Assembly (NCBI GenBank): GCA_949290575.1
Contig: CASESJ010000001.1
Span: forward strand, 496,001 to 560,000
Reading direction: 5' to 3'
Source: an uncultured Clostridia bacterium
GTDB taxonomy: Bacteria; Bacillota; Clostridia; Christensenellales; Borkfalkiaceae
DNA: 64,000 nt
Notes under the pieces: model-generated
What the model saw: only the letters and a program-made list of their open reading frames with translations
What the model was told of the DNA's origin: nothing
Databases searched by the model: none
Shown here: piece after piece, positions 1 to 64,000 of the stretch
How the letters are laid out: each line of letters opens with the position of its first letter
Numbering within the stretch: position 1 is the first letter of the stretch
Made by a program: the position numbers and the translations under genes

Positions 1-1235
1 ACAAGAACCTGCACCTTTTGGGTCTCGTCTCGGACGGCGGCGTTCACAGTCACCTGACGCACATATTTGCCCTGCTCGATATGGCGCAGCGCAACGGCGT
101 TAAAAACGTATACGTGCACTGCTTTATGGACGGCAGAGACGTTTCCCCCACCTCGGGCGCGGACTTTATCGCCGAACTTCAGGCACATATGAAAAAAATT
201 AACTGCGGCAAGGTTGCCTCCGTCGTCGGCAGATACTATGCAATGGACCGCGACAACAACTGGGACCGCGTGGAAAAGGCGTACGACATGCTCACCCTCG
301 GCAAGGGAATTGAGTGCTCCGACCCCGTCGACGCCGTTAAAAAGAGCTACGAAAGCGGCGTTACCGACGAATTCATTCTGCCAACAAAGGTATTCGAAGA
401 CGGAAAACCCGTAGGCATAATAGAAAAGGGCGACAGCATAATCTGCTTCAACTTCCGCCCCGACCGCGCAAGGGAGATTACCCGCGCGCTTTCGCAGGAA
501 AACTTTGTCGTGCCCAAGGGTACGGCTTTCGAGAGAAAGACGGGCTTCCTCGCTCCGATCTACGTCTGCTTCACCGTCTACGACGCAGAATTCAAGGGCG
601 TTGAGATAGCTTTCCCCAAGACCAGTCTTGACAACACTTTAGGCGAATACCTTGCAAAGTGCGGCAAAAAACAGCTCCGAATTGCAGAAACCGAAAAATA
701 TGCTCACGTGACATTTTTCTTCAACGGCGGCGTTGAGACGCCCAACAAAGACGAAGTGCGCGACCTCATCCCCTCGCCCAAGGTTGCAACCTATGACTTA
801 AAGCCCGAAATGAGCGCGTACGAAGTAACCGAAAAGGTTCTGGAAGAGCTCGACGGCGGCACGTTCGACGTCATTATCTTAAACTACGCAAACTGCGACA
901 TGGTAGGTCATACAGGCGTAATTTCTGCAGCAGTCAAAGCCGTCGACACGGTTGACGAGTGCGTAAAGAAAGTATGCGATAAAATTCTGTCGATGGGCGG
1001 CTCGGCAATAGTCACCGCCGACCACGGCAACGCAGACAAACTTCTCTCCGAGGACGGCTCGCCCTTCACGGCTCACACCACCAACCCCGTGCCCGTAATT
1101 CTCGTCTCCGACAAGTTTAAGAGCGCGAAACTCAGAGACGACGGCATTTTAGCCGACCTCGCCCCCACTCTTCTCACAATTATGGGACTTGAAGTTCCCG
1201 CAGAGATGACGGGCAAATGCCTCATTGAAAAATAA
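1..1235 (+). CDS. gpmI: 2,3-bisphosphoglycerate-independent phosphoglycerate mutase (5' truncated)
   Basis: This enzyme interconverts 3- and 2-phosphoglycerate in glycolysis using two metal ions. The reading frame is open from base 3, so the gene enters from outside the window and lacks its N-terminus, including the phosphorylated Ser. Visible family signatures are the SDGGVHSH block, the RYYAMDRDNNWDR segment, and the metal-binding TADHGNAD and HTTNPVPV blocks near the C-terminus. A strong terminator follows. A second, unrelated-subfamily mutase (apgM) lies at the other end of the window. Confidence 0.96.
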   Translation, partial: KNLHLLGLVSDGGVHSHLTHIFALLDMAQRNGVKNVYVHCFMDGRDVSPTSGADFIAELQAHMKKINCGKVASVVGRYYAMDRDNNWDRVEKAYDMLTLGKGIECSDPVDAVKKSYESGVTDEFILPTKVFEDGKPVGIIEKGDSIICFNFRPDRAREITRALSQENFVVPKGTAFERKTGFLAPIYVCFTVYDAEFKGVEIAFPKTSLDNTLGEYLAKCGKKQLRIAETEKYAHVTFFFNGGVETPNKDEVRDLIPSPKVATYDLKPEMSAYEVTEKVLEELDGGTFDVIILNYANCDMVGHTGVISAAVKAVDTVDECVKKVCDKILSMGGSAIVTADHGNADKLLSEDGSPFTAHTTNPVPVILVSDKFKSAKLRDDGILADLAPTLLTIMGLEVPAEMTGKCLIEK

Positions 1236-1252
1236 GCATAAAAATCAAATAA

Positions 1253-1295
1253 TGCGCCGCGGCGGAAAATTTCCGCCGCGGCGCAATTTTTATAC
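1253..1295 (+). terminator. Intrinsic terminator after gpmI
   Basis: Two 16-base arms (1253-1268 and 1270-1285) form a GC-rich hairpin followed by TTTTTA. Confidence 0.85.
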
Positions 1296-1346
1296 AACTT
1301 TCCAGCGCAAATAAATGCTTAAACCGTCGGCATACAGCAAGTATGC

Positions 1347-1375
1347 TTGCAAAAAATTATTTTACTGATTATAAT
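1347..1375 (+). promoter_or_regulatory. Promoter of the EamA transporter gene
   Basis: TTGCAA (1347-1352), a 17-nt spacer and TATAAT (1370-1375) match a vegetative sigma promoter. Confidence 0.7.
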
Positions 1376-1406
1376 AATACAGTAATATATTCAGGAAGGT
1401 CTTATT

Positions 1407-2432
1407 TTGGCTGAAAACGAAGTTTGGGACGAAAAAGATTTTATAAATACTCAGCCCGAAGAAGAAAAAACCAACGACAACAATGCAAAACCCGACCGCG
1501 CGGCGGCGTTTTTCACAAAGCCGCTCGTGGTGTGCATAGGCGCGATTATCTGCTGCATTTTATGGGGCAGCGCATTCCCCTGCGTAAAGATAGGTTACAC
1601 GCTGTTCTCTGTGGACACAACTCATGTACCCTCCATAATTCTGTTTGCAGGACTGAGGTTCACCCTCGCGGGCGTACTCGTCATAGTTTTCGGCTGCATA
1701 CAGCAAAAGAAATTCCTCCTGCCGAAGGCAAAAAACTGGTGGTGCGTTGCGCTGGTGTGCATGTTTCAGGCGGTGGCACAGTATATTTTCTTCTATATCG
1801 GTCTTGCCAACGTCTCGGGCGTGAAGGGCTCGGTACTCAACGGTCTGGGCGTATTCTTTACCATACTCTTCGCCTGCTTTGTCTTCCGCACAGAAAAATT
1901 CAACCTTATCAAGTTTGCAGGCTGCGTTGCAGGCTTCGGCGGAGTAATCTTAGTCAACCTCGGCGGCGACTTTTCCTTTACATTTACCATGCTCGGCGAA
2001 GGGTTTGTCATTCTCTCGGGTCTGTCCGCCGCCTTCGCCGCGGGACTTGTAAAGATTTTTTCCAAACGCGAGGACACTACCGCGCTCTGCGGCTGGCAGT
2101 TCTTCATCGGCGGCATAATTTTAATAATCGTCGGCGCGTCATTCGGCGGTCACGTCGCTCCCACGGGCGTAGGCTCGTACTTTATGCTCGTCTACCTCGC
2201 TCTCATCTCGTCCGTCGCTTTCACGCTGCAGGGATACCTTGTAAAATACAACCCCATTTCTAAAGTCGCCGTCTACAAGAGCACTAACCCCCTCTTTGGC
2301 GCGGTTTTTTCAGCATTAATTCTCGGCGAGAGCGAACAACTTCTGAGCTATTACACCTTAATTGCTATAATTTTAGTGTGTCTGGGCATATTCATAATAA
2401 ACAAATACGGCGAACGACACAAAAAAATATAA
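1407..2432 (+). CDS. EamA/DMT-family transporter
   Basis: This is an inner-membrane drug/metabolite transporter of the EamA type, probably an exporter; its substrate cannot be read from sequence. The 341-residue protein has a polar, acidic N-terminal tail of about 40 residues, followed by about ten hydrophobic helices in two EamA halves (roughly 45-190 and 195-335). The first half contains the WGSAFPCVKIG motif near its start. The chosen start is TTG at 1407, because AGGAAGGT lies at 1393-1400 and no better ATG keeps the N-terminal tail. It has its own promoter and is followed by secG, which also has one. Confidence 0.88.
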   Translation: MAENEVWDEKDFINTQPEEEKTNDNNAKPDRAAAFFTKPLVVCIGAIICCILWGSAFPCVKIGYTLFSVDTTHVPSIILFAGLRFTLAGVLVIVFGCIQQKKFLLPKAKNWWCVALVCMFQAVAQYIFFYIGLANVSGVKGSVLNGLGVFFTILFACFVFRTEKFNLIKFAGCVAGFGGVILVNLGGDFSFTFTMLGEGFVILSGLSAAFAAGLVKIFSKREDTTALCGWQFFIGGIILIIVGASFGGHVAPTGVGSYFMLVYLALISSVAFTLQGYLVKYNPISKVAVYKSTNPLFGAVFSALILGESEQLLSYYTLIAIILVCLGIFIINKYGERHKKI

Positions 2433-2450
2433 ATTATAACGCATTTTTAA

Positions 2451-2479
2451 TTGTAAAAAAATTAAAGCTGTGTTATAAT
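2451..2479 (+). promoter_or_regulatory. Promoter of secG
   Basis: TTGTAA (2451-2456), a 17-nt spacer and TATAAT (2474-2479) lie about 30 nt before the secG start. Confidence 0.7.
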
Positions 2480-2511
2480 TCTGCAGTAATAAATTAAAAG
2501 GGTTAAATTAT

Positions 2512-2784
2512 ATGTACGAAGCTTATTTAATCAGTTCGGTCGTATTATACGTTTGTTTGTTCGTCGCTTCCTGCTTTACCATAGGTCTGGTGCTCTTCCA
2601 GCAGAGCAACTCGGACGGTATTCAGGGCATTACCGGTTCGAGCGAAACCTTCTTCGGAAAGAACAAGGGTCGCTCGCTTGAAAGCAGAATGAAAAAATGG
2701 ACGTGGATTTGTCTTGCGGTGATTGCCGTTCTGGCCATTGTCGCTTACGCAATCGCGCTCGTTGCAACAAGTTTACTCGGTTAA
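2512..2784 (+). CDS. secG: Preprotein translocase subunit SecG
   Basis: SecG is the small auxiliary subunit of the SecYEG protein-export channel in the cytoplasmic membrane. The 90-residue product has two hydrophobic helices joined by a loop carrying the family's QQSNSDGIQGITGSSETFF segment. An AAAAGGG ribosome site precedes the ATG. The gene is followed by a hairpin terminator and then rnr; the order secG-rnr-smpB is common in Firmicutes. Confidence 0.95.
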   Translation: MYEAYLISSVVLYVCLFVASCFTIGLVLFQQSNSDGIQGITGSSETFFGKNKGRSLESRMKKWTWICLAVIAVLAIVAYAIALVATSLLG

Positions 2785-2790
2785 AATGAA

Positions 2791-2817
2791 GGCGGCTGAT
2801 TTCAGCCGCCGTTTTTT
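2791..2817 (+). terminator. Hairpin terminator between secG and rnr
   Basis: GGCGGCTGA and TCAGCCGCC arms are followed by GTTTTTT. It lies inside the upstream extension of the rnr reading frame, which argues against the longer rnr starts. Confidence 0.75.
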
Positions 2818-2827
2818 ATATAAAAAT

Positions 2828-4915
2828 ATGAAGATTAAAGAAAGAATTTTAGATAAAATTAAAAACGGTTCGCTTGCATTCAAGGAAATCAGGAGCATAT
2901 GCGGCGCGCTCGGCGTCAGTCACTCGGAGCGCAAAAAGGTTAAAAACGCGCTCGACGAACTCGAGGACGAAGGACTGTTGCTGCGCGACGAAAAGGGCGG
3001 CTATGCCACCCCCGAACAGCTGGGCGCATTCCGCGGCATAGTTCAGGGCAATGAGCGCGGCTTTGCCTTCATCATTCCCGAAGGCAAGGGCGACGGCACG
3101 CGCAGGGACTTCTTCGTCCCCCGCCGCTCGCTCATGGGCGCGATGAACAAGGACCTCGTTCTTGCCGTACACAAAAAGGGCACGGAGGACGAGGCTTACA
3201 TCGTAAAAATTATCGAGCGCGGACAAAAGCGCGTCGTCGGCACGTTTGAAAAGGACAAGCGCGCGGGCTACGTCATTCCCGACGACAAGCGGTTCGACAG
3301 CGACGTCTTTGTACCCCTCAACCTGTGCATGAACGCAAAGCCCGGCGACAAGGTCGTCGCAGAGATTACCTCCTACCCCCGCGACAGGATGGTGGGCGGA
3401 AAAATAGTTGAAGTGCTCGGCGAGAGCGGAGATTTCTACACCGAAGAGCTGTCCATCATACGCAGCTACGGACTTACCGAAGAGTTTTCAAAGGAGGCGG
3501 AAGCTCAGGCGGAAAAGGTTTCTCTTCAGCCCATACTGCCCGACGGAAGAAAAGATTTCCGCGACCTTCTGACCGTTACGATTGACGGCGAGGACACGAG
3601 AGACATCGACGACGCCGTCTCACTTTCGCGCGACGGAGAAAATTATATCCTCGGCGTGCATATCGCCGACGTAAGTCACTATGTAAAACTCAATACCAAA
3701 CTCGACAGAGAAGCCTACGGGCGCGGCACGAGCGTCTACTTCCCCGACATGGTGCTGCCCATGCTGCCGAGGGCACTTTCAAACGGAGCGTGCTCTTTGA
3801 ACGAGGGCGAGGACAGATATGCGATGAGCTGCATTATGACCTTCGACAAGACGGGCAAAAAACTGGGCTATGAACTCTATCAGAGCATTATAAAAAGCGA
3901 CCACAGAATGACCTACACCGAAGTCACAGCCATTCTGGACGGCGACGAGCAGACGACAAAAAAATATGCGGACGTTGCGCCCATGCTTAAAGATATGGAG
4001 AGGCTGTGTCTCAAGCTCGAGGGCAGGCGCAAGGCGGCAGGTTCTGTCAACCTTGACGTCAAAGAGGCGCACATATACGTCAACGAACAGGGCGAGATAG
4101 TCATTCCCGATTATATACGCAGCGTCTCACACAGAATTATAGAACAGTTTATGGTCTCTGCAAACGAGAGCGTGGCAGACTTCGCGTTCAGACAGAAAGC
4201 TCCCTTTTTGTACCGCGTTCACGAACAGCCCTCGCCCGAGAAGGCGTCCTCCTTCTTCTCCTTTCTGCGCGACCTCGGCATAAAGCCCTCGGGCGACATA
4301 AACGACCTGTCGCCTGCGGACTTTCAGAAGATTTTGAAAGAGACGGAGGAAAAACCTTTCTATCCCGTCGTCAACCGCGTGATGTTGCGCTCTATGCAGA
4401 AGGCGAGATACTGCGAGGATAACCTGGGGCACTTCGGACTGGCTTCGGAGTGTTACTGTCACTTCACTTCGCCCATAAGACGCTACCCCGACTTGTTCGT
4501 GCACCGCACGCTGAAGAAGTTGCTTGCAGGAGATTTAGACGGTGCTAAGAGCGCGTACGGACCTATTGCGCGCGAGGCGGGCATACACACGAGCGAATGC
4601 GAAAGAATTGCCGACGCCGCCGAGCGCGACGTGGACGATTTGTACAAGGTAGTCTATATGCAGGACAAGATAGGCGAGGAGTTCGACGCCGTCATTTCGG
4701 GCGTGACAAACTTTGCCGTATTCGCAGAGCTGCCCAACACGATTGAGGGCATTATGCGCATAGAAGTTCTGCCAAAGGACAACTACGCATTCATTGAGGA
4801 AAAATTCCTGCTCAAAGGCATAAGACATTCATTCAAAATAGGCGACCCTGTCAGAATAAAGGTTGTGGGTTGCGACTACGGCGGCATGCGCGTGGAATTT
4901 GCGCCCGTACTGTAA
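2828..4915 (+). CDS. rnr: Ribonuclease R
   Basis: RNase R is a 3'-to-5' exoribonuclease that degrades structured RNA and, with SmpB-tmRNA, non-stop messages. The 695-residue product has an N-terminal winged helix (about 1-65), cold-shock domains, the RNB catalytic domain with DGEDTRDIDDAVSL carrying the metal-binding aspartates, the SPIRRYPDLFVHR motif, and a C-terminal S1 domain. I chose ATG 2828 because upstream in-frame starts would translate the secG terminator. No clear ribosome site precedes it, so the start is the least certain part. smpB follows. Confidence 0.94.
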   Translation: MKIKERILDKIKNGSLAFKEIRSICGALGVSHSERKKVKNALDELEDEGLLLRDEKGGYATPEQLGAFRGIVQGNERGFAFIIPEGKGDGTRRDFFVPRRSLMGAMNKDLVLAVHKKGTEDEAYIVKIIERGQKRVVGTFEKDKRAGYVIPDDKRFDSDVFVPLNLCMNAKPGDKVVAEITSYPRDRMVGGKIVEVLGESGDFYTEELSIIRSYGLTEEFSKEAEAQAEKVSLQPILPDGRKDFRDLLTVTIDGEDTRDIDDAVSLSRDGENYILGVHIADVSHYVKLNTKLDREAYGRGTSVYFPDMVLPMLPRALSNGACSLNEGEDRYAMSCIMTFDKTGKKLGYELYQSIIKSDHRMTYTEVTAILDGDEQTTKKYADVAPMLKDMERLCLKLEGRRKAAGSVNLDVKEAHIYVNEQGEIVIPDYIRSVSHRIIEQFMVSANESVADFAFRQKAPFLYRVHEQPSPEKASSFFSFLRDLGIKPSGDINDLSPADFQKILKETEEKPFYPVVNRVMLRSMQKARYCEDNLGHFGLASECYCHFTSPIRRYPDLFVHRTLKKLLAGDLDGAKSAYGPIAREAGIHTSECERIADAAERDVDDLYKVVYMQDKIGEEFDAVISGVTNFAVFAELPNTIEGIMRIEVLPKDNYAFIEEKFLLKGIRHSFKIGDPVRIKVVGCDYGGMRVEFAPVL

Positions 4916-4932
4916 GATGAGCGCGCGTTTGC

Positions 4933-4960
4933 TTTACTTTGGCGCGCGATATGGTATAAT
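4933..4960 (+). promoter_or_regulatory. Promoter of smpB with a very short leader
   Basis: TTTACT (4933-4938) and TATAAT (4955-4960) have a 16-nt spacer. The -10 box ends 9 nt before the smpB ATG, so the predicted leader is about 3 nt. Confidence 0.6.
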
Positions 4961-4969
4961 AATAAGGAT

Positions 4970-5416
4970 ATGAGGCAAATTGCTTATAACCGCTCTGCTT
5001 CGTTCGAATATTTCATAGAGGAAAAGTTCGAGGCGGGAATTGTTTTAGAGGGTGCGGAAGTCAAGTCTTTGAGACAGGGCAACTGCAATTTGAAGGACAG
5101 TTTCTGCGTTATAGACGGCGGAGACGTTTACATTAAAAATATGCATATACCCGTCTACGACAAGTCGGGCGCGTTCAACTCCCGCGACAGCAAGCGGGAC
5201 AGAAAATTGCTCATGCACAAGCGCGAGATTGCCCGCATTGCAGGCAAAATCAACGCAAAAGGCATGACCCTCGTGCCCATTTCGCTCTATTTTAAGGACA
5301 ATCTGATTAAAGCTGAAGTCGCGCTCTGCCGCGGCAAACAGAACTTTGACAAAAAGCGAACCATAAAAGAGAGAGATTTGAAGCGCGACGTCGAAAGACA
5401 GATTAAAAATTATTGA
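4970..5416 (+). CDS. smpB: SsrA-binding protein SmpB
   Basis: SmpB binds tmRNA and delivers it to stalled ribosomes for trans-translation. The 148-residue protein shows the family core: NRSASFEYFIEEKFEAGIVLEGAEVKSLR near the start, the GNCNLKDSFC segment, and a basic C-terminal tail beginning KKRTIKERDLKRD that folds in the decoding centre. The ATG sits 9 nt after a TATAAT box, so the transcript has almost no leader. metY follows with an overlapping or abutting start, suggesting co-transcription. Confidence 0.96.
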   Translation: MRQIAYNRSASFEYFIEEKFEAGIVLEGAEVKSLRQGNCNLKDSFCVIDGGDVYIKNMHIPVYDKSGAFNSRDSKRDRKLLMHKREIARIAGKINAKGMTLVPISLYFKDNLIKAEVALCRGKQNFDKKRTIKERDLKRDVERQIKNY

Positions 5417-5424
5417 GGTTGAAA

Positions 5425-6696
5425 ATGAAAGAATATAAATTGGACACGCTGTGCGTTCAGGCAGGCTGGAAACCCTCAACTGGCGAGAGCAGAATTCCTT
5501 CAATCTGCCAGAGCACTACATTTTTCTACGGCGACAGCCAGGCAATGGCTGACTGCTTCGATTTGAAGAGCGACGGATATTTCTACACCCGCCTCGCAAA
5601 CCCCACAGTTACGGCTTTTGAAAATAAAGTAGCCGCACTCGACGGCGGCGTTGCAGCTATCGGCTGCGCTTCGGGCATGTCCGCCCTCACTCTCGCCGCC
5701 CTCACTCTCGCAGGCAGCGGCGACAACGTACTCTGCTGTCAGTCGGTCTACGGCGGCACTTTTAACCTCTTCGGCACGACTTTGCCCAAACTCGGCGTAG
5801 AAGGCAGATTTTTCAACGCCGACGACAGCGCGGAGGATATAGAAAAGCTCATTGACGAAAAGACCAAATTCATAATCGCCGAAACGATTGCAAACCCTGC
5901 TATGGTTGTGCTCGACTTCGATAAGATTTCCGCAATAGCCAAAAAACACGGCTTAGTGTTCATGGTCGACAACACCCTCGCCACCCCCGCCCTCTGCAAA
6001 CCCAAGAAGTTCGGCGCGGACGTCGTTATCTATTCGACATCCAAGTATATGGAAGGTCACGCTGCTGCGCTCGGCGGAGTTATCGTCGACCTCGGCACTT
6101 TCAACTTCAAGGGAAACAAGCGTTATCTCTCTTTCAACATCCCCGACGAGAGCTATCACGGTCTGGTCTATGCAGACCTGCCCGTTGCGTTCGGCACGAA
6201 GTGCCGCGCACAGCTCATACGCGACGTCGGCGCGATAATGTCGCCCATGAACGCATACATCTCCTTCATCGGCTGCGACACGCTTGCCCTCAGAATGGAG
6301 AAACACAGCAGCAATGCAAAAACAGTGGCTGCGTTCCTTGCATCTCACCCCAAGATTGAATGGGTAAATCATCCCTCGCTCAAGGGAAACAAATATCACG
6401 ACCTCGCGGCAAAATACCTGCCCAAGGGTCAGGGCGGCATGCTGAGCTTCGGCATTAAGGGAAACATTGAACAGTGCCGCAAATTTATGGAGAGCCTTGA
6501 GCTCATTACGCAGGAGACGCACGTCGCAGACGTGAGAAGCTGCGTTCTGCACCCCGCTTCCACCACTCACAGACAGCTTTCCGAAGAGGACCTTGTCAAA
6601 GCAGGCGTACCCGCAAACATGGTCAGGCTCTCGGTGGGAATTGAAAACCCCGACGACATAATTGCCGACCTTTCCGACGCACTTGAGAAAGTCTGA
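5425..6696 (+). CDS. metY: O-acetylhomoserine sulfhydrylase (PLP-dependent)
   Basis: This enzyme makes homocysteine from O-acetylhomoserine and sulfide, a PLP-dependent step of methionine synthesis. The 423-residue protein is of Cys/Met-metabolism type: ASGMSALTLA phosphate-binding region, VDNTLATP, and the PLP lysine in YSTSKYMEGH. The family lies close to cystathionine gamma-synthase and MetZ, so specificity is inferred from length and from the adjacent acetyl-type MetA. Start ATG 5425 follows GAGGTT; a TTG at 5413 in frame is less likely. metA lies 39 nt downstream. Confidence 0.9.
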   Translation: MKEYKLDTLCVQAGWKPSTGESRIPSICQSTTFFYGDSQAMADCFDLKSDGYFYTRLANPTVTAFENKVAALDGGVAAIGCASGMSALTLAALTLAGSGDNVLCCQSVYGGTFNLFGTTLPKLGVEGRFFNADDSAEDIEKLIDEKTKFIIAETIANPAMVVLDFDKISAIAKKHGLVFMVDNTLATPALCKPKKFGADVVIYSTSKYMEGHAAALGGVIVDLGTFNFKGNKRYLSFNIPDESYHGLVYADLPVAFGTKCRAQLIRDVGAIMSPMNAYISFIGCDTLALRMEKHSSNAKTVAAFLASHPKIEWVNHPSLKGNKYHDLAAKYLPKGQGGMLSFGIKGNIEQCRKFMESLELITQETHVADVRSCVLHPASTTHRQLSEEDLVKAGVPANMVRLSVGIENPDDIIADLSDALEKV

Positions 6697-6735
6697 TTTG
6701 TTTTTCGGACTGAAATTTACTTTAAGGACTGAACA

Positions 6736-7644
6736 ATGCCCATAGTCATAGATAAGGACATTCCCGCATTTAAAATTCTGACCGGCGAACGCATATTCGT
6801 GATGGACACCGACAGAGCTTTTTCGCAGGAAATTCGTCCGATTGAAATTGCAATACTCAACCTTATGCCCACCAAGGAGACGACTGAAACGCAGTTTATG
6901 AGGCTGCTTTCCAACTCGCCTCTGCAGGTGAACATAACACTCATCAAGACTTCGACCTACAACCCCACTCACACCGAACAGGCGCACCTTGAAAGATTTT
7001 ATAAATCTTTCGACGAGATAAAATCGAGGCGTTTCGACGGCATGATTATTACGGGCGCGCCCGTGGAAAATATGCCATTCGAAGAGGTGGCTTACTGGCG
7101 CGAGCTGGAGGAAATACTCGACTGGACGACGACCAACGTCACCTCCACCCTGTTCATATGCTGGGGCGCGCAGGCGGCTTTACATTACTTTTACGGCATA
7201 AAAAAGCACCCGCTCAAGGAGAAATGCTTCGGTATATTCGCTCACCAGCGCATATTCGACGGCACGAGAGAACCGCTTATGCGCGGCATTTCGGACGAGT
7301 TCCACATGCCTCACTCCCGCCACACGATAATCTACGCCGAGGACATAAAGAATGTGCCTGAACTCAAGATTTTAGCCTATTCCAAGAGAGCGGGCGCAAG
7401 CATAATAAAGAGCCTTGACAACAAGCGCGTTTTCGTGACGGGTCATATGGAGTACGACCGCGACACGCTCAAAAACGAGTATGAACGCGACAAGGCAAAG
7501 GGGCTGCCCATAAAGCCGCCCGTAAACTACTTTGCGGACAAAGAGATGACCAAGGTGAAGATGAACTGGACATCTACCGCCAACCTCTTTTATATAAACT
7601 GGCTGAACTACTACGTATATCAGGTTACGCCTTACAAACTCTGA
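6736..7644 (+). CDS. metA: Homoserine O-acetyltransferase (MetA family)
   Basis: This enzyme acylates homoserine as the first committed step to methionine. The 302-residue protein has the family nucleophile Cys142 in FICWGAQAALH and the His237/Glu239 pair in GHMEYDR. Residue 111 is Glu (in GAPVENMPFEE). In this family Glu111 is associated with acetyl-CoA use and Gly111 with succinyl-CoA, so acetyltransferase is the better name despite the common succinyltransferase label. It sits directly downstream of metY, which uses the acetyl product. SD AAGGACT precedes the start. Confidence 0.94.
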   Translation: MPIVIDKDIPAFKILTGERIFVMDTDRAFSQEIRPIEIAILNLMPTKETTETQFMRLLSNSPLQVNITLIKTSTYNPTHTEQAHLERFYKSFDEIKSRRFDGMIITGAPVENMPFEEVAYWRELEEILDWTTTNVTSTLFICWGAQAALHYFYGIKKHPLKEKCFGIFAHQRIFDGTREPLMRGISDEFHMPHSRHTIIYAEDIKNVPELKILAYSKRAGASIIKSLDNKRVFVTGHMEYDRDTLKNEYERDKAKGLPIKPPVNYFADKEMTKVKMNWTSTANLFYINWLNYYVYQVTPYKL

Positions 7645-7649
7645 CAAAA

Positions 7650-7677
7650 ACGCGCCGAAGAAAGCGGCGCGTTTTTA
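7650..7677 (+). terminator. Terminator after metA
   Basis: ACGCGCCG and CGGCGCGT arms with a 7-nt loop are followed by TTTTT. Confidence 0.8.
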
Positions 7678-7772
7678 CTTTTGCGCCAGTTTTATCCCCC
7701 GCTTATGCCGCGCACTCATAAATAAGATTGACCCGACATATTCAGCCGAGTTGTGATAATATAAAGTCAATT

Positions 7773-7811
7773 AAAATAAAAGCCGCCCCGCACACATCTG
7801 TGCGGGGCGGC
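7773..7811 (-). terminator. Terminator of the HtrA operon
   Basis: Thirteen-base arms (7782-7794 and 7799-7811) form a GC-rich hairpin, followed on the minus strand by TTTTATTTT. Confidence 0.8.
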
Positions 7812-7855
7812 GCGTCTGTAAGCTGTTAAAATTCAATGAGCCGCACGGCTATTCG

Positions 7856-9208
7856 TTAAACTTCCAGCGTCATTGCTGAGTTTGTAACAGTCATGTTATA
7901 CGAAAGCTCGTTGTCGCTGTCGCTGCGTCTGACGGTGACGGTTATCACATCCCCGACGCGCGCGGCGCGCATTACGTCGGTAACGCTGTAATAGCGGTTG
8001 ATATCCACGTCCTCTTTAATGGTATCGCCCGAACTTATCTTTATGTTGGTGATGATATCGCCCGCTCTGAGGTTGCCGTATGCAAGTCCCGAGGATACCG
8101 ACGCGACTTTGACCGTATCTATAATTTCTACGAGGTTGGTCTCATTATTTAAATAGGAACTGCTGCCGGTGAGCTGTACCTGTATGCCGAGCATTGCCCT
8201 GTACACGCCGTGCGTTTCTGCGCCCGTCTCCTCATAGCGGTCTATCATGTTGTCGACCACCCTTCTGACGGTTGACGCGGGCAGAGCATAACCCATATTG
8301 TCTATCGATTCGTCCACTGATTTGGCATTTACTATCGCCACAATCTGTCCGTATATATTGTAAAGTCCGCCGCCCGAGTTGCCGCCGTTGATTGCGGCGT
8401 CCGTGCGGAGCACTCTGTATGTGAAGTCGTCGTCCTCATTGTACGTCGTATCGTACATATCCAGCGTTATATACTCGCTTTCGCGGCTGATAATGCCCGT
8501 CGTGACGCTGAGCATAGAACCTTCGGGATTGCCGACCGCATATACCTTTTCGCCTGCGTATACGGCTTCCGCCATTGACCACTCTGCTGCCAGAGCGTTG
8601 CTGTTTTTCACAAGCTCAGAATCCTCGACTTTGAGAACGGCTATGTCGTAAGTTAACGAAACGCCTATAATGTCGGCAGAAATTGCCGTGCCCTCCGTGT
8701 CTCCCGTGGAATACTCGCTGCCATAGAGATAGAGATTTATGTCGTCGCAATAGCCGTCGCCCTCACCGTAAGAGAGATATACGACGTGCGCGTTGGTGAC
8801 GACATACATGTCTCCCGCCTCTTTATCCACGTCCACAATTACGCCCGAGCCCGCATAGGTTTCCTGCGTATCTGACTGATAAGGTCGTGAGGAAGGAACA
8901 TTGAAGGTTGTCAGTATAGAAACCGACGACAGCAGCGAGCGGTTTATTGCCGACTGCAGAGAGGTGACCTGCTCGAGCTCTTCGCCGGTATAGCTGAGAT
9001 ACTCGGTAATGAAATCAAGGAAAGTAAGGGTTGGCAGTCCCGCCTCCTCTCTTGCGGCATTGGTAGCCTCATAAATTTCGTAAATGGATACGTCCTGACC
9101 GTCTTTGCCGTCTTTTCCGAGCGACAGACTGCAACCGCCGAAGACAACAGTGCCCGCTATCGCCGCAGACATTGCCGTGGCAATTAAAATTTTAAAAATA
9201 CGTTTCAT
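7856..9208 (-). CDS. HtrA/DegP-like trypsin-fold serine protease, predicted lipoprotein
   Basis: This is an extracytoplasmic serine protease, probably for envelope protein quality control. The 450-residue protein starts with a lipoprotein signal (lipobox FGGC, Cys26) and a short GKDGKDGQD collagen-like stretch. The catalytic triad is His141 (VVTNAHVV), Asp188 (YDIAVLK) and Ser278 (GGNSGGGL). A PDZ-like domain occupies about residues 335-430. An AGGAG site precedes the ATG. It is downstream of the pyrophosphorylase gene with a 20-nt gap, so the two are probably co-transcribed. Confidence 0.9.
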   Translation of the reverse strand: MKRIFKILIATAMSAAIAGTVVFGGCSLSLGKDGKDGQDVSIYEIYEATNAAREEAGLPTLTFLDFITEYLSYTGEELEQVTSLQSAINRSLLSSVSILTTFNVPSSRPYQSDTQETYAGSGVIVDVDKEAGDMYVVTNAHVVYLSYGEGDGYCDDINLYLYGSEYSTGDTEGTAISADIIGVSLTYDIAVLKVEDSELVKNSNALAAEWSMAEAVYAGEKVYAVGNPEGSMLSVTTGIISRESEYITLDMYDTTYNEDDDFTYRVLRTDAAINGGNSGGGLYNIYGQIVAIVNAKSVDESIDNMGYALPASTVRRVVDNMIDRYEETGAETHGVYRAMLGIQVQLTGSSSYLNNETNLVEIIDTVKVASVSSGLAYGNLRAGDIITNIKISSGDTIKEDVDINRYYSVTDVMRAARVGDVITVTVRRSDSDNELSYNMTVTNSAMTLEV

Positions 9209-9228
9209 CTATGCTCCTGCATATAGTT

Positions 9229-10449
9229 TTATAATCTGACGCCGTTGAGCTTTAACAGCTCTCTCGCGCTCTCTACGCTGTCAACGCCCGTCTTGTTCTT
9301 TACGGGCGCAAATTCCCTGCTCCTTTCCACCTCGACGGCAAGACACGAGCCCATAAGACGCACTATGTCGACAACCAGCGTTTCGAATTTATATCCGCAA
9401 GGGCTGTCGGGCGTCACCTTTTTGCCGTTCTCTATATGAGGTATGGCTTTGGCTGCAAGGTGACAGGGAAGTTTATCCTTATATATTTTATTGAGTTTAT
9501 CCACCGAAAAGAGATAATTGAGTATGACGCCGTAGCGGTACGTAAGCTCGCCGTCCTCATCGCGCATGCAAGCGTACTCTTCGGGCATTTCGTAATACTC
9601 TATTATCGTGGGCAGACCGTCCTCTTTGCACAAAACGCCCACTTTTTCCGCAGGGGAGACCTTTTTTACCACCTTACTGCCGCACGCGCAGCCGCTTGAG
9701 ATGGTTGCGCCTATGAATACGGGGTCGCAAATGCGCTGAAGCACGTTATCCACGGCGTAAATATTTAACCACTCTATGCCGTTTTCCTTTAAAAAATCGC
9801 CGTAACCCGCCTCTATTAAAGACGAGTACCAACCGCCGTTGCCGTTGGGCGAAAGAGAAACTTTATCCTTTTCGTCGAGGTAAATTTTTCCGTCGAAAGA
9901 GCTCGTGGGCGCGAGTTTCTGCCTGTAAAAATGTATCTTTTTTCCGTCGTAACCGAAGTAATCGTTTTCTCTGAAGAAATTACACGTGTCGTCGTGATTT
10001 ATATCGCTGGTCATGACGAACAGATGAAAATCTGCACCAGCCTTGTTTACGACCTCTTTTATATTATTCATCTGCTGTTCGAATATGGACAGTTTTCTTT
10101 CAATGCCTATATTGAACATACCCTTCGGAAGGGACGAGCCGAGGCGCGTTCCCTGTCCGCCCGCAAGGAGCACTGCGGCAACCTTGCCGCTTCTGAGTGC
10201 CTCTATGCCGATTTTTTCGTACTTATCTCTATACTTATTTATTTCTTCCACCGACAGAGCGTCTGCGGGAGAAAGTCTGCCTATCTCTCTTTCCCCGCCG
10301 CAACCGATGTTTTCGAGCACGGAGAAGTCGAGTTTTTCTATATCCGAAAGAAGCTGACGTCTGCCGTCTTCGCTCAGTTCGTCGAAGTACTGCAAAAGAT
10401 GCGTCTGATTGTATTTTTCAAGCAATGCTTCAGCTTGCGTATAATCCAT
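9229..10449 (-). CDS. UDP-sugar pyrophosphorylase (UDPGP type 1 family)
   Basis: This cytoplasmic uridylyltransferase makes a UDP-sugar from UTP and a sugar 1-phosphate. The family includes eukaryote-like UDP-GlcNAc and UDP-glucose pyrophosphorylases. In the 406-residue protein the nucleotide-binding signature LLAGGQGTRLG is near residue 95, followed by the PKGM substrate loop, and NGNGGWYSSL lies in the middle. The sugar is not determined by sequence. Start ATG 10449 follows AAGGCGG; a perfect consensus promoter lies upstream. Confidence 0.85.
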   Translation of the reverse strand: MDYTQAEALLEKYNQTHLLQYFDELSEDGRRQLLSDIEKLDFSVLENIGCGGEREIGRLSPADALSVEEINKYRDKYEKIGIEALRSGKVAAVLLAGGQGTRLGSSLPKGMFNIGIERKLSIFEQQMNNIKEVVNKAGADFHLFVMTSDINHDDTCNFFRENDYFGYDGKKIHFYRQKLAPTSSFDGKIYLDEKDKVSLSPNGNGGWYSSLIEAGYGDFLKENGIEWLNIYAVDNVLQRICDPVFIGATISSGCACGSKVVKKVSPAEKVGVLCKEDGLPTIIEYYEMPEEYACMRDEDGELTYRYGVILNYLFSVDKLNKIYKDKLPCHLAAKAIPHIENGKKVTPDSPCGYKFETLVVDIVRLMGSCLAVEVERSREFAPVKNKTGVDSVESARELLKLNGVRL

Positions 10450-10485
10450 AATAAACCGCCTTGAAAGCTAATTTTTATTATGAAT

Positions 10486-10514
10486 ATTATACATTATAGC
10501 CAAAATTATGTCAA
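10486..10514 (-). promoter_or_regulatory. Consensus promoter of the pyrophosphorylase-htrA unit
   Basis: On the minus strand TTGACA (10509-10514), a 17-nt spacer and TATAAT (10486-10491). Confidence 0.85.
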
Positions 10515-10563
10515 CACCATTTAAAATGAGTGAAAATTGCGTAAAATGGTTTTTTTATTTCAG

Positions 10564-10587
10564 ATTATGCTCACTTTTGAGCATAAT
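10564..10587. promoter_or_regulatory. Perfect inverted repeat between divergent genes
   Basis: ATTATGCTCA and TGAGCATAAT are separated by CTTT. It lies between the promoters of the divergent pyrophosphorylase and Nudix genes. It could be an operator, or a hairpin; no gene needs a terminator here. Confidence 0.45.
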
Positions 10588-10611
10588 TTTACACAAAATT
10601 CACAAGACATC

Positions 10612-10640
10612 TTGAATTTTTTATCATTATGCTTTATAAT
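10612..10640 (+). promoter_or_regulatory. Promoter of the Nudix gene
   Basis: TTGAAT (10612-10617), a 17-nt spacer and TATAAT (10635-10640). Confidence 0.75.
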
Positions 10641-10675
10641 ATTGTAGTGAACAATTACGATAAGGAGGTATGAAT

Positions 10676-11173
10676 ATGTATTGCAGCGTATGCGGAGAAA
10701 AATTGACTCTCGTCGTGCACAAGTCAGAAGGTCTCGTGCCTTTCTGCAAGAATTGCAACGATTACCGCTTCCCTCAGTTTGCAACTGCCGTATCGCTGGT
10801 GGTCACCAACAGAACCAAAGATAAAGTTCTGCTTGCAAAACACCTCGGTCAGGAAGATTACATTCTGATAGCAGGCTACGTAAAGAAAGGCGAAACTGCA
10901 GAAAAAGCCGTTACGCGCGAATTCAAAGAAGAGACCAAACTCAACGTGGTAAAATATAAGTATATGTCTTCGCGCTATCACGAGCCCCGAAACGTGCTCA
11001 TGCTTAACTTCCTCATTATAGCCGAAAACGGCGAAATTTACGCCGACCCCGACGAGATTGAAGAAGTAAAATGGTTTGATTTTGACGAAGCGTTGGAAGT
11101 TGTGAGAAAGCAGTCTACTGCCGAAGCCTTCCTCAAAAACGCCATAACCGAAATTAAAAACAACAAAATTTAA
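10676..11173 (+). CDS. Nudix hydrolase with N-terminal zinc ribbon
   Basis: This is a pyrophosphohydrolase of the Nudix superfamily. The 165-residue protein begins with a zinc ribbon (CSVCGEK and CKNCND cysteine pairs), as in NADH pyrophosphatases (NudC), followed by the Nudix box GETAEKAVTREFKEETKL. It is shorter than NudC, so NAD-type substrates are possible but unproven. I chose ATG 10676, not ATG 10670, because AAGGAGG (10662-10668) is ideally spaced from it. LemA follows 11 nt downstream. Confidence 0.88.
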   Translation: MYCSVCGEKLTLVVHKSEGLVPFCKNCNDYRFPQFATAVSLVVTNRTKDKVLLAKHLGQEDYILIAGYVKKGETAEKAVTREFKEETKLNVVKYKYMSSRYHEPRNVLMLNFLIIAENGEIYADPDEIEEVKWFDFDEALEVVRKQSTAEAFLKNAITEIKNNKI

Positions 11174-11184
11174 GGAGCAGAAAT

Positions 11185-11757
11185 ATGGGATTATGGATTA
11201 CCCTCGGCATCGTCGGCGTGATTGTGCTGATTGCGATAATTATGACATGCTGGGCGATAGCCGTGCGCAATAACTTTGTGCGCATGCGCAACACCTGCGA
11301 AGAGGCTTTCGCAACCATAGACGTCTACCTCAAGAAGAGATATGACCTCATCCCCAACCTGGTGGAGACCGTAAAAGGTTACGCAAAGCACGAAAGTCAG
11401 ACGCTTGAAAAAGTAATTCAGGCGCGCAACAACGCGGCAAGCGCAACCACTACCGCCGAAAAAATCGAGGCGGACGCAAATCTTTCCAACGCCATAAAGA
11501 GCATCAACATAGTTGCGGAACGCTATCCCGAACTCAAGGCGAATGCAAACTTCCAGGACCTTTCGGCGCAGCTTCAGCGCATCGAAACCGACCTCGCAAG
11601 CTCGAGAAAGTACTACAACGGCACAGTCAAGACTTTCAACACCGAAAAGGATATCTTCCCCAAGTCGATTATCGCCAATATGATGAAGCTCGAAAAGTTC
11701 CCCTACTTCGAACTCGACAGCGACGAGGAAAGAAAGAACGTAAAAGTCAGCTTTTAA
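11185..11757 (+). CDS. LemA family protein
   Basis: LemA proteins are small, membrane-anchored helical proteins of unclear role, often beside TPM or DUF2207 proteins. The 190-residue product has one N-terminal membrane helix (about 4-25) and then a helical domain with the conserved KKRYDLIPNLVETVKGY motif. AAGGAGCAG precedes the ATG. The DUF2207 gene 58 nt downstream is the typical partner. Confidence 0.93.
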   Translation: MGLWITLGIVGVIVLIAIIMTCWAIAVRNNFVRMRNTCEEAFATIDVYLKKRYDLIPNLVETVKGYAKHESQTLEKVIQARNNAASATTTAEKIEADANLSNAIKSINIVAERYPELKANANFQDLSAQLQRIETDLASSRKYYNGTVKTFNTEKDIFPKSIIANMMKLEKFPYFELDSDEERKNVKVSF

Positions 11758-11815
11758 AAAAAATTATAATCAAAGAGCGGTTTTCACCGCTCTTTTGAAT
11801 ATGAGGGAGTAAACG

Positions 11816-13699
11816 ATGATTAAAAGAAAATCATTACGCACAGCTCTGCTGATTGCGGCGTTATTGCTGGCGATTGCCGCGTTTATCGCGCCGCCCCTTT
11901 CGCCGACCTATGCGGCAGGCAGTTCCTACTTGTCCCCCTACGATTACAATATTGACAGCTACGTCGCAGATTATGACCTGCACGCAGACAGAACTATGTC
12001 CGTCGAGGAGCGCATTACGATAGCTCACACGGGCTACAAAAGCACGGGCTTTTACAGGTATATTCCCGTAAATGCGGGCGACAGAGTGACAAACGTAAGC
12101 GTTTGTCAGCTGTCCTACGGCGAGGAGGACGAGGTCGATTACTCCGTATCCCTCGAAGACCAGATAATAGTCCTGAACATAGGCGACTATTCCGTAAAGA
12201 CGGGCAAGGTGATTACATATATAATAAGGTATAATTACGCCGTCACCAAGCCCGTCGATAAAAATATTCTTTACCTCAACGTTATAGGCTATGACTGGGA
12301 CGCGCCTATCGATTATGCCGAAGTAACCATTCATCTGCCCGACGGGTTCGAGGGAGGTAAATTTTTTGTCGGCAACACAAATATATCCTCGCCCTTTGAC
12401 CTGAGCGGCGACAAAAAGACAATAACCGCGACGGCGGAAAACCTCTCCGAATTTGAAGGACTGTCTTTCGAACTCACCTTCTCCAAGGGCGCGCTGACGG
12501 ATATCTTCGACTACACTCCCTTCATCATTCTGCTTGCAGGCTGTGTGCTTTTAGGCGCGCTCGCGGCGACAAAATTCCTCGCCTTCCCCAAAAAGCCTCT
12601 CACTCCCGTAGTCAATTTCGAAGCTCCCGAGGGCATGGACCCCGTCGTGATGGGAAAACTCATAGACAACAGGGCGGAATCGAAAGAGGTGACCGCGCTG
12701 ATATACTACTGGGCAAGCAAGGGATACCTAAAAATAGACTTTTCAGACGAAAAGGACCCCGTGCTCATAAGAATTTTTGCCTCCCTGCCCGAAGGTTCGC
12801 CGAGCCATCAGATTGAAATGTACAACGCTCTGTTCGCGGGCGGAAGGGACATGGTAAAGATAAGCAAGCTCGAAGGCAATTTTTACGTGCATATTGACAA
12901 CGTCAAAAAGCTCGTCAATGCGCAGTATTCCTCCCTCTACACCTCGAAGAGCATAGGTATTTCTATACTCTTTGCCCTGCTCGGCGGTCTTTTAATGGCT
13001 CTCATTCCCGCCATCGTTTCGCTGTTTGCGATAAGTTTCAAGCTCTTCTACTATCAGTCCCTGCTCGCACTCGTGCCCGCGCTGATAATTTACGCGCTGA
13101 CAGAAACATATATGTACAGCTACAACAAGCTGAAAAAGTCGGCTAAAATAGCTTTTATGGCGGGAATAATCGCGCTCTGCGCGGCGTTCACCGCAGGGTA
13201 TGCCTGGCTGCTGCCCTCGCCGATTATGGAAATTCCGTCCAAAATCGTCGCGTGCTTATGCTCGTATGCGGCTGTAATCGGCTCGGTCTTCATAATATCC
13301 CGCTCTGACCGCTACACTGAACTCCTCAACCAGATTATAGGCTTCCGCAACTTCATAATTTATGCCGAAAAAGACAGGCTGGAAGCTCTGCTTGCCGACA
13401 ACCCCGACCTCTACTACGACATATTGCCCTATGCGCAGGTTCTCAACGTATCAGACATCTGGGAAGACAAGTTCAAAGCTCTTACGATTGAACCTCCCAA
13501 GTGGCTCGCCAGCCCTGCGGACACCATAATCACGTTCGCGCTCATAAACAATGCTATACGCATTTCAAACGGCGTAATGACCGCCAGAATGATTGCAAAA
13601 CCCTCCTCCCGCTCGTATTCGGGCGGCTCGATCGGCGGAGGTCACTTCGGCGGCTTCGGCGGAGGCGGTCACGGCGGCGGAGGCGGTCGCGGAAGATAA
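11816..13699 (+). CDS. DUF2207 domain membrane protein with Gly-rich C-terminus
   Basis: This 627-residue membrane protein has a signal peptide (about 1-33), an extracellular beta-rich DUF2207 domain (about 40-230), a membrane helix at about 237-255, a cytoplasmic segment, and further paired helices at about 380-500. It ends in a Gly/His-rich tail (GGSIGGGHFGGFGGGGHGG), a common feature of the family. The function is not known; the partnership with LemA suggests an envelope role. An ideal GAGGGAG site precedes the start. Confidence 0.9.
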   Translation: MIKRKSLRTALLIAALLLAIAAFIAPPLSPTYAAGSSYLSPYDYNIDSYVADYDLHADRTMSVEERITIAHTGYKSTGFYRYIPVNAGDRVTNVSVCQLSYGEEDEVDYSVSLEDQIIVLNIGDYSVKTGKVITYIIRYNYAVTKPVDKNILYLNVIGYDWDAPIDYAEVTIHLPDGFEGGKFFVGNTNISSPFDLSGDKKTITATAENLSEFEGLSFELTFSKGALTDIFDYTPFIILLAGCVLLGALAATKFLAFPKKPLTPVVNFEAPEGMDPVVMGKLIDNRAESKEVTALIYYWASKGYLKIDFSDEKDPVLIRIFASLPEGSPSHQIEMYNALFAGGRDMVKISKLEGNFYVHIDNVKKLVNAQYSSLYTSKSIGISILFALLGGLLMALIPAIVSLFAISFKLFYYQSLLALVPALIIYALTETYMYSYNKLKKSAKIAFMAGIIALCAAFTAGYAWLLPSPIMEIPSKIVACLCSYAAVIGSVFIISRSDRYTELLNQIIGFRNFIIYAEKDRLEALLADNPDLYYDILPYAQVLNVSDIWEDKFKALTIEPPKWLASPADTIITFALINNAIRISNGVMTARMIAKPSSRSYSGGSIGGGHFGGFGGGGHGGGGGRGR

Positions 13700-13710
13700 C
13701 CTGAAAACAA

Positions 13711-13740
13711 AAACGGACAGATTTCTCTGTCCGTTTTTTA
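13711..13740 (+). terminator. Terminator after the DUF2207 gene
   Basis: ACGGACAGA and TCTGTCCGT arms with a TTTC loop, followed by TTTTTT. Confidence 0.85.
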
Positions 13741-13866
13741 TGCCCGTATTTTCCGAATTCGGTAAATCTCAGATGTCGGTCTGACCGCGCAAAGGCTTTA
13801 AAGACGCTGCAACAAATTTTTTCTGCCTTCTGAAATTTATATCTTAAACGCAACAAAAGCCAATAT

Positions 13867-13892
13867 AAAAAACAGCCGCGCATGCGGCTGTT
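13867..13892 (-). terminator. Terminator of rplI
   Basis: AACAGCCGC and GCGGCTGTT arms, followed by TTTT on the minus strand. Confidence 0.75.
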
Positions 13893-13896
13893 TTTG

Positions 13897-14340
13897 TTAT
13901 TCTTCGGTTACGTTGACCTTTATCTTTGCAGATATGCCCTCGAGCAATTTGAGCTCGACGTCGTAAACGCCTATATTCTTTATGGGGTTGGACAATACCA
14001 CCTTCTTTTTATCCACGTCGTAGCCCGCGGCTTTAAGCGCGTCGGAAATGTGCGCCGTAGTTACAGAGCCGAACACTTTGCCGCCCTGACCCGCCTTTAT
14101 CGTGACGTTGACGCTCTTGCCCTTGAGTTCGGCGGCAAGCTCCTGCATTGCCTTTATTTCCTGCTGTTTATGATAATCTGCAGCCGCTTTTTTCTGTTTG
14201 AGGTCGTTTATTCTGTTGGGAGTTGCAGCCTCAGCCATTCCCTTTTTGATGAGAAAGTTGCGAGCGTAACCTTCGTTTACTTCCACCAGCTCGCCCTTCT
14301 TGCCCTGTCCTTTTACGTCCTGCAATAAAATTACCTGCAT
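13897..14340 (-). CDS. rplI: 50S ribosomal protein L9
   Basis: L9 binds 23S rRNA at the base of the L1 stalk and spans the ribosome surface. The 147-residue protein has the standard N-terminal RNA-binding fold (MQVILLQDVKGQGKKGELVEVNEGYARNFL region), a long helix, and the C-terminal domain containing GKVFGSVT. AAGGAGC precedes the ATG. It is monocistronic here, with its own consensus-like promoter and terminator. Confidence 0.97.
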   Translation of the reverse strand: MQVILLQDVKGQGKKGELVEVNEGYARNFLIKKGMAEAATPNRINDLKQKKAAADYHKQQEIKAMQELAAELKGKSVNVTIKAGQGGKVFGSVTTAHISDALKAAGYDVDKKKVVLSNPIKNIGVYDVELKLLEGISAKIKVNVTEE

Positions 14341-14380
14341 AAATGCTCCTTCGGCGCGATGCGCCTTTCATCTTTGATTT

Positions 14381-14409
14381 ATTTTAAACCAAAATAACAT
14401 TTTTGTCAA
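14381..14409 (-). promoter_or_regulatory. Promoter of rplI
   Basis: On the minus strand TTGACA (14404-14409), a 17-nt spacer and TAAAAT (14381-14386). Confidence 0.75.
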
Positions 14410-14431
14410 TAGCCCGCGCATAAGACGGCGC

Positions 14432-14540
14432 GCGATACGCAAAATAATATCGTATCCGGGCGCAGGCGATTTTTTACCTGCGCGCCGCGGAAAGACATTT
14501 TCTGCGGCGCGCAGGATGCAAGTCTTTTGCCCCAATACAA
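14432..14540 (+). promoter_or_regulatory. Structured leader upstream of the DUF1540 gene
   Basis: Three potential hairpins precede the small gene: CGATA/TATCG arms near 14435-14455, GCGCAGG/CCTGCGC near 14460-14485, and GCGCGCCGC/GCGGCGCGC near 14481-14514. I recognise no known riboswitch. They could also be overlapping terminators. Confidence 0.35.
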
Positions 14541-14551
14541 AGGGAGGTTTT

Positions 14552-14701
14552 ATGGAAAACATCAATTTCGGTATAGCATGCAACGTCAACAAGTGCATGT
14601 ACAACCACAACGGCTGCAACTGCACTCTTGACAAAATTCAGGTGGGTTCGACCTGCGAAGGCGAAGAATGCACCTGCTGCAAGAGCTATATGCAGAAGTA
14701 A
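14552..14701 (+). CDS. DUF1540 domain small Cys-rich protein
   Basis: This 49-residue protein has eight cysteines arranged as CNVNKCMYN, CNC, CEGEEC and CCK, typical of DUF1540, a probable metal-binding family of unknown role found in Clostridia. A strong GGGAGG site is correctly spaced before ATG 14552; the in-frame upstream ATG at 14516 has none. A bidirectional terminator follows. Confidence 0.85.
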   Translation: MENINFGIACNVNKCMYNHNGCNCTLDKIQVGSTCEGEECTCCKSYMQK

Positions 14702-14713
14702 AACCCATTAAAA

Positions 14714-14748
14714 AAAACAGGGTCGCCTCAGGCGACCCTGTTTTATTT
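14714..14748. terminator. Bidirectional terminator between DUF1540 and the cvpA-like gene
   Basis: Fifteen-base arms around AAAACAGGGTCGCCT with T-runs on both strands separate two convergent genes. Confidence 0.85.
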
Positions 14749-14750
14749 TT

Positions 14751-15929
14751 TTAACCGTTCAATCCGAACCAGTCGCGCAGAGGTATGTTCTGAATGACTG
14801 CGACATTGTTCAGTATATTGTAGTCGTAGAGAGCTTTCGCAAGCGACGAGTAATTCATATACTCGTTGAAACGCGCGAATGCATCGAGGTCGTTTATCAT
14901 ATAAGCGAACGCGCCGAGAGCTATGAGCACGGCAAACACCACAGCCGTAAGGACTGCCGCGCCAAGCACGCCGTCTATTGCGACGATAAACTTTATGTTG
15001 CGCAACTTATCCACTGCGTGAGGAATGAAAATTGCGATTATTATTATGATGATGAGCATTATCAGGAACAGACCGACTGCCACTACCACTCTCGCAACAA
15101 ATTCAGTGGTTATGTTGAGAGCGTTGAGCGCAGGTTCGATATTTGCAAGAAGTCCCGAAAGAACGCCGTCTTTAAGTCCCATTGCAGCGGAATCGAACGC
15201 CTCGACATTGAATGCGAGGTGATATGCAAGATAGCCCGCGCCGCCGACGAGGGCAATGACTATCAGCGTTCCCAGCGCGGAAAGCAGACCGCTCTTATAG
15301 CCGAGGCGTATCGACATGCAGAGCAGCGTCGCAATGACAATATCCAGGCAATAGAAGAAGCCGAAGTGCGTCCAGACGGGGCTTTCATAAAGAGGCTGAA
15401 GCGCGTCGTATGCGACGGTTATGTTGGCTACGTCTATGATGAACATTCCGAGCCCGAGGATAATTGCCGCCGCCATAGCAAGATTTAAAAGAAAGGTTAT
15501 TCCGCCGAAAATTCTGTCGACAATGCCCCACGCGCCGCGGTTTTCCCTGAACTTGCGCTTTGCGCGCTTGCGGTAGGATTTTATGTCGCCCTTATCGAGC
15601 GAAACGAGTATGAGTTCCTCGTTTTCGGTGCGGTCGTCATACTGACGGTAGAAAGAAAGCTTCTGACTGTTGGCAACCTGCTTTTTTATGTACCTTCTGA
15701 CGAGCTGGCAGAGTATCGTCAGAATTATCATGCTTGCCGCGGCTACGCTGAGCATCATTATGCCTCTTTCATTGAATTCTGCGGCATATCTGTCGACTAT
15801 AACGGCAACCAGCACGGTGCCTGCAACGGCTCCGCCCCAGCACGACTGCCTTATATAGCCGCGATAGAAGCCGAACAGAAACGCCAGCACTGCCACCACA
15901 GCAACGATTATGATTATTAAGTAATTCAT
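14751..15929 (-). CDS. CvpA-like multi-spanning membrane protein
   Basis: This 392-residue protein has about nine hydrophobic helices. The N-terminus (MNYLIIIIVAVVAVLAFLFG then FYRGYIRQS) resembles CvpA/colicin-V-production-family proteins, and a second similar unit appears near residue 195 (FFYCLDIVIATLL, then LGYKSGLLSALG), suggesting an internal duplication. A charged loop (about 85-135) separates them. It is the last gene of the probable fhs-glnS operon. The family assignment is tentative and no function is claimed. Confidence 0.6.
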   Translation of the reverse strand: MNYLIIIIVAVVAVLAFLFGFYRGYIRQSCWGGAVAGTVLVAVIVDRYAAEFNERGIMMLSVAAASMIILTILCQLVRRYIKKQVANSQKLSFYRQYDDRTENEELILVSLDKGDIKSYRKRAKRKFRENRGAWGIVDRIFGGITFLLNLAMAAAIILGLGMFIIDVANITVAYDALQPLYESPVWTHFGFFYCLDIVIATLLCMSIRLGYKSGLLSALGTLIVIALVGGAGYLAYHLAFNVEAFDSAAMGLKDGVLSGLLANIEPALNALNITTEFVARVVVAVGLFLIMLIIIIIIAIFIPHAVDKLRNIKFIVAIDGVLGAAVLTAVVFAVLIALGAFAYMINDLDAFARFNEYMNYSSLAKALYDYNILNNVAVIQNIPLRDWFGLNG

Positions 15930-15975
15930 ATATTAACCTCACTGAACGGTTATTTACTAAAATTGTCTTTTAAGA

Positions 15976-17625
15976 TTACTTATTGAAATTGTCCTTGAGC
16001 GTAACGATTTCCGAAAGCACCGTTATGCCGCCGTCGGTACACTTTTTATAGTATCCCGTACGCATGAGCTGGAAGGGCTTATCTTCCTCGCTCTCTGCAA
16101 TATACGGTTCAGCCTTGCCGCAATAAATTTTTTCGCTGTCCTTGTTGAGACGCTCGGCATAGTCCTGGTCGGGATACTGTTCGTCGTTGAGAAGGGGCTG
16201 ATATCTTCTGAACTGCACGTCCCTGCCGTACTTTGCGTCTACCCAGTGAATGACGCCCTTTGCCTTTATTTCGCTCTTTACTTCGCTGCCCGAACGCGTT
16301 TCGGGGAAGTAGGTGCAGAAAATCTCTTCAACCTCGCCACTGTCGTTCAGCCTTACGTCGTCGCAACGCACTATATACGCCGACTTGAGACGGACGAACG
16401 CGCCCTTTGTAAGCCTCTTATACTTGGGCGGAGGCACGAGCGCGAAGTCGTCGCGGTCGATATACACCGTGCCGCTGAACTTCACAAGCCTGGTTCTGCC
16501 CTGTCCGTCGAGAGGGTTCTTTTCAAAGGAAAGCTCCTCCTCGCCCTCGTAATTTGTTATGGTAAGTTTTACGGGATTGATTACAGCCATCGCCCTTTCG
16601 GCGGTCGCGTTGAGCTCGTCGCGTATGCATTCGTCGAGCTGGGCAAGTCCCACCACAGAATAATTCTTTGCCACGCCTACGTCGGCACAGAATTTCTTGA
16701 GAGCCTCGGGCGGAACTCCGCGGTTTTTAAGCCCCATGAGCGTGGGCATTCTGGGGTCGTCCCAGCCGCGCACGAAGTGTTCGTCCACCAGTTTTTTGAG
16801 ATATCGCTTGCTCATAAGCATATTGGTTATGTTGAGCCTTGCAAACTCTATCTGTCTGGGCACGGGAGGCGTAAAGCCCGCCTTTTCTATCACCCAGTCG
16901 TAGAGAGGACGATGATTTTCAAATTCCAGCGAGCACAGCGAATGCGTTATGCCCTCTATCGCGTCCGAAAGCGGATGCGCGTAGTCGTACATCGGATATA
17001 TGCACCACTTATCGCCCTGACGATAATGCGGGACGTGAGCTATTCTGTAGATGACGGGGTCGCGCATATTTATGTTGGGCGAGGACATATCTATCTTTGC
17101 CCTCAGCACCTTTGCGCCGTCGGGGAAAACGCCCGCCTTCATCTGACGGAAGAGACTTAAGTTTTCTTCCACCGTTCTGTTGCGGTAGGGCGAAGGCGTG
17201 CCCGGCGTAGTCAGCGTGCCGCGCGTCGCCGTTATCTCTTCGGCGGACAAATCGCACACGTACGCGTTGCCTTCAATTATGAATTTTTCTGCTATTTCGT
17301 AGAGTTTATCGTAATAGTCAGACGCGAATACAAGCTTATCGTATTCAAAACCCAGCCATTTTACCGCATCTATGATGGAATTTACGTATTCGTAATCTTC
17401 CTTGGCGGGGTTTGTATCGTCCATTCTCAGGTTGAGTTTTCCCTTGTACCTTTCCTTGACGCCGAAGTTTATGCACAGCGCCTTGACGTGTCCTATATGA
17501 AGATATCCGTTGGGCTCGGGAGGAAAACGTACCGTTATTTTGTTGCCTGTGCTTTCGAACTTGCCTGCGGCGAGCTCCTCGTTTATTATCTGTTCAATGA
17601 AATTAGTTGCTTCGGGTAATTGCAT
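15976..17625 (-). CDS. glnS: Glutaminyl-tRNA synthetase
   Basis: GlnRS charges tRNA-Gln directly with glutamine. The 549-residue class I enzyme has the HIGH motif (PEPNGYLHIGHVKAL, about residue 36) and the MSKR motif (LMSKRYL). The Gln-type features FASDYYDKLYE, RIAHVPHYRQG and MYDYAHPLSDAIEGITHSLCSLEFE distinguish it from GluRS. Most Firmicutes instead make Gln-tRNA by GatCAB amidation; a GlnRS suggests an acquired gene. It starts 21 nt after fhs. Confidence 0.95.
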   Translation of the reverse strand: MQLPEATNFIEQIINEELAAGKFESTGNKITVRFPPEPNGYLHIGHVKALCINFGVKERYKGKLNLRMDDTNPAKEDYEYVNSIIDAVKWLGFEYDKLVFASDYYDKLYEIAEKFIIEGNAYVCDLSAEEITATRGTLTTPGTPSPYRNRTVEENLSLFRQMKAGVFPDGAKVLRAKIDMSSPNINMRDPVIYRIAHVPHYRQGDKWCIYPMYDYAHPLSDAIEGITHSLCSLEFENHRPLYDWVIEKAGFTPPVPRQIEFARLNITNMLMSKRYLKKLVDEHFVRGWDDPRMPTLMGLKNRGVPPEALKKFCADVGVAKNYSVVGLAQLDECIRDELNATAERAMAVINPVKLTITNYEGEEELSFEKNPLDGQGRTRLVKFSGTVYIDRDDFALVPPPKYKRLTKGAFVRLKSAYIVRCDDVRLNDSGEVEEIFCTYFPETRSGSEVKSEIKAKGVIHWVDAKYGRDVQFRRYQPLLNDEQYPDQDYAERLNKDSEKIYCGKAEPYIAESEEDKPFQLMRTGYYKKCTDGGITVLSEIVTLKDNFNK

Positions 17626-17645
17626 CTTTCTGCCTTTTTTCTCAA

Positions 17646-19307
17646 TCAGGATAGTCCTGTTATGTTTCCGTCTTCGTCTATATCAATCTTTTCCGCGCAG
17701 GGAACAGAGCCGAGCCCGGGCATGAGCATTATATCGCCCGCTATCGCAACGATAAAGCCCGCGCCGCCTTTATATATTATATCCCTCACGTGCACTTTAA
17801 AGCCCGTCGGACGGGATAATTTTTTGGCGTCGTCCGAAAGCGAATACTGCGTCTTTGCTATTATAACGGGCAAGCCCGTAACGCCGCTGCGCTCTATTAT
17901 CTCTATAGCCTTTTCCGCCTGTTCGGAATAGGTCGCGCCGTCGCCGCCGTAGACTTTGACGACTATGTCCTCTATCTTCTTTTTTATGCCGTCGTTGAGG
18001 TCGTATGCAAAGCTGAGCTGACTTTCTGTATCGCATGCGGCGATAACTTCCCTTGCAAGCTCCTTGCCGCCTTCGCCGCCCTTTAAGAACACGTCGGTGA
18101 ACACAGCCTTTGCGCCCGCTTCTTCGCAGGCGACTTCGACAGCCTTTATTTCCTCGGGTGTGTCGGTTGCAAACCTGTTCATTGCTACAATGACGGGTTT
18201 TTTATAGACGTCCCGCATATTTTCCACATGCTTTAAAAGATTTGGAAGCCCCCTCTTCAGAGCCTCTGTATCGCACTCGGAAAGTTTGCTCTTGTCCGCG
18301 CCGCCGTGCAGCTTTAACGCCTTTACCGTTGCGACGACTACTATGCAATCGGGCTGAATGCCCGCTATTCTGCACTTTGCGTCGAGGAACTTTTCCGCGC
18401 CGAGATCTGCGCCGAAGCCCGCTTCGGTCACGGCATAGTCTGCATACGTCATTGCCGCATAAGTTGCGCGCACCGAGTTGCAGCCGTGAGCTATGTTTGC
18501 GAAAGGTCCGCCGTGAATTATGGCGGGAGTGCCCTCGAGCGTCTGCACGAGGTTGGGTTCTATCGCGTCCTTTAAGAGGGTTGCCATTGCGCCCTCCGCC
18601 TTTATCTGACGGGCGTAGACATACTCGCCGCGTTCGTTGACGCCTATTATTATGTTGCCCAGCCTCTTTTTGAGGTCGGCAAGGTCGCGCGCGAGACAGA
18701 GTATTGCCATGACCTCGCTTGCGGCTGTAATTTCAAAACTTTCCTTTCTTTCGTAGCTTGTACAGCCCTTCATTCTGCCCGCTTCCGAGGATATGGTTAT
18801 ATCCCTGAGCGCACGGTCGTTCATGTCCATGCAGCGATGGAAGAGCACTTTCTTTATGCCCAGCCTGTTGCCGCGGAAGATGTGGTTATCCGTCATTGCG
18901 CAAAGCAGATTGTTTGCCGCCGTTATTGCATGCAAATCGCCCGTGAAATGCAGGTTGATATCCGCCATGGGCACAACCTGGGCGTATCCGCCGCCCGCAG
19001 CTCCGCCCTTGACGCCGAAGACAGGACCTAACGAGGGCTCTCTGAGAGCAAGGCAGACCTTTTTACCGAGCTTTGCCATGCCGTCGGCAAGACCTATGGA
19101 TACTGTGGTCTTACCCTCGCCGCTGGCTGTGGGGTTTATAGCGGTGACAAGAACAAGTTTAGCTTTCGGGCTGAACTTGCCGCATCTGATTTTCGCCTTG
19201 TATTTTCCGTAGAGTTCGAGGTCGTCTTCACCCAGACCGAGCTTGGACGCTATCTCTCTGATATCCTTTAATTTGCAACTTTCGGCAATCTGAATGTCGC
19301 TGAGCAT
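17646..19307 (-). CDS. fhs: Formate--tetrahydrofolate ligase
   Basis: This enzyme makes 10-formyl-THF from formate, THF and ATP, feeding purine synthesis and one-carbon metabolism. The 553-residue protein has the ATP-binding loop in TAINPTASGEGKTTVSIGLAD and the conserved REPSLGPVFGVKGGAAGGGYAQV block, and is of standard length. An AGAGGT site precedes the ATG. A dyad symmetry overlaps its -10 box. glnS and the cvpA-like gene follow on the same strand. Its presence does not by itself show a Wood-Ljungdahl pathway. Confidence 0.97.
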   Translation of the reverse strand: MLSDIQIAESCKLKDIREIASKLGLGEDDLELYGKYKAKIRCGKFSPKAKLVLVTAINPTASGEGKTTVSIGLADGMAKLGKKVCLALREPSLGPVFGVKGGAAGGGYAQVVPMADINLHFTGDLHAITAANNLLCAMTDNHIFRGNRLGIKKVLFHRCMDMNDRALRDITISSEAGRMKGCTSYERKESFEITAASEVMAILCLARDLADLKKRLGNIIIGVNERGEYVYARQIKAEGAMATLLKDAIEPNLVQTLEGTPAIIHGGPFANIAHGCNSVRATYAAMTYADYAVTEAGFGADLGAEKFLDAKCRIAGIQPDCIVVVATVKALKLHGGADKSKLSECDTEALKRGLPNLLKHVENMRDVYKKPVIVAMNRFATDTPEEIKAVEVACEEAGAKAVFTDVFLKGGEGGKELAREVIAACDTESQLSFAYDLNDGIKKKIEDIVVKVYGGDGATYSEQAEKAIEIIERSGVTGLPVIIAKTQYSLSDDAKKLSRPTGFKVHVRDIIYKGGAGFIVAIAGDIMLMPGLGSVPCAEKIDIDEDGNITGLS

Positions 19308-19325
19308 TTAAACCTCTGTACAATA

Positions 19326-19347
19326 ATATAATCCGTTACGATTATAT
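19326..19347. promoter_or_regulatory. Dyad overlapping the fhs -10 box
   Basis: ATATAATC and GATTATAT arms around CGTTAC contain the minus-strand TATAAT (19341-19346). A weak -35 (TGTACA, 19365-19370) is 18 nt upstream. This could be a repressor site for fhs. Confidence 0.4.
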
Positions 19348-19436
19348 CACACTTTGACACCAGTTGTACATAGTTTTAAACAAATTTTTAAAAATTTATA
19401 AAAATTAGGTTATAAAATTATGAAGGCTGTATTCGC

Positions 19437-19465
19437 TTGACTTGAACGGGCGTTTTTTATAAAAT
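19437..19465 (+). promoter_or_regulatory. Promoter of glyS
   Basis: TTGACT (19437-19442), a 17-nt spacer and TAAAAT (19460-19465). The short leader has a hairpin (GCGCAGA/TCTGCGC, 19489-19511) ending just before the AAGGAGA ribosome site. No T-box conserved sequence is visible. Confidence 0.7.
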
Positions 19466-19526
19466 ATTTCTGTATTTTATTTGAAATTGCGCAGAGTTTT
19501 TTAATCTGCGCGTAAGGAGATTTGTT

Positions 19527-20930
19527 ATGTCGCAGAACAAAAGAGCCGTAACTCAGGACAAACTCGTCGCCCTGTGCAAAAACCGCGGATTTATCTTCCC
19601 CGGAAGCGAAATTTACGGCGGTCTGGCTAACACTTGGGACTATGGTCCTCTGGGCGTAGAGCTCAAAAACAACATCAAAAAAGCCTGGTGGAAAAAATTC
19701 GTAACCGAAAACACGCTCAACTGCGGCGTAGACTGCGCAATTTTAATGAACACCCGCACCTGGAAGGCATCCGGTCACCTCGGCGGTTTTTCCGACCCTC
19801 TTATGGACTGCAAAAACTGCAAGACGAGACACCGCGCCGACAACCTCGTTGAGGCATATGTGCAAAAACACAACCTCGACGTAAAAGTCGAGGCTATGGA
19901 CAACGACGCTTTAGAGGCATTCATCAAGGAACACAACATTGTCTGCCCCGTCTGCGGCAAGAGCGACTTTACTTCCATAAGAAAGTTCAACCTGATGTTC
20001 AAGACATTCCAGGGCGTGACCGAGGACAGCGTCAACACCGTCTACCTCCGCCCCGAAACGGCTCAGGGAATATTTGTCAACTTCAAGAATGTTCAGCGCG
20101 CCTCGAGAATGAGAGTGCCCTTCGGCATAGGTCAGATAGGCAAGTCATTCCGCAACGAAATCACGCCAGGCAACTTCATCTTCCGCGTAAGAGAGTTCGA
20201 ACAGATGGAACTTGAATTCTTCTGCAAGCCCGGCACCGACCTCGAGTGGTTCTCTTACTGGAAGGAATACTGCAAGAACTTCCTGCTCTCTCTCGGCATG
20301 AAGGAGGAAAACCTCAAACTGCGCGACCACTCGCCCGAAGAGCTCTGCTTCTATTCCAAGGCGACGACAGACTTCGAATACAACTTCGCATTCGGCTGGG
20401 GCGAACTCTGGGGCGTTGCCGACAGAACGGACTACGACCTCACCCAGCACCAGACCGAGAGCGGCGAGAGCATGGAATACACCGACCCCGTGACAAACGA
20501 AAAGTATATTCCCTACGTAATAGAGCCCTCGCTCGGCGTTGAGAGAATGGTACTCGCTTACCTCACGGACGCCTACGACGAGGAAGTTCTGGACGCAGCA
20601 AAGAACGACGTGCGCACCGTGCTCCGTCTGCACCCCTTCCTCGCGCCCTACAAGGCGGCAATTCTGCCTCTGCAGAAAAATCTTTCCGAAAAGGCTGACG
20701 AAGTCTACAGGACGCTCGCAAAAAAGTTCAGCGTGACCTACGACGTTACGGGTTCAATAGGCAAGCGTTACCGCCGTCAGGACGAGATAGGCACGCCTTT
20801 CTGCATAACGGTTGACTTCGACACCCTCGAAAACGACACCGTAACCGTGCGCGACCGCGACAGCATGGAGCAGATACGTCTGCCCATTTCCGAGCTCGCT
20901 TCTTACATCGAAAAGAGCCTTGAATTCTGA
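19527..20930 (+). CDS. glyS: Glycyl-tRNA synthetase (single-chain, class II)
   Basis: This homodimeric GlyRS charges tRNA-Gly. The 467-residue protein is the archaeal/eukaryote-like single-chain type found in many Gram-positives, not the GlyQ/GlyS tetramer. Visible features are [20 protein letters not shown], a CxxC pair region, motif 2-like [22 protein letters not shown], and the anticodon-binding C-terminus from about residue 365. AAGGAGA precedes the start. Confidence 0.96.
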
Positions 20931-20960
20931 AAACAAATTAAGTTCTGAAAATAAAATTTA

Positions 20961-20999
20961 TACGCCCCGCGGCGCAGCGCGCCGCGGGGGCGTATTTTT
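20961..20999 (+). terminator. Terminator after glyS
   Basis: A GC-rich hairpin with TACGCCCC/GGGGCGTA ends is followed by a run of T. Confidence 0.85.
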
Positions 21000-21039
21000 T
21001 TGTGTTATGATTTTATGCTCATTATGCGCCGACTGACGT

Positions 21040-21675
21040 CTATGATTTTACGGAGAAGGGATAAAAATACCTCCGCTTTTCCCCGAGTGAAATTCTGCCG
21101 TTGAGACGGTTGATAAGGCGGGCGTCGAAGTCCTTTGAAAGCTCGTCGCGCACGGCGACGGTGAAGCGAACGCGGTCGTCATAGTTTATGCCGCAGACCG
21201 TGCAATCATTCTCGTCAAAAAACTTTTTCGCGCCGTCGGCAAAGGCATAGTCTGCAATATATTCGCCCTCGCAGCACAGTTCGTAACTTACAATATCCGC
21301 CTCGGCAAGGTTTTTCGCCACGCTGCCCGAATATGCCCTGACGAGCCCGCCCGCGCCCAGCTTTATGCCGCCGAAGTAGCGCGTGACAACTACGGCGGTC
21401 TGTACCAAAGACTTCGCCTTTATGACTTCGAGCATGGGCATTCCCGCCGTTCCCTGGGGTTCGCCGTCGTCCGAAAAACGCATGAAATTTCCCGTTGCAT
21501 CGCATATATATGCGTAGCAATTGTGAGTTGCGTCGCGATATTTATAAGAAATTTCCGCTATGAAATTTTTTGCCTCCTCCTCGCTTTCGACGTGCGCGGA
21601 ATTGGTTATGAAGCGCGACTTTTCGATTACGACTTCCGTTTCGAGCCGTCCGCTCACCGACAGATAATTTTTCAT
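21040..21675 (-). CDS. YigZ/IMPACT family protein
   Basis: YigZ-family proteins have an N-terminal UPF0029/Impact domain and a C-terminal DUF1949 domain; their role is unclear but they are related to eukaryotic IMPACT translation regulators. The 211-residue product shows the typical KSRFI, ATHNCYAYI, FSDDGEPQGTAG and GIKLGAGGLVRAY motifs. It lies downstream of tyrS but beyond a terminator. Confidence 0.92.
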   Translation of the reverse strand: MKNYLSVSGRLETEVVIEKSRFITNSAHVESEEEAKNFIAEISYKYRDATHNCYAYICDATGNFMRFSDDGEPQGTAGMPMLEVIKAKSLVQTAVVVTRYFGGIKLGAGGLVRAYSGSVAKNLAEADIVSYELCCEGEYIADYAFADGAKKFFDENDCTVCGINYDDRVRFTVAVRDELSKDFDARLINRLNGRISLGEKRRYFYPFSVKS

Positions 21676-21684
21676 AAATTTTTA

Positions 21685-21711
21685 AAAAAGCGGCTATGCA
21701 GCCGCTTTTTG
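21685..21711 (-). terminator. Terminator between tyrS and yigZ
   Basis: AAAAAGCGGCT-type arms around a 4-nt loop, followed by TTTTTT on the minus strand. Confidence 0.75.
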
Positions 21712-21717
21712 GTCAGA

Positions 21718-22905
21718 TTAAACGAGCACGATTTTTACGTGCACTTTTTTGCCCTTGTGAAGGACGTCGCCCGACTTTACCTTAGTATTTATGTCGCTGA
21801 CTTTTTCGTCATTGAGTGACACGCCGCCCTGCGCGACGAGCCTTCTCGCCTCGCCGTTGGACGCACAAAGTCCCGCCGCTACGAGAACGCCGATAATTGT
21901 ATCGTTTTCCGCGCCGACAATCTTTTCGGGAAGGTTCTCGCCGTCGCCGCCGAATGCCGCCTTTGCCTGCGCGCGGGCTTTTTCCGCCTTCTCTTCGCCG
22001 TGAACGAGCTTGGTGAGTTCGAACGCGAGAATTTCCTTCTTTTCGTTTACGCGCTCCGCGCCCCACTTCTCCATCTCAGCAATCTCTTCAAGCGGAATGA
22101 ACGTGAGCATCTTTATGCACTTCATGACGTCGGCGTCGTCCACGTTGCGCCAGTACTGGTAGAAGTCATAGGGCGTTGTCTTGTTCTCGTCCAGCCACAC
22201 CGCGCCCTTTGCCGTCTTGCCCATCTTTTTGCCCTCGCTGTTTAAAAGCAGGGTGATGGTCATTGCATATGCGTCCTTGCCGCTCTTTTTGCGTATGAGT
22301 TCAGTGCCCGCGAGCATATTGCTCCACTGGTCGTCGCCGCCGAACTGCATATTGCAGCCATAGTGCGTATTGAGATACCAGAAGTCGTATGCCTGCATTA
22401 TCATATAGTTGAATTCAAGGAAGGAAAGCCCCTTTTCCATGCGCTGTTTGTAGCACTCTGCGCGCAGCATATTGTTGACGGTGAAGCAGGGTCCGACTTC
22501 CCTCAAAAGGTCTACATAGTTGAGCTTTAACAGCCAGTCGCCGTTGTTGACCATAATCGCCTTGTCTTCGCCGAATTCGATAAAGCGTTCCATCTGCTTT
22601 TTGAAGCACTCGCAGTTGTGATTGATGACCTCGTCCGTCATCATCGTGCGCATATCCGTTCTGCCCGAAGGGTCGCCTATATGACCCGTGCCGCCGCCGA
22701 CGAGCACTACGGGTTTGTTGCCCGCCATCTGCAACCTCTTCATGAGGCAGAGAGCCATGAAATGACCGACGTGCAGACTGTCTGCCGTGGGGTCGAAACC
22801 GATATAAAAACGTGCGCCGCCGTTGTTGATAAGCTGCCTTATCTCCTCTTCGTCGGTTACCTGAGCTATAAGTCCGCGCTCACGAAGTTCCTCGTAAATT
22901 CCCAT
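21718..22905 (-). CDS. tyrS: Tyrosyl-tRNA synthetase
   Basis: TyrRS charges tRNA-Tyr. The 395-residue class I enzyme has a HIGH-like motif (PTADSLHVGHFMAL), the tyrosine-pocket segment NYMIMQAYDF, GGDDQWSNM, a KMGKT form of the KMSKS motif, and a C-terminal S4 RNA-binding domain. I chose ATG 22905 (family start GIYEELRERGL) after AAGGAAAGG; a longer open frame to 22995 would translate the terminator. Upstream are a promoter, a Tyr-rich leader ORF and an intrinsic terminator, suggesting attenuation. Confidence 0.96.
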   Translation of the reverse strand: MGIYEELRERGLIAQVTDEEEIRQLINNGGARFYIGFDPTADSLHVGHFMALCLMKRLQMAGNKPVVLVGGGTGHIGDPSGRTDMRTMMTDEVINHNCECFKKQMERFIEFGEDKAIMVNNGDWLLKLNYVDLLREVGPCFTVNNMLRAECYKQRMEKGLSFLEFNYMIMQAYDFWYLNTHYGCNMQFGGDDQWSNMLAGTELIRKKSGKDAYAMTITLLLNSEGKKMGKTAKGAVWLDENKTTPYDFYQYWRNVDDADVMKCIKMLTFIPLEEIAEMEKWGAERVNEKKEILAFELTKLVHGEEKAEKARAQAKAAFGGDGENLPEKIVGAENDTIIGVLVAAGLCASNGEARRLVAQGGVSLNDEKVSDINTKVKSGDVLHKGKKVHVKIVLV

Positions 22906-22933
22906 AATTGACCTTTCCTTAAATATTTTCCGC

Positions 22934-22971
22934 AAAAAATAAAAGCGGTTTGCCCGCAGGTAAACCGCTTT
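22934..22971 (-). terminator. Attenuator-type terminator before tyrS
   Basis: On the minus strand AAAGCGGTTT (22962-22971) and AAACCGCTTT (22942-22951) form a 10-bp stem with a 10-nt loop, followed by a U-rich run. It lies inside the tyrS leader, 36 nt before the tyrS start, so most transcripts should stop here unless antitermination occurs. Confidence 0.85.
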
Positions 22972-23004
22972 ATTCGCGATATGTGCCCACGGCAAATCAA
23001 CGCA

Positions 23005-23067
23005 TTACCAGAAGCGATAATACGAATAGCCGCAGTATTCGAAATTTGCGAAATTACTTGAAATCAT
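23005..23067 (-). CDS. Putative Tyr-rich leader peptide of tyrS
   Basis: A 20-codon ORF lies between the tyrS promoter and its terminator. Tyrosine is at positions 11, 14, 16 and 17 (YCGYSYY), with Phe at 6, 9 and 19 and Trp at 20. The predicted transcription start coincides with the A of its ATG and there is no Shine-Dalgarno, so translation would be leaderless. The coding RNA holds CGAAUA and UAUUCG; CGAAUA recurs at the foot of the terminator, allowing alternative pairings. Position and composition fit ribosome-mediated attenuation. Translation itself is inferred. Confidence 0.65.
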   Translation of the reverse strand: MISSNFANFEYCGYSYYRFW

Positions 23068-23073
23068 AGGAAA

Positions 23074-23102
23074 ATTATAGCACGGGCAGAATATACTGTC
23101 AA
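23074..23102 (-). promoter_or_regulatory. Consensus promoter of the tyrS leader
   Basis: On the minus strand TTGACA (23097-23102), a 17-nt spacer and TATAAT (23074-23079). The -10 box ends 6 nt before the leader ATG. Confidence 0.9.
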
Positions 23103-23103
23103 G

Positions 23104-23805
23104 CTATTCGGTAAAAAAATCCTGCGCGTTGAGATGTCGGCGAGCCTTTTCTATGGCGCGTTTTTCTATGCGCGATATGTATGAACGCGATATCCCCAGC
23201 CTCTTTGCCACTTCCCTCTGCGGCAGAGGAACGCCGTCCTCCAGCCCGTAGCGCAGCGTTATGATGGTGTACTCGCGCATATTTAAAATATCCTTCAGAA
23301 GTTTTACGAATTTTTCGCGCTGGACAGACTGTTCCACTTTGGCAAACACGCTCTCCTTTTCGGCGACGACGTCCATAATCGTAAGTTCGTTTCCGTCCTT
23401 ATCGAACCCGACGGGGTCGGAGAGCGACAGCACGTTTTTATGCTTCTTGCCCGCGCGCAGCAGCATTAAAATTTCGTTCTCTATGCACCTTGCCGTATAC
23501 GTTGCAAGCGCGGTGCCCTTGCCCTCCTGATAGGTGTTTATTGCCTTTATCAGCCCTATCGAGCCGACGGACATCAGATCGTCGTTGTCCGCCGCGCCCG
23601 AGTATTTTTTTACGATATGCGCGACAAGGCGCATATTGTGCTTTACCAGAATGTTTTTAGCCTCCTTATCCCCCGCATGCGCGAGCGCGAGATACTTTCT
23701 CTCCTCCTCGGGCGGCAGTGGCTTGGGAAATGCGCCCTTGCCCTGCACTACGCCCGTAAAGAGAAAAATTTTGCTAAGAAATAGCCCGATTACATCAAAT
23801 AACAT
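23104..23805 (-). CDS. sigK: RNA polymerase sporulation sigma factor SigK
   Basis: SigK directs late mother-cell transcription in sporulation. The 233-residue protein has a hydrophobic N-terminal pro-sequence (about 1-20), region 2 (HNMRLVAHIVKKY to [17 protein letters not shown]) with the SigK-type GKGTALATY segment, and region 4 with ISRSYISRIEKRA. The gene is continuous, so no skin-type element interrupts it. AAGGGG precedes the ATG. The protease that removes the pro-sequence is not in the window. Confidence 0.93.
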   Translation of the reverse strand: MLFDVIGLFLSKIFLFTGVVQGKGAFPKPLPPEEERKYLALAHAGDKEAKNILVKHNMRLVAHIVKKYSGAADNDDLMSVGSIGLIKAINTYQEGKGTALATYTARCIENEILMLLRAGKKHKNVLSLSDPVGFDKDGNELTIMDVVAEKESVFAKVEQSVQREKFVKLLKDILNMREYTIITLRYGLEDGVPLPQREVAKRLGISRSYISRIEKRAIEKARRHLNAQDFFTE

Positions 23806-23835
23806 AAACTGTTTCCCCTTTTTTATCAGTTTAAT

Positions 23836-23865
23836 AGCTTATGAATTACACGGTTTGTACTATTC
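23836..23865 (-). promoter_or_regulatory. Possible SigE-type promoter of sigK
   Basis: On the minus strand GAATAGT (23859-23865), 15 nt, then CATAAGCT (23836-23843) resembles the SigE consensus. SigE control of sigK is known in Bacillus. The match is imperfect. Confidence 0.35.
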
Positions 23866-24012
23866 AGGCGGACAAATTGTCTTTTTTTATGAGCGCGATT
23901 ATTATTTTTTTATCTGCTCGGCTGTTCACCTTTTCACATAAAACTTACTGCGGACAGGCGCATTTTTACGCGTTTCTACATTCAACCTCCAACGTTTAAT
24001 ATATTTTAAAAC

Positions 24013-24056
24013 TATTAATAAAAGGGCGCGCGCCGCAGAAACTGCGGCGCGCGCCC
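24013..24056 (-). terminator. Terminator of the ArsR-type repressor gene
   Basis: Fifteen-base perfect arms (24024-24038, 24042-24056) with an AAA loop; TTTTATTA follows on the minus strand. Confidence 0.8.
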
Positions 24057-24073
24057 TAAATTATTCAGATTTA

Positions 24074-24421
24074 TCAGCCGCCAAGAAACTCAACGCCCTT
24101 GAGCATGACATCGTTGACGGTATCGTTGACGAGAGAATAAAATATAATCTTGCCGTGGCGTTCGCTCTTGACTATTCCGAGATTTTTAAGCAGTCTGAGC
24201 TGGTGCGAGACGGTTGTCTGGTTTATATCGAGCACGCGCGACAAGTCGGTCACGCACATCTCCGAAATGGCGAGGGCGGAGAGCATTCTCACCCTCGTAG
24301 GGTCGGCAAAAACCGAGAAAAAACACACCACGCTGTCCAGAACGTCGCCCTCGGGGACATATTCCCTCACAAGTTCTGCCGTTCTTCTGTCCAGAAGCAT
24401 CATATCACACGTTTCCTGCAT
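24074..24421 (-). CDS. ArsR/SmtB-family metal-responsive repressor
   Basis: This is a 115-residue winged-helix repressor. The centre carries the family core FADPTRVRMLSALAISEMCVTDLSRVL and the recognition helix TTVSHQLRLLKNLGIV. The Cys in SEMCVTD is placed like the alpha3 metal site of ArsR/CadC members, and there are further Cys near the N-terminus and at VVCFF. It lies downstream of and in the same direction as the copper ATPase, so metal control of that gene is plausible. Its own start overlaps a perfect dyad, suggesting autoregulation. Confidence 0.88.
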   Translation of the reverse strand: MQETCDMMLLDRRTAELVREYVPEGDVLDSVVCFFSVFADPTRVRMLSALAISEMCVTDLSRVLDINQTTVSHQLRLLKNLGIVKSERHGKIIFYSLVNDTVNDVMLKGVEFLGG

Positions 24422-24470
24422 ACTGTCACCTCGCTATGACAGTATACACGCTGATATGCGTATGCGTCAA
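24420..24470 (-). promoter_or_regulatory. Promoter and dyad of the ArsR-type gene
   Basis: On the minus strand TTGACG (24465-24470), 18 nt, TATACT (24441-24446). A perfect inverted repeat, ATACTGTCA-N8-TGACAGTAT (24420-24445), covers the -10 box, the ribosome site and the start codon. Confidence 0.65.
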
Positions 24471-24514
24471 CATGTTATTTTGGGGCGTTAAGTCGCAAAA
24501 TATCTTACTTTGTC

Positions 24515-26965
24515 TTATTTGTCCTCTATGCCCGTAACGGTGTAGCCGGCATTGTCCACCACGCTTCTGATTTCCTCGTCGGAGACGGGCTGTCTGCTGC
24601 GTATTATGGCGCACTTTTTCTTGAGCTTGACCTCGGCGGAAACGACATTGCTCACCGCCGAAAGAGCCTTTTCCACGCGCGACGCGCAGTGTTCGCAGCA
24701 CATACCCTCTATTGACACAATCTTTTTCATAAATTCTTCTCCCTTTATGCAATTTTTATTTTTATATAAGAGCAATCTGAGCGCGTTGCACACCACAAAC
24801 AGCGACGAAAGCGACATGCATGCGGCGGCAATCATCGGATTGAAAGTAAAGCCGAACGCCGCAAACGCGCCCGCCGCGACGGGTATCATCACAATGTTGT
24901 AAATGAACGCCCAGAAGAGATTTTCTTTTATATTGCGCATGGTTGCCCTGCTTAAATCAAAGGCAGTATCGAGCGCGGATATATCCTCCGAGACGAGCAC
25001 GACGTCCGCCGTATCTATGGCAACGTCCGTTCCCGAGCCTATGGCTATGCCGACGTCCGCCTGTTTCAATGCGGGCGAATCGTTTATGCCGTCGCCCACC
25101 ATTGCGACATATCCTCCGACAGACTGAAGATTGGTAACCGAGCGCAATTTATCTTCGGGCAGCACTTCGGCAACGTAATCGGTTATGCCTACGCTTTCCG
25201 CGACAGACGCGGCGCACGTCTTGCTGTCGCCCGTGAGCATTGCAACGCGCATGCCCCTTCCTTTGAGCAAAGAGACCGTCTTTGCGGCGTTTTCCTTTAA
25301 AGTATCCGATACCGCAATGAGCGCGACGACCTTTTCATCCTCTGCAAAATAGAGCACCGTCTTGCCCTCTTTTGAAAGCGCGTGGGCGGACGAACTCACC
25401 TTTGCAGGTATCTTTATGCCCTTTAAAAGGGCTTCGTTGCCCAGCCTGTATCTCTTGCCCCTGCACTGCGCGGTTGCGCCCTTCCCCACAACATATTCGA
25501 AGTTTTCAACTTCTGAGGCATCGGGGAAGTACTCTGTTATGCACTTTGCTATGGGGTGGTTTGAATGTCTTTCTATGCCGGACGCGACCGACATAAGATA
25601 ATTTTTGTCGCCGCCGAAGACCTGAACATCGCTGACCGAAGGTTTTCCCACCGTCAGCGTAGCCGTCTTGTCGAGCAGAACGCAGTTCACGTCGCACATC
25701 TTCTGCAGAGTTTCGGCGTCCTTATACAGCACTCCGAGCGACGCGCCCTTGCCAGTAGCCGTCATTATGGCAACGGGAGTTGCAAGTCCGAGCGCGCACG
25801 GACAGGAGATTACGAGCACCGAGAGAGCGTAAGTTACGCAATGTTCAGGCACGAACGCGCCGTCTGCAGCCAACCATATTATAAAAGTGAGCAGCGCGAC
25901 GACTATGACCGCAGGCACGAAGATACCCGCAATTCTGTCGGCGAGTTTCTGTATCGGAGCTTTTGAAGCCCCCGCCTCTCTGACCATTTTGACTATCTTT
26001 GAAAGGGTTGTGTCGCTGCCGACTTTGCGCGCGACGACCTTTATTACGCCGCTCGTGTTGAGCGCGGCACTCGTAACTTCGTCCCCCTCTGTCACCTCGA
26101 CGGGCAGACTTTCGCCCGTTATCGCCGACTTATCTATAAACGCGCTGCCTTCGACTATCATGCCGTCGACGGGCACATATTCGCCCTGCTTTACAACGAC
26201 AATATCGCCCGTCGCAACCTCGGAAAGAGGCACGACGCGCTGAACGCCGTTGAATTCCACAGTGACGTTGTCGGGTGCGAGAGAAAGGAGTTTTTCTATC
26301 TCGTCGCCCGTTCTGCGCTTAGCCTTTTCCTCCAACCACTTGCCTATATCCACGAGTGCGAGTATCATTGCCGCGCTCTCGAAGTGCAGGTTCATTGCGT
26401 TGTGCATGGCGTCGTTTCCGATGAAAATGAGCACCGTCAGTCCGACAGAATATGCAAACGACACGCCCGAACCGAGCGCGACCAATGTGTCCATATTAGG
26501 CACTCGCTTAAAAAGCGCGACTGCTCCGCGCGAGAAATAGCGGTAATTTATACCTATCACCGCCGCCGACAGTATCGCCTGATACAGCGCGAACCACCGC
26601 TCGTTACCCATCGACGGGTCGATAAAAAACGGCAGAGGCGCACCGAACATATGCCCCATAGAGACATACATCAGCGGCACTAACAGACAGACGGAGATTA
26701 TAAAGCTTATAAAGAGCCGCCTCTCCTCCGTCGTCTTGGTGTGCACGGGCGTGTCCGCCTGCGCGCTTATTCCGTAGCCGAGCGACCTGACGACGGAAAA
26801 AATTTCCTCTTCGGTAACCGACGCCTCGTCGTAGTCGACTTTCATTGTCTTTCCCATAAGGCTGACTTCGACAAAGTTCACTCCGCCGAGCTTGCCTACG
26901 GCACGCTCTATGCCCGACGAACACGCCGAACACGTCATGCCCGAAATATAATAAGTAGCTGTCAT
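24515..26965 (-). CDS. copA: Copper-translocating P1B-type ATPase with C-terminal CopZ-like domain
   Basis: This 816-residue pump exports Cu(I). It has an N-terminal metal-binding domain (GMTCSAC, Cys12/Cys15), TGES, the intramembrane CPC (Cys388/Cys390), an SNHP motif and GDGIND. The phosphorylation motif reads DKTAT (Asp432), not the near-invariant DKTGT. After the last helix a second metal-binding domain (GMCCEHC, Cys757/Cys760) is fused in frame. Met746 of that domain has its own AAGGGAGAAG ribosome site, so a free CopZ could also be made. Start ATG 26965 is better spaced from AAGGA than ATG 26971. Confidence 0.92.
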   Translation of the reverse strand: MTATYYISGMTCSACSSGIERAVGKLGGVNFVEVSLMGKTMKVDYDEASVTEEEIFSVVRSLGYGISAQADTPVHTKTTEERRLFISFIISVCLLVPLMYVSMGHMFGAPLPFFIDPSMGNERWFALYQAILSAAVIGINYRYFSRGAVALFKRVPNMDTLVALGSGVSFAYSVGLTVLIFIGNDAMHNAMNLHFESAAMILALVDIGKWLEEKAKRRTGDEIEKLLSLAPDNVTVEFNGVQRVVPLSEVATGDIVVVKQGEYVPVDGMIVEGSAFIDKSAITGESLPVEVTEGDEVTSAALNTSGVIKVVARKVGSDTTLSKIVKMVREAGASKAPIQKLADRIAGIFVPAVIVVALLTFIIWLAADGAFVPEHCVTYALSVLVISCPCALGLATPVAIMTATGKGASLGVLYKDAETLQKMCDVNCVLLDKTATLTVGKPSVSDVQVFGGDKNYLMSVASGIERHSNHPIAKCITEYFPDASEVENFEYVVGKGATAQCRGKRYRLGNEALLKGIKIPAKVSSSAHALSKEGKTVLYFAEDEKVVALIAVSDTLKENAAKTVSLLKGRGMRVAMLTGDSKTCAASVAESVGITDYVAEVLPEDKLRSVTNLQSVGGYVAMVGDGINDSPALKQADVGIAIGSGTDVAIDTADVVLVSEDISALDTAFDLSRATMRNIKENLFWAFIYNIVMIPVAAGAFAAFGFTFNPMIAAACMSLSSLFVVCNALRLLLYKNKNCIKGEEFMKKIVSIEGMCCEHCASRVEKALSAVSNVVSAEVKLKKKCAIIRSRQPVSDEEIRSVVDNAGYTVTGIEDK

Positions 26966-26994
26966 ATCCATCCTTAAAACTGAACTGCGGTTTA

Positions 26995-27034
26995 ATTATA
27001 GCCGTTAATTCCTATTTTGTCAATAGGAATTAAC
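26995..27034 (-). promoter_or_regulatory. copA promoter with perfect operator-like dyad
   Basis: On the minus strand TTGACA (27018-27023), 17 nt, TATAAT (26995-27000). A perfect repeat with 13-base arms GTTAATTCCTATT and AATAGGAATTAAC and a 5-nt centre (27004-27034) covers the -35 box. It differs from the dyad at the ArsR-type gene. Confidence 0.8.
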
Positions 27035-27155
27035 CGTTACATAAAACACATTCCCGAAAAATTGCGCGCAGCAATCGTCTGTCGGCGCGGAGACGTATTA
27101 TTTTACGATAAAACAAAGACATTCCGACATAAAAACAGTAAAAAACCACACGATA

Positions 27156-27184
27156 AACGGGCGGCGCATTCTGCGCCGCCCGTC
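27156..27184 (-). terminator. Terminator of the pta-ackA-yceD-rpmF unit
   Basis: ACGGGCGGCGCA and TGCGCCGCCCGT arms around a short loop, followed by TTT on the minus strand. Confidence 0.7.
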
Positions 27185-27199
27185 GGTTTTTGAAATTTA

Positions 27200-27388
27200 T
27201 CAGTTTTTGCTTTCGGATTTGGAAACAACCTCTTGCTTGTCATAGTAGCCGCAGTTAGCGCATACTCTGTGCGCCTGCATTTTTTCGTGACAATGAGGGC
27301 ATTCTACCAGTGTAGGAGCCTCTGCTTTGTAGTTTGCAAATCTCTTGTTCGTTCTGCTCTTTGACTGTTTTCCCTTGGGTACTGCCAT
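27200..27388 (-). CDS. rpmF: 50S ribosomal protein L32
   Basis: L32 is a small zinc-binding protein of the large ribosomal subunit. The 62-residue product starts MAVPKGKQSKSRTNKRFA and has the zinc pairs CPHCHEK and CANCGYY. It follows yceD by 31 nt, the conserved yceD-rpmF arrangement. Confidence 0.96.
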   Translation of the reverse strand: MAVPKGKQSKSRTNKRFANYKAEAPTLVECPHCHEKMQAHRVCANCGYYDKQEVVSKSESKN

Positions 27389-27419
27389 TTTTATCCACCT
27401 CTTCTAAATTTATCTTGAT

Positions 27420-27818
27420 TTAATCCGACGAAGCCGAGCACTTTTCGCACAGCAAGACCTTTGGCTGGCTGAATACGAAAGCGTCTTCCGCTGCAGGCTG
27501 AACATCCAGCCTGGTGCCGTCGTAATAGTAATTATCGGCGTCGTCTTTGTCGGTTACGAACAGCGCGTCATAACTGAACGATATTTCGCTGCGCGCATCC
27601 TCGAGACAGTACGAACACTGCCCCTTGAGCGCGTACGCTATCTTCAGCGTGACGCCCACGCTGTCGTCTTCGTAAATTTCATAACTGCCGCTCACCTTTA
27701 TGTTGCCTTCAACCTCGCACAAGGGAAGAACCGTCTTCCCCTCGGGCGGAGGACATTCGTAAGCGAAGTCGCCGACATATTTTCTGAGGGCTATCTGCTT
27801 TTTTACTTCAATAATCAT
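27420..27818 (-). CDS. yceD: YceD/DUF177 family protein
   Basis: YceD-family proteins are implicated in 23S rRNA accumulation and large-subunit assembly and are encoded next to rpmF. This 132-residue protein shows the DUF177 CSYCLEDARSEISFSYDALF segment and a C-terminal CEKC motif. Identification rests on these and on the neighbouring rpmF. Confidence 0.85.
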   Translation of the reverse strand: MIIEVKKQIALRKYVGDFAYECPPPEGKTVLPLCEVEGNIKVSGSYEIYEDDSVGVTLKIAYALKGQCSYCLEDARSEISFSYDALFVTDKDDADNYYYDGTRLDVQPAAEDAFVFSQPKVLLCEKCSASSD

Positions 27819-27909
27819 AGCCGAACCGACTTAGTCAATTATATTATACGTGCAGAACTTTGTCAACTCATTTTGAAAGCAAAGAATACTTATTTTTAAT
27901 ATATTCGCA

Positions 27910-29106
27910 TTAAACGAGCGCGAGAGTTTCCCTTGCTATAACAAGTTCTTCGTTGGTGGGAATTACGAGCACTTTAACCTTGCTGCCCTTTGCGGAAATT
28001 TCGCGGATTGCACCCGTATTTTTACCTTCGTTGGACTTCTTGTCGAGCTTGACGCCGAGGAATTCGAGCCCTTCGCACACGCCTGCGCGGATGATGGGCG
28101 TATTTTCGCCTATGCCTGCGGTGAAGACTATGCAGTCAAGTCCGCCCATAGCTGCGGCATAAGAGCCGACGAATTTCTTGGTCTGATAAGCAAACATATC
28201 GAGGGCGAGCTGGCACCTGGTGTTGCCCTGCTCTGCGCCTGCGATGAGGTCTCTGAAGTCGCTCGAAACGCCAGAAATACCCGCAACGCCGCACTCTTTA
28301 TTGAGATATGTAACCATATCTGCAGCGTTGAGACCCTTCTTGCGAGCGAGGAACTCTACAGCCGACGCGTCTATGCAGCCCGAACGAGTACCCATAAGCA
28401 CGCCGTCGAGTGGCGTGAAGCTCATGGAAGTATCCACGCACTTGCCGCCGTCAACCGCCGAGATGGACGAGCCGTTGCCGAGGTGGCAGGTGACGATTTT
28501 CAAATCTTCGGGTTTCTTGCCCATATACTTTGCAGCTTCCTGAGAAACGAATTTATGCGATGTGCCGTGAGCACCGTATTTGCGCACGCCGTATGCCTTG
28601 TAATCTTCGTACTTGATGCCGAACATGTACGCCTTTTCGGGCATGGTCTGGTGGAAGGACGAGTCAAACACGAGCACCATGGGCGTGCCGGGCATTACGT
28701 CCATGCAGGCACGCAGACCCGTTGCTGCCGCGGGGTTGTGCAGGGGTGCGAGTTCGAAGGTCTTTTCCTCGAGAGTTTTGATAACTTCGGGAGTTACCAG
28801 CGTGGGTGCTTTGAAGTATTCGCCCGATGCGACAACTCTGTGTCCGACCGCGCCGATTTCCGTCATGGAGGAGATGACGCCCACTTCTTCGTCGGTGAGA
28901 GCTTTCAGAACGAGCTCGATTGCAATTTTGTGGCTGGGCATGTCCTGTTCGTAGACCTTTTCCTTGCCGTTGCCCTTTGCCTTGAGCACAGAGCCCTTTA
29001 TGCCTATTCTTTCGACGTTACCTTTTGCGAGAACGCCTTCGGTTTCCATATCTATGAGCTGATACTTTAAAGACGAGCTGCCTGCATTAACTACGAGTAT
29101 TTTCAT
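27910..29106 (-). CDS. ackA: Acetate kinase
   Basis: AckA converts acetyl phosphate and ADP to acetate and ATP in fermentation. The 398-residue protein has the ASKHA signatures VVNAGSSSLKYQL at the N-terminus, HRVVASGEYF, and THLGNGSS-like TCHLGNGSSI. ATG 29106 is the family start; an in-frame TTG at 29115 lies nearer to the AGGGG site, leaving some doubt. pta is immediately upstream. Confidence 0.96.
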   Translation of the reverse strand: MKILVVNAGSSSLKYQLIDMETEGVLAKGNVERIGIKGSVLKAKGNGKEKVYEQDMPSHKIAIELVLKALTDEEVGVISSMTEIGAVGHRVVASGEYFKAPTLVTPEVIKTLEEKTFELAPLHNPAAATGLRACMDVMPGTPMVLVFDSSFHQTMPEKAYMFGIKYEDYKAYGVRKYGAHGTSHKFVSQEAAKYMGKKPEDLKIVTCHLGNGSSISAVDGGKCVDTSMSFTPLDGVLMGTRSGCIDASAVEFLARKKGLNAADMVTYLNKECGVAGISGVSSDFRDLIAGAEQGNTRCQLALDMFAYQTKKFVGSYAAAMGGLDCIVFTAGIGENTPIIRAGVCEGLEFLGVKLDKKSNEGKNTGAIREISAKGSKVKVLVIPTNEELVIARETLALV

Positions 29107-29127
29107 TCTTGTCAATTTCCCCTTATA

Positions 29128-30135
29128 TTATTCTGCCTGAAGAGCCGTAACCGCTACCGTTGCGACGATATCTTCCACGTTGCAGCCGCGGGAGAGGTCG
29201 TTCAGGGGCTTTGCAAAGCCCTGGCATACGGGTCCGATTGCCATATAGTTGCCGAAACGCTGCGCTATCTTGTAGCCGATGTTGCCCGCGTTGATGTTGG
29301 GGAATACGAATACGTTTGCATGTCCCGCAACTGCCGAACCAGGTGCTTTGAGCTGTCCTACTTCGGGTGCGACTGCCGCGTCGAACTGGAACTCGCCGTC
29401 GAGCGCGAGGTCGGGAGCCATAGCCTTTGCAAGCGCGGTTGCCTCCTGCACCTTTGGTACGGACTTGAAGTATTTATCGTCGTTGCCGCTACCCTTTGTC
29501 GAGAAGGAGAGCATTGCAACTCTGGGTTCTATTCCGGCGATAGCCTTTGCCGTCTTTGCGGAAGATACGGCGATATCCGCAAGCTGCTGTGCGTCGGGTT
29601 CGATATTGATTGCGCAGTCTGCAAATACTGCCACGCCGTCGGGATTGTAAGGATTAGCCGAACCTTCGGGTGCTATCATTATAAAGCAGCTCGAAACAGT
29701 CTTTATGCCGGGAGCCGTCTTGACTACCTGAAGTCCGGGACGGAGAGTATTTGCCGTCGAATGGCACGCGCCGGAAACATATCCGTCTACGTCGCCCGCC
29801 TTGAGCATGAGCGCGCCGAACATCGTTCTGTCCTTTGCCTGCTTTAAAGCCTCTTCCTGCGTCATGCCCTTAGCCTTTCTTGCCTCGTAAAGAATTTCGG
29901 CATAGGCTGCCGTCTTGTCCGACGTGAGAGGGTCTATGAGCGTTATGCCCGTAAGGTCAACTTCGGGTGCAACCTTTTTGCACTCCTCCTCGTTGCCGAT
30001 AAGTACTATTTTGGCTATTCCCTGTTTTGTGATTTCTGCGGCCGCCTGAACAACGCGCTTGTCCTCGCCTTCGCAAAGCACAATCGTCTTGTTGAGTTTT
30101 GCTGCCTTGACCTTGATTTCCTCAAGTAACGACAT
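29128..30135 (-). CDS. pta: Phosphate acetyltransferase
   Basis: Pta makes acetyl phosphate from acetyl-CoA, the first step of the Pta-AckA acetate pathway. The 335-residue protein is the short form without N-terminal regulatory domains. Recognisable segments are VLCEGEDKRVVQAA near the N-terminus, SGACHSTANTLRPGLQ, and the C-terminal FPNINAGNIGYKIAQR block. AAGGAGAAAG precedes the ATG. ackA follows 21 nt downstream. Confidence 0.96.
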   Translation of the reverse strand: MSLLEEIKVKAAKLNKTIVLCEGEDKRVVQAAAEITKQGIAKIVLIGNEEECKKVAPEVDLTGITLIDPLTSDKTAAYAEILYEARKAKGMTQEEALKQAKDRTMFGALMLKAGDVDGYVSGACHSTANTLRPGLQVVKTAPGIKTVSSCFIMIAPEGSANPYNPDGVAVFADCAINIEPDAQQLADIAVSSAKTAKAIAGIEPRVAMLSFSTKGSGNDDKYFKSVPKVQEATALAKAMAPDLALDGEFQFDAAVAPEVGQLKAPGSAVAGHANVFVFPNINAGNIGYKIAQRFGNYMAIGPVCQGFAKPLNDLSRGCNVEDIVATVAVTALQAE

Positions 30136-30247
30136 ATCTCTTTCTCCTTAAAACGCTTTATTTATCCGTCGGGATGGTGTATAATATCCGCAACGGTTTT
30201 TTAACATTGTTATTATATAACATTTTTTTTGTATTGTAAAGATAATA

Positions 30248-31399
30248 ATGAAAATTTGTGCGATAATTTGCGAATTTAATCCCTTTCACAACGGTCACGC
30301 CTACCTCATCGAACAGATAAGAGCTTCAAAAAAGTTTGACGCCGTTCTCTGCATAATGAGCGGCAGTTTCACGCAGCGCGGCGACATTGCGGTATGCGAT
30401 AAGTTCACGCGCGCCCGCCACGCGGTGACGGGCGGCGCGGACTGCGTTATCGAACTGCCCGCGCCCTTTGCCGTCGCGCCCGCGCCCATCTTTGCCCAAG
30501 GCGCGGTGAAAATTCTTAGCTCAATTCCCGCCGTCAGAGCCCTCGCTTTCGGCTGCGAGGAAAAAATTGACTTTTTTCGCGCCGCACGCGTCTCCGCAGA
30601 CGAGAACGAGGAATTCAGAAGCACGCTGAACTCCCTCCTCTCCGCGGGCGAGAGCTATGCAAAAAGCTACTGCGCCGCAATCGGAAAACTGAGCGGCGAA
30701 AACGTCGTCGGCTCGCCGAACAACATTCTCGGCATCGAGTACGCAAAGGCAATTTTAAAATACCGACCCGATATCGAAATCTTTCCCGTTGAGCGCGTGG
30801 GCGGCGGCTACAACGACGAGCACCTTTACGAAAACTATTCATCTGCGAGCGCGATACGCGCTCACCTCGGCGAAAGACAGACGGCAGGCTGTCTGCCAGA
30901 CTGCGTCATGGCTGATTTGCCGCGCGACTTACAGCTCGCCGAACGCTGGAACGACATAATGCGCTATGCGCTGGCGCGCGCTGAAAAGGACGACCTGAAG
31001 AGAATTTTCGGCTGCGGCGAGGGGCTGGAGCACAAGCTCAAGAGCCTCGTCACCCTGCCGACGGAGCAGATTATAGCCGAGGCGACCTCAAAGAGATACC
31101 CCTCCTCACGCATAAGACGCATTCTTGCGGCAAACGCCCTCGGACTGTATGCCGACGAGGTCCGCACGCTCTCTGAAGACGGCGGATACATCAAACCTCT
31201 CGCCGTAAAAGGGAGCGCGTGCGACGAGCTTTTCAAAGAGCTCGCCCGTTCGCCCTACCCCGTGATAATAAAACAGCGCGACCTCGGAACGCTCGACGCG
31301 CCGTCGCGCAGGCTGTACGAACTCTCTTCCGTATGCGACGACGTGAGGGCTGCGGTTGCGAGAGAGAGCGCATATGATTTCACTCTGAAAAAAGTATAA
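30248..31399 (+). CDS. tmcAL: tRNA(Met) cytidine acetate ligase
   Basis: TmcAL (YlbM) uses ATP and acetate to form N4-acetylcytidine at the wobble position of elongator tRNA-Met. The 383-residue protein has the nucleotidyltransferase motif CEFNPFHNGHAYLI at the N-terminus, then SGSFTQRGDIAVCDKFTRA and GSPNNILGIEYAKA. It is divergent from pta-ackA, which produces its acetate substrate. No Shine-Dalgarno is evident before the ATG; a weak -10-like TATTGT lies just upstream, so it may be short-leadered. Confidence 0.92.
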   Translation: MKICAIICEFNPFHNGHAYLIEQIRASKKFDAVLCIMSGSFTQRGDIAVCDKFTRARHAVTGGADCVIELPAPFAVAPAPIFAQGAVKILSSIPAVRALAFGCEEKIDFFRAARVSADENEEFRSTLNSLLSAGESYAKSYCAAIGKLSGENVVGSPNNILGIEYAKAILKYRPDIEIFPVERVGGGYNDEHLYENYSSASAIRAHLGERQTAGCLPDCVMADLPRDLQLAERWNDIMRYALARAEKDDLKRIFGCGEGLEHKLKSLVTLPTEQIIAEATSKRYPSSRIRRILAANALGLYADEVRTLSEDGGYIKPLAVKGSACDELFKELARSPYPVIIKQRDLGTLDAPSRRLYELSSVCDDVRAAVARESAYDFTLKKV

Positions 31400-31405
31400 T
31401 TTCAA

Positions 31406-31446
31406 GAGCCGCGCCGCACAATCGTGCGGCGCAGCTCTGCATTTTT
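31406..31446 (+). terminator. Terminator after tmcAL
   Basis: GAGCCGCGCCGCAC and GTGCGGCGCAGCTC form a near-perfect hairpin, followed by TGCATTTTT. A second GC-rich hairpin at 31469-31499 may serve sigG on the other strand. Confidence 0.7.
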
Positions 31447-31528
31447 ACGGAGTTCAACAAGACGCCGCCGCGCAGAAAATTTCTGCGCGGCGGCGTTAAA
31501 TTTATTTATACAAAATTAATCTTGCCAA

Positions 31529-32299
31529 TCAGCCGATCTCGGCGCGAATGCGTCTTAAAGCCGATTTTTCGAGGCGGGAAACCTGCGCCTGGGAGATGCC
31601 GACCTGTCCTGAAATTTCCGTCTGGGTCTTGCCCTCGAAGTAGCGCAGCAGCACTATGCTCTTTTCCCTGCCGTCAAGCTTGGATATCGCCTCGTACAGA
31701 GCGGCTTTTTCCGTCCATGCCTCGTCGTTGTTCTTCTGGTCGAAAATCTGGTCGACAAGCAGCAGCTCGTCGCCCGACTTGTTATAGACGGGGTCATAGA
31801 GCGAAACGGGGTCGGAAATTGCGTCCAGAGCGTAGGCAACTTCGGAAACGGCTATATTCATCTTGCCAGCTATCTTATCGTAGGTGACGTTTTCGTCCTC
31901 GACTTCGAGCTCTTCCCTCACCTTTAAAATTCTGTAAGCGGTGTCCCTTATGGAGCGGGATACCCTCAGACTGTTGCCGTCGCGCAGATACCTCTTGATT
32001 TCGCCCATTATCATGGGCACGGCGTAGGTCGAAAAGCGCACGCCCACGCTCATATCGAAATTGTCTATAGCCTTTATAAGTCCGACGCAACCTGCCTGAA
32101 AGACGTCGTCCGCGTTGGCATTCTTCGCCCAGAACCTCTTGACAAGCGATAAGACCAACCGCATATTGCCTATGGTGAATTTTTCCCTCGCCTGCTCGTC
32201 GCCCGCCTTCAGGCGGCGCATGAGCTCGTCCTGTTCAGCCGCGCTCAGCTTGGGAAGCCCCGATGTGTCCACTCCGCAAATGACAACTTTTTGTAACAT
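31529..32299 (-). CDS. sigG: RNA polymerase forespore sigma factor SigG
   Basis: SigG drives late forespore transcription. The 256-residue protein has the SigG N-terminal signature VVICGVDTSGLPKL, region 2 (GNMRLVLSLVKRF to FSTYAVPMIMGEIKRYLRD), region 3, and region 4 with GISQAQVSRLEK. I chose ATG 32299 because AGGAGGTG is ideally spaced and the family starts there; the frame is open further upstream. It follows sigE by 90 nt, as in the spoIIG-spoIIIG arrangement. Confidence 0.95.
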   Translation of the reverse strand: MLQKVVICGVDTSGLPKLSAAEQDELMRRLKAGDEQAREKFTIGNMRLVLSLVKRFWAKNANADDVFQAGCVGLIKAIDNFDMSVGVRFSTYAVPMIMGEIKRYLRDGNSLRVSRSIRDTAYRILKVREELEVEDENVTYDKIAGKMNIAVSEVAYALDAISDPVSLYDPVYNKSGDELLLVDQIFDQKNNDEAWTEKAALYEAISKLDGREKSIVLLRYFEGKTQTEISGQVGISQAQVSRLEKSALRRIRAEIG

Positions 32300-32389
32300 A
32301 ACGCACCTCCTATGTATACAGACTTCAAGTGCGGAAATGTACAAAGATTGAATTTTAATTTGCGTGCAACAGATTGCAACCGTTAGAAG

Positions 32390-33088
32390 TTATATGCGGC
32401 GGCTGATGTCCTTTTTGAGCTTTATAATTATCTTTTTTTCAAGGCGGGATATGTAACTTTGCGAAATTCCGAGGCTGTCGGCGACGTCCTTTTGCGTCAT
32501 CTCTTCGCCGCCGTCCAGACCGAAGCGCATGCGCATGATTTTTTGTTCCCTCGGCGACAGGCGGGAGAGCGAAGCCTTTAAAAGTTCCCTTTCCACTCCG
32601 CCCTCGATATCGGAATAGACGCAGTCGGCGTCCGTGCCCATGACGTCGGAGAGAAGCAGTTCGTTGCCCTCCCAATCGGTGTTGAGAGGTTCGTCGAATG
32701 AAACTTCCTGTCTGAGCCGCGAGAGCCTGCGAAGATACATCAGAATTTCGTTCTCGATACAGCGCGAGGCGTAAGTTGCAAGCTTTATGTTTTTATCCGC
32801 TCTGAAGGAATTTATAGCCTTGATAAGCCCTATCGTGCCGACCGAGACGAGGTCGTCGCCGTCCGCGCCCGAGCCTTCGAACTTTTTAGCTATGTAGACA
32901 ACCAGCCTTAAGTTGTGCTCGACGAGCTCGTTACGCGCCTTGCTGTCGCCGCCCTCCATGAGCTCTAAAGCCTCCCGTTCCTCCTCGCCCGAAAGGGGCA
33001 GAGGCAACGCCTCTGTGCCGCAGATGTAGTCGAGAGTGTTTTCGCCGAAAATCGAACGTAAAAGTTTTTTGAGAAAATCAAGCATCAT
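32390..33088 (-). CDS. sigE: RNA polymerase mother-cell sigma factor SigE
   Basis: SigE is the first mother-cell sigma factor, made as an inactive precursor cleaved by SpoIIGA. The 232-residue protein has a pro-sequence of about 30 residues, region 2 ([13 protein letters not shown] to [18 protein letters not shown]), and region 4 with [13 protein letters not shown]. Its ATG overlaps the spoIIGA stop (ATGA), so translation is coupled. Confidence 0.95.
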
Positions 33089-33873
33089 TCCGCCTCCGCA
33101 ATGTCGGGGTGAAGCACAGCGCGACCCTCCGCAGAGGGCGAAACGCAGAACAACACTCCGCGTAAAGTGACAACTCTTTCTCCGTAGTCAATCTCAATTT
33201 TATCGGCGGTAAATACGGGTAGTTTTCCTTTGCCTGCCACAGTATGTACAGAGACGAAATTTTTTATTCCGTCAACATTCACAATCTTTTCGGCGTCGCT
33301 TTGCGAAATTACGCTGACGGGACTGCCTGCGCGATAAACTTTGTTGCCGCTGTCGAAAAACGCCTGCACCTTTACACTGCATTGACCCGCATATATGCGG
33401 CAGGCAACGCTTGCCTTTGCCCTTTTTGAAATAAATTTTGAAGCAATCTTTTTAACAGCCAGAGCAAGTACCAGCGCGGCAAACAGCGGAATACCTACGG
33501 GTACGGAGGAGAGAATTACCCCGCCGCCCTGCTCATAACTCATACCCGTCAGAGAGAAAACCGCAATCAGTCCGCCGCCTAACGCAAAGGTAATCAGAGA
33601 GAATACCGCGGTAAATTTAAGATATGCCCTGACGCGCTGAAATATGCCTGCCGCGGCACAGAGTGCCGCGCCCGCGATTAGCTTTATTATGGTTGCCAGC
33701 CAGCCGCCCGTACCGAAGAGCGGAAAGACGACGGCAAAGCACGCGCCGAGAACGGAGGCTATGCCTATCCGCCACAAACCCGTCCTGTTTTTAGTTATTG
33801 CCTTCGCCGCGAACAGCAGGCAGAAATCCATGCAGAAATTTTCGGCGAGAGCGTACTCGATGTAAACCTGCAT
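33085..33873 (-). CDS. spoIIGA: SpoIIGA sporulation protease
   Basis: SpoIIGA is a membrane aspartic protease that processes pro-SigE. The 262-residue product has five to six N-terminal helices (about 1-140) and a soluble C-terminal domain containing FFDSGNKVY, the expected DSG catalytic motif. I chose ATG 33873 ([13 protein letters not shown], matching the family start), not the ORF limit at 33936, which would translate the dusB terminator. This ATG lies 10 nt after a TATAAT box and has no Shine-Dalgarno. Confidence 0.92.
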
Positions 33874-33883
33874 TGCGGGTTGT

Positions 33884-33917
33884 ATTATAAATGCGCAGAG
33901 GTGTCGGAAAATGTAAA
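33884..33917 (-). promoter_or_regulatory. spoIIG promoter with 22-bp spacing and possible 0A box
   Basis: On the minus strand TTTACA (33912-33917) and TATAAT (33884-33889) are 22 nt apart, the unusual spacing known for the Spo0A-activated spoIIG promoter of Bacillus. TGTCGGA (plus strand, 33902-33908) differs by one base from the 0A box TGTCGAA. Confidence 0.5.
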
Positions 33918-33950
33918 AAAACGACGCTTTTTGCATAAAAGCGTCGTTTT
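33914..33950 (-). terminator. Terminator after dusB
   Basis: AAAACGACGCTTTT and AAAAAGCGTCGTTTT arms followed by TTTTTTT separate dusB from spoIIGA. Confidence 0.8.
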
Positions 33951-33969
33951 CAAACCTTTGTACAAATTG

Positions 33970-34911
33970 TCAGAAGGGCATTTCTTCGAGAATTTGCTCT
34001 ATCTCGCCTCTCGTTCTGCAGGCAAACAGTCTTAACTTATACCCCGCCGCGCCAGGCATTCCCTTGGAATAGAACGCGAGCATTTTGCGCATGTAGACAA
34101 CCGCAAACCTCTCGTCGAACAGACGGAACGTATCCTCTATCTGGCGGCGGATATAAATTTTTTTATCGCCGACCTCCCTGCCCGTCAGGCGGGCAAAGAT
34201 AAACGGGTCTGTGAGCGCGGCGCGCGCCACTGCCACTCCGTCCGCACCCGTCTTTAACATAAGTTTTTCCGCATCCTCAAGGCAGAAAACTCCGCCGTTG
34301 GCAATGACGGGTATGTCAACCGCAGACTTTGCCAGAGCTATCTGGTCATAGTCGACTTCGCCTGAATAAATTTTATCGCGCGTTCTGCCGTGAATTGTTA
34401 TCATATCCGCACCCGCATCGCGCATTGCGACGGCGAAATCGCGGGTTATTATGCGCTTTTCGTCCACGCCCGTGCGGAATTTTACCGACACTGCTTTGCC
34501 CGATTTTTTGCACTCGGTAACTATCTTCTGCGCGAGAGGTATATCCTTGAGCAACGCGCTGCCCTCGCCGTTATTGAAGATTTTAGGCATGGGACAGCCC
34601 ATATTTATATCTATCAGCTCAAATGGCGCGATATCTTCGCTCTCCGCCGCCTTGCGCATATAGTACGGGTCTCCGCCAAAGAGTTGAACCGCCTTTATGC
34701 CGTCGGCATATCCATCGAGCATGAGCAGTTCGCGCGTGTTCCTGCTGTTGTAGCACAGCCCCTTCGCGCTGACCATCTCGGTAAAGGTAAGTCCCGCGCC
34801 GAGCTCATGGCACAGGGCTCTGAATACGCAGTTTGTATATCCCGCAAGCGGGGCTAAAAAGACGTTGTTGCGCGCGACGAGGTCGGCTATTTTAATCTTC
34901 TTTAGTTGCAT
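33970..34911 (-). CDS. dusB: tRNA-dihydrouridine synthase (DusB-like)
   Basis: Dus enzymes reduce uridines in the tRNA D-loop using FMN and NADPH. The 313-residue TIM-barrel protein shows LAPLAGYTNCVFRALC, DINMGCPMPKIFNNGEGSALL with the catalytic Cys, the KFRTG motif, ITIHGRTR and ANGGVF. ATG 34911 and GTG 34920 are both possible starts. The gene overlaps the end of mazG. Confidence 0.94.
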   Translation of the reverse strand: MQLKKIKIADLVARNNVFLAPLAGYTNCVFRALCHELGAGLTFTEMVSAKGLCYNSRNTRELLMLDGYADGIKAVQLFGGDPYYMRKAAESEDIAPFELIDINMGCPMPKIFNNGEGSALLKDIPLAQKIVTECKKSGKAVSVKFRTGVDEKRIITRDFAVAMRDAGADMITIHGRTRDKIYSGEVDYDQIALAKSAVDIPVIANGGVFCLEDAEKLMLKTGADGVAVARAALTDPFIFARLTGREVGDKKIYIRRQIEDTFRLFDERFAVVYMRKMLAFYSKGMPGAAGYKLRLFACRTRGEIEQILEEMPF

Positions 34912-36307
34912 TTTTAGCACGTAACCAATACCAGTCGTATTCCTCGTCGCAGAGGTCGTTTACATTCTTGCCCTCGGAAAGAATGATATTTTCGAATGCC
35001 TCGAAGCGTCTTATGAACTTATCCGTAGCCTCGGCGAGTGCCTGTTCGCTGTCCACTCCCGCAAGACGGCAGGTATTGACGGCGGAGAAGAGCAAATCGC
35101 CCGCCTCTTCCGCAACAGCCTTTTTATCGTCCGTCTGAAGAGCCTTTAAAAGTTCTGTCGCCTCTTCGCCCATCTTTTCGGTAGCAGAGATTGCCGATAT
35201 GAAGTCCATACCGCTCTTTGCGGCGCGCTTGCCCACCTTCTGGGCGCGCATGCATGCAGGGAAATTGACGGGTACAGCCTTCAGGCTCTGAGTGTATGTA
35301 GTCTGATGTTTTTCCTTCATCTTGTTCTTTTCCCATACGCCGAGAGCGGAACTTTCGTCAGCCGCCTTGTCTCCGCCGAATATGTGAGAATGGCGGAATA
35401 TCAGCTTTTTGACCACGCGCGTTATGACGTCGGAGGAATTGAACGCGCCCTGCTCATCCTTCATGACGGCGTGGAACGCCGCCTGTAAAAGCACGTCGCC
35501 GCACTCCTCTTCCATGCCGTCGTCGTCGCCGCGGTTGATTGCGTCGACAAGTTCGTACGCCTCCTCTATCATATTCTGCTTTATGCTGTCGTTGGTCTGC
35601 GCCCTGTCCCAGGGACAGCCGCCCGGCGCGCGCAGAAGTTTAATCATATTTTCGAGGTCGGAATAGTCGTATCTCTGCTTTTTGAGGAAGGTATCCTCCT
35701 CAACCGCCACGGCACAGTCCGCGCCGTAATTTTTCATTCTGTCGATTTCGTAAATCTTTATCTTTTGCGCGCCCTCCGCGTTGACGAAAGTGCAGTAAGT
35801 TTCCTCGCCGAAGAGGTCCGAAAGCTTCTGCTTGACCACGCCTGCAAGATATTCGTCGTCGATATCGTAGACGACGGCAGCGGGACAGCTCTTGAGCTGC
35901 TCTGTCGCACATGCCGAAAGCGCGGTGACGGCAAAGCTCTTCAGCCCCGCCGCATCGCGCACGTAGGATATCTTTGATACTCCCTCGTAAACTTCGACTT
36001 CCCGCTGCGAAGAAATTATAATCTTGCACGCCTCGTCCTCGCACACCGCGCCGTCGACGCAGTAGACAACGGGGCTGTCCTTCGCCGCAGAAGTCACCTT
36101 TTTGGCGAGGTTTTTATTCAAAGTATCGAAATTTCTCGAACGTTCGAACACTTCGTCCAGATACTCGACGTCGTATTTCGCTATCTGCGAATATGCCTCT
36201 CCGCGCGAAGTGCGGGCGAAGATTTTTCCCGCGCCGCTCAATGCTCTTTCAGCCGACAGCGTCATATCGCCGTCTTTTACTCCAAGTCCTATCAACGTTA
36301 TTTTCAT
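34892..36307 (-). CDS. MazG nucleotide pyrophosphohydrolase fused to tetrapyrrole-methylase-like domain
   Basis: The 471-residue protein has an N-terminal SAM-dependent tetrapyrrole-methylase fold (MKITLIGLGVKDGDMTLSAERAL start, about 1-205) and a C-terminal pair of MazG domains (from about 225) with GGCPWDRAQTNDSIKQN and the EEAGDLLFS metal site. It corresponds to YabN of Bacillus. MazG domains hydrolyse NTPs or (d)NTP damage products. The spoVT-spoVB-mazG order is conserved. Its start lies 59 nt inside spoVB. Confidence 0.93.
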   Translation of the reverse strand: MKITLIGLGVKDGDMTLSAERALSGAGKIFARTSRGEAYSQIAKYDVEYLDEVFERSRNFDTLNKNLAKKVTSAAKDSPVVYCVDGAVCEDEACKIIISSQREVEVYEGVSKISYVRDAAGLKSFAVTALSACATEQLKSCPAAVVYDIDDEYLAGVVKQKLSDLFGEETYCTFVNAEGAQKIKIYEIDRMKNYGADCAVAVEEDTFLKKQRYDYSDLENMIKLLRAPGGCPWDRAQTNDSIKQNMIEEAYELVDAINRGDDDGMEEECGDVLLQAAFHAVMKDEQGAFNSSDVITRVVKKLIFRHSHIFGGDKAADESSALGVWEKNKMKEKHQTTYTQSLKAVPVNFPACMRAQKVGKRAAKSGMDFISAISATEKMGEEATELLKALQTDDKKAVAEEAGDLLFSAVNTCRLAGVDSEQALAEATDKFIRRFEAFENIILSEGKNVNDLCDEEYDWYWLRAKNATKED

Positions 36308-37622
36308 TTGATTTACCTCTTACTCTTATAATATACCAGAGATTGAGCAAAACCGCAACAAAATAACAGATATTTGCCGCAACGGCCGCTCCGCACACCG
36401 AAAGCGGCGTGAATGCCGCCAACAGCGCGGAAAGTATTACGCGCAGCACCGACGTCACCCACTGCGTGAGCGTGCCGTAAAGCGGCTTACCCAGCGAAGT
36501 GAGACACGCCGACGACGTCTGTACGAGAGAAAGCGTAACGGCGTTTACGCTCATTATGCGCACAAGCGTAATTAAAAGTTCCCTTTCGGACGAGGAGAGC
36601 GAGGAAAAAATTATATCGGCGGCAAGCGGCGCAAAGACATACAGCGCAACCGCGCAGGGCGCGGAGACGGCTAAAGTAATCATGAGCGACTTTCGGGCGC
36701 AGATTTTCGCCTCGTCCATTCTTCCGCTCTGGGCAAGCGGGGAAATGCGGGGAACGCCCGCCGCCGCAAGACCGTAGGTGAGCGACACGGGCAGATTTAT
36801 GAGCGTCATTGCGCAGCCCGAAAATATGCCCCACAGCGAAGTGGCGTTATCGGCCGCGCCGCGAAGTATCCACACCAGCACTATGCTCTCTGCGAGCTGG
36901 CTCAAAGGCATTGCCATTGCCGTGAAAGTCAGAGGAATTGTAAAGCGCAGAATGGGTTTATAGTAATCAGCGGGACGGTAATACAGAGGCGGCTTTGCCC
37001 TTTCCGAGCGGAAGTACATTGCGGCGGCGAGGCAGGCGGAAAAGACCTCCGAAATGGTAACGGCAAGCACGGCGGCGGCAACGGCGCGAAAGACGTTGCC
37101 GCGGAAGACATAGCAAAGAGCTATGCCCGCCACCACCTTTATGAGCTGTTCGGCTATCTCTGTAAAGGCTGTAGGCGTCATATTGCCCTTGCCCTGAAAG
37201 TAACCGCGCACGACGGAAATGACCGACACAAAGAAGACGGACGGCGCGAGAAGTTTGCAGCAGAGTTCGACCGCTGGCTCGCCCTGAGCCGCCGCGAGCG
37301 GCGCGGACAGCAGGAACATTATAACCGAGCCGATAAGCCCGAAAAAGCCGTAAAGCCTTATGGCAGAACGCTCTGCAAATGCGCATTGCCCTGAGGATAT
37401 TACGCGGGCAATGCCCGTAGGTATGCCGCTTGCGGAAATTGTGAGCAGTATGCAATACAGGGGATAGACCATCTGGTATATCCCCATTCCGTCGCCGCCG
37501 AGAAAGGCTAAAAGAGGTATGCGGTAGACCGCGCCCAGGAGCTTTGAGACAAACCCTCCCGCAGAGATTACCAGCGCGCCCTTCAGATAAGACTGCTTTA
37601 AAGTTCTGCTCTTATTTTTCAT
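36249..37622 (-). CDS. spoVB: SpoVB/MurJ-like polysaccharide flippase
   Basis: This 457-residue integral membrane protein of the MOP (MVF/MATE-like) superfamily has about 14 helices. It probably flips lipid-linked precursors during spore cortex synthesis. Key segments are GGFVSKLLGAVYRIPL near the N-terminus and the helix-rich GIPTGIARVIS. I chose ATG 37622, which overlaps the spoVT stop as ATGA; the frame is open to 37940 but the longer N-terminus is an Arg-rich shadow of spoVT. The final 59 nt overlap mazG. Confidence 0.9.
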   Translation of the reverse strand: MKNKSRTLKQSYLKGALVISAGGFVSKLLGAVYRIPLLAFLGGDGMGIYQMVYPLYCILLTISASGIPTGIARVISSGQCAFAERSAIRLYGFFGLIGSVIMFLLSAPLAAAQGEPAVELCCKLLAPSVFFVSVISVVRGYFQGKGNMTPTAFTEIAEQLIKVVAGIALCYVFRGNVFRAVAAAVLAVTISEVFSACLAAAMYFRSERAKPPLYYRPADYYKPILRFTIPLTFTAMAMPLSQLAESIVLVWILRGAADNATSLWGIFSGCAMTLINLPVSLTYGLAAAGVPRISPLAQSGRMDEAKICARKSLMITLAVSAPCAVALYVFAPLAADIIFSSLSSSERELLITLVRIMSVNAVTLSLVQTSSACLTSLGKPLYGTLTQWVTSVLRVILSALLAAFTPLSVCGAAVAANICYFVAVLLNLWYIIRVRGKSNENNVDRTWSKRRRYDAVG

Positions 37623-38164
37623 TCGAACTGATTGGCGAGTATGGTTGCGGAGAGCTGCGCAAGCTTGCATGCGCCCGCCTCCATCTTTGCGCCCTGTTCG
37701 CTTGAAATGAGCGCAACCGCGCCGAGGCAGTCGCCGCCGCTGACTATGGGAACTATGACCTGTGCCGTTATCGAACATTCGCCCTCGTCGGTTATGGGCA
37801 CGATGTCTCCGCCCTCTGCGGCATTTGCCACATAGCTCTTCCTCTCCGAAAGTATGCGGTCGAGTTTTTTGGATATCGTCTTGCCTGAGACCTCCCTCTT
37901 GCCGCTGCCCGACGCACAGATTACCTCGTCCGTGTCGCATATGAGCGCGAGATGTCCCGAAAGGTCGTTAAGGCTCTTTGCCGTCCCGCAGGAAAACTGA
38001 CCAAGCGACGCCACGGGCGAGTACTTTTTGAGCATCAGCTCGTCGCGGTCGGTAAAAATTTCAAGCGGGTCGCCCGACTTTAAGCGCAGGGTAGAGCGTA
38101 TTTCCTTTGGTATCACCACTCTGCCCAACTCATCTATTCTTCTGACTATGCCTGTTGCTTTCAT
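37619..38164 (-). CDS. spoVT: Stage V sporulation protein T
   Basis: SpoVT is a forespore transcription factor that modulates SigG-dependent genes. The 181-residue protein has an N-terminal AbrB-type DNA-binding domain (MKATGIVRRIDELGRVVIPKEIR) and a C-terminal GAF-like domain (about 55-178). AAAGGAGAAG precedes the ATG. spoVB follows with an ATGA overlap. Confidence 0.96.
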   Translation of the reverse strand: MKATGIVRRIDELGRVVIPKEIRSTLRLKSGDPLEIFTDRDELMLKKYSPVASLGQFSCGTAKSLNDLSGHLALICDTDEVICASGSGKREVSGKTISKKLDRILSERKSYVANAAEGGDIVPITDEGECSITAQVIVPIVSGGDCLGAVALISSEQGAKMEAGACKLAQLSATILANQFE

Positions 38165-38196
38165 ATCTTCTCCTTTAAATTTACATTTATAGAAAA

Positions 38197-38225
38197 AGTA
38201 TGTGAAAGCGGAAAAAGTTTATACT
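38197..38225 (-). promoter_or_regulatory. Possible SigG-type promoter of spoVT
   Basis: On the minus strand GTATA (38221-38225), 17 nt, CATACTT (38197-38203) resembles the forespore promoter consensus. spoVT is SigG-dependent in Bacillus. Confidence 0.45.
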
Positions 38226-38322
38226 TGCAACTTGTTTCGCGCAAATGAATTTATCTGCGAACTCTGCTCTCTGTCCGTCAGCGCGCACACATTGGTTTTT
38301 TGAATACATCAGTTAAATAAGC

Positions 38323-38353
38323 CGCCCGCGCAAAAATTTGCGCGGGCGGCTCA
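38323..38353 (-). terminator. Terminator after the InlB-repeat gene
   Basis: GCCGCCCGCGCAAA-type perfect arms; TTATTT follows on the minus strand. Confidence 0.65.
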
Positions 38354-38377
38354 GCCTTTTGAACGTAAATTCAATCT

Positions 38378-39076
38378 CTATATTATATTATCCGTCACGG
38401 TCGACGGCGCGGTCACGCCGCCGTAGGAATATACGGTAATGGTGTAACTGTAAAAATGTCCCTGCTCTGCCAAAACGCCTTCGACCGACTTCTCTCCCGT
38501 CGGCATAAAGACGTCTATGCGCCATATCTGACCTTCCGCCACATAATATGTGAATGTAAAAGTCCCCGTCGACGCGGACGCGCAGAACTCGCTCTGCTCT
38601 GTTCCGCCGTCCGTCCAGCAGAATGAAAATTGTCCGTCGACGGAGGCAAAATTATTGTCAATTATCATAATCTGCACGGCGCACTTATCCTTCCAATGCG
38701 CATAGAGGGTCACCTCCTCCGCGCCGTCCGCCGCGTCTTGTAGGGTTATATCCTCCCCGACCCTTTCTCCGCCCTCGGGCGAGGTATACCAGCCGTCAAA
38801 GACATACCCTCGCCGCGCGTCGCCGTCATAAACTGAGCAGCCCTGCGCGTCGGGAATGTAACTTTGAGCAAGTTCGCAGGATATTTCAATACTTTCGGGG
38901 GCAAGTTGGCTGTATTCGTCTTCTGAATTATTTATATCGAAATGCACGGTTATAAAGCTGTCGTCCGTATAATTGAAACCGACAACCCCGGTAACCGGCA
39001 ATACCCACCGCGCGGCGGCAACTGAAATTATTGCCGCGCAGACTATTGCTGCTGACGCAACCAATGCTTTCTTCAA
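38378..39076 (-). CDS. Secreted/anchored protein with an InlB B-type repeat
   Basis: This 232-residue protein has an N-terminal signal or anchor helix (about 1-30) and one Listeria-Bacteroides (InlB B) repeat at about 85-130, seen as GYVFDGWYTSPEGG then VTLYAHW. The rest is beta-rich with paired Cys. It is probably exposed on the surface. The start is TTG at 39076, preceded by AAAGGGGGAAC. No function is claimed. Confidence 0.75.
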   Translation of the reverse strand: MKKALVASAAIVCAAIISVAAARWVLPVTGVVGFNYTDDSFITVHFDINNSEDEYSQLAPESIEISCELAQSYIPDAQGCSVYDGDARRGYVFDGWYTSPEGGERVGEDITLQDAADGAEEVTLYAHWKDKCAVQIMIIDNNFASVDGQFSFCWTDGGTEQSEFCASASTGTFTFTYYVAEGQIWRIDVFMPTGEKSVEGVLAEQGHFYSYTITVYSYGGVTAPSTVTDNII

Positions 39077-39213
39077 CCCTGTTCCCCCTTTTTGTTAAAT
39101 TTTAGCACAAAAGCTCTGTGATTTCAATATTCGGAAATAAAAAACATAAGCAATTATGACAAAAAACAAGTGCGCGCGGGCTCTTGCCCGCGCGCATTTG
39201 AAGTTTAACCTGA

Positions 39214-40623
39214 TTACTGTCCGATATCGGCGGTCTGATTTTCGTTATTCTGCCCGCCCGCACTTTTCGCCTTGCGGGAAAAGAGGGTTATAAAGATTAT
39301 TACCATGCCCGCGACGAAAGATATCGCGTCTGCAATGGGCGCAGAAAGAAGCGCGCCGTTCAGTCCCATACCGAGGGGCAGCAGAAGGATTAAGGGAACG
39401 CTGAGGACGAAGTCCCTCAAGAGCGAAAGAGCCATTGAAAGAGCGGGCTTGCCGAGAGCCTGCAAAAATATGCTCGTCGCCTTCTGCACGCAACAGAGTA
39501 TTATAGTGCAAAGATATATGCGGAACGCCAGCGCGGCAAACTGCAGATAGAGCTCGTCGCCGCTGCCGAATATGCTTATTATCTGGACGGGGAAACATTC
39601 GAAGCAGATAAAAGCAATCAGCCCAACCGCCGCTTCTGCAATGAATATGATTTTATAGAGGTGTCTTACCCTCGACATATTGCCTGCGCCATAGTTATAG
39701 CCTATTATCGGCTGCGAGCCAGCGGCAATGCCGACGACAAAGGCAATGACTATCTGAAACACCTTCATAACAATGCCGAGGACGGTAAGGGGAATGTCTT
39801 CGCCGTATTCGGACATCGCGCCGTATTTTATCAGCGTATTGTTCATGCACGCTATGGTCACGACTATTGAAAGCTGGGTAAGAAAGCTGCTTATGCCGAG
39901 CAGGCAGACTTTTCCGAGCAGTCTGAACTGAGGTCTGAAACTGTTCAGTTGAAGTCTGAACGTGCGAGTTTTAAACAGATAGATGACCGCAAGCACGGCG
40001 GAAACCACCTGTCCTGCCACCGTAGCGAGAGCCGCGCCCATTACGCCCCAATGCAGAGCAAAGATTGCTATGGGGTCGAGAATGATGTTCATTACGCAGC
40101 CGACGGAAATTGTAACGAGTGCAAAAGCCGGGCTGCCGTCCGCCCTTATCACCGAATTCATTGCGTTAGCAAATATGTAAAAGGGAAGTCCGATTAAAAT
40201 ATAATCGAAGTACTCGCGCGCATAACCTATATTTCCCTGCGTTGCGCCGAACGCCCACAGTATGGGCTCTTTTATGAATACAAAGAGCACGGTGAGAACT
40301 ATGCTGAAAATTATTGTAAAGGATATTGCGTTTGCAACCGAGCGATGAGCGTTTTCCCTGTCGCCCCTGCCCTGACAGAGGCTTAAAAAAGCCGCGCAGC
40401 CGTCGCCCACGAGAAGGGCTAACGCAAGTGCGATTACCGTAATGGGGAAGACAACGTTTGTCGCGCCGTTTGCCAGATAATTTATGCCGTTGCCGATGAA
40501 TATCTGGTCGACGAGGTTATAAAGCGAGGCTATGAGCAGCGAAAGTATACAGGGAACTGCAAATTTAATTATAAGTTTTCCCAATCTTTCACTGCCGAAG
40601 TATGCGTTTTCTTTGTGTTCCAT
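39214..40623 (-). CDS. MATE family efflux transporter
   Basis: This 469-residue, 12-helix protein belongs to the MatE/DinF-like exporters that use H+ or Na+ gradients. It contains the conserved ASLYNLVDQIFIG segment in helix 1, GDGCAAFLSLCQGRGD, and GSQPIIGYNYGAGN at the start of the second half. The substrate is unknown. A TTTGGAGAT site precedes the ATG. Its leader contains a perfect hairpin with a T-run (40665-40711). Confidence 0.92.
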   Translation of the reverse strand: MEHKENAYFGSERLGKLIIKFAVPCILSLLIASLYNLVDQIFIGNGINYLANGATNVVFPITVIALALALLVGDGCAAFLSLCQGRGDRENAHRSVANAISFTIIFSIVLTVLFVFIKEPILWAFGATQGNIGYAREYFDYILIGLPFYIFANAMNSVIRADGSPAFALVTISVGCVMNIILDPIAIFALHWGVMGAALATVAGQVVSAVLAVIYLFKTRTFRLQLNSFRPQFRLLGKVCLLGISSFLTQLSIVVTIACMNNTLIKYGAMSEYGEDIPLTVLGIVMKVFQIVIAFVVGIAAGSQPIIGYNYGAGNMSRVRHLYKIIFIAEAAVGLIAFICFECFPVQIISIFGSGDELYLQFAALAFRIYLCTIILCCVQKATSIFLQALGKPALSMALSLLRDFVLSVPLILLLPLGMGLNGALLSAPIADAISFVAGMVIIFITLFSRKAKSAGGQNNENQTADIGQ

Positions 40624-40664
40624 ATAATCTCCAAAAAATCTGTATTCCCGCGCGTTGCGCTCAA

Positions 40665-40711
40665 AAAAAAAGCAGCCTGCAGAGCGATGCCTTCGCTCTG
40701 CAGGCTACAGC
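40665..40711 (-). terminator. Hairpin with T-run in front of the MATE gene
   Basis: AGCCTGCAGAGCG and CGCTCTGCAGGCT arms followed by CTTTTTTTTT. DUF3737 already has a hairpin at its end (40803-40822), so this one may act as an attenuator of the MATE gene. Confidence 0.6.
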
Positions 40712-40828
40712 TGTTATGCATTTTAACAGATTAAAAATTTTTTCGTAAGCGTTTTTACGCAAATTTTTAAATATTTTTTTAATCAGTTTAAAGCATGAAA
40801 GAAGCCGCACGATGTGCGGCTTGTGAAT

Positions 40829-41674
40829 TTATGCCCTTGTGGCAATCTTTGCCCTTACGGGATATATGCTGTCCGAGGTGCGCACAATCTCGCCTATCTC
40901 GTCTGCGACAATTTGTCCCTTCAAAGGATTTTTGACTGAAACTATCTTGCCGTTTATATCGGCTCGCACGTCGCTGTATTCGAATGCGAGGTCGCAATCT
41001 TCCATAGTGCAGTCTGTCAGTCTCAGATTTTTACAATAGCAGAGCGGTTGAGTGCCGATTATGCGGCAGTTGATGAACGTAAGTCCATCCGAGTACCAGC
41101 CGAGATATTCGCCCTTTACCACGCTGTCTCTGACAACGACATTCTTTGCGTGCCAGAAGGCGTCCTTAGTGTCGAGCACGGAGCGGGAAATCCGCAAATT
41201 GCGCGTGTACTGGAATGAATATTTTCCGCTGAAATCCAGCCCCTCCGCCCTTATGTTGCGGCTCTCGAAAAAGCCGTACTGCGAATTTATCGCGCTGTCT
41301 TTTATGTAAATATCTCTGCTGCGCCAGCAAAACTCGGGGGAATTTGCCTTGACTTTCTCAAGTCGGATATCACTGCATTCCCTGAGTGCCTTAATGCCAT
41401 TCATTGACGTATCATAAATTTTCACGTCCCTGTCGTACCACAGCGCAGCCCTGCAGTTTTCCGTAAGTTCGCTTGCCGATATCTTCAATCCGTCGATATG
41501 CCAGAATGGATATCTCAAGTTCATATAACAGTTCTCAAGTTGGATATTTTTACACTCCTTGAGTGCGGACTCGCCGTCCTCTTCGCCGTCGAAAGCGCAG
41601 TTTTCAAGTCTTAAATTGCTCGAATTATATAAGGCGCGCTCCTCGCCGAACGTCTGATTTTTAATCGTCTTCAT
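40829..41674 (-). CDS. DUF3737 family right-handed beta-helix protein
   Basis: This 281-residue protein has many short repeats of the pattern (N/D)-hydrophobic-x-hydrophobic, such as SSNLRLENCAF, CKNIQLENC, CSDIRLEKV and SRDIYIKDS. These are the rungs of a solenoid, matching DUF3737. There is no signal peptide, so it is probably cytoplasmic. Function is unknown. GAAGAGGT precedes the ATG. Confidence 0.85.
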   Translation of the reverse strand: MKTIKNQTFGEERALYNSSNLRLENCAFDGEEDGESALKECKNIQLENCYMNLRYPFWHIDGLKISASELTENCRAALWYDRDVKIYDTSMNGIKALRECSDIRLEKVKANSPEFCWRSRDIYIKDSAINSQYGFFESRNIRAEGLDFSGKYSFQYTRNLRISRSVLDTKDAFWHAKNVVVRDSVVKGEYLGWYSDGLTFINCRIIGTQPLCYCKNLRLTDCTMEDCDLAFEYSDVRADINGKIVSVKNPLKGQIVADEIGEIVRTSDSIYPVRAKIATRA

Positions 41675-41875
41675 CTGTACCTCTTCAAAAGCTGAACGTT
41701 CTGATATGTATCTATATATAAACAGAATTAACCGACATTTAACGCTTCGGACACATAATTTTTACAAACTCATAAAATTGTAAAAATTTTTACCTTGTTT
41801 CGGGCAATTTATCAGACAAAAGTCAATTTATTTTTTGTAAAACAACTTTAATCCGCGTTCGGATGGATAAAACAA

Positions 41876-41904
41876 TAAAACAGACGGCGATTGCCGTCTG
41901 TTTT
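41876..41904 (-). terminator. Terminator of the 41905 gene
   Basis: ACAGACGGC and GCCGTCTGT arms overlap the gene end; TTTTATTG follows on the minus strand. Confidence 0.7.
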
Positions 41905-42483
41905 TTAAGTTGCCGACTCTTTGTCTACATTCCGCTTTTTTACCGATTTGACGAGTATAACAATCACAGCCGCACCGCCTGCCGCCATCACTGCGCCGAG
42001 CACGCTTCCGACTACTGTTATGTATTCGATTGCAAACTCTTCCTTGTCGCGTTGCATATCTACAACGTTCTGCTTGCCCTGCTCGTACGGAATAATTGTA
42101 ACCGCATCATGCTCGAGCGAAACTACAGGATAATTCCAGCCGTCGCCGAAGTATCCGCTTGCCGCGGAGACATAAAAGGTTTCTCCCTCCTTAAGGCAGG
42201 CGAATATATTGTTATCCGTTGCTATGTCATAGTTTTTGCCGCTGATGACAAAATAATTATAGAAATCCCGCTGATTGTGTTCAAAATCAATGTATATAGC
42301 TTTATCGGTAACCGTATAAGACCTTAAGTCGCATCTGAAATACGAATAGTTATCGTCATCTGAATAGTATTCAGGCGTACCGATATCGTACGAATACAGC
42401 CCGAGCCAGAATATCAGCGCAAAAAGCGATATTACCGCGGCTACAAACCATACAAACATAATGACTACATATCTGACTTTCAT
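41905..42483 (-). CDS. Uncharacterised two-helix membrane protein
   Basis: I do not recognise this 192-residue protein. It has an N-terminal membrane helix (about 6-30), an outside domain (about 32-145) rich in Tyr and Asp, a second helix (about 152-177) and a basic tail ending KSVKKRNVDKESAT. GGGAGGC precedes the ATG. It lies immediately left of the direct repeat bounding the ABC island. Confidence 0.6.
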   Translation of the reverse strand: MKVRYVVIMFVWFVAAVISLFALIFWLGLYSYDIGTPEYYSDDDNYSYFRCDLRSYTVTDKAIYIDFEHNQRDFYNYFVISGKNYDIATDNNIFACLKEGETFYVSAASGYFGDGWNYPVVSLEHDAVTIIPYEQGKQNVVDMQRDKEEFAIEYITVVGSVLGAVMAAGGAAVIVILVKSVKKRNVDKESAT

Positions 42484-42560
42484 ATATGCCTCCCTTATCG
42501 GTTGTTATAATTATACAACAGCTTTGTCAATATTACAATAGCTTTATCCGTATTAGTTGC

Positions 42561-42638
42561 TCCACCCTCGAACCCCTCGCCATATATTCTTGCTTAAAAA
42601 CAGAGGGGCGATAAAAAATCGCCCCTCTGTTTTTAGCG
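42561..42638. repeat. Direct repeat A bounding the AbrB-ABC island
   Basis: About 78 bp match 44831-44908 with only a few differences. The copy includes a hairpin (ACAGAGGGGCGAT and ATCGCCCCTCTGT) followed by TTTTT. The right-hand copy ends in the acceptor end of tRNA-Ser. The gap 42484-42832 otherwise holds only AT-rich sequence and the AbrB promoter. Confidence 0.8.
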
Positions 42639-42758
42639 GCGAGTTATCGTCCTTATACGAACTTTGCAAAAGATAATATTAAGACTTACTCAAATATTAT
42701 AACTATAAGTAACTATAGGTTTTACTCTCCCTGTCCTATTGTTTGTAATGCATTTCCT

Positions 42759-42787
42759 TTGACATTATCTTTGGTAAATTGTATAAT
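42759..42787 (+). promoter_or_regulatory. Consensus promoter of the AbrB-ABC operon
   Basis: TTGACA (42759-42764), 17 nt, TATAAT (42782-42787). Confidence 0.85.
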
Positions 42788-42832
42788 AAGTAAGAAAAGT
42801 AATGCTAATCATACTTAAATAAGGAGCATTTT

Positions 42833-43060
42833 ATGGAAAATTTCCCCGAAGGTAAGTTTTTGACTACTGTAAAAATCGGTCCCAAAGGACAAATTGTTAT
42901 TCCTAAAGAGGTGCGGGATATGTTTTCGCTGAATATCGGCGATTCATTGCTTCTAATGGCGGACAAAGGACAAGGTATCGCCTTGCAACCATTTTCTTAT
43001 ATGGAAACGCTGTGGAATGCCGTTAACAATATTAAAAACGGAGATAACGAAAACAAATGA
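42833..43060 (+). CDS. AbrB/MazE-like DNA-binding protein
   Basis: This 75-residue protein has one swapped-hairpin AbrB domain (VKIGPKGQIVIPKEVRDMFSLNIGDSLLLMADKG). It probably controls the ABC exporter genes that follow, whose first start overlaps its stop (ATGA). AAGGAGC precedes the start. Base composition is more AT-rich than in flanking genes. Confidence 0.88.
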   Translation: MENFPEGKFLTTVKIGPKGQIVIPKEVRDMFSLNIGDSLLLMADKGQGIALQPFSYMETLWNAVNNIKNGDNENK

Positions 43061-43917
43061 ATGCGCTTGAAGTAAGAGAATTAACGAAAGTCTATCCTGA
43101 ATTCAAGTTGGATAAGGTAAGTTTTTGCGTGGAACAAGGGCACATTTCCGGACTTATCGGAAGAAACGGCGCAGGAAAAAGCACAACTATTAAAAGTATT
43201 TTACGTCTTATTAGCGCAGAAGGAAACGTGTCGGTCTTTGGAAAAGATTTTCTCAAAGAAGAAATGGTCGTTAAACAAATGATAGGTTATGTCGGAGGCG
43301 GCTTTCGATATTATCCTATGAATACGCTTGCCGCAATACGCAAAGCATACGCGCCTTTTTATCCGAGTTGGAATCAAAGCAGATATGAAAAATTCCTTTC
43401 GCAATTCGAGCTTATCGAAAGTAAAAAGGTAAAAGAGCTGTCCGAAGGAATGAAAGTAAAGTTTGCGCTTGCCCTCGCCCTCTCGCACGGTGCGAAATTG
43501 CTTATCATGGACGAGCCGACAAGCGGACTCGATCCTCTTTCGCGCGAGGAGTTTTGCGACATTATTTTACAGCTTGTACGCGAAGAAGGCGTATCGGTTC
43601 TTTTCTCTACGCATATAACGTCCGACCTGATGCGAATCGCAGACGATATCGTTTATATTTCGCAGGGAAAAATTATTGCGGCGTGTCCGCTGAAAGAGCT
43701 ACTCGGTAAATATAAGCAGGCACAATTTTCTTCCCTTGCGGCTGCAACAGAAGCAAATGCCATAGGAGTGAAGCCCGTAAAAGATGGATATGAAGGGCTA
43801 GTCAACAGTAATGTGCAAGGATTAAGGGACGCCGTAATAATAGATACAACTATAGACAGCATAATGGTGCATCTGGAAAAAGCAAACAAGGAGAGAAAAT
43901 ATGCTGAATCTGATTAA
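43057..43917 (+). CDS. ABC transporter ATP-binding protein
   Basis: This 286-residue ATPase has Walker A (GRNGAGKST), a Q-loop region, a signature-like LSEGMKVKFALALALS, Walker B (LLIMDEPTSGLDPLS) and an H-loop (STHIT). It is of the YtrB/CcmA-like type that pairs with small ABC-2 permeases; the exported substrate is unknown. The stop region overlaps the permease start by 17 nt. Confidence 0.92.
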   Translation: MNALEVRELTKVYPEFKLDKVSFCVEQGHISGLIGRNGAGKSTTIKSILRLISAEGNVSVFGKDFLKEEMVVKQMIGYVGGGFRYYPMNTLAAIRKAYAPFYPSWNQSRYEKFLSQFELIESKKVKELSEGMKVKFALALALSHGAKLLIMDEPTSGLDPLSREEFCDIILQLVREEGVSVLFSTHITSDLMRIADDIVYISQGKIIAACPLKELLGKYKQAQFSSLAAATEANAIGVKPVKDGYEGLVNSNVQGLRDAVIIDTTIDSIMVHLEKANKERKYAESD

Positions 43918-44557
43918 AAAAGAAATTCGTCTTTGCTTACATCCTACGGCTTTTATTTTTCTCTTATTTGCCGTACTTGTGTTTGTGCCCAATTATCCGT
44001 ATGAAGTTATTTTCTTTTTCTCTTGTCTTTCCGTATTCTTCAGTTGCATGATGGCAAGAGAAAACGGAGATATTTCTTTTACCTGCACTCTGCCGGTAAA
44101 AAAAGAACAGATACCTCTCGCTAAAATATCGGTGATATTCGGATTGCAATGTACCATTCTGCTGCTAGTTGGAATTATAGGAGCAATCAAAGGAGTTGTT
44201 TTGCCTGCGGAGCAATATGTAAACCAAGCAGGGATATCGGCAAATCTTGTTTTGGTAGGCAATGGGGCGATCTTACTCGGTATATTCAATTTGATCTTCT
44301 TCCCTTGTTATTTCAAAAAAACCGATAAAATCGGAGCCCCTTTTATAATCGGTGCAATTATCATATTCTTATTAATTGGCGTCTTTATCGTTTTGCGTTG
44401 GGCAACGCCGCTCTATTCTATAACTTTGAATGGACTCAATTCAGAAAATACGGGCGCAAAATTAGCGGCTCTTGCAATAGGAATTGTCGTATATGTCGTT
44501 TTAACTGCCGCGAGCTGTAAATTGTCAATAAAAAATTTTCAAAAAGTAGATTTGTAA
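43901..44557 (+). CDS. ABC-2 type transporter permease
   Basis: This 218-residue membrane protein has about six helices and an N-terminal amphipathic MLNLIKKEIRLCLHP stretch typical of ABC-2 permeases. It is co-translated with the ATPase. AAGGAGAG precedes the start. It is AT-rich like the rest of the island. Confidence 0.85.
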   Translation: MLNLIKKEIRLCLHPTAFIFLLFAVLVFVPNYPYEVIFFFSCLSVFFSCMMARENGDISFTCTLPVKKEQIPLAKISVIFGLQCTILLLVGIIGAIKGVVLPAEQYVNQAGISANLVLVGNGAILLGIFNLIFFPCYFKKTDKIGAPFIIGAIIIFLLIGVFIVLRWATPLYSITLNGLNSENTGAKLAALAIGIVVYVVLTAASCKLSIKNFQKVDL

Positions 44558-44654
44558 ATAATGTTTCGGTCCTAAAATTTGCACAGCCAGCCCTTTGTTT
44601 TGGGGCTGACTGTTTTAATTCGTCTAACGATGATGCCGAAATAATCAACGGCAA

Positions 44655-44695
44655 AAAATAATACGAACCCGTTTTCAGAGTTCGTATTATTCCCT
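44655..44695 (-). terminator. Hairpin terminator next to the tRNA-Ser 3' remnant
   Basis: AATAATACGAAC and GTTCGTATTATT arms followed by TTTT on the minus strand, directly after a copy of the tRNA 3' end. Confidence 0.75.
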
Positions 44696-44699
44696 AATG

Positions 44700-44720
44700 G
44701 CGGAAGGTGAGGGATTCGCG
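44700..44720 (-). repeat. Copy of the tRNA-Ser 3' end (att-like)
   Basis: Twenty-one bases are identical to 44903-44923, running from the T-loop to CCA of tRNA-Ser. Sequence upstream of the T-loop does not match, so this is a remnant, not a tRNA. Such fragments are left by integration at tRNA 3' ends. Confidence 0.8.
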
Positions 44721-44830
44721 CCTTTGGCGGCGCGCCCCGGTGAACGGTGGTTATCCACCGTTCAGTTTGCGTCTTTGCCTGTCTCTCACCAAACTAATCT
44801 TCGCAAACCGTTTTGCTCTCGCAAAATGCC
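44721..44830. other. Hairpin-rich non-coding segment
   Basis: It contains GAACGGTGG/CCACCGTTC, TTTTGC/GCAAAA and CGCGCC/GGCGCG inverted repeats and no supported ORF. It sits between the two tRNA-Ser 3' copies. Its nature is unknown; a small RNA or an element remnant is possible. Confidence 0.4.
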
Positions 44831-44908
44831 TCCACCCTCAACCCCTCGCCATATACTCTTGCTTAAAAACAGAGAGGCGATAAAAAATCGCCCCTCTGTT
44901 TTTGGCGG
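44831..44908. repeat. Direct repeat B bounding the AbrB-ABC island
   Basis: Second copy of the repeat at 42561-42638. It holds the tRNA-Ser terminator hairpin and runs into the tRNA acceptor end. Confidence 0.8.
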
Positions 44909-44990
44909 AAGGTGAGGGATTCGAACCCCCGGAAGCTCTCACTTCAACGGTTTTCAAGACCGCCGCCATCGACCACTCAGCCAACCTTCC
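44903..44990 (-). tRNA. tRNA-Ser (anticodon TGA)
   Basis: The 88-nt gene has a 7-bp acceptor stem (GGAAGGT/ACCTTCC), anticodon loop CTTGAAA, a long variable arm, T-loop TTCGAAT and an encoded CCA. It reads UCN serine codons. Confidence 0.96.
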
Positions 44991-45110
44991 TTAATTTTTA
45001 AAAGCTACATTATTTTAACAGAGCTTTTATATATTGTCAACTCATTTGAAAATTGTGACCACAAATAAATTTATGGCGCGGAAAATTATTTTCCGCGCCG
45101 TTGTGCCTTT

Positions 45111-46079
45111 TTATACTCCGTGTCTGCGCTCGTAGCGCACAAAGAAATATGCCGCGCATACGCCGACTGCGAAGAGCACAATTCCGAGCACGAGCTCCCA
45201 CCACATGAACGAAACTCCCCACTCCGAATAGACGGCATTGACCTCGGAATTATAGAACATTGTAACAACCGACCCGAGAGACAACCCCGCAACCGTATAG
45301 AAAGTTGCGGCGCGGCGTCTTTCAATGAGCTTGCTCATGCCCTTGGATACGGTTAAAAGTCCAATAAGAAAACCGACGGCAAGGCAGGCATAAACTATGA
45401 AAATCTGAGGATTTTCGCCCCAATAGGTGACTGAAACCGAATTTAAAAGGGGCGTGAAATAGCCAAGCATCATGAGTACAGCCGTCGCGCTCAGACCCGG
45501 CACGAGCTGGGTCACCGCCACGACGTAACCTATCACCACAAACAGAATATAATGATAGAACTGCGCATTTTCAAGAACCTGCTCGCCCGTAGCTATATTG
45601 CAGGAGACCACGGACAAAATTACAGGCACGGCGAGCCCGACAATAAACAATATTACTCTCGTCGGCGTGACCTTTTCACCCTTGAACTGGTCGGTGACTG
45701 CGGGGAATGCGCCGAGCATCAGACCTGCAAACAGCGCGACAATGGCAAAAGGTATGAGTGCCATGAGATACTGCACGCCGAGAAAGCCGACGACGAGCCC
45801 TGCCACTCCTCCGATGAGTATCGGCACGAGAAAGAGCGCGCACTCTTTGAATTTTTTTAATATGTTTCCGAAGGCGTAGAGCAGTTTTTCATAAAGACGG
45901 AAGATAATGGCTACCGCCGAACCGCTCACACCGGGGACGATTACCGCAAGTCCTATGAATACGCCCAGCAGTCCGCCCTTGAACATCTCGCGTTTATCCG
46001 CATATTTCAAGGATAAGTTATCCTGTTCCTGTTCTTCGCTCTGTCGGTTTTCGGGCAAATTGTCCTGCATTGACTGCAC
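45111..46079 (-). CDS. DUF368 (PopT-like) membrane protein
   Basis: DUF368 proteins include PopT, proposed to return undecaprenyl phosphate across the cytoplasmic membrane. The 322-residue protein has a polar N-terminus (1-35), then about eight helices with GLAVIVPGVSGSAVAIIFRLYEK and VTQLVPGLSATAVLMMLGYF, the two related motifs of the family. GAGAGGTG precedes the start. Confidence 0.9.
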   Translation of the reverse strand: MQSMQDNLPENRQSEEQEQDNLSLKYADKREMFKGGLLGVFIGLAVIVPGVSGSAVAIIFRLYEKLLYAFGNILKKFKECALFLVPILIGGVAGLVVGFLGVQYLMALIPFAIVALFAGLMLGAFPAVTDQFKGEKVTPTRVILFIVGLAVPVILSVVSCNIATGEQVLENAQFYHYILFVVIGYVVAVTQLVPGLSATAVLMMLGYFTPLLNSVSVTYWGENPQIFIVYACLAVGFLIGLLTVSKGMSKLIERRRAATFYTVAGLSLGSVVTMFYNSEVNAVYSEWGVSFMWWELVLGIVLFAVGVCAAYFFVRYERRHGV

Positions 46080-46182
46080 CTCTCTCTTTATTTAATATTA
46101 AGACGCTTGTAAATATTACCATACAGACGCAAAAAAGGCAAGCGTTTGCCTGCCTTATGCCTCTTCAGTCCTCAATGTCTCT

Positions 46183-46872
46183 TCAAATCTCGGGCGAGAC
46201 CTCGGTCTCCCCCTCCGTCTTCTCCTGCGCAGCGTCGAGAGACGAACCGTAAAGTCTGCCGCCCTTTTTATGGTCGATATACAAAGTTATTAAAAATACT
46301 GCTATTCCTATGAGCGTTACGACTATATCCATCATAGTGTCCGTCATCGGATTGAGCCCGTGCGCGACGCGGTATTTCCACAGCTGCGCGTCCCCGCCGA
46401 ATATGCAGTCGGTTGTGAATTCAAAGACCTCCCACAGCGCGGCGACGCCGAGAACTGACAGCGTTACGAGCACACATATGCCCGTTTTACTTAAATTTTT
46501 ACCTCCCCAGCGCAACATGAAAAAGTATATGAGTTGCGCGCACCACAGCCCGAAAAAGGCGTGCAGAAATTTATCGTAATGGGGAATAAAGCCATAGGCA
46601 TTGAGCGCGGTGCCGAGGTCTATTGAAATTATTATGTGGAAAGCTATCGTGGCGTTTATAAAGTATGGCACTCTTATTTTCGCCCACCGTTCAAGGGCGG
46701 GGAAAATGAGAGGTATTGCCGTGCAGACGGGTATCTGAAGATATACAAGCGGACGGAACGTCGCCGAAACTACGGGGTGCAACGCCGCCGCGATTATACC
46801 CATAATCACGCACGCGCCGAAGGGTAACCATTTTAAAAACGTTGCTTTTGCTCTGCTATGAGAAATATTCAT
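46183..46872 (-). CDS. DUF2238/YjdF-like membrane protein
   Basis: This 229-residue protein has about six helices and contains HYDKFLHAFFGLWCAQL and ALWEVFEFTTDCIFGGDAQ followed by DTMMDIVVTLIG. These charged motifs in membrane segments resemble DUF2238/YjdF proteins, of unknown function. ATG 46872 is chosen because AGAGGAG is properly spaced. Confidence 0.75.
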   Translation of the reverse strand: MNISHSRAKATFLKWLPFGACVIMGIIAAALHPVVSATFRPLVYLQIPVCTAIPLIFPALERWAKIRVPYFINATIAFHIIISIDLGTALNAYGFIPHYDKFLHAFFGLWCAQLIYFFMLRWGGKNLSKTGICVLVTLSVLGVAALWEVFEFTTDCIFGGDAQLWKYRVAHGLNPMTDTMMDIVVTLIGIAVFLITLYIDHKKGGRLYGSSLDAAQEKTEGETEVSPEI

Positions 46873-46900
46873 CAAACTCCTCTGCAACAAAAATTATTTG

Positions 46901-48487
46901 CTACATCAATGGCGAAACAAACCTTAAAAGCGCGATGGCAACCGTCCTTAAAAGTCCGTTTTTTTCGGTATTTTCCGAGAAATCGCAGTCGCCGAAAGTG
47001 TGCTCGAAATCGGCAAACACGTCGTAAACTACGGTCATGTCGTCCGCCAGGACGGCGTCTTCAAACTGCTGGTAGAACGAACGCATATCGAAATTGACCG
47101 TGCCGACGACGGCGCAGCTTTCCGTGACAACGAGCTTGCTGTGCACGAACGAGTCGCGCAGGTAATAGATTTTTACGCCGTATTTTTTCAGCTTTTCAGC
47201 ATTGTCGCGCGTGACCAGATAGACATACAGCTTATCGGGCACGGACGGAAGTATTATTCTGACGTCCACCCCCGAGAGAGCTTTATTGACCAACGCCTGC
47301 ACTATGCTGTCGTCGGGAATAAAATAGGGCGTCATTATATACAGCTTTTTCTTCGCAGAATAAATTACGCTCTCGAAGACGTTCTTGCAAATCGAAGGTC
47401 CGTACTCCGGTCCGTCGACGTAAGGCACGACCGTGTAAGGGCTGTACTGCTGCCTGTAATGCCCGAAATAGGGCGCATAGTCGCAATGCTTTTTGGTTAT
47501 GAACTCCCACTGCCGCAAAAAGAACAGCGTCATAGCGTCTATCGCCTCGCCTTCCAGCCTCAGACCGGTATCCTTCCAATAGCCGTGCATGTGCTTTTCG
47601 TTGACATACTCGTCAGCAATGTTGCTGCCGCCCGTGTATGCTATTTTTCCGTCAATTACTATTATTTTGCGATGGTCGCGGTAATTTAATGCAAAAGTAA
47701 AGCGGGAAATCAGACGGTTGAACACCTTTATCTGCGCTCCGCTCGCCTTAATTTTTTTGCGCATCGCTGGCGTGAACGCGCGACTGCCGACATCGTCGTA
47801 GATTATGCGCACTTCCACTCCCTCTTCCGCCTTCTTGCCAAGTATGTCCCATATGCGGTTCAAAAGTATGCCGTCCGCAATGGCATAGTATTCAATGAAC
47901 ACAAATTTCTGCGCTGTCTTGAGGCTCTCTATCACGTCGTCGAAGAGCTGCGTTCCGGACGAAAAATATTTAAGCGAGGTGTTGGTATACGGCACAAAGT
48001 CGCCGGCGCGATTGAGGTAAGAGCACATCTGCTTCATGTCGTCGGACGCGTAGGGTTGGACATATGTCGGCACGAACGACTTGCTGCGCGCAAAAATCTT
48101 TGCGTGTCTGCGGCGTGAGCGGGCGTACATATATTTATCGTTCGACATGAAGTAAACGATAAATCCGAAGAAGAAAAACACTAATATGAAGAGCACCCAG
48201 ACGGCTTTTGCCTGATTGTTCCTGTGCGAGGACAGCACAGAAAAAGCCGTCAGAACGCTCATTGCAATGAGGAATAACAGATACCACCTGACCGCGAGCG
48301 CGGGCAGGGTGCTGAGACCGATTATTATTCCCAGCTGCAGCAGCACTATTGCCGCCGTGAACATTGTTTTGAATACGCCGATATTGTTGTGCTCGGTGCG
48401 GATTTTAACCACCTTGTCCTCGGTGAAACGCTGACGGCGACGGCGGGATTTATCTTCAAGCGAGCGGTACAGCCGCGTACTATCCAT
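46901..48487 (-). CDS. cls: Cardiolipin synthase
   Basis: This enzyme joins two phosphatidylglycerols into cardiolipin in the membrane. The 528-residue protein has two N-terminal helices (about 42-62 and 66-115, PLD-nuclease N domain) and two phospholipase D motifs: His272-Lys274 (DHRKIIVIDG) and His449-Lys451 (VHSKLVVTE, with Glu456 at the usual Asp). AAAGGAGG precedes the start. Its first 8 nt overlap the upstream gene. Confidence 0.93.
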   Translation of the reverse strand: MDSTRLYRSLEDKSRRRRQRFTEDKVVKIRTEHNNIGVFKTMFTAAIVLLQLGIIIGLSTLPALAVRWYLLFLIAMSVLTAFSVLSSHRNNQAKAVWVLFILVFFFFGFIVYFMSNDKYMYARSRRRHAKIFARSKSFVPTYVQPYASDDMKQMCSYLNRAGDFVPYTNTSLKYFSSGTQLFDDVIESLKTAQKFVFIEYYAIADGILLNRIWDILGKKAEEGVEVRIIYDDVGSRAFTPAMRKKIKASGAQIKVFNRLISRFTFALNYRDHRKIIVIDGKIAYTGGSNIADEYVNEKHMHGYWKDTGLRLEGEAIDAMTLFFLRQWEFITKKHCDYAPYFGHYRQQYSPYTVVPYVDGPEYGPSICKNVFESVIYSAKKKLYIMTPYFIPDDSIVQALVNKALSGVDVRIILPSVPDKLYVYLVTRDNAEKLKKYGVKIYYLRDSFVHSKLVVTESCAVVGTVNFDMRSFYQQFEDAVLADDMTVVYDVFADFEHTFGDCDFSENTEKNGLLRTVAIALLRFVSPLM

Positions 48488-49115
48488 TTGCCGCCTCCTT
48501 TAATTGCTCCTCCTCAATATACTGCTCCCGGGCAGGCTCTTCCGCCTCGTCGGAAGAATTTTCCTCCGCAGGCAAAGCCTCCTCTTCGGTTGAGGGAGCT
48601 ATGAGCAGACACTCGTCAATGAGTGCTCTTATATTTTCGAGGCTGCGCTCATTCGTTTTCGCCGCAGTCGCATTTTCGCGCTTGCGCATAAACATAAAAA
48701 ACGCAACCGCGCACGCCATGAGCGCAACGGAAAGTCCGCTTATCCACCAGCCGCATATGCGGAAAACAGGCTCATTGAATGCGAAGGCAAGCCACAGTCC
48801 GAGCGCAACAAGTCCTGAAAATATGATGAACGAAATCGCTATGAATGCGTGAGATTTTATGTGTTTGTGCGAATTGACGCGCGACACGGAATTTATGAAA
48901 CTTTCCATGCGCACCTGAAGATACTGCAATCTGTCCTTATTTTCAATTTTATGCGGACGGCGCAGGCGGACGTATTTCATATTGTAATACTCCCTGTCGT
49001 CCTCCATCTTCTCTTCCCTCCAGCCCAGAGCGCGATAGCACTGCAATATCCTATCGAGCTGGTCGCTCTTTACCGATACGGAAAGATAGTCGTAATTTGT
49101 ATAATCTCTTGACAT
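48480..49115 (-). CDS. Uncharacterised two-helix membrane protein
   Basis: I do not recognise a named family. The 211-residue protein has a soluble N-terminal part (about 1-95, with VSVKSDQLDRILQCYRALGWREEK), two helices (about 100-122 and 128-148) and an acidic C-terminus. Overlap with cls by 8 nt implies co-translation. GTGAGG precedes the ATG. Confidence 0.6.
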   Translation of the reverse strand: MSRDYTNYDYLSVSVKSDQLDRILQCYRALGWREEKMEDDREYYNMKYVRLRRPHKIENKDRLQYLQVRMESFINSVSRVNSHKHIKSHAFIAISFIIFSGLVALGLWLAFAFNEPVFRICGWWISGLSVALMACAVAFFMFMRKRENATAAKTNERSLENIRALIDECLLIAPSTEEEALPAEENSSDEAEEPAREQYIEEEQLKEAANG

Positions 49116-49275
49116 TGTTACCTCACGGGCATACGCTCAACGCATGTTTTTATCATTATAAAATAAAATTATAAAAACGGTGCGATTAATCTGTTAAAAC
49201 TCGGTTAAACAGAGCTGTTTATATTATACCACCGCGCACGCGCGAAATCAACCCCCGCCAACGCTGTTTTAACTG

Positions 49276-49305
49276 TTGACTTGCGCGAGAGTTATATTAT
49301 ATAAT
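49276..49305 (+). promoter_or_regulatory. Promoter giving a leaderless transcript
   Basis: TTGACT (49276-49281), 18 nt, TATAAT (49300-49305), then 6 nt to the ATG. Confidence 0.75.
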
Positions 49306-49311
49306 GGCGGT

Positions 49312-50739
49312 ATGAAAAGATATAAGTACATACATCGCGCGGCGAGAATCATGACCGCGGCTGCGCTGCTTTGCGCATTCCTGCTGACGTTTACGCTGTC
49401 GGACTATTACATATTCAATCGGGTAAGCCAATTCAACCCCGTATTCGTCATAAGTCAATGGGTCAAAAAGGCGGGACTTCTGCTCCTTGCGCTTGCAATT
49501 TTTTATAACAAAAAGTGCTGCGCGGACATAGCAAAATATTTCCTGCCCGTATTCATTATTTTAAGCTGCTCGCTCTTCGGAGATTTTTTCGACATAACCA
49601 AGGCGGCGGACACTCCCGCTCAGGAAATTTACAATCAGGTAAATCTTTTTATGCCGAAATGGCTGAACATGACGCTCTTCTTTTTGCAGAGCATTACAAT
49701 GCTTGCGCTGTGTGCCCTGCTCTTTGTGCGCGACGGCTGGCGCGCCGATAAGAGAAGTTTTATCTTCCTCGCTCCCGCCATGCTGGCGTGCATGCCGCTC
49801 AATATCTTTGAGAACTTTTTCGACATAAACGCAATACCTGCGGACAGCTTTCTGCGCTTTAAAAACTTTACAGTCTGGCACCTTTTAGCCATACTCATTC
49901 TTGCGGGCTTTACTATAGCCGCCTACTACTTCTTAAAAAATAAGACCCGAGAACAGCAGAACGCCTACCTCGGCGCGATGGCAGTTGTTCTTCTTTTGCA
50001 GTACCACTCCAAGGACAGCATGGTCATGGGCGACGGCTACAACGTATATCACACGGTGCTCGCCTGCGTTCCGCTGTTTATCTGCAACATAGGCGTCTAC
50101 GTGGCGTCGCTTTCGGTAATTTTAAAGAAGAAAGCACTGTATGCCATCTCATTTTTCGTTCACGCGGTCGGCGCGCTGACGGTATTTATCTACTTCGGCA
50201 AGGACGAGATGAGCAACTACGGCATATTCTGCAGCTACTCCATTCTGTACTTCTGCTTAACTCACGCCCTGCTCTTCGCGCTCAGCGTTCTGCCCTCCGC
50301 GCTCGGAATGTATAAATTCAGAATGAAGGACTGCATTGTGCCGCTTGTTTACTACTTTATAGTCATTATAGCGGCGTCGGTATGCAGCGCACTTGTAACT
50401 TCCGCCTCTATGACGTGGCATACGACGGACGGCTATTTCCTCTCGCCCGAAGAGATAATTATGCCTAACTACGCTTTCACCCAGATTAACCCCCTGCCCT
50501 TCGCCGTTCCCGCCGTATGGGTCATACGCATATGGAACTACGACGTGAATATGCTGTACATACTCGGCTTATACGCCGCATATGTCGGGCTGTTTTTCGC
50601 ATTCACGGGTGCATACTATGCCTTTCATGCAATACGAAAAAAGGTGCTTGCTCGCCGCGAGGAACTTCCCGCATACGGTGCTGCAGGTGAAATCGCAGCG
50701 ACAAAATCTGACGACGGGGAAGACGATGACAATGTTTGA
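49312..50739 (+). CDS. Uncharacterised polytopic membrane protein
   Basis: This 475-residue protein has about eleven to twelve hydrophobic helices and no motif I recognise. Conserved-looking segments are YHSKDSMVMGDGYNVYHTV and MTWHTTDGYFLSPEEI. The C-terminus is acidic (KSDDGEDDDNV). ATG 49312 is preferred because it sits 6 nt after TATAAT, without a Shine-Dalgarno; the longer open frame would begin inside the -35 box. Confidence 0.65.
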   Translation: MKRYKYIHRAARIMTAAALLCAFLLTFTLSDYYIFNRVSQFNPVFVISQWVKKAGLLLLALAIFYNKKCCADIAKYFLPVFIILSCSLFGDFFDITKAADTPAQEIYNQVNLFMPKWLNMTLFFLQSITMLALCALLFVRDGWRADKRSFIFLAPAMLACMPLNIFENFFDINAIPADSFLRFKNFTVWHLLAILILAGFTIAAYYFLKNKTREQQNAYLGAMAVVLLLQYHSKDSMVMGDGYNVYHTVLACVPLFICNIGVYVASLSVILKKKALYAISFFVHAVGALTVFIYFGKDEMSNYGIFCSYSILYFCLTHALLFALSVLPSALGMYKFRMKDCIVPLVYYFIVIIAASVCSALVTSASMTWHTTDGYFLSPEEIIMPNYAFTQINPLPFAVPAVWVIRIWNYDVNMLYILGLYAAYVGLFFAFTGAYYAFHAIRKKVLARREELPAYGAAGEIAATKSDDGEDDDNV

Positions 50740-50752
50740 ATTTTAATAGTTA

Positions 50753-50780
50753 AGCCCGCGGCTTTTAAAAGCCGCGGGCT
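50753..50780. terminator. Bidirectional terminator before perR
   Basis: AGCCCGCGGCTTTT and its complement form a perfect 28-bp palindrome between two convergent genes; TTTGTTTTTTT follows on the plus strand. Confidence 0.8.
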
Positions 50781-50788
50781 TTGTTTTT

Positions 50789-51175
50789 TTAATTTACTTT
50801 TGCCGCACAATCGGGGCAAAGACCGTTGAATTCTATCTCAGTAGAGTAAACTATGTAACCGCCCTCGCTGCGGGTATTGAGTATGTCCGTGAACGGACCT
50901 TCGAACACATCCGTGATTTTGCCGCACTTTACGCAATGACAATGCGCATGCGGCGTAAGTCCTGCGTCGAAGCGGGTATCGCTGCCCTTCAGGCTCAGCC
51001 TGCGCACGCTGCCCTCGTCGGCGAACTGTCCCAGCACCCTGAACACCGTCGCCCGCGACAGGCGCGGATAACGCTCGTGTATAATCTCGTACAGCTCGGA
51101 CGCCGTGGGATGGTCCGCACACTTCAGCACGGACATTATTATTCTCTTTTGTTCGGTATTTCTCTTGTTTTCCAT
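50789..51175 (-). CDS. perR: PerR-like peroxide regulator (Fur family)
   Basis: This 128-residue Fur-family repressor probably senses H2O2 through metal-catalysed histidine oxidation. The regulatory-site pattern matches PerR: His in DHPTA, Asp in DTRFD, HAH in TPHAHCHC and Asp in KITDV. The structural zinc pairs are CVKC and CPDC. It could be a Fur for iron, but the RFD...HxH spacing favours PerR. The ATG is 6 nt after TATAAT with no ribosome site, so the mRNA is predicted to be leaderless. Confidence 0.88.
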   Translation of the reverse strand: MENKRNTEQKRIIMSVLKCADHPTASELYEIIHERYPRLSRATVFRVLGQFADEGSVRRLSLKGSDTRFDAGLTPHAHCHCVKCGKITDVFEGPFTDILNTRSEGGYIVYSTEIEFNGLCPDCAAKVN

Positions 51176-51181
51176 ATTGAT

Positions 51182-51210
51182 ATTATATCTTAATTAAGAC
51201 GCAATGTCAA
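51182..51210 (-). promoter_or_regulatory. Consensus promoter of perR
   Basis: On the minus strand TTGACA (51205-51210), 17 nt, TATAAT (51182-51187), then 6 nt to the ATG. Confidence 0.9.
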
Positions 51211-51248
51211 TACATTGAGGCGGTTAAAGTTGCAAAAGAAAAATAAAG

Positions 51249-51277
51249 CCGCCGCGGCAGCACGCCGCGGCGGCACA
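51249..51277 (-). terminator. Terminator of the DUF4062-IMPase operon
   Basis: GCCGCCGCGGC arms with a short loop, followed by TTTATTTTT on the minus strand. Confidence 0.75.
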
Positions 51278-51337
51278 AACTGAAACCTCTTGTTAAACTG
51301 ATTAATTTTGAACTGATAAGGAAATTTAAAAAGAATT

Positions 51338-52114
51338 TCACTTCATAGCCTGTGAGATTTCTTTTACCTTTCCGAGCAGGAAATCGTATGCAGTCTTTGT
51401 GCCGCAGACGAAAGACGAAGGTCTGTCAAACGGCAAAGGATTGCCCTCCCAGTCGCTGCAGACCGCTCCGCATTCCTCAAGCATGAGGACAGCCGCGGCG
51501 TAATCCCAAGGTTTTAAAACCTTTTCGAAATATCCGTTAAGCCTGCCCGCAGCAACGTAGGCTATGGCTATGGCTGACGAACATATGCGACGGATATCGA
51601 GACATTCTTTGAATATCTCTTTTGCGAGAGTAAAGGCAATTTCAGCGTACTGTTTTTTGGTTGAGCCTGCACCGAACTCGATGAGACAGTCTTTGAGCTT
51701 TCTGTCAGGTGCGGGAGAAAGCTTTTTGCCGTTGAGAGTTACTCCTTTGCCCCTCTCCGCAACGAACAAATCTTTATTGAACGGATTATATATGACGCCG
51801 AACGTCACTTTTTCGCCGTCGAAGAGCGCGAGTGAAACAGAGCTCATGTTGTAGCCGTAAACGAGATTTGTAGTGCCGTCGACCGGGTCGAGAATCCAGC
51901 GCACGGGACAGAGTTCGCCACTCTCCTCTTCACTCATAAAACCTATAGAAGGATAGAGTTCGGCGAGCTCTTTTTTGAGATATTCGCTTATGGCAAGGTC
52001 CACCGCCGTGACAAAATCTGCCTCACCCTTCATATTTACTGAACTCTTAAGTCTTTCATCGAAAACGAAGTCGCCGGCTTTTTTTACCAGCTCTATAACT
52101 CTATCAAATTGCAA
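51338..52114 (-). CDS. Inositol monophosphatase family protein
   Basis: Mg-dependent phosphatases of this family act on inositol phosphates, fructose bisphosphate or 3'-phosphonucleotides (CysQ-like). The 258-residue protein has the three metal motifs EEE (SEEESGE), WILDPVDGTTN and KPWDYAAAV. The substrate is not determined. The start is TTG 52114, because GGGAGGTG lies within the end of the DUF4062 gene; the gap to its stop is 1 nt, so translation is coupled. Confidence 0.9.
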   Translation of the reverse strand: MQFDRVIELVKKAGDFVFDERLKSSVNMKGEADFVTAVDLAISEYLKKELAELYPSIGFMSEEESGELCPVRWILDPVDGTTNLVYGYNMSSVSLALFDGEKVTFGVIYNPFNKDLFVAERGKGVTLNGKKLSPAPDRKLKDCLIEFGAGSTKKQYAEIAFTLAKEIFKECLDIRRICSSAIAIAYVAAGRLNGYFEKVLKPWDYAAAVLMLEECGAVCSDWEGNPLPFDRPSSFVCGTKTAYDFLLGKVKEISQAMK

Positions 52115-52115
52115 T

Positions 52116-53156
52116 TTAAACACCTCCCTGATTATTTTTGAGAACTTCCGCAAAGTTCTGAACCAGGAAATCATCCCTCATCTGACGGGTGCGGAAGACA
52201 TATATGACGCCTATTTGGGGCGAGGGCGCTTCGTCATGAAATTCGCCCTCGAAACATGTTACGGCAACATTGTCGTGCACCGGTATTTTAAAATCATGTA
52301 TGCCGCGCCGCGTGCCTTTATCCACCTTGTGTTCGTTGAAAGTACCGCTGAATTCACGCTTTGCCGTGAATACGCCAAACATTGCGCCCTCATCATCAAT
52401 TTCATATACGCCCCGCCAATGCGTGCGTTTTATCAAATTTTCGCCTATTTCCTTGCTCTCTGCATTGTAACGTATGTTATAATTCAGCCCATCAAAGGTC
52501 AACTTTTTGTAGTGCTCGGGGTCAAATTGCTGACTTATGCGTATCGTCCCCGTACGTATGTAATGGTCATCGTCAGCCGAAAGATGAACGTGGTACCACT
52601 CGCCATCCAGTTTCCATGCCTTGTGAGCTTCGCGCCACTCCGCAATCTCTCTTTCGCCGAGAACAAAGGCTCTGCTCCAGCCCACGCAGGACGAAAAATC
52701 ATAACCCGTAAAGAATTGAGCCATAATTTTCTGTATGGTCATAGTTTCTGTGACCGACCTGCCGAAAGCTATCTGATTGCTGAATGAAAGCTGACACTTT
52801 TCATCCTCGGTGAGTTCGTTGACATCCTTTTTGCGCAACTCGACAAGCTCGTCGCAGAATATTGCAATAATGGGCTTGCCACATTCAACAGCGTATTTAT
52901 ATTCTCTTTCAGTCCAGCTGACACCGTTTTCGTCGCGCGAGCCGTATACCGCACCAAGTATCAGCACAAAAAAATCCGACTCATCTATGCGCTCTTCTAT
53001 ATCCTTGAATTGCCTGTTGACTGATGCCGTGAAGTGTTCCATACACACCGGAAACACGCTGTAGTCAAGCAGGCAATCTATGACTATGCTGCGCTCATCG
53101 CGCAAGCTTTCATATACGGATGAGATGAAAGCAGAATACATTTTTCGTTGCGACAT
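52116..53156 (-). CDS. DUF4062 protein with C-terminal beta-rich domain
   Basis: The N-terminal part (about 1-105) matches DUF4062, a TIR-like domain: MYSAFISSVYESLRDER, then SDFFVLILGAVYGSRDENGVSWTEREYKYAVECGKPIIA with the invariant-looking ESD and GxxYG. In other bacteria such domains head STAND-type proteins. Here there is no NTPase, only a C-terminal domain (about 175-346) of alternating beta strands that may be a sensor or binding module. Function is unknown. It is co-transcribed with an IMPase and has a consensus promoter and SD. Confidence 0.75.
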   Translation of the reverse strand: MSQRKMYSAFISSVYESLRDERSIVIDCLLDYSVFPVCMEHFTASVNRQFKDIEERIDESDFFVLILGAVYGSRDENGVSWTEREYKYAVECGKPIIAIFCDELVELRKKDVNELTEDEKCQLSFSNQIAFGRSVTETMTIQKIMAQFFTGYDFSSCVGWSRAFVLGEREIAEWREAHKAWKLDGEWYHVHLSADDDHYIRTGTIRISQQFDPEHYKKLTFDGLNYNIRYNAESKEIGENLIKRTHWRGVYEIDDEGAMFGVFTAKREFSGTFNEHKVDKGTRRGIHDFKIPVHDNVAVTCFEGEFHDEAPSPQIGVIYVFRTRQMRDDFLVQNFAEVLKNNQGGV

Positions 53157-53201
53157 ATCCCCCTCCCTATCGCTACCTTAACTAATCTTATATCACATAT
53201 A

Positions 53202-53230
53202 ATTATACCAAAACGCCTTCAAGTTGTCAA
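53202..53230 (-). promoter_or_regulatory. Consensus promoter of the DUF4062-IMPase operon
   Basis: On the minus strand TTGACA (53225-53230), 17 nt, TATAAT (53202-53207). Confidence 0.85.
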
Positions 53231-53262
53231 TGGCAGACAACATTTGTACATTTCGCCTAAAA

Positions 53263-53294
53263 AAATATTTCCTGCGGCGAGCGCAGGAAATATT
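53263..53294 (-). terminator. Terminator of the large lipoprotein gene
   Basis: ATATTTCCTGCG and CGCAGGAAATAT arms followed by TTTTTTT on the minus strand. Confidence 0.8.
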
Positions 53295-53302
53295 GATTTT
53301 TG

Positions 53303-55735
53303 TCATGCAAATCTGAACTGAACCATTCCGCTGAACTTGAGCGAATTGTCCGTTGTGTCGTATACTTCAGAGACGACGGCGTGACCGACATATTCGCCCT
53401 GAGGCGTGAGCACGATATATACCTCGTCTACGCTGCGCTCGGTGCCCCGGGTTTCGTCCTGAACCACCTTAATCTTTATATAGTCATCGCCCTCATAGGT
53501 ATAGTAGGTCAATCTTTCGCTGCTGAGAACCGTAAAGGACAGGTCTGCGGCTACAGCCGAAACCACAACGCTTTCATATTCGTCAAGCGAACCAAATTCT
53601 GTAATGTAAGGCATTGTAACACTCAGTTCGTTGCCGCTGCTGCTCACAGTGCCGTCCACCGTATATGCATTTTCCTGTCCGCCCGACCTCTTTATGAGCT
53701 CTATTGCAGTCTGGTAAACGTATGCCTCCGTTCCGAAGTACTGCATATCATCGCGCTCGGCATAAAGCACGGACGCCTTGCCGCTGAATTCGGTATATTC
53801 GCCCGAACCGTCGTAGCAGAGCTTAAGATATATATCCGCGTAATAGGAGAGCGACTTCGCAAGTCCGCCGTTATCGCTTACCCATTCTTCCATATTCGCA
53901 AAATATGCGGGAGGATTGTTAATCAAGGTATCATTATCAATAAGCTGATAATCTTCGTCGAACGTATACAGCGCATACCGTATGTCGGCAGCTTTTACTT
54001 CACAGGTATAGGTTATTGCATTTTCTTCAAGTCCTTTCCAATAATAAGCATCCTCAGGCAGAGGTGTAGCCGTTACGGTATAAGTTCCTGCATCCTTTAC
54101 AGCCAACAGCGAAGAACCGGAAATTATCAGATAATACTCATCTGTGCCGTCGCCGTCCACATCGCCGCTTATGGGAACAAGATAATTATCCTCTTCGTCC
54201 CTTATATCTACGCGGGCATGAGTCTGATTGTTCCACCCTTCCACAAGAATTACTCTCGTCTTTGCGTCGTATACGACATAGTCGTTGCCGCTCTCAGGCG
54301 TTATGCAATCGTTGAGCTTGAACGAAATTGCATCCAGACCAATCTTTTCAACAACGGCGAAAGTGTAAGTGACGGGATCGGTATTTAGTTCGCTGCCGAA
54401 CCAATAATAATTGTTCGGATAGATTATCCTTGCCGTTATCGTATATACGCCCACATCGCTGAAGCCCCTGAGCACCCAATCGCCGCCGACAATCTTTAAT
54501 ACATCTATGGGCTGCTCTTCGCCGCCGTCCTTGGAATAAGTAAATTCGATATACTCAGACTGGAAATAAATGCTTGAAATTATTACATCATATTTTGCCT
54601 GCCCCTCAAACACAAAGTCGTACGGCAAATCATACAAGTAATCATCGGCTGTACCGTAACAATTTTTTGCACGCAAGGATATGGTGTTTAGAGCAAATGC
54701 TTCAATATTAACTTCAACGTCTGCCGTACCGACAAACTCATAATTGGTCCCGCTTTCAGCGATAAATTTTACGGGGTACTTTTTGCCGTCGTCAGAAGCG
54801 TCGACAAGCGTCTGGGGAGCAGCCCACTCGAAAGTACCATCTATCGCCTCATTTTCGTAAATTATATACGTTACATTGCTTATGTCAATGTCCGAAAGGG
54901 CAATCTTATCCACCTTTTCATTGAGAGAATCTGCATTATAAGAAAAACGTGCACTCAAATAGGATGATTCTACAATTTCCGATGTCAGATTTACCTGCGC
55001 TTTAGTCACCGTCACAAGGCAATCTTCGTCTATCACGGTATAACTTTCATTATAATTCTGCGACTGTGCAGGAAGAACCGCGTAGATATAATACTGCCCG
55101 GCATCAAGCAAGGCGGTGTCCGCCGCGTATGCAAGCGAGTGTATTATTACGTCATTCACCGTCCAATAGTTCGTCTTCTGTTCGTCGGTGAGAGCGTCGA
55201 AAACAGACTTTTCAACTGCATACCAGTTGATTGACTGCGAGCTGTCTGCCGGTCCGGGATAGTCGGGTACGCTCACATCTGAACCCGTTGAACCGTACGT
55301 CCATTGTTTTGTCTCAACCGAAATTTCGTATGAAGGCGTAGCCTTAATGACAAAGAACACGACACTTGCCGTAAAATCACCGCTCGTATATGTTACGGAA
55401 TAGTTACCGCAATCGGGTACATCGGGCAAGACGGTTAAATCGACGTTATCCGCCGCATAGGATACGGCATACTCGCTTTCGGGCAGGACTTTTTCGCTGC
55501 CGTCGCTGTATTCGGCGTAGAGTGTGAAGTTATCGGGAAGAATTTCCGCGCTCGAAGTTCCGTATACGTATTCGCCCAACTCGAGATTGCTGACGTTCTT
55601 GTCTGACGAGTCTTTGAGATAAATATTCGTAATAGTCGCCTGTGTATCTTCGGCGCACGCCGAAAGAACTATTGCACAAGGTACAACGGCACCTGCTGCA
55701 AGTGCGAAAACAAGCAACTTTTTTAAAAGTTTCAT
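53303..55735 (-). CDS. Large surface lipoprotein with MBG-like repeats
   Basis: This 810-residue protein has a lipoprotein signal (lipobox LSAC, Cys27) and repeated beta-sandwich units. The units carry recurring phrases such as AVSYAADN, CGNYSVTYTSGDF, DVGVYTITARI and DAGTYTVTATPLPE, characteristic of MBG/bacterial Ig-like repeats. Tyr and Asp are abundant. It is likely an extracellular structural or adhesive protein. A GGAGAAAAG site precedes the start. Confidence 0.8.
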   Translation of the reverse strand: MKLLKKLLVFALAAGAVVPCAIVLSACAEDTQATITNIYLKDSSDKNVSNLELGEYVYGTSSAEILPDNFTLYAEYSDGSEKVLPESEYAVSYAADNVDLTVLPDVPDCGNYSVTYTSGDFTASVVFFVIKATPSYEISVETKQWTYGSTGSDVSVPDYPGPADSSQSINWYAVEKSVFDALTDEQKTNYWTVNDVIIHSLAYAADTALLDAGQYYIYAVLPAQSQNYNESYTVIDEDCLVTVTKAQVNLTSEIVESSYLSARFSYNADSLNEKVDKIALSDIDISNVTYIIYENEAIDGTFEWAAPQTLVDASDDGKKYPVKFIAESGTNYEFVGTADVEVNIEAFALNTISLRAKNCYGTADDYLYDLPYDFVFEGQAKYDVIISSIYFQSEYIEFTYSKDGGEEQPIDVLKIVGGDWVLRGFSDVGVYTITARIIYPNNYYWFGSELNTDPVTYTFAVVEKIGLDAISFKLNDCITPESGNDYVVYDAKTRVILVEGWNNQTHARVDIRDEEDNYLVPISGDVDGDGTDEYYLIISGSSLLAVKDAGTYTVTATPLPEDAYYWKGLEENAITYTCEVKAADIRYALYTFDEDYQLIDNDTLINNPPAYFANMEEWVSDNGGLAKSLSYYADIYLKLCYDGSGEYTEFSGKASVLYAERDDMQYFGTEAYVYQTAIELIKRSGGQENAYTVDGTVSSSGNELSVTMPYITEFGSLDEYESVVVSAVAADLSFTVLSSERLTYYTYEGDDYIKIKVVQDETRGTERSVDEVYIVLTPQGEYVGHAVVSEVYDTTDNSLKFSGMVQFRFA

Positions 55736-55881
55736 AATCTTTTCTCCTTAACAGTGTCATTGCGTTTTGCGACCGACTTTTCAGCCCCCGACGCTCTGAT
55801 ATGCGGATAAAAAGCCCGTCTTTGTAACTTCATTCTACCATATTGTTTATATAAATACAATACCCTATTTTTCGTTTAAAA

Positions 55882-55921
55882 AACCGCCCGCGGCGGACTT
55901 TGCAAAGTCCGCCGCGGGCGG
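55882..55921 (-). terminator. Terminator of the SPFH gene
   Basis: A perfect 40-bp GC-rich palindrome, followed by TTTTTT on the minus strand. Confidence 0.8.
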
Positions 55922-55944
55922 TGAGCTTATTTTTCAGACGCGCT

Positions 55945-56946
55945 TTAAATTTTTTCGCCGCACTCGGGGCAGAATTTTGCCGAGGGCGCAACAGCCGCGC
56001 CGCACTTGGGACAGGTATATTTTACGCCTGCTCCGCACTCGGGACAGAATTTCGCGCCTGCGGGCAAAGCAGCTCCGCACGCCGCGCAGGTTCTTTCAGT
56101 CTGAGCGGAAGCCGACCTGCTTATCTCTCTGCCGAGGTCCGCACCCAGACCAAGACCAACGCCGGCACCTATTACAGAGCCTGCCATTCCCGGATTTTTT
56201 GCCGCCTCCACCATTGCGTCGGCGCGCGCTATTCTGGTATACAGCTCGGCGTTGCCCTTTAAAAGTCCGAGGCGGGCGTTTTCATCGATTGCCTTTTCGA
56301 CCTCTTCGGGAAGGGATACGCTTTCGAAGTTGAATGAGGTCAGTTCCAGACCGAAAGCTCTGAACCTCGGCGATAAATTTTCAAGCACGGACACCGAAAG
56401 GGACAGAAGATTTGCAGACATCTCCGCAACGCCTATGCCGCTCGCGCCGAGAGCGTCCGACATGCCCATTACGAGCACGGAGCGCATGTAGTCCTCAACG
56501 TCCTGCGTGCTGAAGGAGTGACGCGCGCCTGAGAGTTCCTTCAGAAGAAGCGGAGCGTCGCTGACGCGGAAAGAATATGTGCCGTAACCGCGCACGCGCA
56601 CGGCACCGAGTTTTTCGTCCTTTATTATTACGGGAGTGGCTGTGCCCCACTTATGCTTTATGAACTGACGGGTGGACACAAAATAAATGTCAGATTTGAA
56701 AGGAGATTCAAATGCATACGCCCACGACAGGAGCGCGGTGAGTATGGGCAGGGTGTCGGTATTGAGACTGTACATTCCCGGTATGAAGACGTCGGCAATT
56801 CTGCCCTTGTCACAGAAAATCGCAACCTGACCCTCCCTTACCGTCAGTTTCGAGCCCCACTTTACTATGCTCTTCCGCGTGTCGTATTTATGAATGATTT
56901 CGTCCGGCGAACTTTCCACCCATTCTATAATATCTAATAATGCCAT
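55945..56946 (-). CDS. SPFH-domain protein with C-terminal double zinc ribbon
   Basis: The 333-residue protein is a YdjI/virion-core-like SPFH (band 7) protein. Its body (about 20-240) includes the RGYGTYSFRV and GLELTSFNFESVSLPEEV segments, followed by a Gly-rich link and two zinc ribbons (CAACGAALPAGAKFCPECG and CPKCGAAVAPSAKFCPECG). There is no membrane helix; such proteins assemble as rings. CAGGAGG precedes the ATG. It is divergent from another zinc-ribbon gene, with promoters back to back. Confidence 0.88.
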   Translation of the reverse strand: MALLDIIEWVESSPDEIIHKYDTRKSIVKWGSKLTVREGQVAIFCDKGRIADVFIPGMYSLNTDTLPILTALLSWAYAFESPFKSDIYFVSTRQFIKHKWGTATPVIIKDEKLGAVRVRGYGTYSFRVSDAPLLLKELSGARHSFSTQDVEDYMRSVLVMGMSDALGASGIGVAEMSANLLSLSVSVLENLSPRFRAFGLELTSFNFESVSLPEEVEKAIDENARLGLLKGNAELYTRIARADAMVEAAKNPGMAGSVIGAGVGLGLGADLGREISRSASAQTERTCAACGAALPAGAKFCPECGAGVKYTCPKCGAAVAPSAKFCPECGEKI

Positions 56947-56982
56947 AAAAATCCTCCTGCGCGAAAAATTATCGGCATTTTT

Positions 56983-57011
56983 ATTCTATCATACCTCCAA
57001 AAGGCTGTCAA
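56983..57011 (-). promoter_or_regulatory. Promoter of the SPFH gene
   Basis: On the minus strand TTGACA (57006-57011), 17 nt, TAGAAT (56983-56988). Confidence 0.8.
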
Positions 57012-57022
57012 CAGGCAGTCTA

Positions 57023-57051
57023 TTGACAAAAGTCGGACGCAGACATATAAT
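57023..57051 (+). promoter_or_regulatory. Consensus promoter giving a leaderless transcript
   Basis: TTGACA (57023-57028), 17 nt, TATAAT (57046-57051), then 6 nt to the ATG at 57058. Confidence 0.9.
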
Positions 57052-57057
57052 TGAACT

Positions 57058-57549
57058 ATGAAAGAAGTGAAAAAATACTTAAAAATTTTACTCACGCTGT
57101 CGGTAATTCTCTCAGTAATGCTCGTTGCGGGCATTCCTATGATAATTGTCGGAGCGTCGAACCAGATTTATTCCGTCATGGGGATAGGCATAGCCTTCAC
57201 CGCGCTCGGATTTTACGGCACGCCCACCGCTTGGGCTATTTACGGGTCGAACATGCCTTTAAAACGCGTGGTTTACGCCGTCTGCGAGGAAAATTTATAC
57301 ACCGTAAGCGAAATCGCGCAACAGCTGTCCATGGACGAAAACTCCGTGAGAGGCTGGCTGGATAAGGCGTTCAATAGGGGCTTCCTCAAGGGGTTCATAA
57401 GAAACGGAGACATGATAGAGCTGAACGACAACGTGTCCGCAGGCAAGAGAGAACGCGCGGCGCAATGCCCCAACTGCGGCGCGAAGTTTACATACACCGC
57501 CGACAACCCGCGCTGCCCCTACTGCAACTCGCCCGTTGTCAGACAATAA
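57058..57549 (+). CDS. Membrane protein with winged-helix-like region and zinc ribbon
   Basis: The 163-residue protein has two N-terminal helices (about 10-32 and 38-60), a helix-turn-helix-like segment (about 75-120: LYTVSEIAQQLSMDENSVRGWLDKAFNRGFL) and a C-terminal zinc ribbon (CPNCGAKF, CPYCNSP). It may be a membrane-bound regulator; no named family is recognised. The ATG is 6 nt after TATAAT with no Shine-Dalgarno. It is divergent from the SPFH/zinc-ribbon gene. Confidence 0.7.
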   Translation: MKEVKKYLKILLTLSVILSVMLVAGIPMIIVGASNQIYSVMGIGIAFTALGFYGTPTAWAIYGSNMPLKRVVYAVCEENLYTVSEIAQQLSMDENSVRGWLDKAFNRGFLKGFIRNGDMIELNDNVSAGKRERAAQCPNCGAKFTYTADNPRCPYCNSPVVRQ

Positions 57550-57555
57550 AGAACT

Positions 57556-57584
57556 GAATGCGCGCAGCGACTGCTGCGCGCATT
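57556..57584 (+). terminator. Terminator after the 57058 gene
   Basis: AATGCGCGCAG and CTGCGCGCATT arms with a short loop; the T-run is weak. Confidence 0.5.
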
Positions 57585-57613
57585 GAAATATATAATTATT
57601 CAAGAGAGAGGCA

Positions 57614-58480
57614 ATGAAAGACGATAACGCCATAAAAAAATTTATGCTGAGAATGAAGAACGACTACGCATTCAGAACTTTTATTTCAGCGGCGGTCTCG
57701 TTCATTGCTACAATAATATTCACTCTTTTCAACCTCTATCTGGGAATAGCCTACAGGGCGGAGTGGAATTTATGCATTGCGGCATATTATGCGCTGCTGG
57801 TCGCTATACGCGCCTTCGTAATAATTCATGAAAGAAAAATCAGCCGAGGAAATTATGAAGGCTCTGTACGTGACAGGCGACGGAAAGACGCTTTTCTCAT
57901 TCAGAGCATATTGCTATTCATAACAGACTTTGCGCTCATAACTCCCGTTTCGCTGATGGTATTGCAGCGCAAGGCAGTCAGCTATTCAGCCATACCAGCA
58001 ATAGCTGTTGCCGCGTACACAACATATAAAATAATTGTTTCGGCAAGAAATTATTTCAAGGCGGAAAAACAGCAAAACCTCAGCGTCAGAATGCTTAAAG
58101 ACATAAGCCTGATTGACGCCGCGGTATCCGTACTGTCCCTTCAGTACACGCTTATAATGACTTTCGGGGACGGAATACAGGGCAATATGCTTACTCTGTG
58201 CGCGGTTACCTCCCTCATCATCTGGCTTTTGTTGCTCGCGTTTTCAACCTCCGTGCTCGTCTTTGCAATCAGGCGCAGAAACATGAAAAGTTGCGACAAT
58301 ACTGAAATGAATAAAAAAACGGACAGCGCTGCGACTAAAGTCGCAGCGCTGTCCGTGGTGGGAGGAGGTGGATTCGAACCACCGAAGTCGGAGACGTCAG
58401 ATTTACAGTCTGATGCATTTGGCCACTCTGCAATCCGCCCATATATTAAGTTTTTGCCGATGTTTTTTTGGAGCTGGTGA
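57614..58480 (+). CDS. Uncharacterised membrane protein whose frame runs into antisense tRNA-Tyr
   Basis: I do not recognise a family. About six helices occupy residues 20-228 of the 288-residue frame. After residue 240 the frame translates a 17-bp-arm terminator hairpin and then the complement of tRNA-Tyr, giving the GGGGFEPPKSETSDLQ-type peptide seen when tRNA genes are read antisense. The natural stop was probably near 58320 and was lost, or the tail is real but non-functional. GAGAGAGG precedes the ATG. Confidence 0.6.
   Translation: MKDDNAIKKFMLRMKNDYAFRTFISAAVSFIATIIFTLFNLYLGIAYRAEWNLCIAAYYALLVAIRAFVIIHERKISRGNYEGSVRDRRRKDAFLIQSILLFITDFALITPVSLMVLQRKAVSYSAIPAIAVAAYTTYKIIVSARNYFKAEKQQNLSVRMLKDISLIDAAVSVLSLQYTLIMTFGDGIQGNMLTLCAVTSLIIWLLLLAFSTSVLVFAIRRRNMKSCDNTEMNKKTDSAATKVAALSVVGGGGFEPPKSETSDLQSDAFGHSAIRPYIKFLPMFFWSW
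58313..58355 (-). terminator. Terminator of the tRNA operon
   Basis: ACGGACAGCGCTGCGAC and its complement form a 17-bp stem around a short loop; TTTTTT follows on the minus strand. Confidence 0.9.
58356..58440 (-). tRNA. tRNA-Tyr (anticodon GTA)
   Basis: The 85-nt gene has anticodon loop CTGTAAA, a long variable arm, T-stem GGTGG/CCACC and encoded CCA. The acceptor stem GGGCGGA/TCCTCCC has a C4-U69 mismatch. It is last in a five-tRNA operon. Confidence 0.95.
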
Positions 58481-58544
58481 CTGGAATCGAACCCGCAACC
58501 TGCTGATTACAAATCAGCTGCTCTGCCAATTGAGCTACACCAGC
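58469..58544 (-). tRNA. tRNA-Thr (anticodon TGT)
   Basis: The 76-nt gene has acceptor GCTGGTG/CACCAGC, anticodon loop TTTGTAA and encoded CCA. The T-stem GCGGG/CCAGT has a G-A mismatch at 51-63. Confidence 0.95.
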
Positions 58545-58558
58545 ATAGCAGATTTTTT

Positions 58559-58634
58559 TGGTGCCTTGGGGTGGAATCGAACCGCCGACATATGGATTTT
58601 CAGTCCACCGCTCTACCGACTGAGCTACCAAGGC
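58559..58634 (-). tRNA. tRNA-Phe (anticodon GAA)
   Basis: The 76-nt gene has acceptor GCCTTGG/CCAAGGC, anticodon loop CTGAAAA and encoded CCA. The T-stem GGCGG/CCACC has a C-A mismatch at 51-63. Confidence 0.95.
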
Positions 58635-58671
58635 ATTTTTAAGCGCCTTTAAAAAGGCGCTTAAACTTGTT

Positions 58672-58748
58672 TGGCGACCCGAAACGGGCTCGAACCGTCG
58701 ACCTCCAGCGTGACAGGCTGGCGCTCTAACCAACTGAGCTATCGGGCC
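58672..58748 (-). tRNA. tRNA-Asp (anticodon GTC)
   Basis: The 77-nt gene has acceptor GGCCCGA/TCGGGTC (one G-U pair), anticodon loop CTGTCAC and encoded CCA. A hairpin (58637-58664) separates it from tRNA-Phe. Confidence 0.95.
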
Positions 58749-58763
58749 AAAAAATATTGAAAG

Positions 58764-58840
58764 TGGTGGGCCTTCACGGACTCGAACCGCGGACCGATCG
58801 GTTATGAGCCGACTGCTCTAACCAACTGAGCTAAAGGCCC
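58764..58840 (-). tRNA. tRNA with anticodon CAT (Met or Ile2)
   Basis: The 77-nt gene has acceptor GGGCCTT/AAGGCCC, anticodon loop CTCATAA and encoded CCA. The body resembles Firmicutes tRNA-Ile2, whose C34 becomes lysidine, more than elongator tRNA-Met; this needs TilS identity elements to settle. It is first in the operon. Confidence 0.9.
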
Positions 58841-58876
58841 GTCAAGCGCATTTCCCTTGCGCCGTAACGCTTGTAT

Positions 58877-58905
58877 ATAATAATATAACCGCAATTTTTT
58901 GTCAA
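58877..58905 (-). promoter_or_regulatory. Promoter of the tRNA operon
   Basis: On the minus strand TTGACA (58900-58905), 17 nt, TATTAT (58877-58882). Confidence 0.85.
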
Positions 58906-59044
58906 GTGATTTTATTGCAAATTTTTTCAGATTTTTTAATTTTTTTAACGCGCTCCCTCCACCTCTTTTCTGCCGCAATTTTATGATTTTTTATGCAAAA
59001 AATTAACAACTTATGCACTTTTATCTTTTACAAAACATTTGTTA

Positions 59045-59073
59045 TTGACTTTTTTTTGTAAATAGTTTAAATT
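59045..59073 (+). promoter_or_regulatory. Possible promoter of fruK
   Basis: TTGACT (59045-59050), 17 nt, TAAATT (59068-59073). The region is a long AT-rich stretch. Confidence 0.5.
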
Positions 59074-59109
59074 ATAAAAAAATATAAAAATATCTGTTGC
59101 TAAGTTGCC

Positions 59110-60021
59110 ATGCTGTATACCGTAACATTCAATCCCTCGCTGGATTATTATGTAAAAGTTAATAATATTCGCCGCGGAGCCGTAAACAGAACGGCAGGAG
59201 AAAAACTCACCGTAGGCGGCAAAGGACTGAACGTAAGCTTTGTGTTGAAAGAGCTGGGCGACGAGACGTTTGCCCTCGGTTTTGTGGCAGGATTTACAGG
59301 CAAAGCCATATGCGAGGAGATTAAAAGTTGCGGACTTGAGGCTGACTTTCTGGAAGTTGACGGACAATCGAGAATTAACGTCAAAATAAAGAGCGTCGCA
59401 GAGACAGACATCAACGGCACGGGCGCAATCGTCACGGAGGACGACATAGCCAGACTTGCCAGAAAGCTGAAGCGCATAATACGCAGCGGCGACTGGCTCA
59501 TCATCTGCGGCAGCGTTCCGCCCTCCCTCCCCTCCACGGCATATTCCGACTTTCTGGACGAACTCAGACCGCCCAAAGGCGTCAACGTGGTCGTGGACGC
59601 CAGCGGCGAACTTCTTACAGAAAGCCTTAAGCACAAGCCATTTTTAATCAAACCCAACCTCTTCGAGCTGTGCGAAATTTTCGGCGTGCCCAACACCATC
59701 GACACAAAAAAGATTGTGGAATGCGCGCGCAAACTGCAAAGTCAGGGCGCGAGAAACGTCATAGTCTCCATGGGCGCGGACGGCTCGGTCATGGTGACCG
59801 AAACCGACCAGGCAATGTATGTGCGCGCGGCGAAGGGACAGCTCATAAACTCGGTGGGCGCGGGCGATACCATGGTTGCAGGCTTCATTCACGAGTACAT
59901 AAAGACGGGCAACTACTTCAAATCTCTCAATTTCGCAACCGCCGCCGGCAGCGCGTGCGCGTTTACAGAAACTTTGCCGACCAAAGAACAGATAGACTAC
60001 GTTGAGAGCCTGATGTTATGA
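59110..60021 (+). CDS. fruK: 1-phosphofructokinase-type PfkB kinase
   Basis: This kinase phosphorylates fructose 1-phosphate (or tagatose 6-phosphate). The 303-residue PfkB protein has the family start LYTVTFNPSLDYYVKV, GGKGLNVSFVLKELG and the catalytic loop SVGAGDTMVAGF near residue 252. No PTS genes accompany it, so substrate choice is inferred. The PPTase gene overlaps by 4 nt. No clear ribosome site precedes the ATG. Confidence 0.9.
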   Translation: MLYTVTFNPSLDYYVKVNNIRRGAVNRTAGEKLTVGGKGLNVSFVLKELGDETFALGFVAGFTGKAICEEIKSCGLEADFLEVDGQSRINVKIKSVAETDINGTGAIVTEDDIARLARKLKRIIRSGDWLIICGSVPPSLPSTAYSDFLDELRPPKGVNVVVDASGELLTESLKHKPFLIKPNLFELCEIFGVPNTIDTKKIVECARKLQSQGARNVIVSMGADGSVMVTETDQAMYVRAAKGQLINSVGAGDTMVAGFIHEYIKTGNYFKSLNFATAAGSACAFTETLPTKEQIDYVESLML

Positions 60022-60530
60022 CCTGCCTTGCCATAACTTCCGCCGCGGACGTCTATAACAAAGTAATATCGCTGACCGAAAAGATTACAGGCACCCGCGC
60101 AGAGATTGACTTTTCTGACGACCGTCCGAAATTTTTGACTGAGTGCGGGGACATAAAAGACTTCAACATAAGTCACAGCGGAGATAAAGCTGCAATCGTC
60201 CTCGGCGACTGCCCCGCGGGCGTTGACATAGAAGTGCTGCAAGGCAAAAAACACCTTTCCGTACTGCGCAGGCTGACAGAGCCCGAAAGGGCGGAAATTT
60301 CCTGCGAGCGGGACTTCCTTGCAAACTGGACGGCGAAGGAAGCCTTCATAAAGATGCACGGCTACGCCCTCTCCTCCCACCTTAAAAGGCTGCAGTTTTA
60401 CGGCGGGAAAATTTATCTCGACGGCGTTGAACAGGTCTGTTTCATACGACATATTCATAATGAAAACAGCGTGGTCTGCGTATGCTGCGCGAATGTACAA
60501 ACTCAACTTATCATATTGAAAGCGGAATAA
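60018..60530 (+). CDS. 4'-phosphopantetheinyl transferase (Sfp-like)
   Basis: This enzyme attaches phosphopantetheine to carrier proteins. The 170-residue protein has NISHSGDKAAIVLG, the metal-binding GVDIEVLQ and the WTAKEAFIKMHG motif of the Sfp superfamily. It is shorter than Sfp. The start overlaps fruK's stop (ATGA). No acyl-carrier or peptide-synthetase gene is nearby. The terminator overlaps its stop. Confidence 0.88.
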   Translation: MTCLAITSAADVYNKVISLTEKITGTRAEIDFSDDRPKFLTECGDIKDFNISHSGDKAAIVLGDCPAGVDIEVLQGKKHLSVLRRLTEPERAEISCERDFLANWTAKEAFIKMHGYALSSHLKRLQFYGGKIYLDGVEQVCFIRHIHNENSVVCVCCANVQTQLIILKAE

Positions 60531-60558
60531 ATTTCCGCTTTTTCTTATTTTCAAATAT

Positions 60559-60587
60559 TTGCCAACACAGAGCGCATTTGTTATAAT
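60559..60587 (+). promoter_or_regulatory. Promoter of mtnN giving a leaderless transcript
   Basis: TTGCCA (60559-60564), 17 nt, TATAAT (60582-60587), then 7 nt to the ATG. Confidence 0.8.
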
Positions 60588-60594
60588 AAAGCAT

Positions 60595-61254
60595 ATGACA
60601 GTATTTGTAATAGCACTGCAGGGCGAAGCCGACAGCGTGCTCGCCTGCATGCAGGATAAACAGACAAAAGAAGTGTGCTCGCGCAAGGTGATTTGCGGCT
60701 CTATCGAAGGAAAAAAGACCGCCGTAGTCATCTGCGGCGTGGGCAAGGTAAACGCCGCCTGCGGAGCGCAGTACGCAATCGACTGCCTCGGCGCGGACAA
60801 GATTATAAACTTAGGCGTAGCGGGCGGACTTAACCCTTCTATGAAGATAGCCGCCGTCTACGAAATGGACGCAGCCGTTCAGTACGACTTTAACCTCGTG
60901 CAGATTAACGGCACGCAGATAGGCACGCTCAACGAATATTCCCAGCCCTACCTCCACTTCGACAAGGTCGGCGTATACCCTTTAAAAAAACTTGCCTCGG
61001 GCGACAGGTTCAGCGACAGCGCGAGCGACTTTGAACTTCTGACGGGGACATTAAAAGCCGACATACGCGACATGGAGGGCGGCGCGATACTGCACGCCTG
61101 CACCCGCGCAAAGGTAAAGTGCTACTCCTTCAAGGCGATATCAGACCTTGCGGGCAGCGGCTCGACCACCGAACAGTACGTTAAAAATCTCGGCGAGTGC
61201 AACAAAGTTCTCAAGGACTGCGTGCCCGCCATTTTCGAGGCTGTAAATGGATAA
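60595..61254 (+). CDS. mtnN: 5'-methylthioadenosine/S-adenosylhomocysteine nucleosidase
   Basis: This enzyme cleaves adenine from SAH and MTA, giving the LuxS substrate S-ribosylhomocysteine. The 219-residue PNP-superfamily protein has VVICGVGKVNAACGAQ, NLGVAGGLN, DMEGGAILH and FKAISDLAG. ATG 60595 is chosen; the longer frame starts at the -35 box. It overlaps luxS by 8 nt, fixing its role. Confidence 0.92.
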   Translation: MTVFVIALQGEADSVLACMQDKQTKEVCSRKVICGSIEGKKTAVVICGVGKVNAACGAQYAIDCLGADKIINLGVAGGLNPSMKIAAVYEMDAAVQYDFNLVQINGTQIGTLNEYSQPYLHFDKVGVYPLKKLASGDRFSDSASDFELLTGTLKADIRDMEGGAILHACTRAKVKCYSFKAISDLAGSGSTTEQYVKNLGECNKVLKDCVPAIFEAVNG

Positions 61255-61675
61255 AATACCGTCTTTTACAAAAAATCACGACATATTGACCACGGGACTG
61301 CACGAGGGCACTACCATGCACGGCGTGACGACGTGGGATTTGCGCTTTAAAAAACCAAACTCGGGCGACTACATCACGCCCGACGCCCTGCACGCGACAG
61401 AACACCTGCTTGCAACAACTTTAAGAAATTCCGCGCGCAAGGACGACATTATATATTTCGGTCCTATGGGTTGCAGGACGGGCTATTACCTTCTCACCGT
61501 CAACATGAACAGGGATGAAGTTATTGCCCTCGTCAGAGAGCGCATTGAAGTTGCGCTCGCTCTCGACGAAGTGCCGGGCGCAAAGCGCGAGGAATGCGGA
61601 AATTACCTTGCTCACGACCTGAACGGCGCGAAAGCCGACTTAAAAGAATACCTCAAGGTGCTTGAAAATTTATGA
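61247..61675 (+). CDS. luxS: S-ribosylhomocysteine lyase LuxS
   Basis: LuxS releases homocysteine and DPD, the AI-2 precursor. The 142-residue protein has the metal-binding HATEH (His49, His53) with Cys117 in REECGNY, and the conserved FGPMGCRTGYYL. It is a little shorter than usual at the N-terminus. The homocysteine can be remethylated, completing the cycle with MtnN. The stop overlaps ung. Confidence 0.96.
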   Translation: MDKIPSFTKNHDILTTGLHEGTTMHGVTTWDLRFKKPNSGDYITPDALHATEHLLATTLRNSARKDDIIYFGPMGCRTGYYLLTVNMNRDEVIALVRERIEVALALDEVPGAKREECGNYLAHDLNGAKADLKEYLKVLENL

Positions 61676-62352
61676 AAGCTTTAGGCGGCGGTTGGGACGA
61701 GGCTCTCGAACCGCTCTTCTCCGACCCGAAATATTTAAAGATAAGGGAATTTCTGAAAAAGGAATACTCCGAGCACATAGTCTACCCCGACATGTACGAC
61801 CTGTACAACTGTTTCAGATACACTCCGCTTTCCGAAGTCAAGGTGGTTATTCTCGGTCAGGACCCCTACCACGAACCCGGACAGGCGCACGGACTGTGCT
61901 TTTCGGTCAGGCGCGGAGTGCCGCTCCCTCCCTCTTTAAAGAACATATATAAAGAAATAAAGGACGACCTCGGCATAACTCAACCCGACTGCGGCGACCT
62001 TACCCCCTGGGCGAAGGAGGGCGTGCTTCTGCTGAACACCACTCTGACGGTCAGGGAGCATCAGGCAAACAGTCACGCAAACTGCGGCTGGAGCTGGTTT
62101 ACCGACAACGTCATAAAGACGGTATCGGAAAAGTGCGAAAACGTTGTATTCATTCTCTGGGGCAGAAACGCGCGCAGCAAGACGCCGCTGATTGACCAGA
62201 GCAAACACCTGATTTTACAGTGTGCGCACCCTTCCCCCCTCTCGGCATACTACGGCTTTTTCGGGTGCAGATTTTTTTCAAAGGCGAACAGCTACCTTTT
62301 AAGCCATAACAGGACGCCCGTCGACTGGGATCTGAACGGAAAACAGCAATAA
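61672..62352 (+). CDS. ung: Uracil-DNA glycosylase
   Basis: Ung removes uracil from DNA. The 226-residue family 1 enzyme has the catalytic LGQDPYHEPGQAHGLCFSV motif, LLLNTTLTVREHQANSH and the HPSPLSAYYGFFG loop. The ATG overlaps luxS's stop (ATGA), so it is translated with the mtnN-luxS operon, an unusual partnership. Confidence 0.97.
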   Translation: MKALGGGWDEALEPLFSDPKYLKIREFLKKEYSEHIVYPDMYDLYNCFRYTPLSEVKVVILGQDPYHEPGQAHGLCFSVRRGVPLPPSLKNIYKEIKDDLGITQPDCGDLTPWAKEGVLLLNTTLTVREHQANSHANCGWSWFTDNVIKTVSEKCENVVFILWGRNARSKTPLIDQSKHLILQCAHPSPLSAYYGFFGCRFFSKANSYLLSHNRTPVDWDLNGKQQ

Positions 62353-62431
62353 CCAAGGCATATATCGGGGTCAATTTAAATTCATTAATACATTTTTGTG
62401 CGCGCAGAGCGCGCAAGTCAAGGAGTAAATT

Positions 62432-63646
62432 ATGAAATATGCAGTCATTTTAGGCGACGGCATGGCTGACTGGAAAATACCCGCGCTCGGGGACAAGACC
62501 TGCCTCGAAGCCGCAAAAACGCCCACTCTGGACGCGCTTGCGCCAAAGGCGGAAGTCGGGCTATGCAAGACCGTGCCCGACGGGATGAAACCCGGCAGCG
62601 ACGTGGCGAACATGTCCGTTCTGGGCTTCAATCCCAAAGATTATTACACAGGTCGTTCGCCCCTCGAAGCCGTCTCTATGGGCATAGAACTGAGCGACAC
62701 GGACGTAACTCTGCGCTGCAACCTCGTAACCCTTTCCGATGAAGAAAATTACGAGGACAAGACAATGGCAGATTACTCTGCGGGAGAAATAAGCACGCAA
62801 GAGGCCGCAGAGCTCATAAATTACCTCAAAAAATATTTTGACGACGAGCGCATGACGCTCTATCCCGGCATTTCTTACAGGCATTGTCTTGTTGTCAGAA
62901 ACGGCGTTACTGGACATTCGCTCACTCCACCTCACGATATCTCCGACAAAAAGATTGCGGCATATCTGCCCGAGGGCGAGCTGGGAGCAAAATACCTTGA
63001 GATGATGAAAAAGAGCTATGAACTGCTTAAAAATCATCCCGTAAACCTTGCAAGAATTGCGGCGGGCAAGCGACCCGCAAACAGCATATGGCTGTGGGGC
63101 GAGGGCACAAAGCCTGGACTTTCGCCCTTCGAAAAGCTGCACGACCTCAAGGGCGGAATAATTTCCGCAGTCGACCTCGTGAAGGGCATAGGCATACTCG
63201 CAGGCATGAAAGTTATAGAAGTCGAGGGCGCGACGGGCAACTATGACACCAACTTCAGAGGAAAAGCTGAGGCTGCGGCAAAAGCTCTCACCGACGGACT
63301 TGACTTTGTATACATACATATGGAAGCACCCGACGAGTGCGGTCATCACGGCGACGCGGAGCACAAGATTTATTCTATCGAACAGATTGACGGCGTGGTT
63401 ATCCCCACTATAATTTCTGCCCTTGAAAAGGAGGGAGAACACTATGCCATACTCGTCTGCCCCGACCACCCCACTCCCTGCGCCTGCAAGACGCACATCT
63501 CCGACCCCGTGCCCTACCTGATTTACACGGATACGAAAAATCTTTCAAACGGTGCAAGGCGTTACACGGAGGACGAGGCTGCCTCGACCGGCACTTACGT
63601 TGCCGAGGGTCACAAACTCATTGAAAAACTCTTTTCGATAAAATAA
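62432..63646 (+). CDS. apgM: Cofactor-independent phosphoglycerate mutase (ApgM type)
   Basis: This is an alkaline-phosphatase-superfamily phosphoglycerate mutase of the archaeal subfamily, also found in Clostridia. The 404-residue protein has ILGDGMADWKIPALG at the N-terminus, the catalytic Ser in VANMSVLGF, GRSPLEAV, and CPDHPTPC near the C-terminus. AAGGAG precedes the ATG. It differs from gpmI, so glycolysis has two mutases here. Confidence 0.94.
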   Translation: MKYAVILGDGMADWKIPALGDKTCLEAAKTPTLDALAPKAEVGLCKTVPDGMKPGSDVANMSVLGFNPKDYYTGRSPLEAVSMGIELSDTDVTLRCNLVTLSDEENYEDKTMADYSAGEISTQEAAELINYLKKYFDDERMTLYPGISYRHCLVVRNGVTGHSLTPPHDISDKKIAAYLPEGELGAKYLEMMKKSYELLKNHPVNLARIAAGKRPANSIWLWGEGTKPGLSPFEKLHDLKGGIISAVDLVKGIGILAGMKVIEVEGATGNYDTNFRGKAEAAAKALTDGLDFVYIHMEAPDECGHHGDAEHKIYSIEQIDGVVIPTIISALEKEGEHYAILVCPDHPTPCACKTHISDPVPYLIYTDTKNLSNGARRYTEDEAASTGTYVAEGHKLIEKLFSIK

Positions 63647-63659
63647 TACGTTATAATCA

Positions 63660-63697
63660 GAGCCGCCCGCGCAAAGATTTGCGCGGGCGGCTTTTAA
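63660..63697 (+). terminator. Terminator after apgM
   Basis: GCCGCCCGCGCAAA-type arms form a strong hairpin followed by TTTTAAATTT. Confidence 0.85.
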
Positions 63698-63776
63698 ATT
63701 TAATCCTTCTTATCCTGTCGGTTATCTCCATTGTCCAGACCGCATAAGTATGCAACACCTTCAGACGCAAAACGTG

Positions 63777-63804
63777 CGCGCCGCGGCAATTGCCGCGGCG
63801 CGCA
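63777..63804 (-). terminator. Perfect palindrome after the coat gene
   Basis: A 28-bp perfect palindrome centred on AATT, just beyond the minus-strand coat gene end. It can form a hairpin; the T-run is weak. Confidence 0.5.
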
Positions 63805-63819
63805 CTCTGATTTTTCAGT

Positions 63820-64000
63820 TCAGCCCTGAAGGGACTTCATTTCCTTTTTGAACTTGTCGTTTATCTGGTCTATCATCTGTTTTGCGGCGGGCGCGGGTGC
63901 GTAGTATCCGCGCGAGCTCATCTGAGTGTAGAGACTGTACTGAGCCGCAGCCACGGCGTTGAGATTTGCCGCAAACTCCTTGCGGAGGCTCTTTGAGCTG
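63820..64000 (-). CDS. Spore coat protein (CotF-like), 3' part only
   Basis: The last 60 codons of a minus-strand gene end at TGA 63820-63822. The translated tail contains LNAVAAAQYSLYTQMSSRGYY then PAPAAKQMIDQIN, resembling the C-terminus of CotF-family coat proteins (a YxxMxxRGYY-type motif). The start lies beyond the window. The stretch 63647-63819 between apgM and this gene has only hairpins. Confidence 0.7.
   Translation of the reverse strand, partial: SSKSLRKEFAANLNAVAAAQYSLYTQMSSRGYYAPAPAAKQMIDQINDKFKKEMKSLQG

Follow-up and report, generated by a model that had tools for sequence, protein, structure and literature searches.

How is tyrS, the gene for tyrosyl-tRNA synthetase, controlled in an uncultured gut member of the Clostridia whose T-boxes serve other genes? 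A T-box is the usual regulator of tyrS elsewhere in Clostridia, being present at 11 of 20 loci, including in the sister genus g8. The genome studied here has seven T-box matches of its own, among them those before aspS, leuA, pheS, ileS, cysE, and a trpB-like gene, with none at tyrS. In the window (the whole 64,000-nt stretch of DNA that was analyzed), the tyrS leader gave no T-box match at the gathering score, and none at an E value of up to 1 between 22880 and 23200; nor did the Rfam search find any other relevant family at this leader. Both a T-box and other Rfam elements were accordingly rejected for this leader, the T-box even at the relaxed threshold. A preliminary description of this DNA had proposed a leader-peptide attenuator before tyrS, to be abandoned if a T-box sequence was found, and on this point the proposal stands.

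On the minus strand of the window, the sigK-like gene is followed by a promoter, a leader ORF, an ORF-free stretch, a terminator, and tyrS.

23104..23805, minus strand: sigK-like sporulation sigma factor gene (NF004471, E 1.4e-87)
23074..23102, minus strand: sigma-70 promoter, 12/12 consensus, spacer 17 nt
23005..23067, minus strand: leader ORF MISSNFANFEYCGYSYYRFW*, 20 codons, ATG at 23067, stop TAA at 23007-23005
22934..22971, minus strand: intrinsic terminator (3:4), AAAGCGGTTT-ACCTGCGGGC-AAACCGCTTT followed by TATTTTTT, -14.0 kcal/mol
21718..22905, minus strand: tyrS, the regulated gene, encoding a tyrosyl-tRNA synthetase of 395 aa (TIGR00234, 402 bits, E 2.6e-120)

The promoter matching the consensus at 12 of 12 positions, the 20-codon ORF with Tyr at codons 11, 14, 16, and 17, and the intrinsic terminator were all part of the preliminary description and are present as it had them. 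The -35 hexamer TTGACA (23102-23097) starts 1 nt past the stop of the sigK-like gene, the -10 hexamer TATAAT (23079-23074) is TG-extended, and no rival promoter-like site in 22000-24000 scored above 9/12. A gap of 6 nt separates the -10 from the ATG. With the usual start point taken as 7 nt after the -10, the expected transcription start is therefore the A of the ATG itself (23067), and the leader ORF is probably leaderless, its predicted 5' end coinciding with its start codon. The four Tyr codons lie at 23037-23035, 23028-23026, 23022-23020, and 23019-23017, and the peptide further contains three Phe and one Trp. The terminator has arms AAAGCGGTTT and AAACCGCTTT, loop ACCTGCGGGC, and U-tract TATTTTTT; its stem ends 36 nt before the tyrS ATG, which is preceded by an SD-like AAGGAAAGG, and its core, GCGGTTT..CCTGCGGG, is kept within the subclade. 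The 134-nt leader folds better than 200 of 200 dinucleotide shuffles (z -2.97). The regulated gene matches the amino acid that would be sensed, being tyrS by profile match in the window and by search design in the relatives. The sigK-like gene is the kept upstream neighbor of tyrS across the genus, with either of two TyrS types, and is outside the switch.

To see how far this arrangement extends, 201 genomes from the family and 93 from the genus were screened for TyrS, and 147 upstream regions were read. Leaders were called blind to Tyr, by a promoter with at most two mismatches, an ATG 4-11 nt after the -10 and more than 110 nt before tyrS, and an ORF of 10-40 codons. The same layout was present in 44 of the 147 regions, spread over six genera (g1, 23; g9, 10; g3, 4; g5, 3; g11, 3; g12, 1); 17 of these leaders are from genus-g1 genomes with the TyrS type of the window and 27 accompany the second type. 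Their ORFs have 16-35 codons and their promoter spacers 17 or 18 nt; sample peptides are MITANSANFLYCGYSYYRYW (L003), MAGLNFAHLYYRGFFVLL (L062), MKRSLAVAIYGYLYYACL (L044), MNIYAIKNGYVYYCAYYRYGMYVL (L040), and MKNYFAYVTTAYYAAYYSCDDTLLRRAKAK (L230). Every one of the 44 ORFs, picked without reference to Tyr, contains two to eight Tyr codons. Tyr makes up 172 of 948 residues (18%) in frame, against 23/948 and 24/948 (2.5%) in the other two frames; Phe makes up 7.8% of the leader residues. The gap between the -10 and the ATG is 6 nt in 32 leaders, 7 in 5, and 9 in 7, and gaps of 4, 5, 8, 10, or 11 nt occurred in none of the 44, with a search allowing 4-11. Six of the seven leaders with a 9-nt gap carry an A at the seventh position after the -10, from which a 2-nt 5' end is predicted. 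A terminator-like hairpin with a T-run is found in all 44 (in L059 by the wider search alone), and the stop codon often lies inside the hairpin that precedes it, called 1:2 below. The alignment of related genomes that the preliminary description had called for is thus in its favor: Tyr codons, ORF, terminator, and the two alternative stems are kept in the 44, and the stems co-vary. In a simple scan of 24 tyrS loci from other families of the order (one without a start), neither such a leader nor a T-box motif was found, which makes the leader a family-level device as far as sampled.

Some leaders are conserved beyond their Tyr codons. The peptide start M-K-x-F-x-x-x-N-G recurs in genera g1 (with the second TyrS type), g3, and g5 (e.g., L048, L181, L188, L207, and L236). 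In L048 and L236, the ACGGTTT matching this peptide start is able to pair with an AAACCGT that follows the Tyr codons; L234 has a compensated version, GGCTT with AAGCC. This pairing and its compensation suggest a further stem in those leaders.

How could Tyr codons govern the terminator? Compared side by side, the leaders of the family follow one plan of four segments: segment 1 lies in the Tyr codons, segment 2 after them, segment 3 spans the terminator's 5' arm plus loop, and segment 4 is its 3' arm. In the window leader, the parts are as follows.

23018..23035, minus strand: segment 1, within the Tyr codons, comprising CTGCGGC (23035-23029) and CGTATTA (23024-23018), from the MFE structure
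22976..23007, minus strand: segment 2, comprising TAATGCG (23007-23001), GCCGTGG (22993-22987), CCGTGGG (22992-22986), and ATCGC (22980-22976)
22954..22992, minus strand: predicted antiterminator hairpin (2:3), from folding the nascent transcript with its Tyr codons under a ribosome and from co-variation in the family

In the 1:2 hairpin, CTGCGGC pairs with GCCGTGG, and CGTATTA with the TAATGCG that contains the stop codon. Segment 1 shares CTGCGG with the terminator loop, which puts segments 1 and 3 in competition for segment 2. As predicted by comparison and folding, the antiterminator is CCGTGGG pairing with CCTGCGG (22960-22954) plus ATCGC pairing with GCGGT (22968-22964). Two other pairings had been put forward earlier. 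ATCGCTT at the ORF end and AAGCGGT in the terminator arm are able to pair, as claimed, but as an antiterminator this pairing was rejected, both elements being absent in all 14 relatives checked, even in the nearest (96% identical). Likewise, CGAATA and TATTCG lie where they had been placed, but a stem between them is not conserved and was discarded, with the CGAATA of the ORF missing from the same number of relatives checked (14/14), the 96%-identical one included.

The proposed pairings were assessed by co-variation: each genome's segment 2 was hybridized in silico with the segment 3 of all genomes. A genome's own 2:3 pair averaged -17.2 kcal/mol compared with -14.5 (sd 0.4) for permuted pairs, and none of 100,000 permutations was as good, a p-value that is descriptive because the start of segment 2 was moved post hoc to the last Tyr codon and ten of the terminators were placed manually. 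The result was likewise 0/100,000 with one genome per clade (25 genomes). An earlier version of the test, with segment 2 starting at the stop codon, was weaker (4/20,000) because longer leaders end after segment 2. For the 1:2 pairing, 1 of 100,000 permutations was as good, and 3 of 100,000 with one genome per clade. Dinucleotide-shuffled segment 2 reached -12.5 kcal/mol with segment 3, with 0 of 200 sets attaining the own-pair mean, and 24 of the 44 leaders individually did better than their shuffled versions at p<0.05. Without gaps, the best 2:3 helices span 6-14 bp, and their sequence varies among clades: GCGCGTAAA:TTTGCGCGC and GCGCGTAAAT:GTTTGCGCGC (L211), GAGCAAA:TTTGCTC (L174), GCGTGCAGAC:GTCTGTGCGC (L198), GGTAAACG:CGTTTACC (L047), and CCGCGGGTAAA:TTTACCTGCGG (L062).

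The effect of ribosome position was modeled by folding the leader as transcribed as far as the terminator loop, while barring from pairing the nucleotides under the ribosome, from 15 before the A-site to 14 past it. In the window, the modeled probability of the 2:3 helix was 0.8-1.0 for a ribosome at the four Tyr codons, about 0.1 for one at codons 3-7, and 0.36 without a ribosome. Over the 44 leaders, the mean was 0.65 at Tyr codons, 0.55 at codons before them, 0.36 without a ribosome, and 0.30 at the stop. The difference between Tyr codons and no ribosome is clear (Wilcoxon, 1e-10), whereas that between Tyr and earlier codons is modest over the family (p 0.03). In this model, Tyr stalling would free segment 2, and once the ribosome has departed the 1:2 hairpin could form again. 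In the window leader, a ribosome kept at the stop codon also favored the antiterminator (0.9), so termination there would depend on fast release. Equilibrium folding of the full leader was rejected as a test of the switch: in the full window transcript the terminator had a probability of 0.88-0.92 wherever the ribosome sat. Since the finished transcript favors the terminator in all states, the window switch must be kinetic, as in classical attenuators.

Taken together, we put the probability at roughly 0.9 that the locus is a ribosome-mediated transcription attenuator that senses charged tRNA-Tyr through Tyr codons and controls tyrS, as read from comparative sequence and modeling. Transcription would start on or beside the leader AUG, and a ribosome would load at the bare 5' end. 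With ample Tyr-tRNA, it would pass the Tyr codons, reach the stop, and depart; segment 1 could then pair with segment 2, leaving segment 3 free for the 3:4 terminator, and transcription would end before tyrS. With scarce Tyr-tRNA, the ribosome would stall on Tyr codons 11-17 and cover segment 1, so that segment 2 could pair with segment 3 as it emerges (CCGTGGG:CCTGCGG plus ATCGC:GCGGT), the terminator would come too late, and tyrS would be transcribed. The decision would fall while segment 3 emerges from the polymerase. We infer the stalling, the direction of the response, and the leaderless 5' end; the ORF, its Tyr enrichment, the promoter spacing, the terminator, the co-varying stems, and the linkage to tyrS come from sequence and comparison. 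The mechanism class in the preliminary description, in which Tyr shortage stalls a ribosome on the leader and blocks termination, gains support from the conservation and co-varying stems in the 44 genomes.

One part of this proposal, the leaderless start, could be wrong while the attenuator works as described. The transcript might start further upstream, with translation by way of an SD-led ORF or by ribosomes finishing sigK; the 5' end is a predicted one, and the sigK-like stop lies so close (1 nt) before the -35 that read-through transcripts could exist. However, all 44 genomes keep the promoter at a fixed 6 (7, 9) nt from the ATG, and elsewhere in this genome long CDSs open with an ATG 6 nt past a -10, so we regard an upstream start as improbable. 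When the genome was scanned for promoters with a start 6 nt after the -10, an exact ATG stood at 25 of 76 sites, compared with about 18 of 92 at a control spacing of 4 nt and 10 of 78 at 13 nt (counted by eye). The ATG excess at the 6-nt spacing is moderate. Besides tyrS, 12 of 15 inspected 6-nt sites open long CDSs, including Fur-like, BioY-like, and IspE-like ones and others, named by reading the sequences. Many long CDSs of this genome, at loci L081-L083, L273-L289, and L294, seem to have their ATG 6 nt past a sigma-70 -10, so leaderless genes may be widespread in this lineage of Clostridia. A survey reported that the predicted leaderless genes of Firmicutes cluster in Lactobacillales and Mycoplasma (PMC3160421). 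Pattern searches of the same genome, at the sites inspected, found no second leader-peptide attenuator. An ORF of 9 codons outside the window, MYYYNYALR, lies a few nt after a perfect promoter (G000:C1:305776-305811, minus strand, locus L079). It directly precedes a gene, probably for a membrane protein, that has an SD-like AGAGAGGAAAA, and no obvious terminator is present; the ORF could be a Tyr-rich uORF or a chance product of AT-rich sequence.

Other explanations concern what the leader senses, or whether it senses at all. A sensor of aromatic residues in general (Phe plus Tyr), or of translation speed, would agree with the three Phe and one Trp in the window peptide and the family-wide Phe content, and the C. 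glutamicum AroR leader (Phe-Tyr-Phe) is reported to respond to Phe and not to Tyr (PMC11802643). However, Tyr outnumbers Phe in the leader peptides (18% vs 8%), masked folding places the Tyr codons where a stalled ribosome would uncover segment 2, and the downstream gene is tyrS, with pheS having a T-box match of its own; we hold such a sensor to be unlikely. We give even less credence to an incidental ORF beside a terminator controlled by a tRNA- or ligand-binding RNA, such as a degenerate T-box, a riboswitch, or a protein site. T-boxes do serve relatives and other genes of this genome, and conserved nucleotide motifs surround the 1:2 hairpin, but no T-box matched even at an E value of 1, Tyr codons are enriched in frame only, the start lies at a fixed distance from the promoter, and the stop lies inside the 1:2 hairpin. 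A vestigial switch, in which the terminator alone or a promoter behind it sets expression, is very improbable in the window to a similar degree, where ORF and stems are intact and the gap between terminator and tyrS (36-39 nt in the window and L003) is too short for a second promoter. Its attraction comes from close relatives. L006 has a frameshifted leader, and L056, L057, L060, and L063 have kept the terminator and lost the ORF, a situation that the preliminary description had counted against itself. It does occur in these four, yet their leader promoter is gone or degraded as well, and at least L056 carries, past the terminator, a promoter-like TTGCAT..TTAAAAT, so the state looks like decay. 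Several other leaders, though not that of the window, also have a promoter-like site between terminator and tyrS. The close relatives look like stages in the decay of the attenuator, from frameshift through ORF loss with the terminator kept to full loss, the last seen in L066, a member of the type-1 TyrS clade described below whose leader is wholly lost.

The Tyr attenuator may also have a history apart from that of the enzyme that it would control. In genus g1, two TyrS types adjoin sigK, type 1 being that of the window and type 2 about 60-66% identical to it. The types are fully separate in the TyrS tree, in which type-1 proteins with intact or decayed leaders form one clade (SH-aLRT 95). 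The SigK tree intermixes them (e.g., L016 with L251, and L090 with L256), and tyrS has therefore been exchanged at the sigK site more than once. This exchange beside sigK, several times within one genus, can be followed in the window (21718-23805) and at loci L002-L024 and L251-L259. In some pairs, leaders of different types resemble each other in more than their Tyr codons: the L005-L236 alignment has a z of up to 12 against codon-preserving shuffles, and none of 300 such shuffles reached the score of the L002-L044 alignment. Local alignments of other cross-type leader pairs were not significant against such shuffles. The sequences are compatible with either of two courses, a leader that stayed while tyrS was exchanged or one that joined type-1 tyrS once. 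On balance, we favor the broader reading that a leaderless sensor of Tyr-tRNA replaces the tyrS T-box throughout the family and is a movable cis module controlling two exchanged TyrS enzymes, with appreciably less confidence than we have in the attenuator itself. The locus offers a clean case for comparing how one tRNA sensor takes over from another, in a genome where T-boxes still serve other amino acids. It offers such a case, too, for leaderless translation among Clostridia and for regulatory elements that outlive the genes under their control. The 44 natural variants form a series for studying how leaderless ribosomes keep pace with RNA polymerase.

Attenuators of this general design are familiar. 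In E. coli, pheM-pheST, trpL, and pheL combine a leader ORF rich in the cognate amino acid with a terminator and an alternative antiterminator. As in the tyrS leader, pheM-pheST controls a tRNA-ligase gene. Attenuation of pheST, pheL, and trpL is cited in PMC11802643. These E. coli attenuators respond to Phe or Trp and are SD-led and proteobacterial, whereas the leader described here has Tyr codons, no room for an SD, and a host among Clostridia. Another parallel is found in the His leader peptides before hisS*/hisZ in Bacillus (PMC2965389), where a leader peptide likewise takes the place of a T-box before a gene of the tRNA-ligase family in a Firmicute; they differ in sensing His, in serving paralogs, and in not being reported there as leaderless, whereas the present leader serves tyrS family-wide. 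In that survey, from 2010, the occurrence of regular leader peptides among Firmicutes was itself presented as new (PMC2965389), and a Leu-rich leader controls ilv-leu in S. aureus (PMC5794164). Candidate trpS and leuS attenuators in Streptomyces (PMC1262725) also precede tRNA-ligase genes, but they are actinobacterial and concern Trp and Leu. The AroR leader before aroF in C. glutamicum contains Tyr, like the tyrS leader, and was reported to respond to Phe and not to Tyr (PMC11802643). Leaderless precedents exist in trpL of S. meliloti (PMC7298713) and, as far as the citing article conveys, in the polycysteine ORFs of mycobacteria (Canestrari 2020, cited in PMC13236596). In these the AUG is the 5' end of the transcript, as predicted for the tyrS leader; the precedents as described there are from Alphaproteobacteria and Actinobacteria and sense Trp or Cys, in contrast to Tyr in Clostridia. 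The literature searched showed no Tyr-responsive leader-peptide attenuator, which is weak evidence, most subscription papers being outside the search. The T-box tyrS leaders of Clostridia (RF00230) share the gene, the signal (uncharged tRNA-Tyr), and the outcome (antitermination), but bind the tRNA directly without translation, and T-box features are absent from the window leader. The mechanism class is known, while the sensing of Tyr, the leaderless start in Clostridia, and the use across a family appear to be new.
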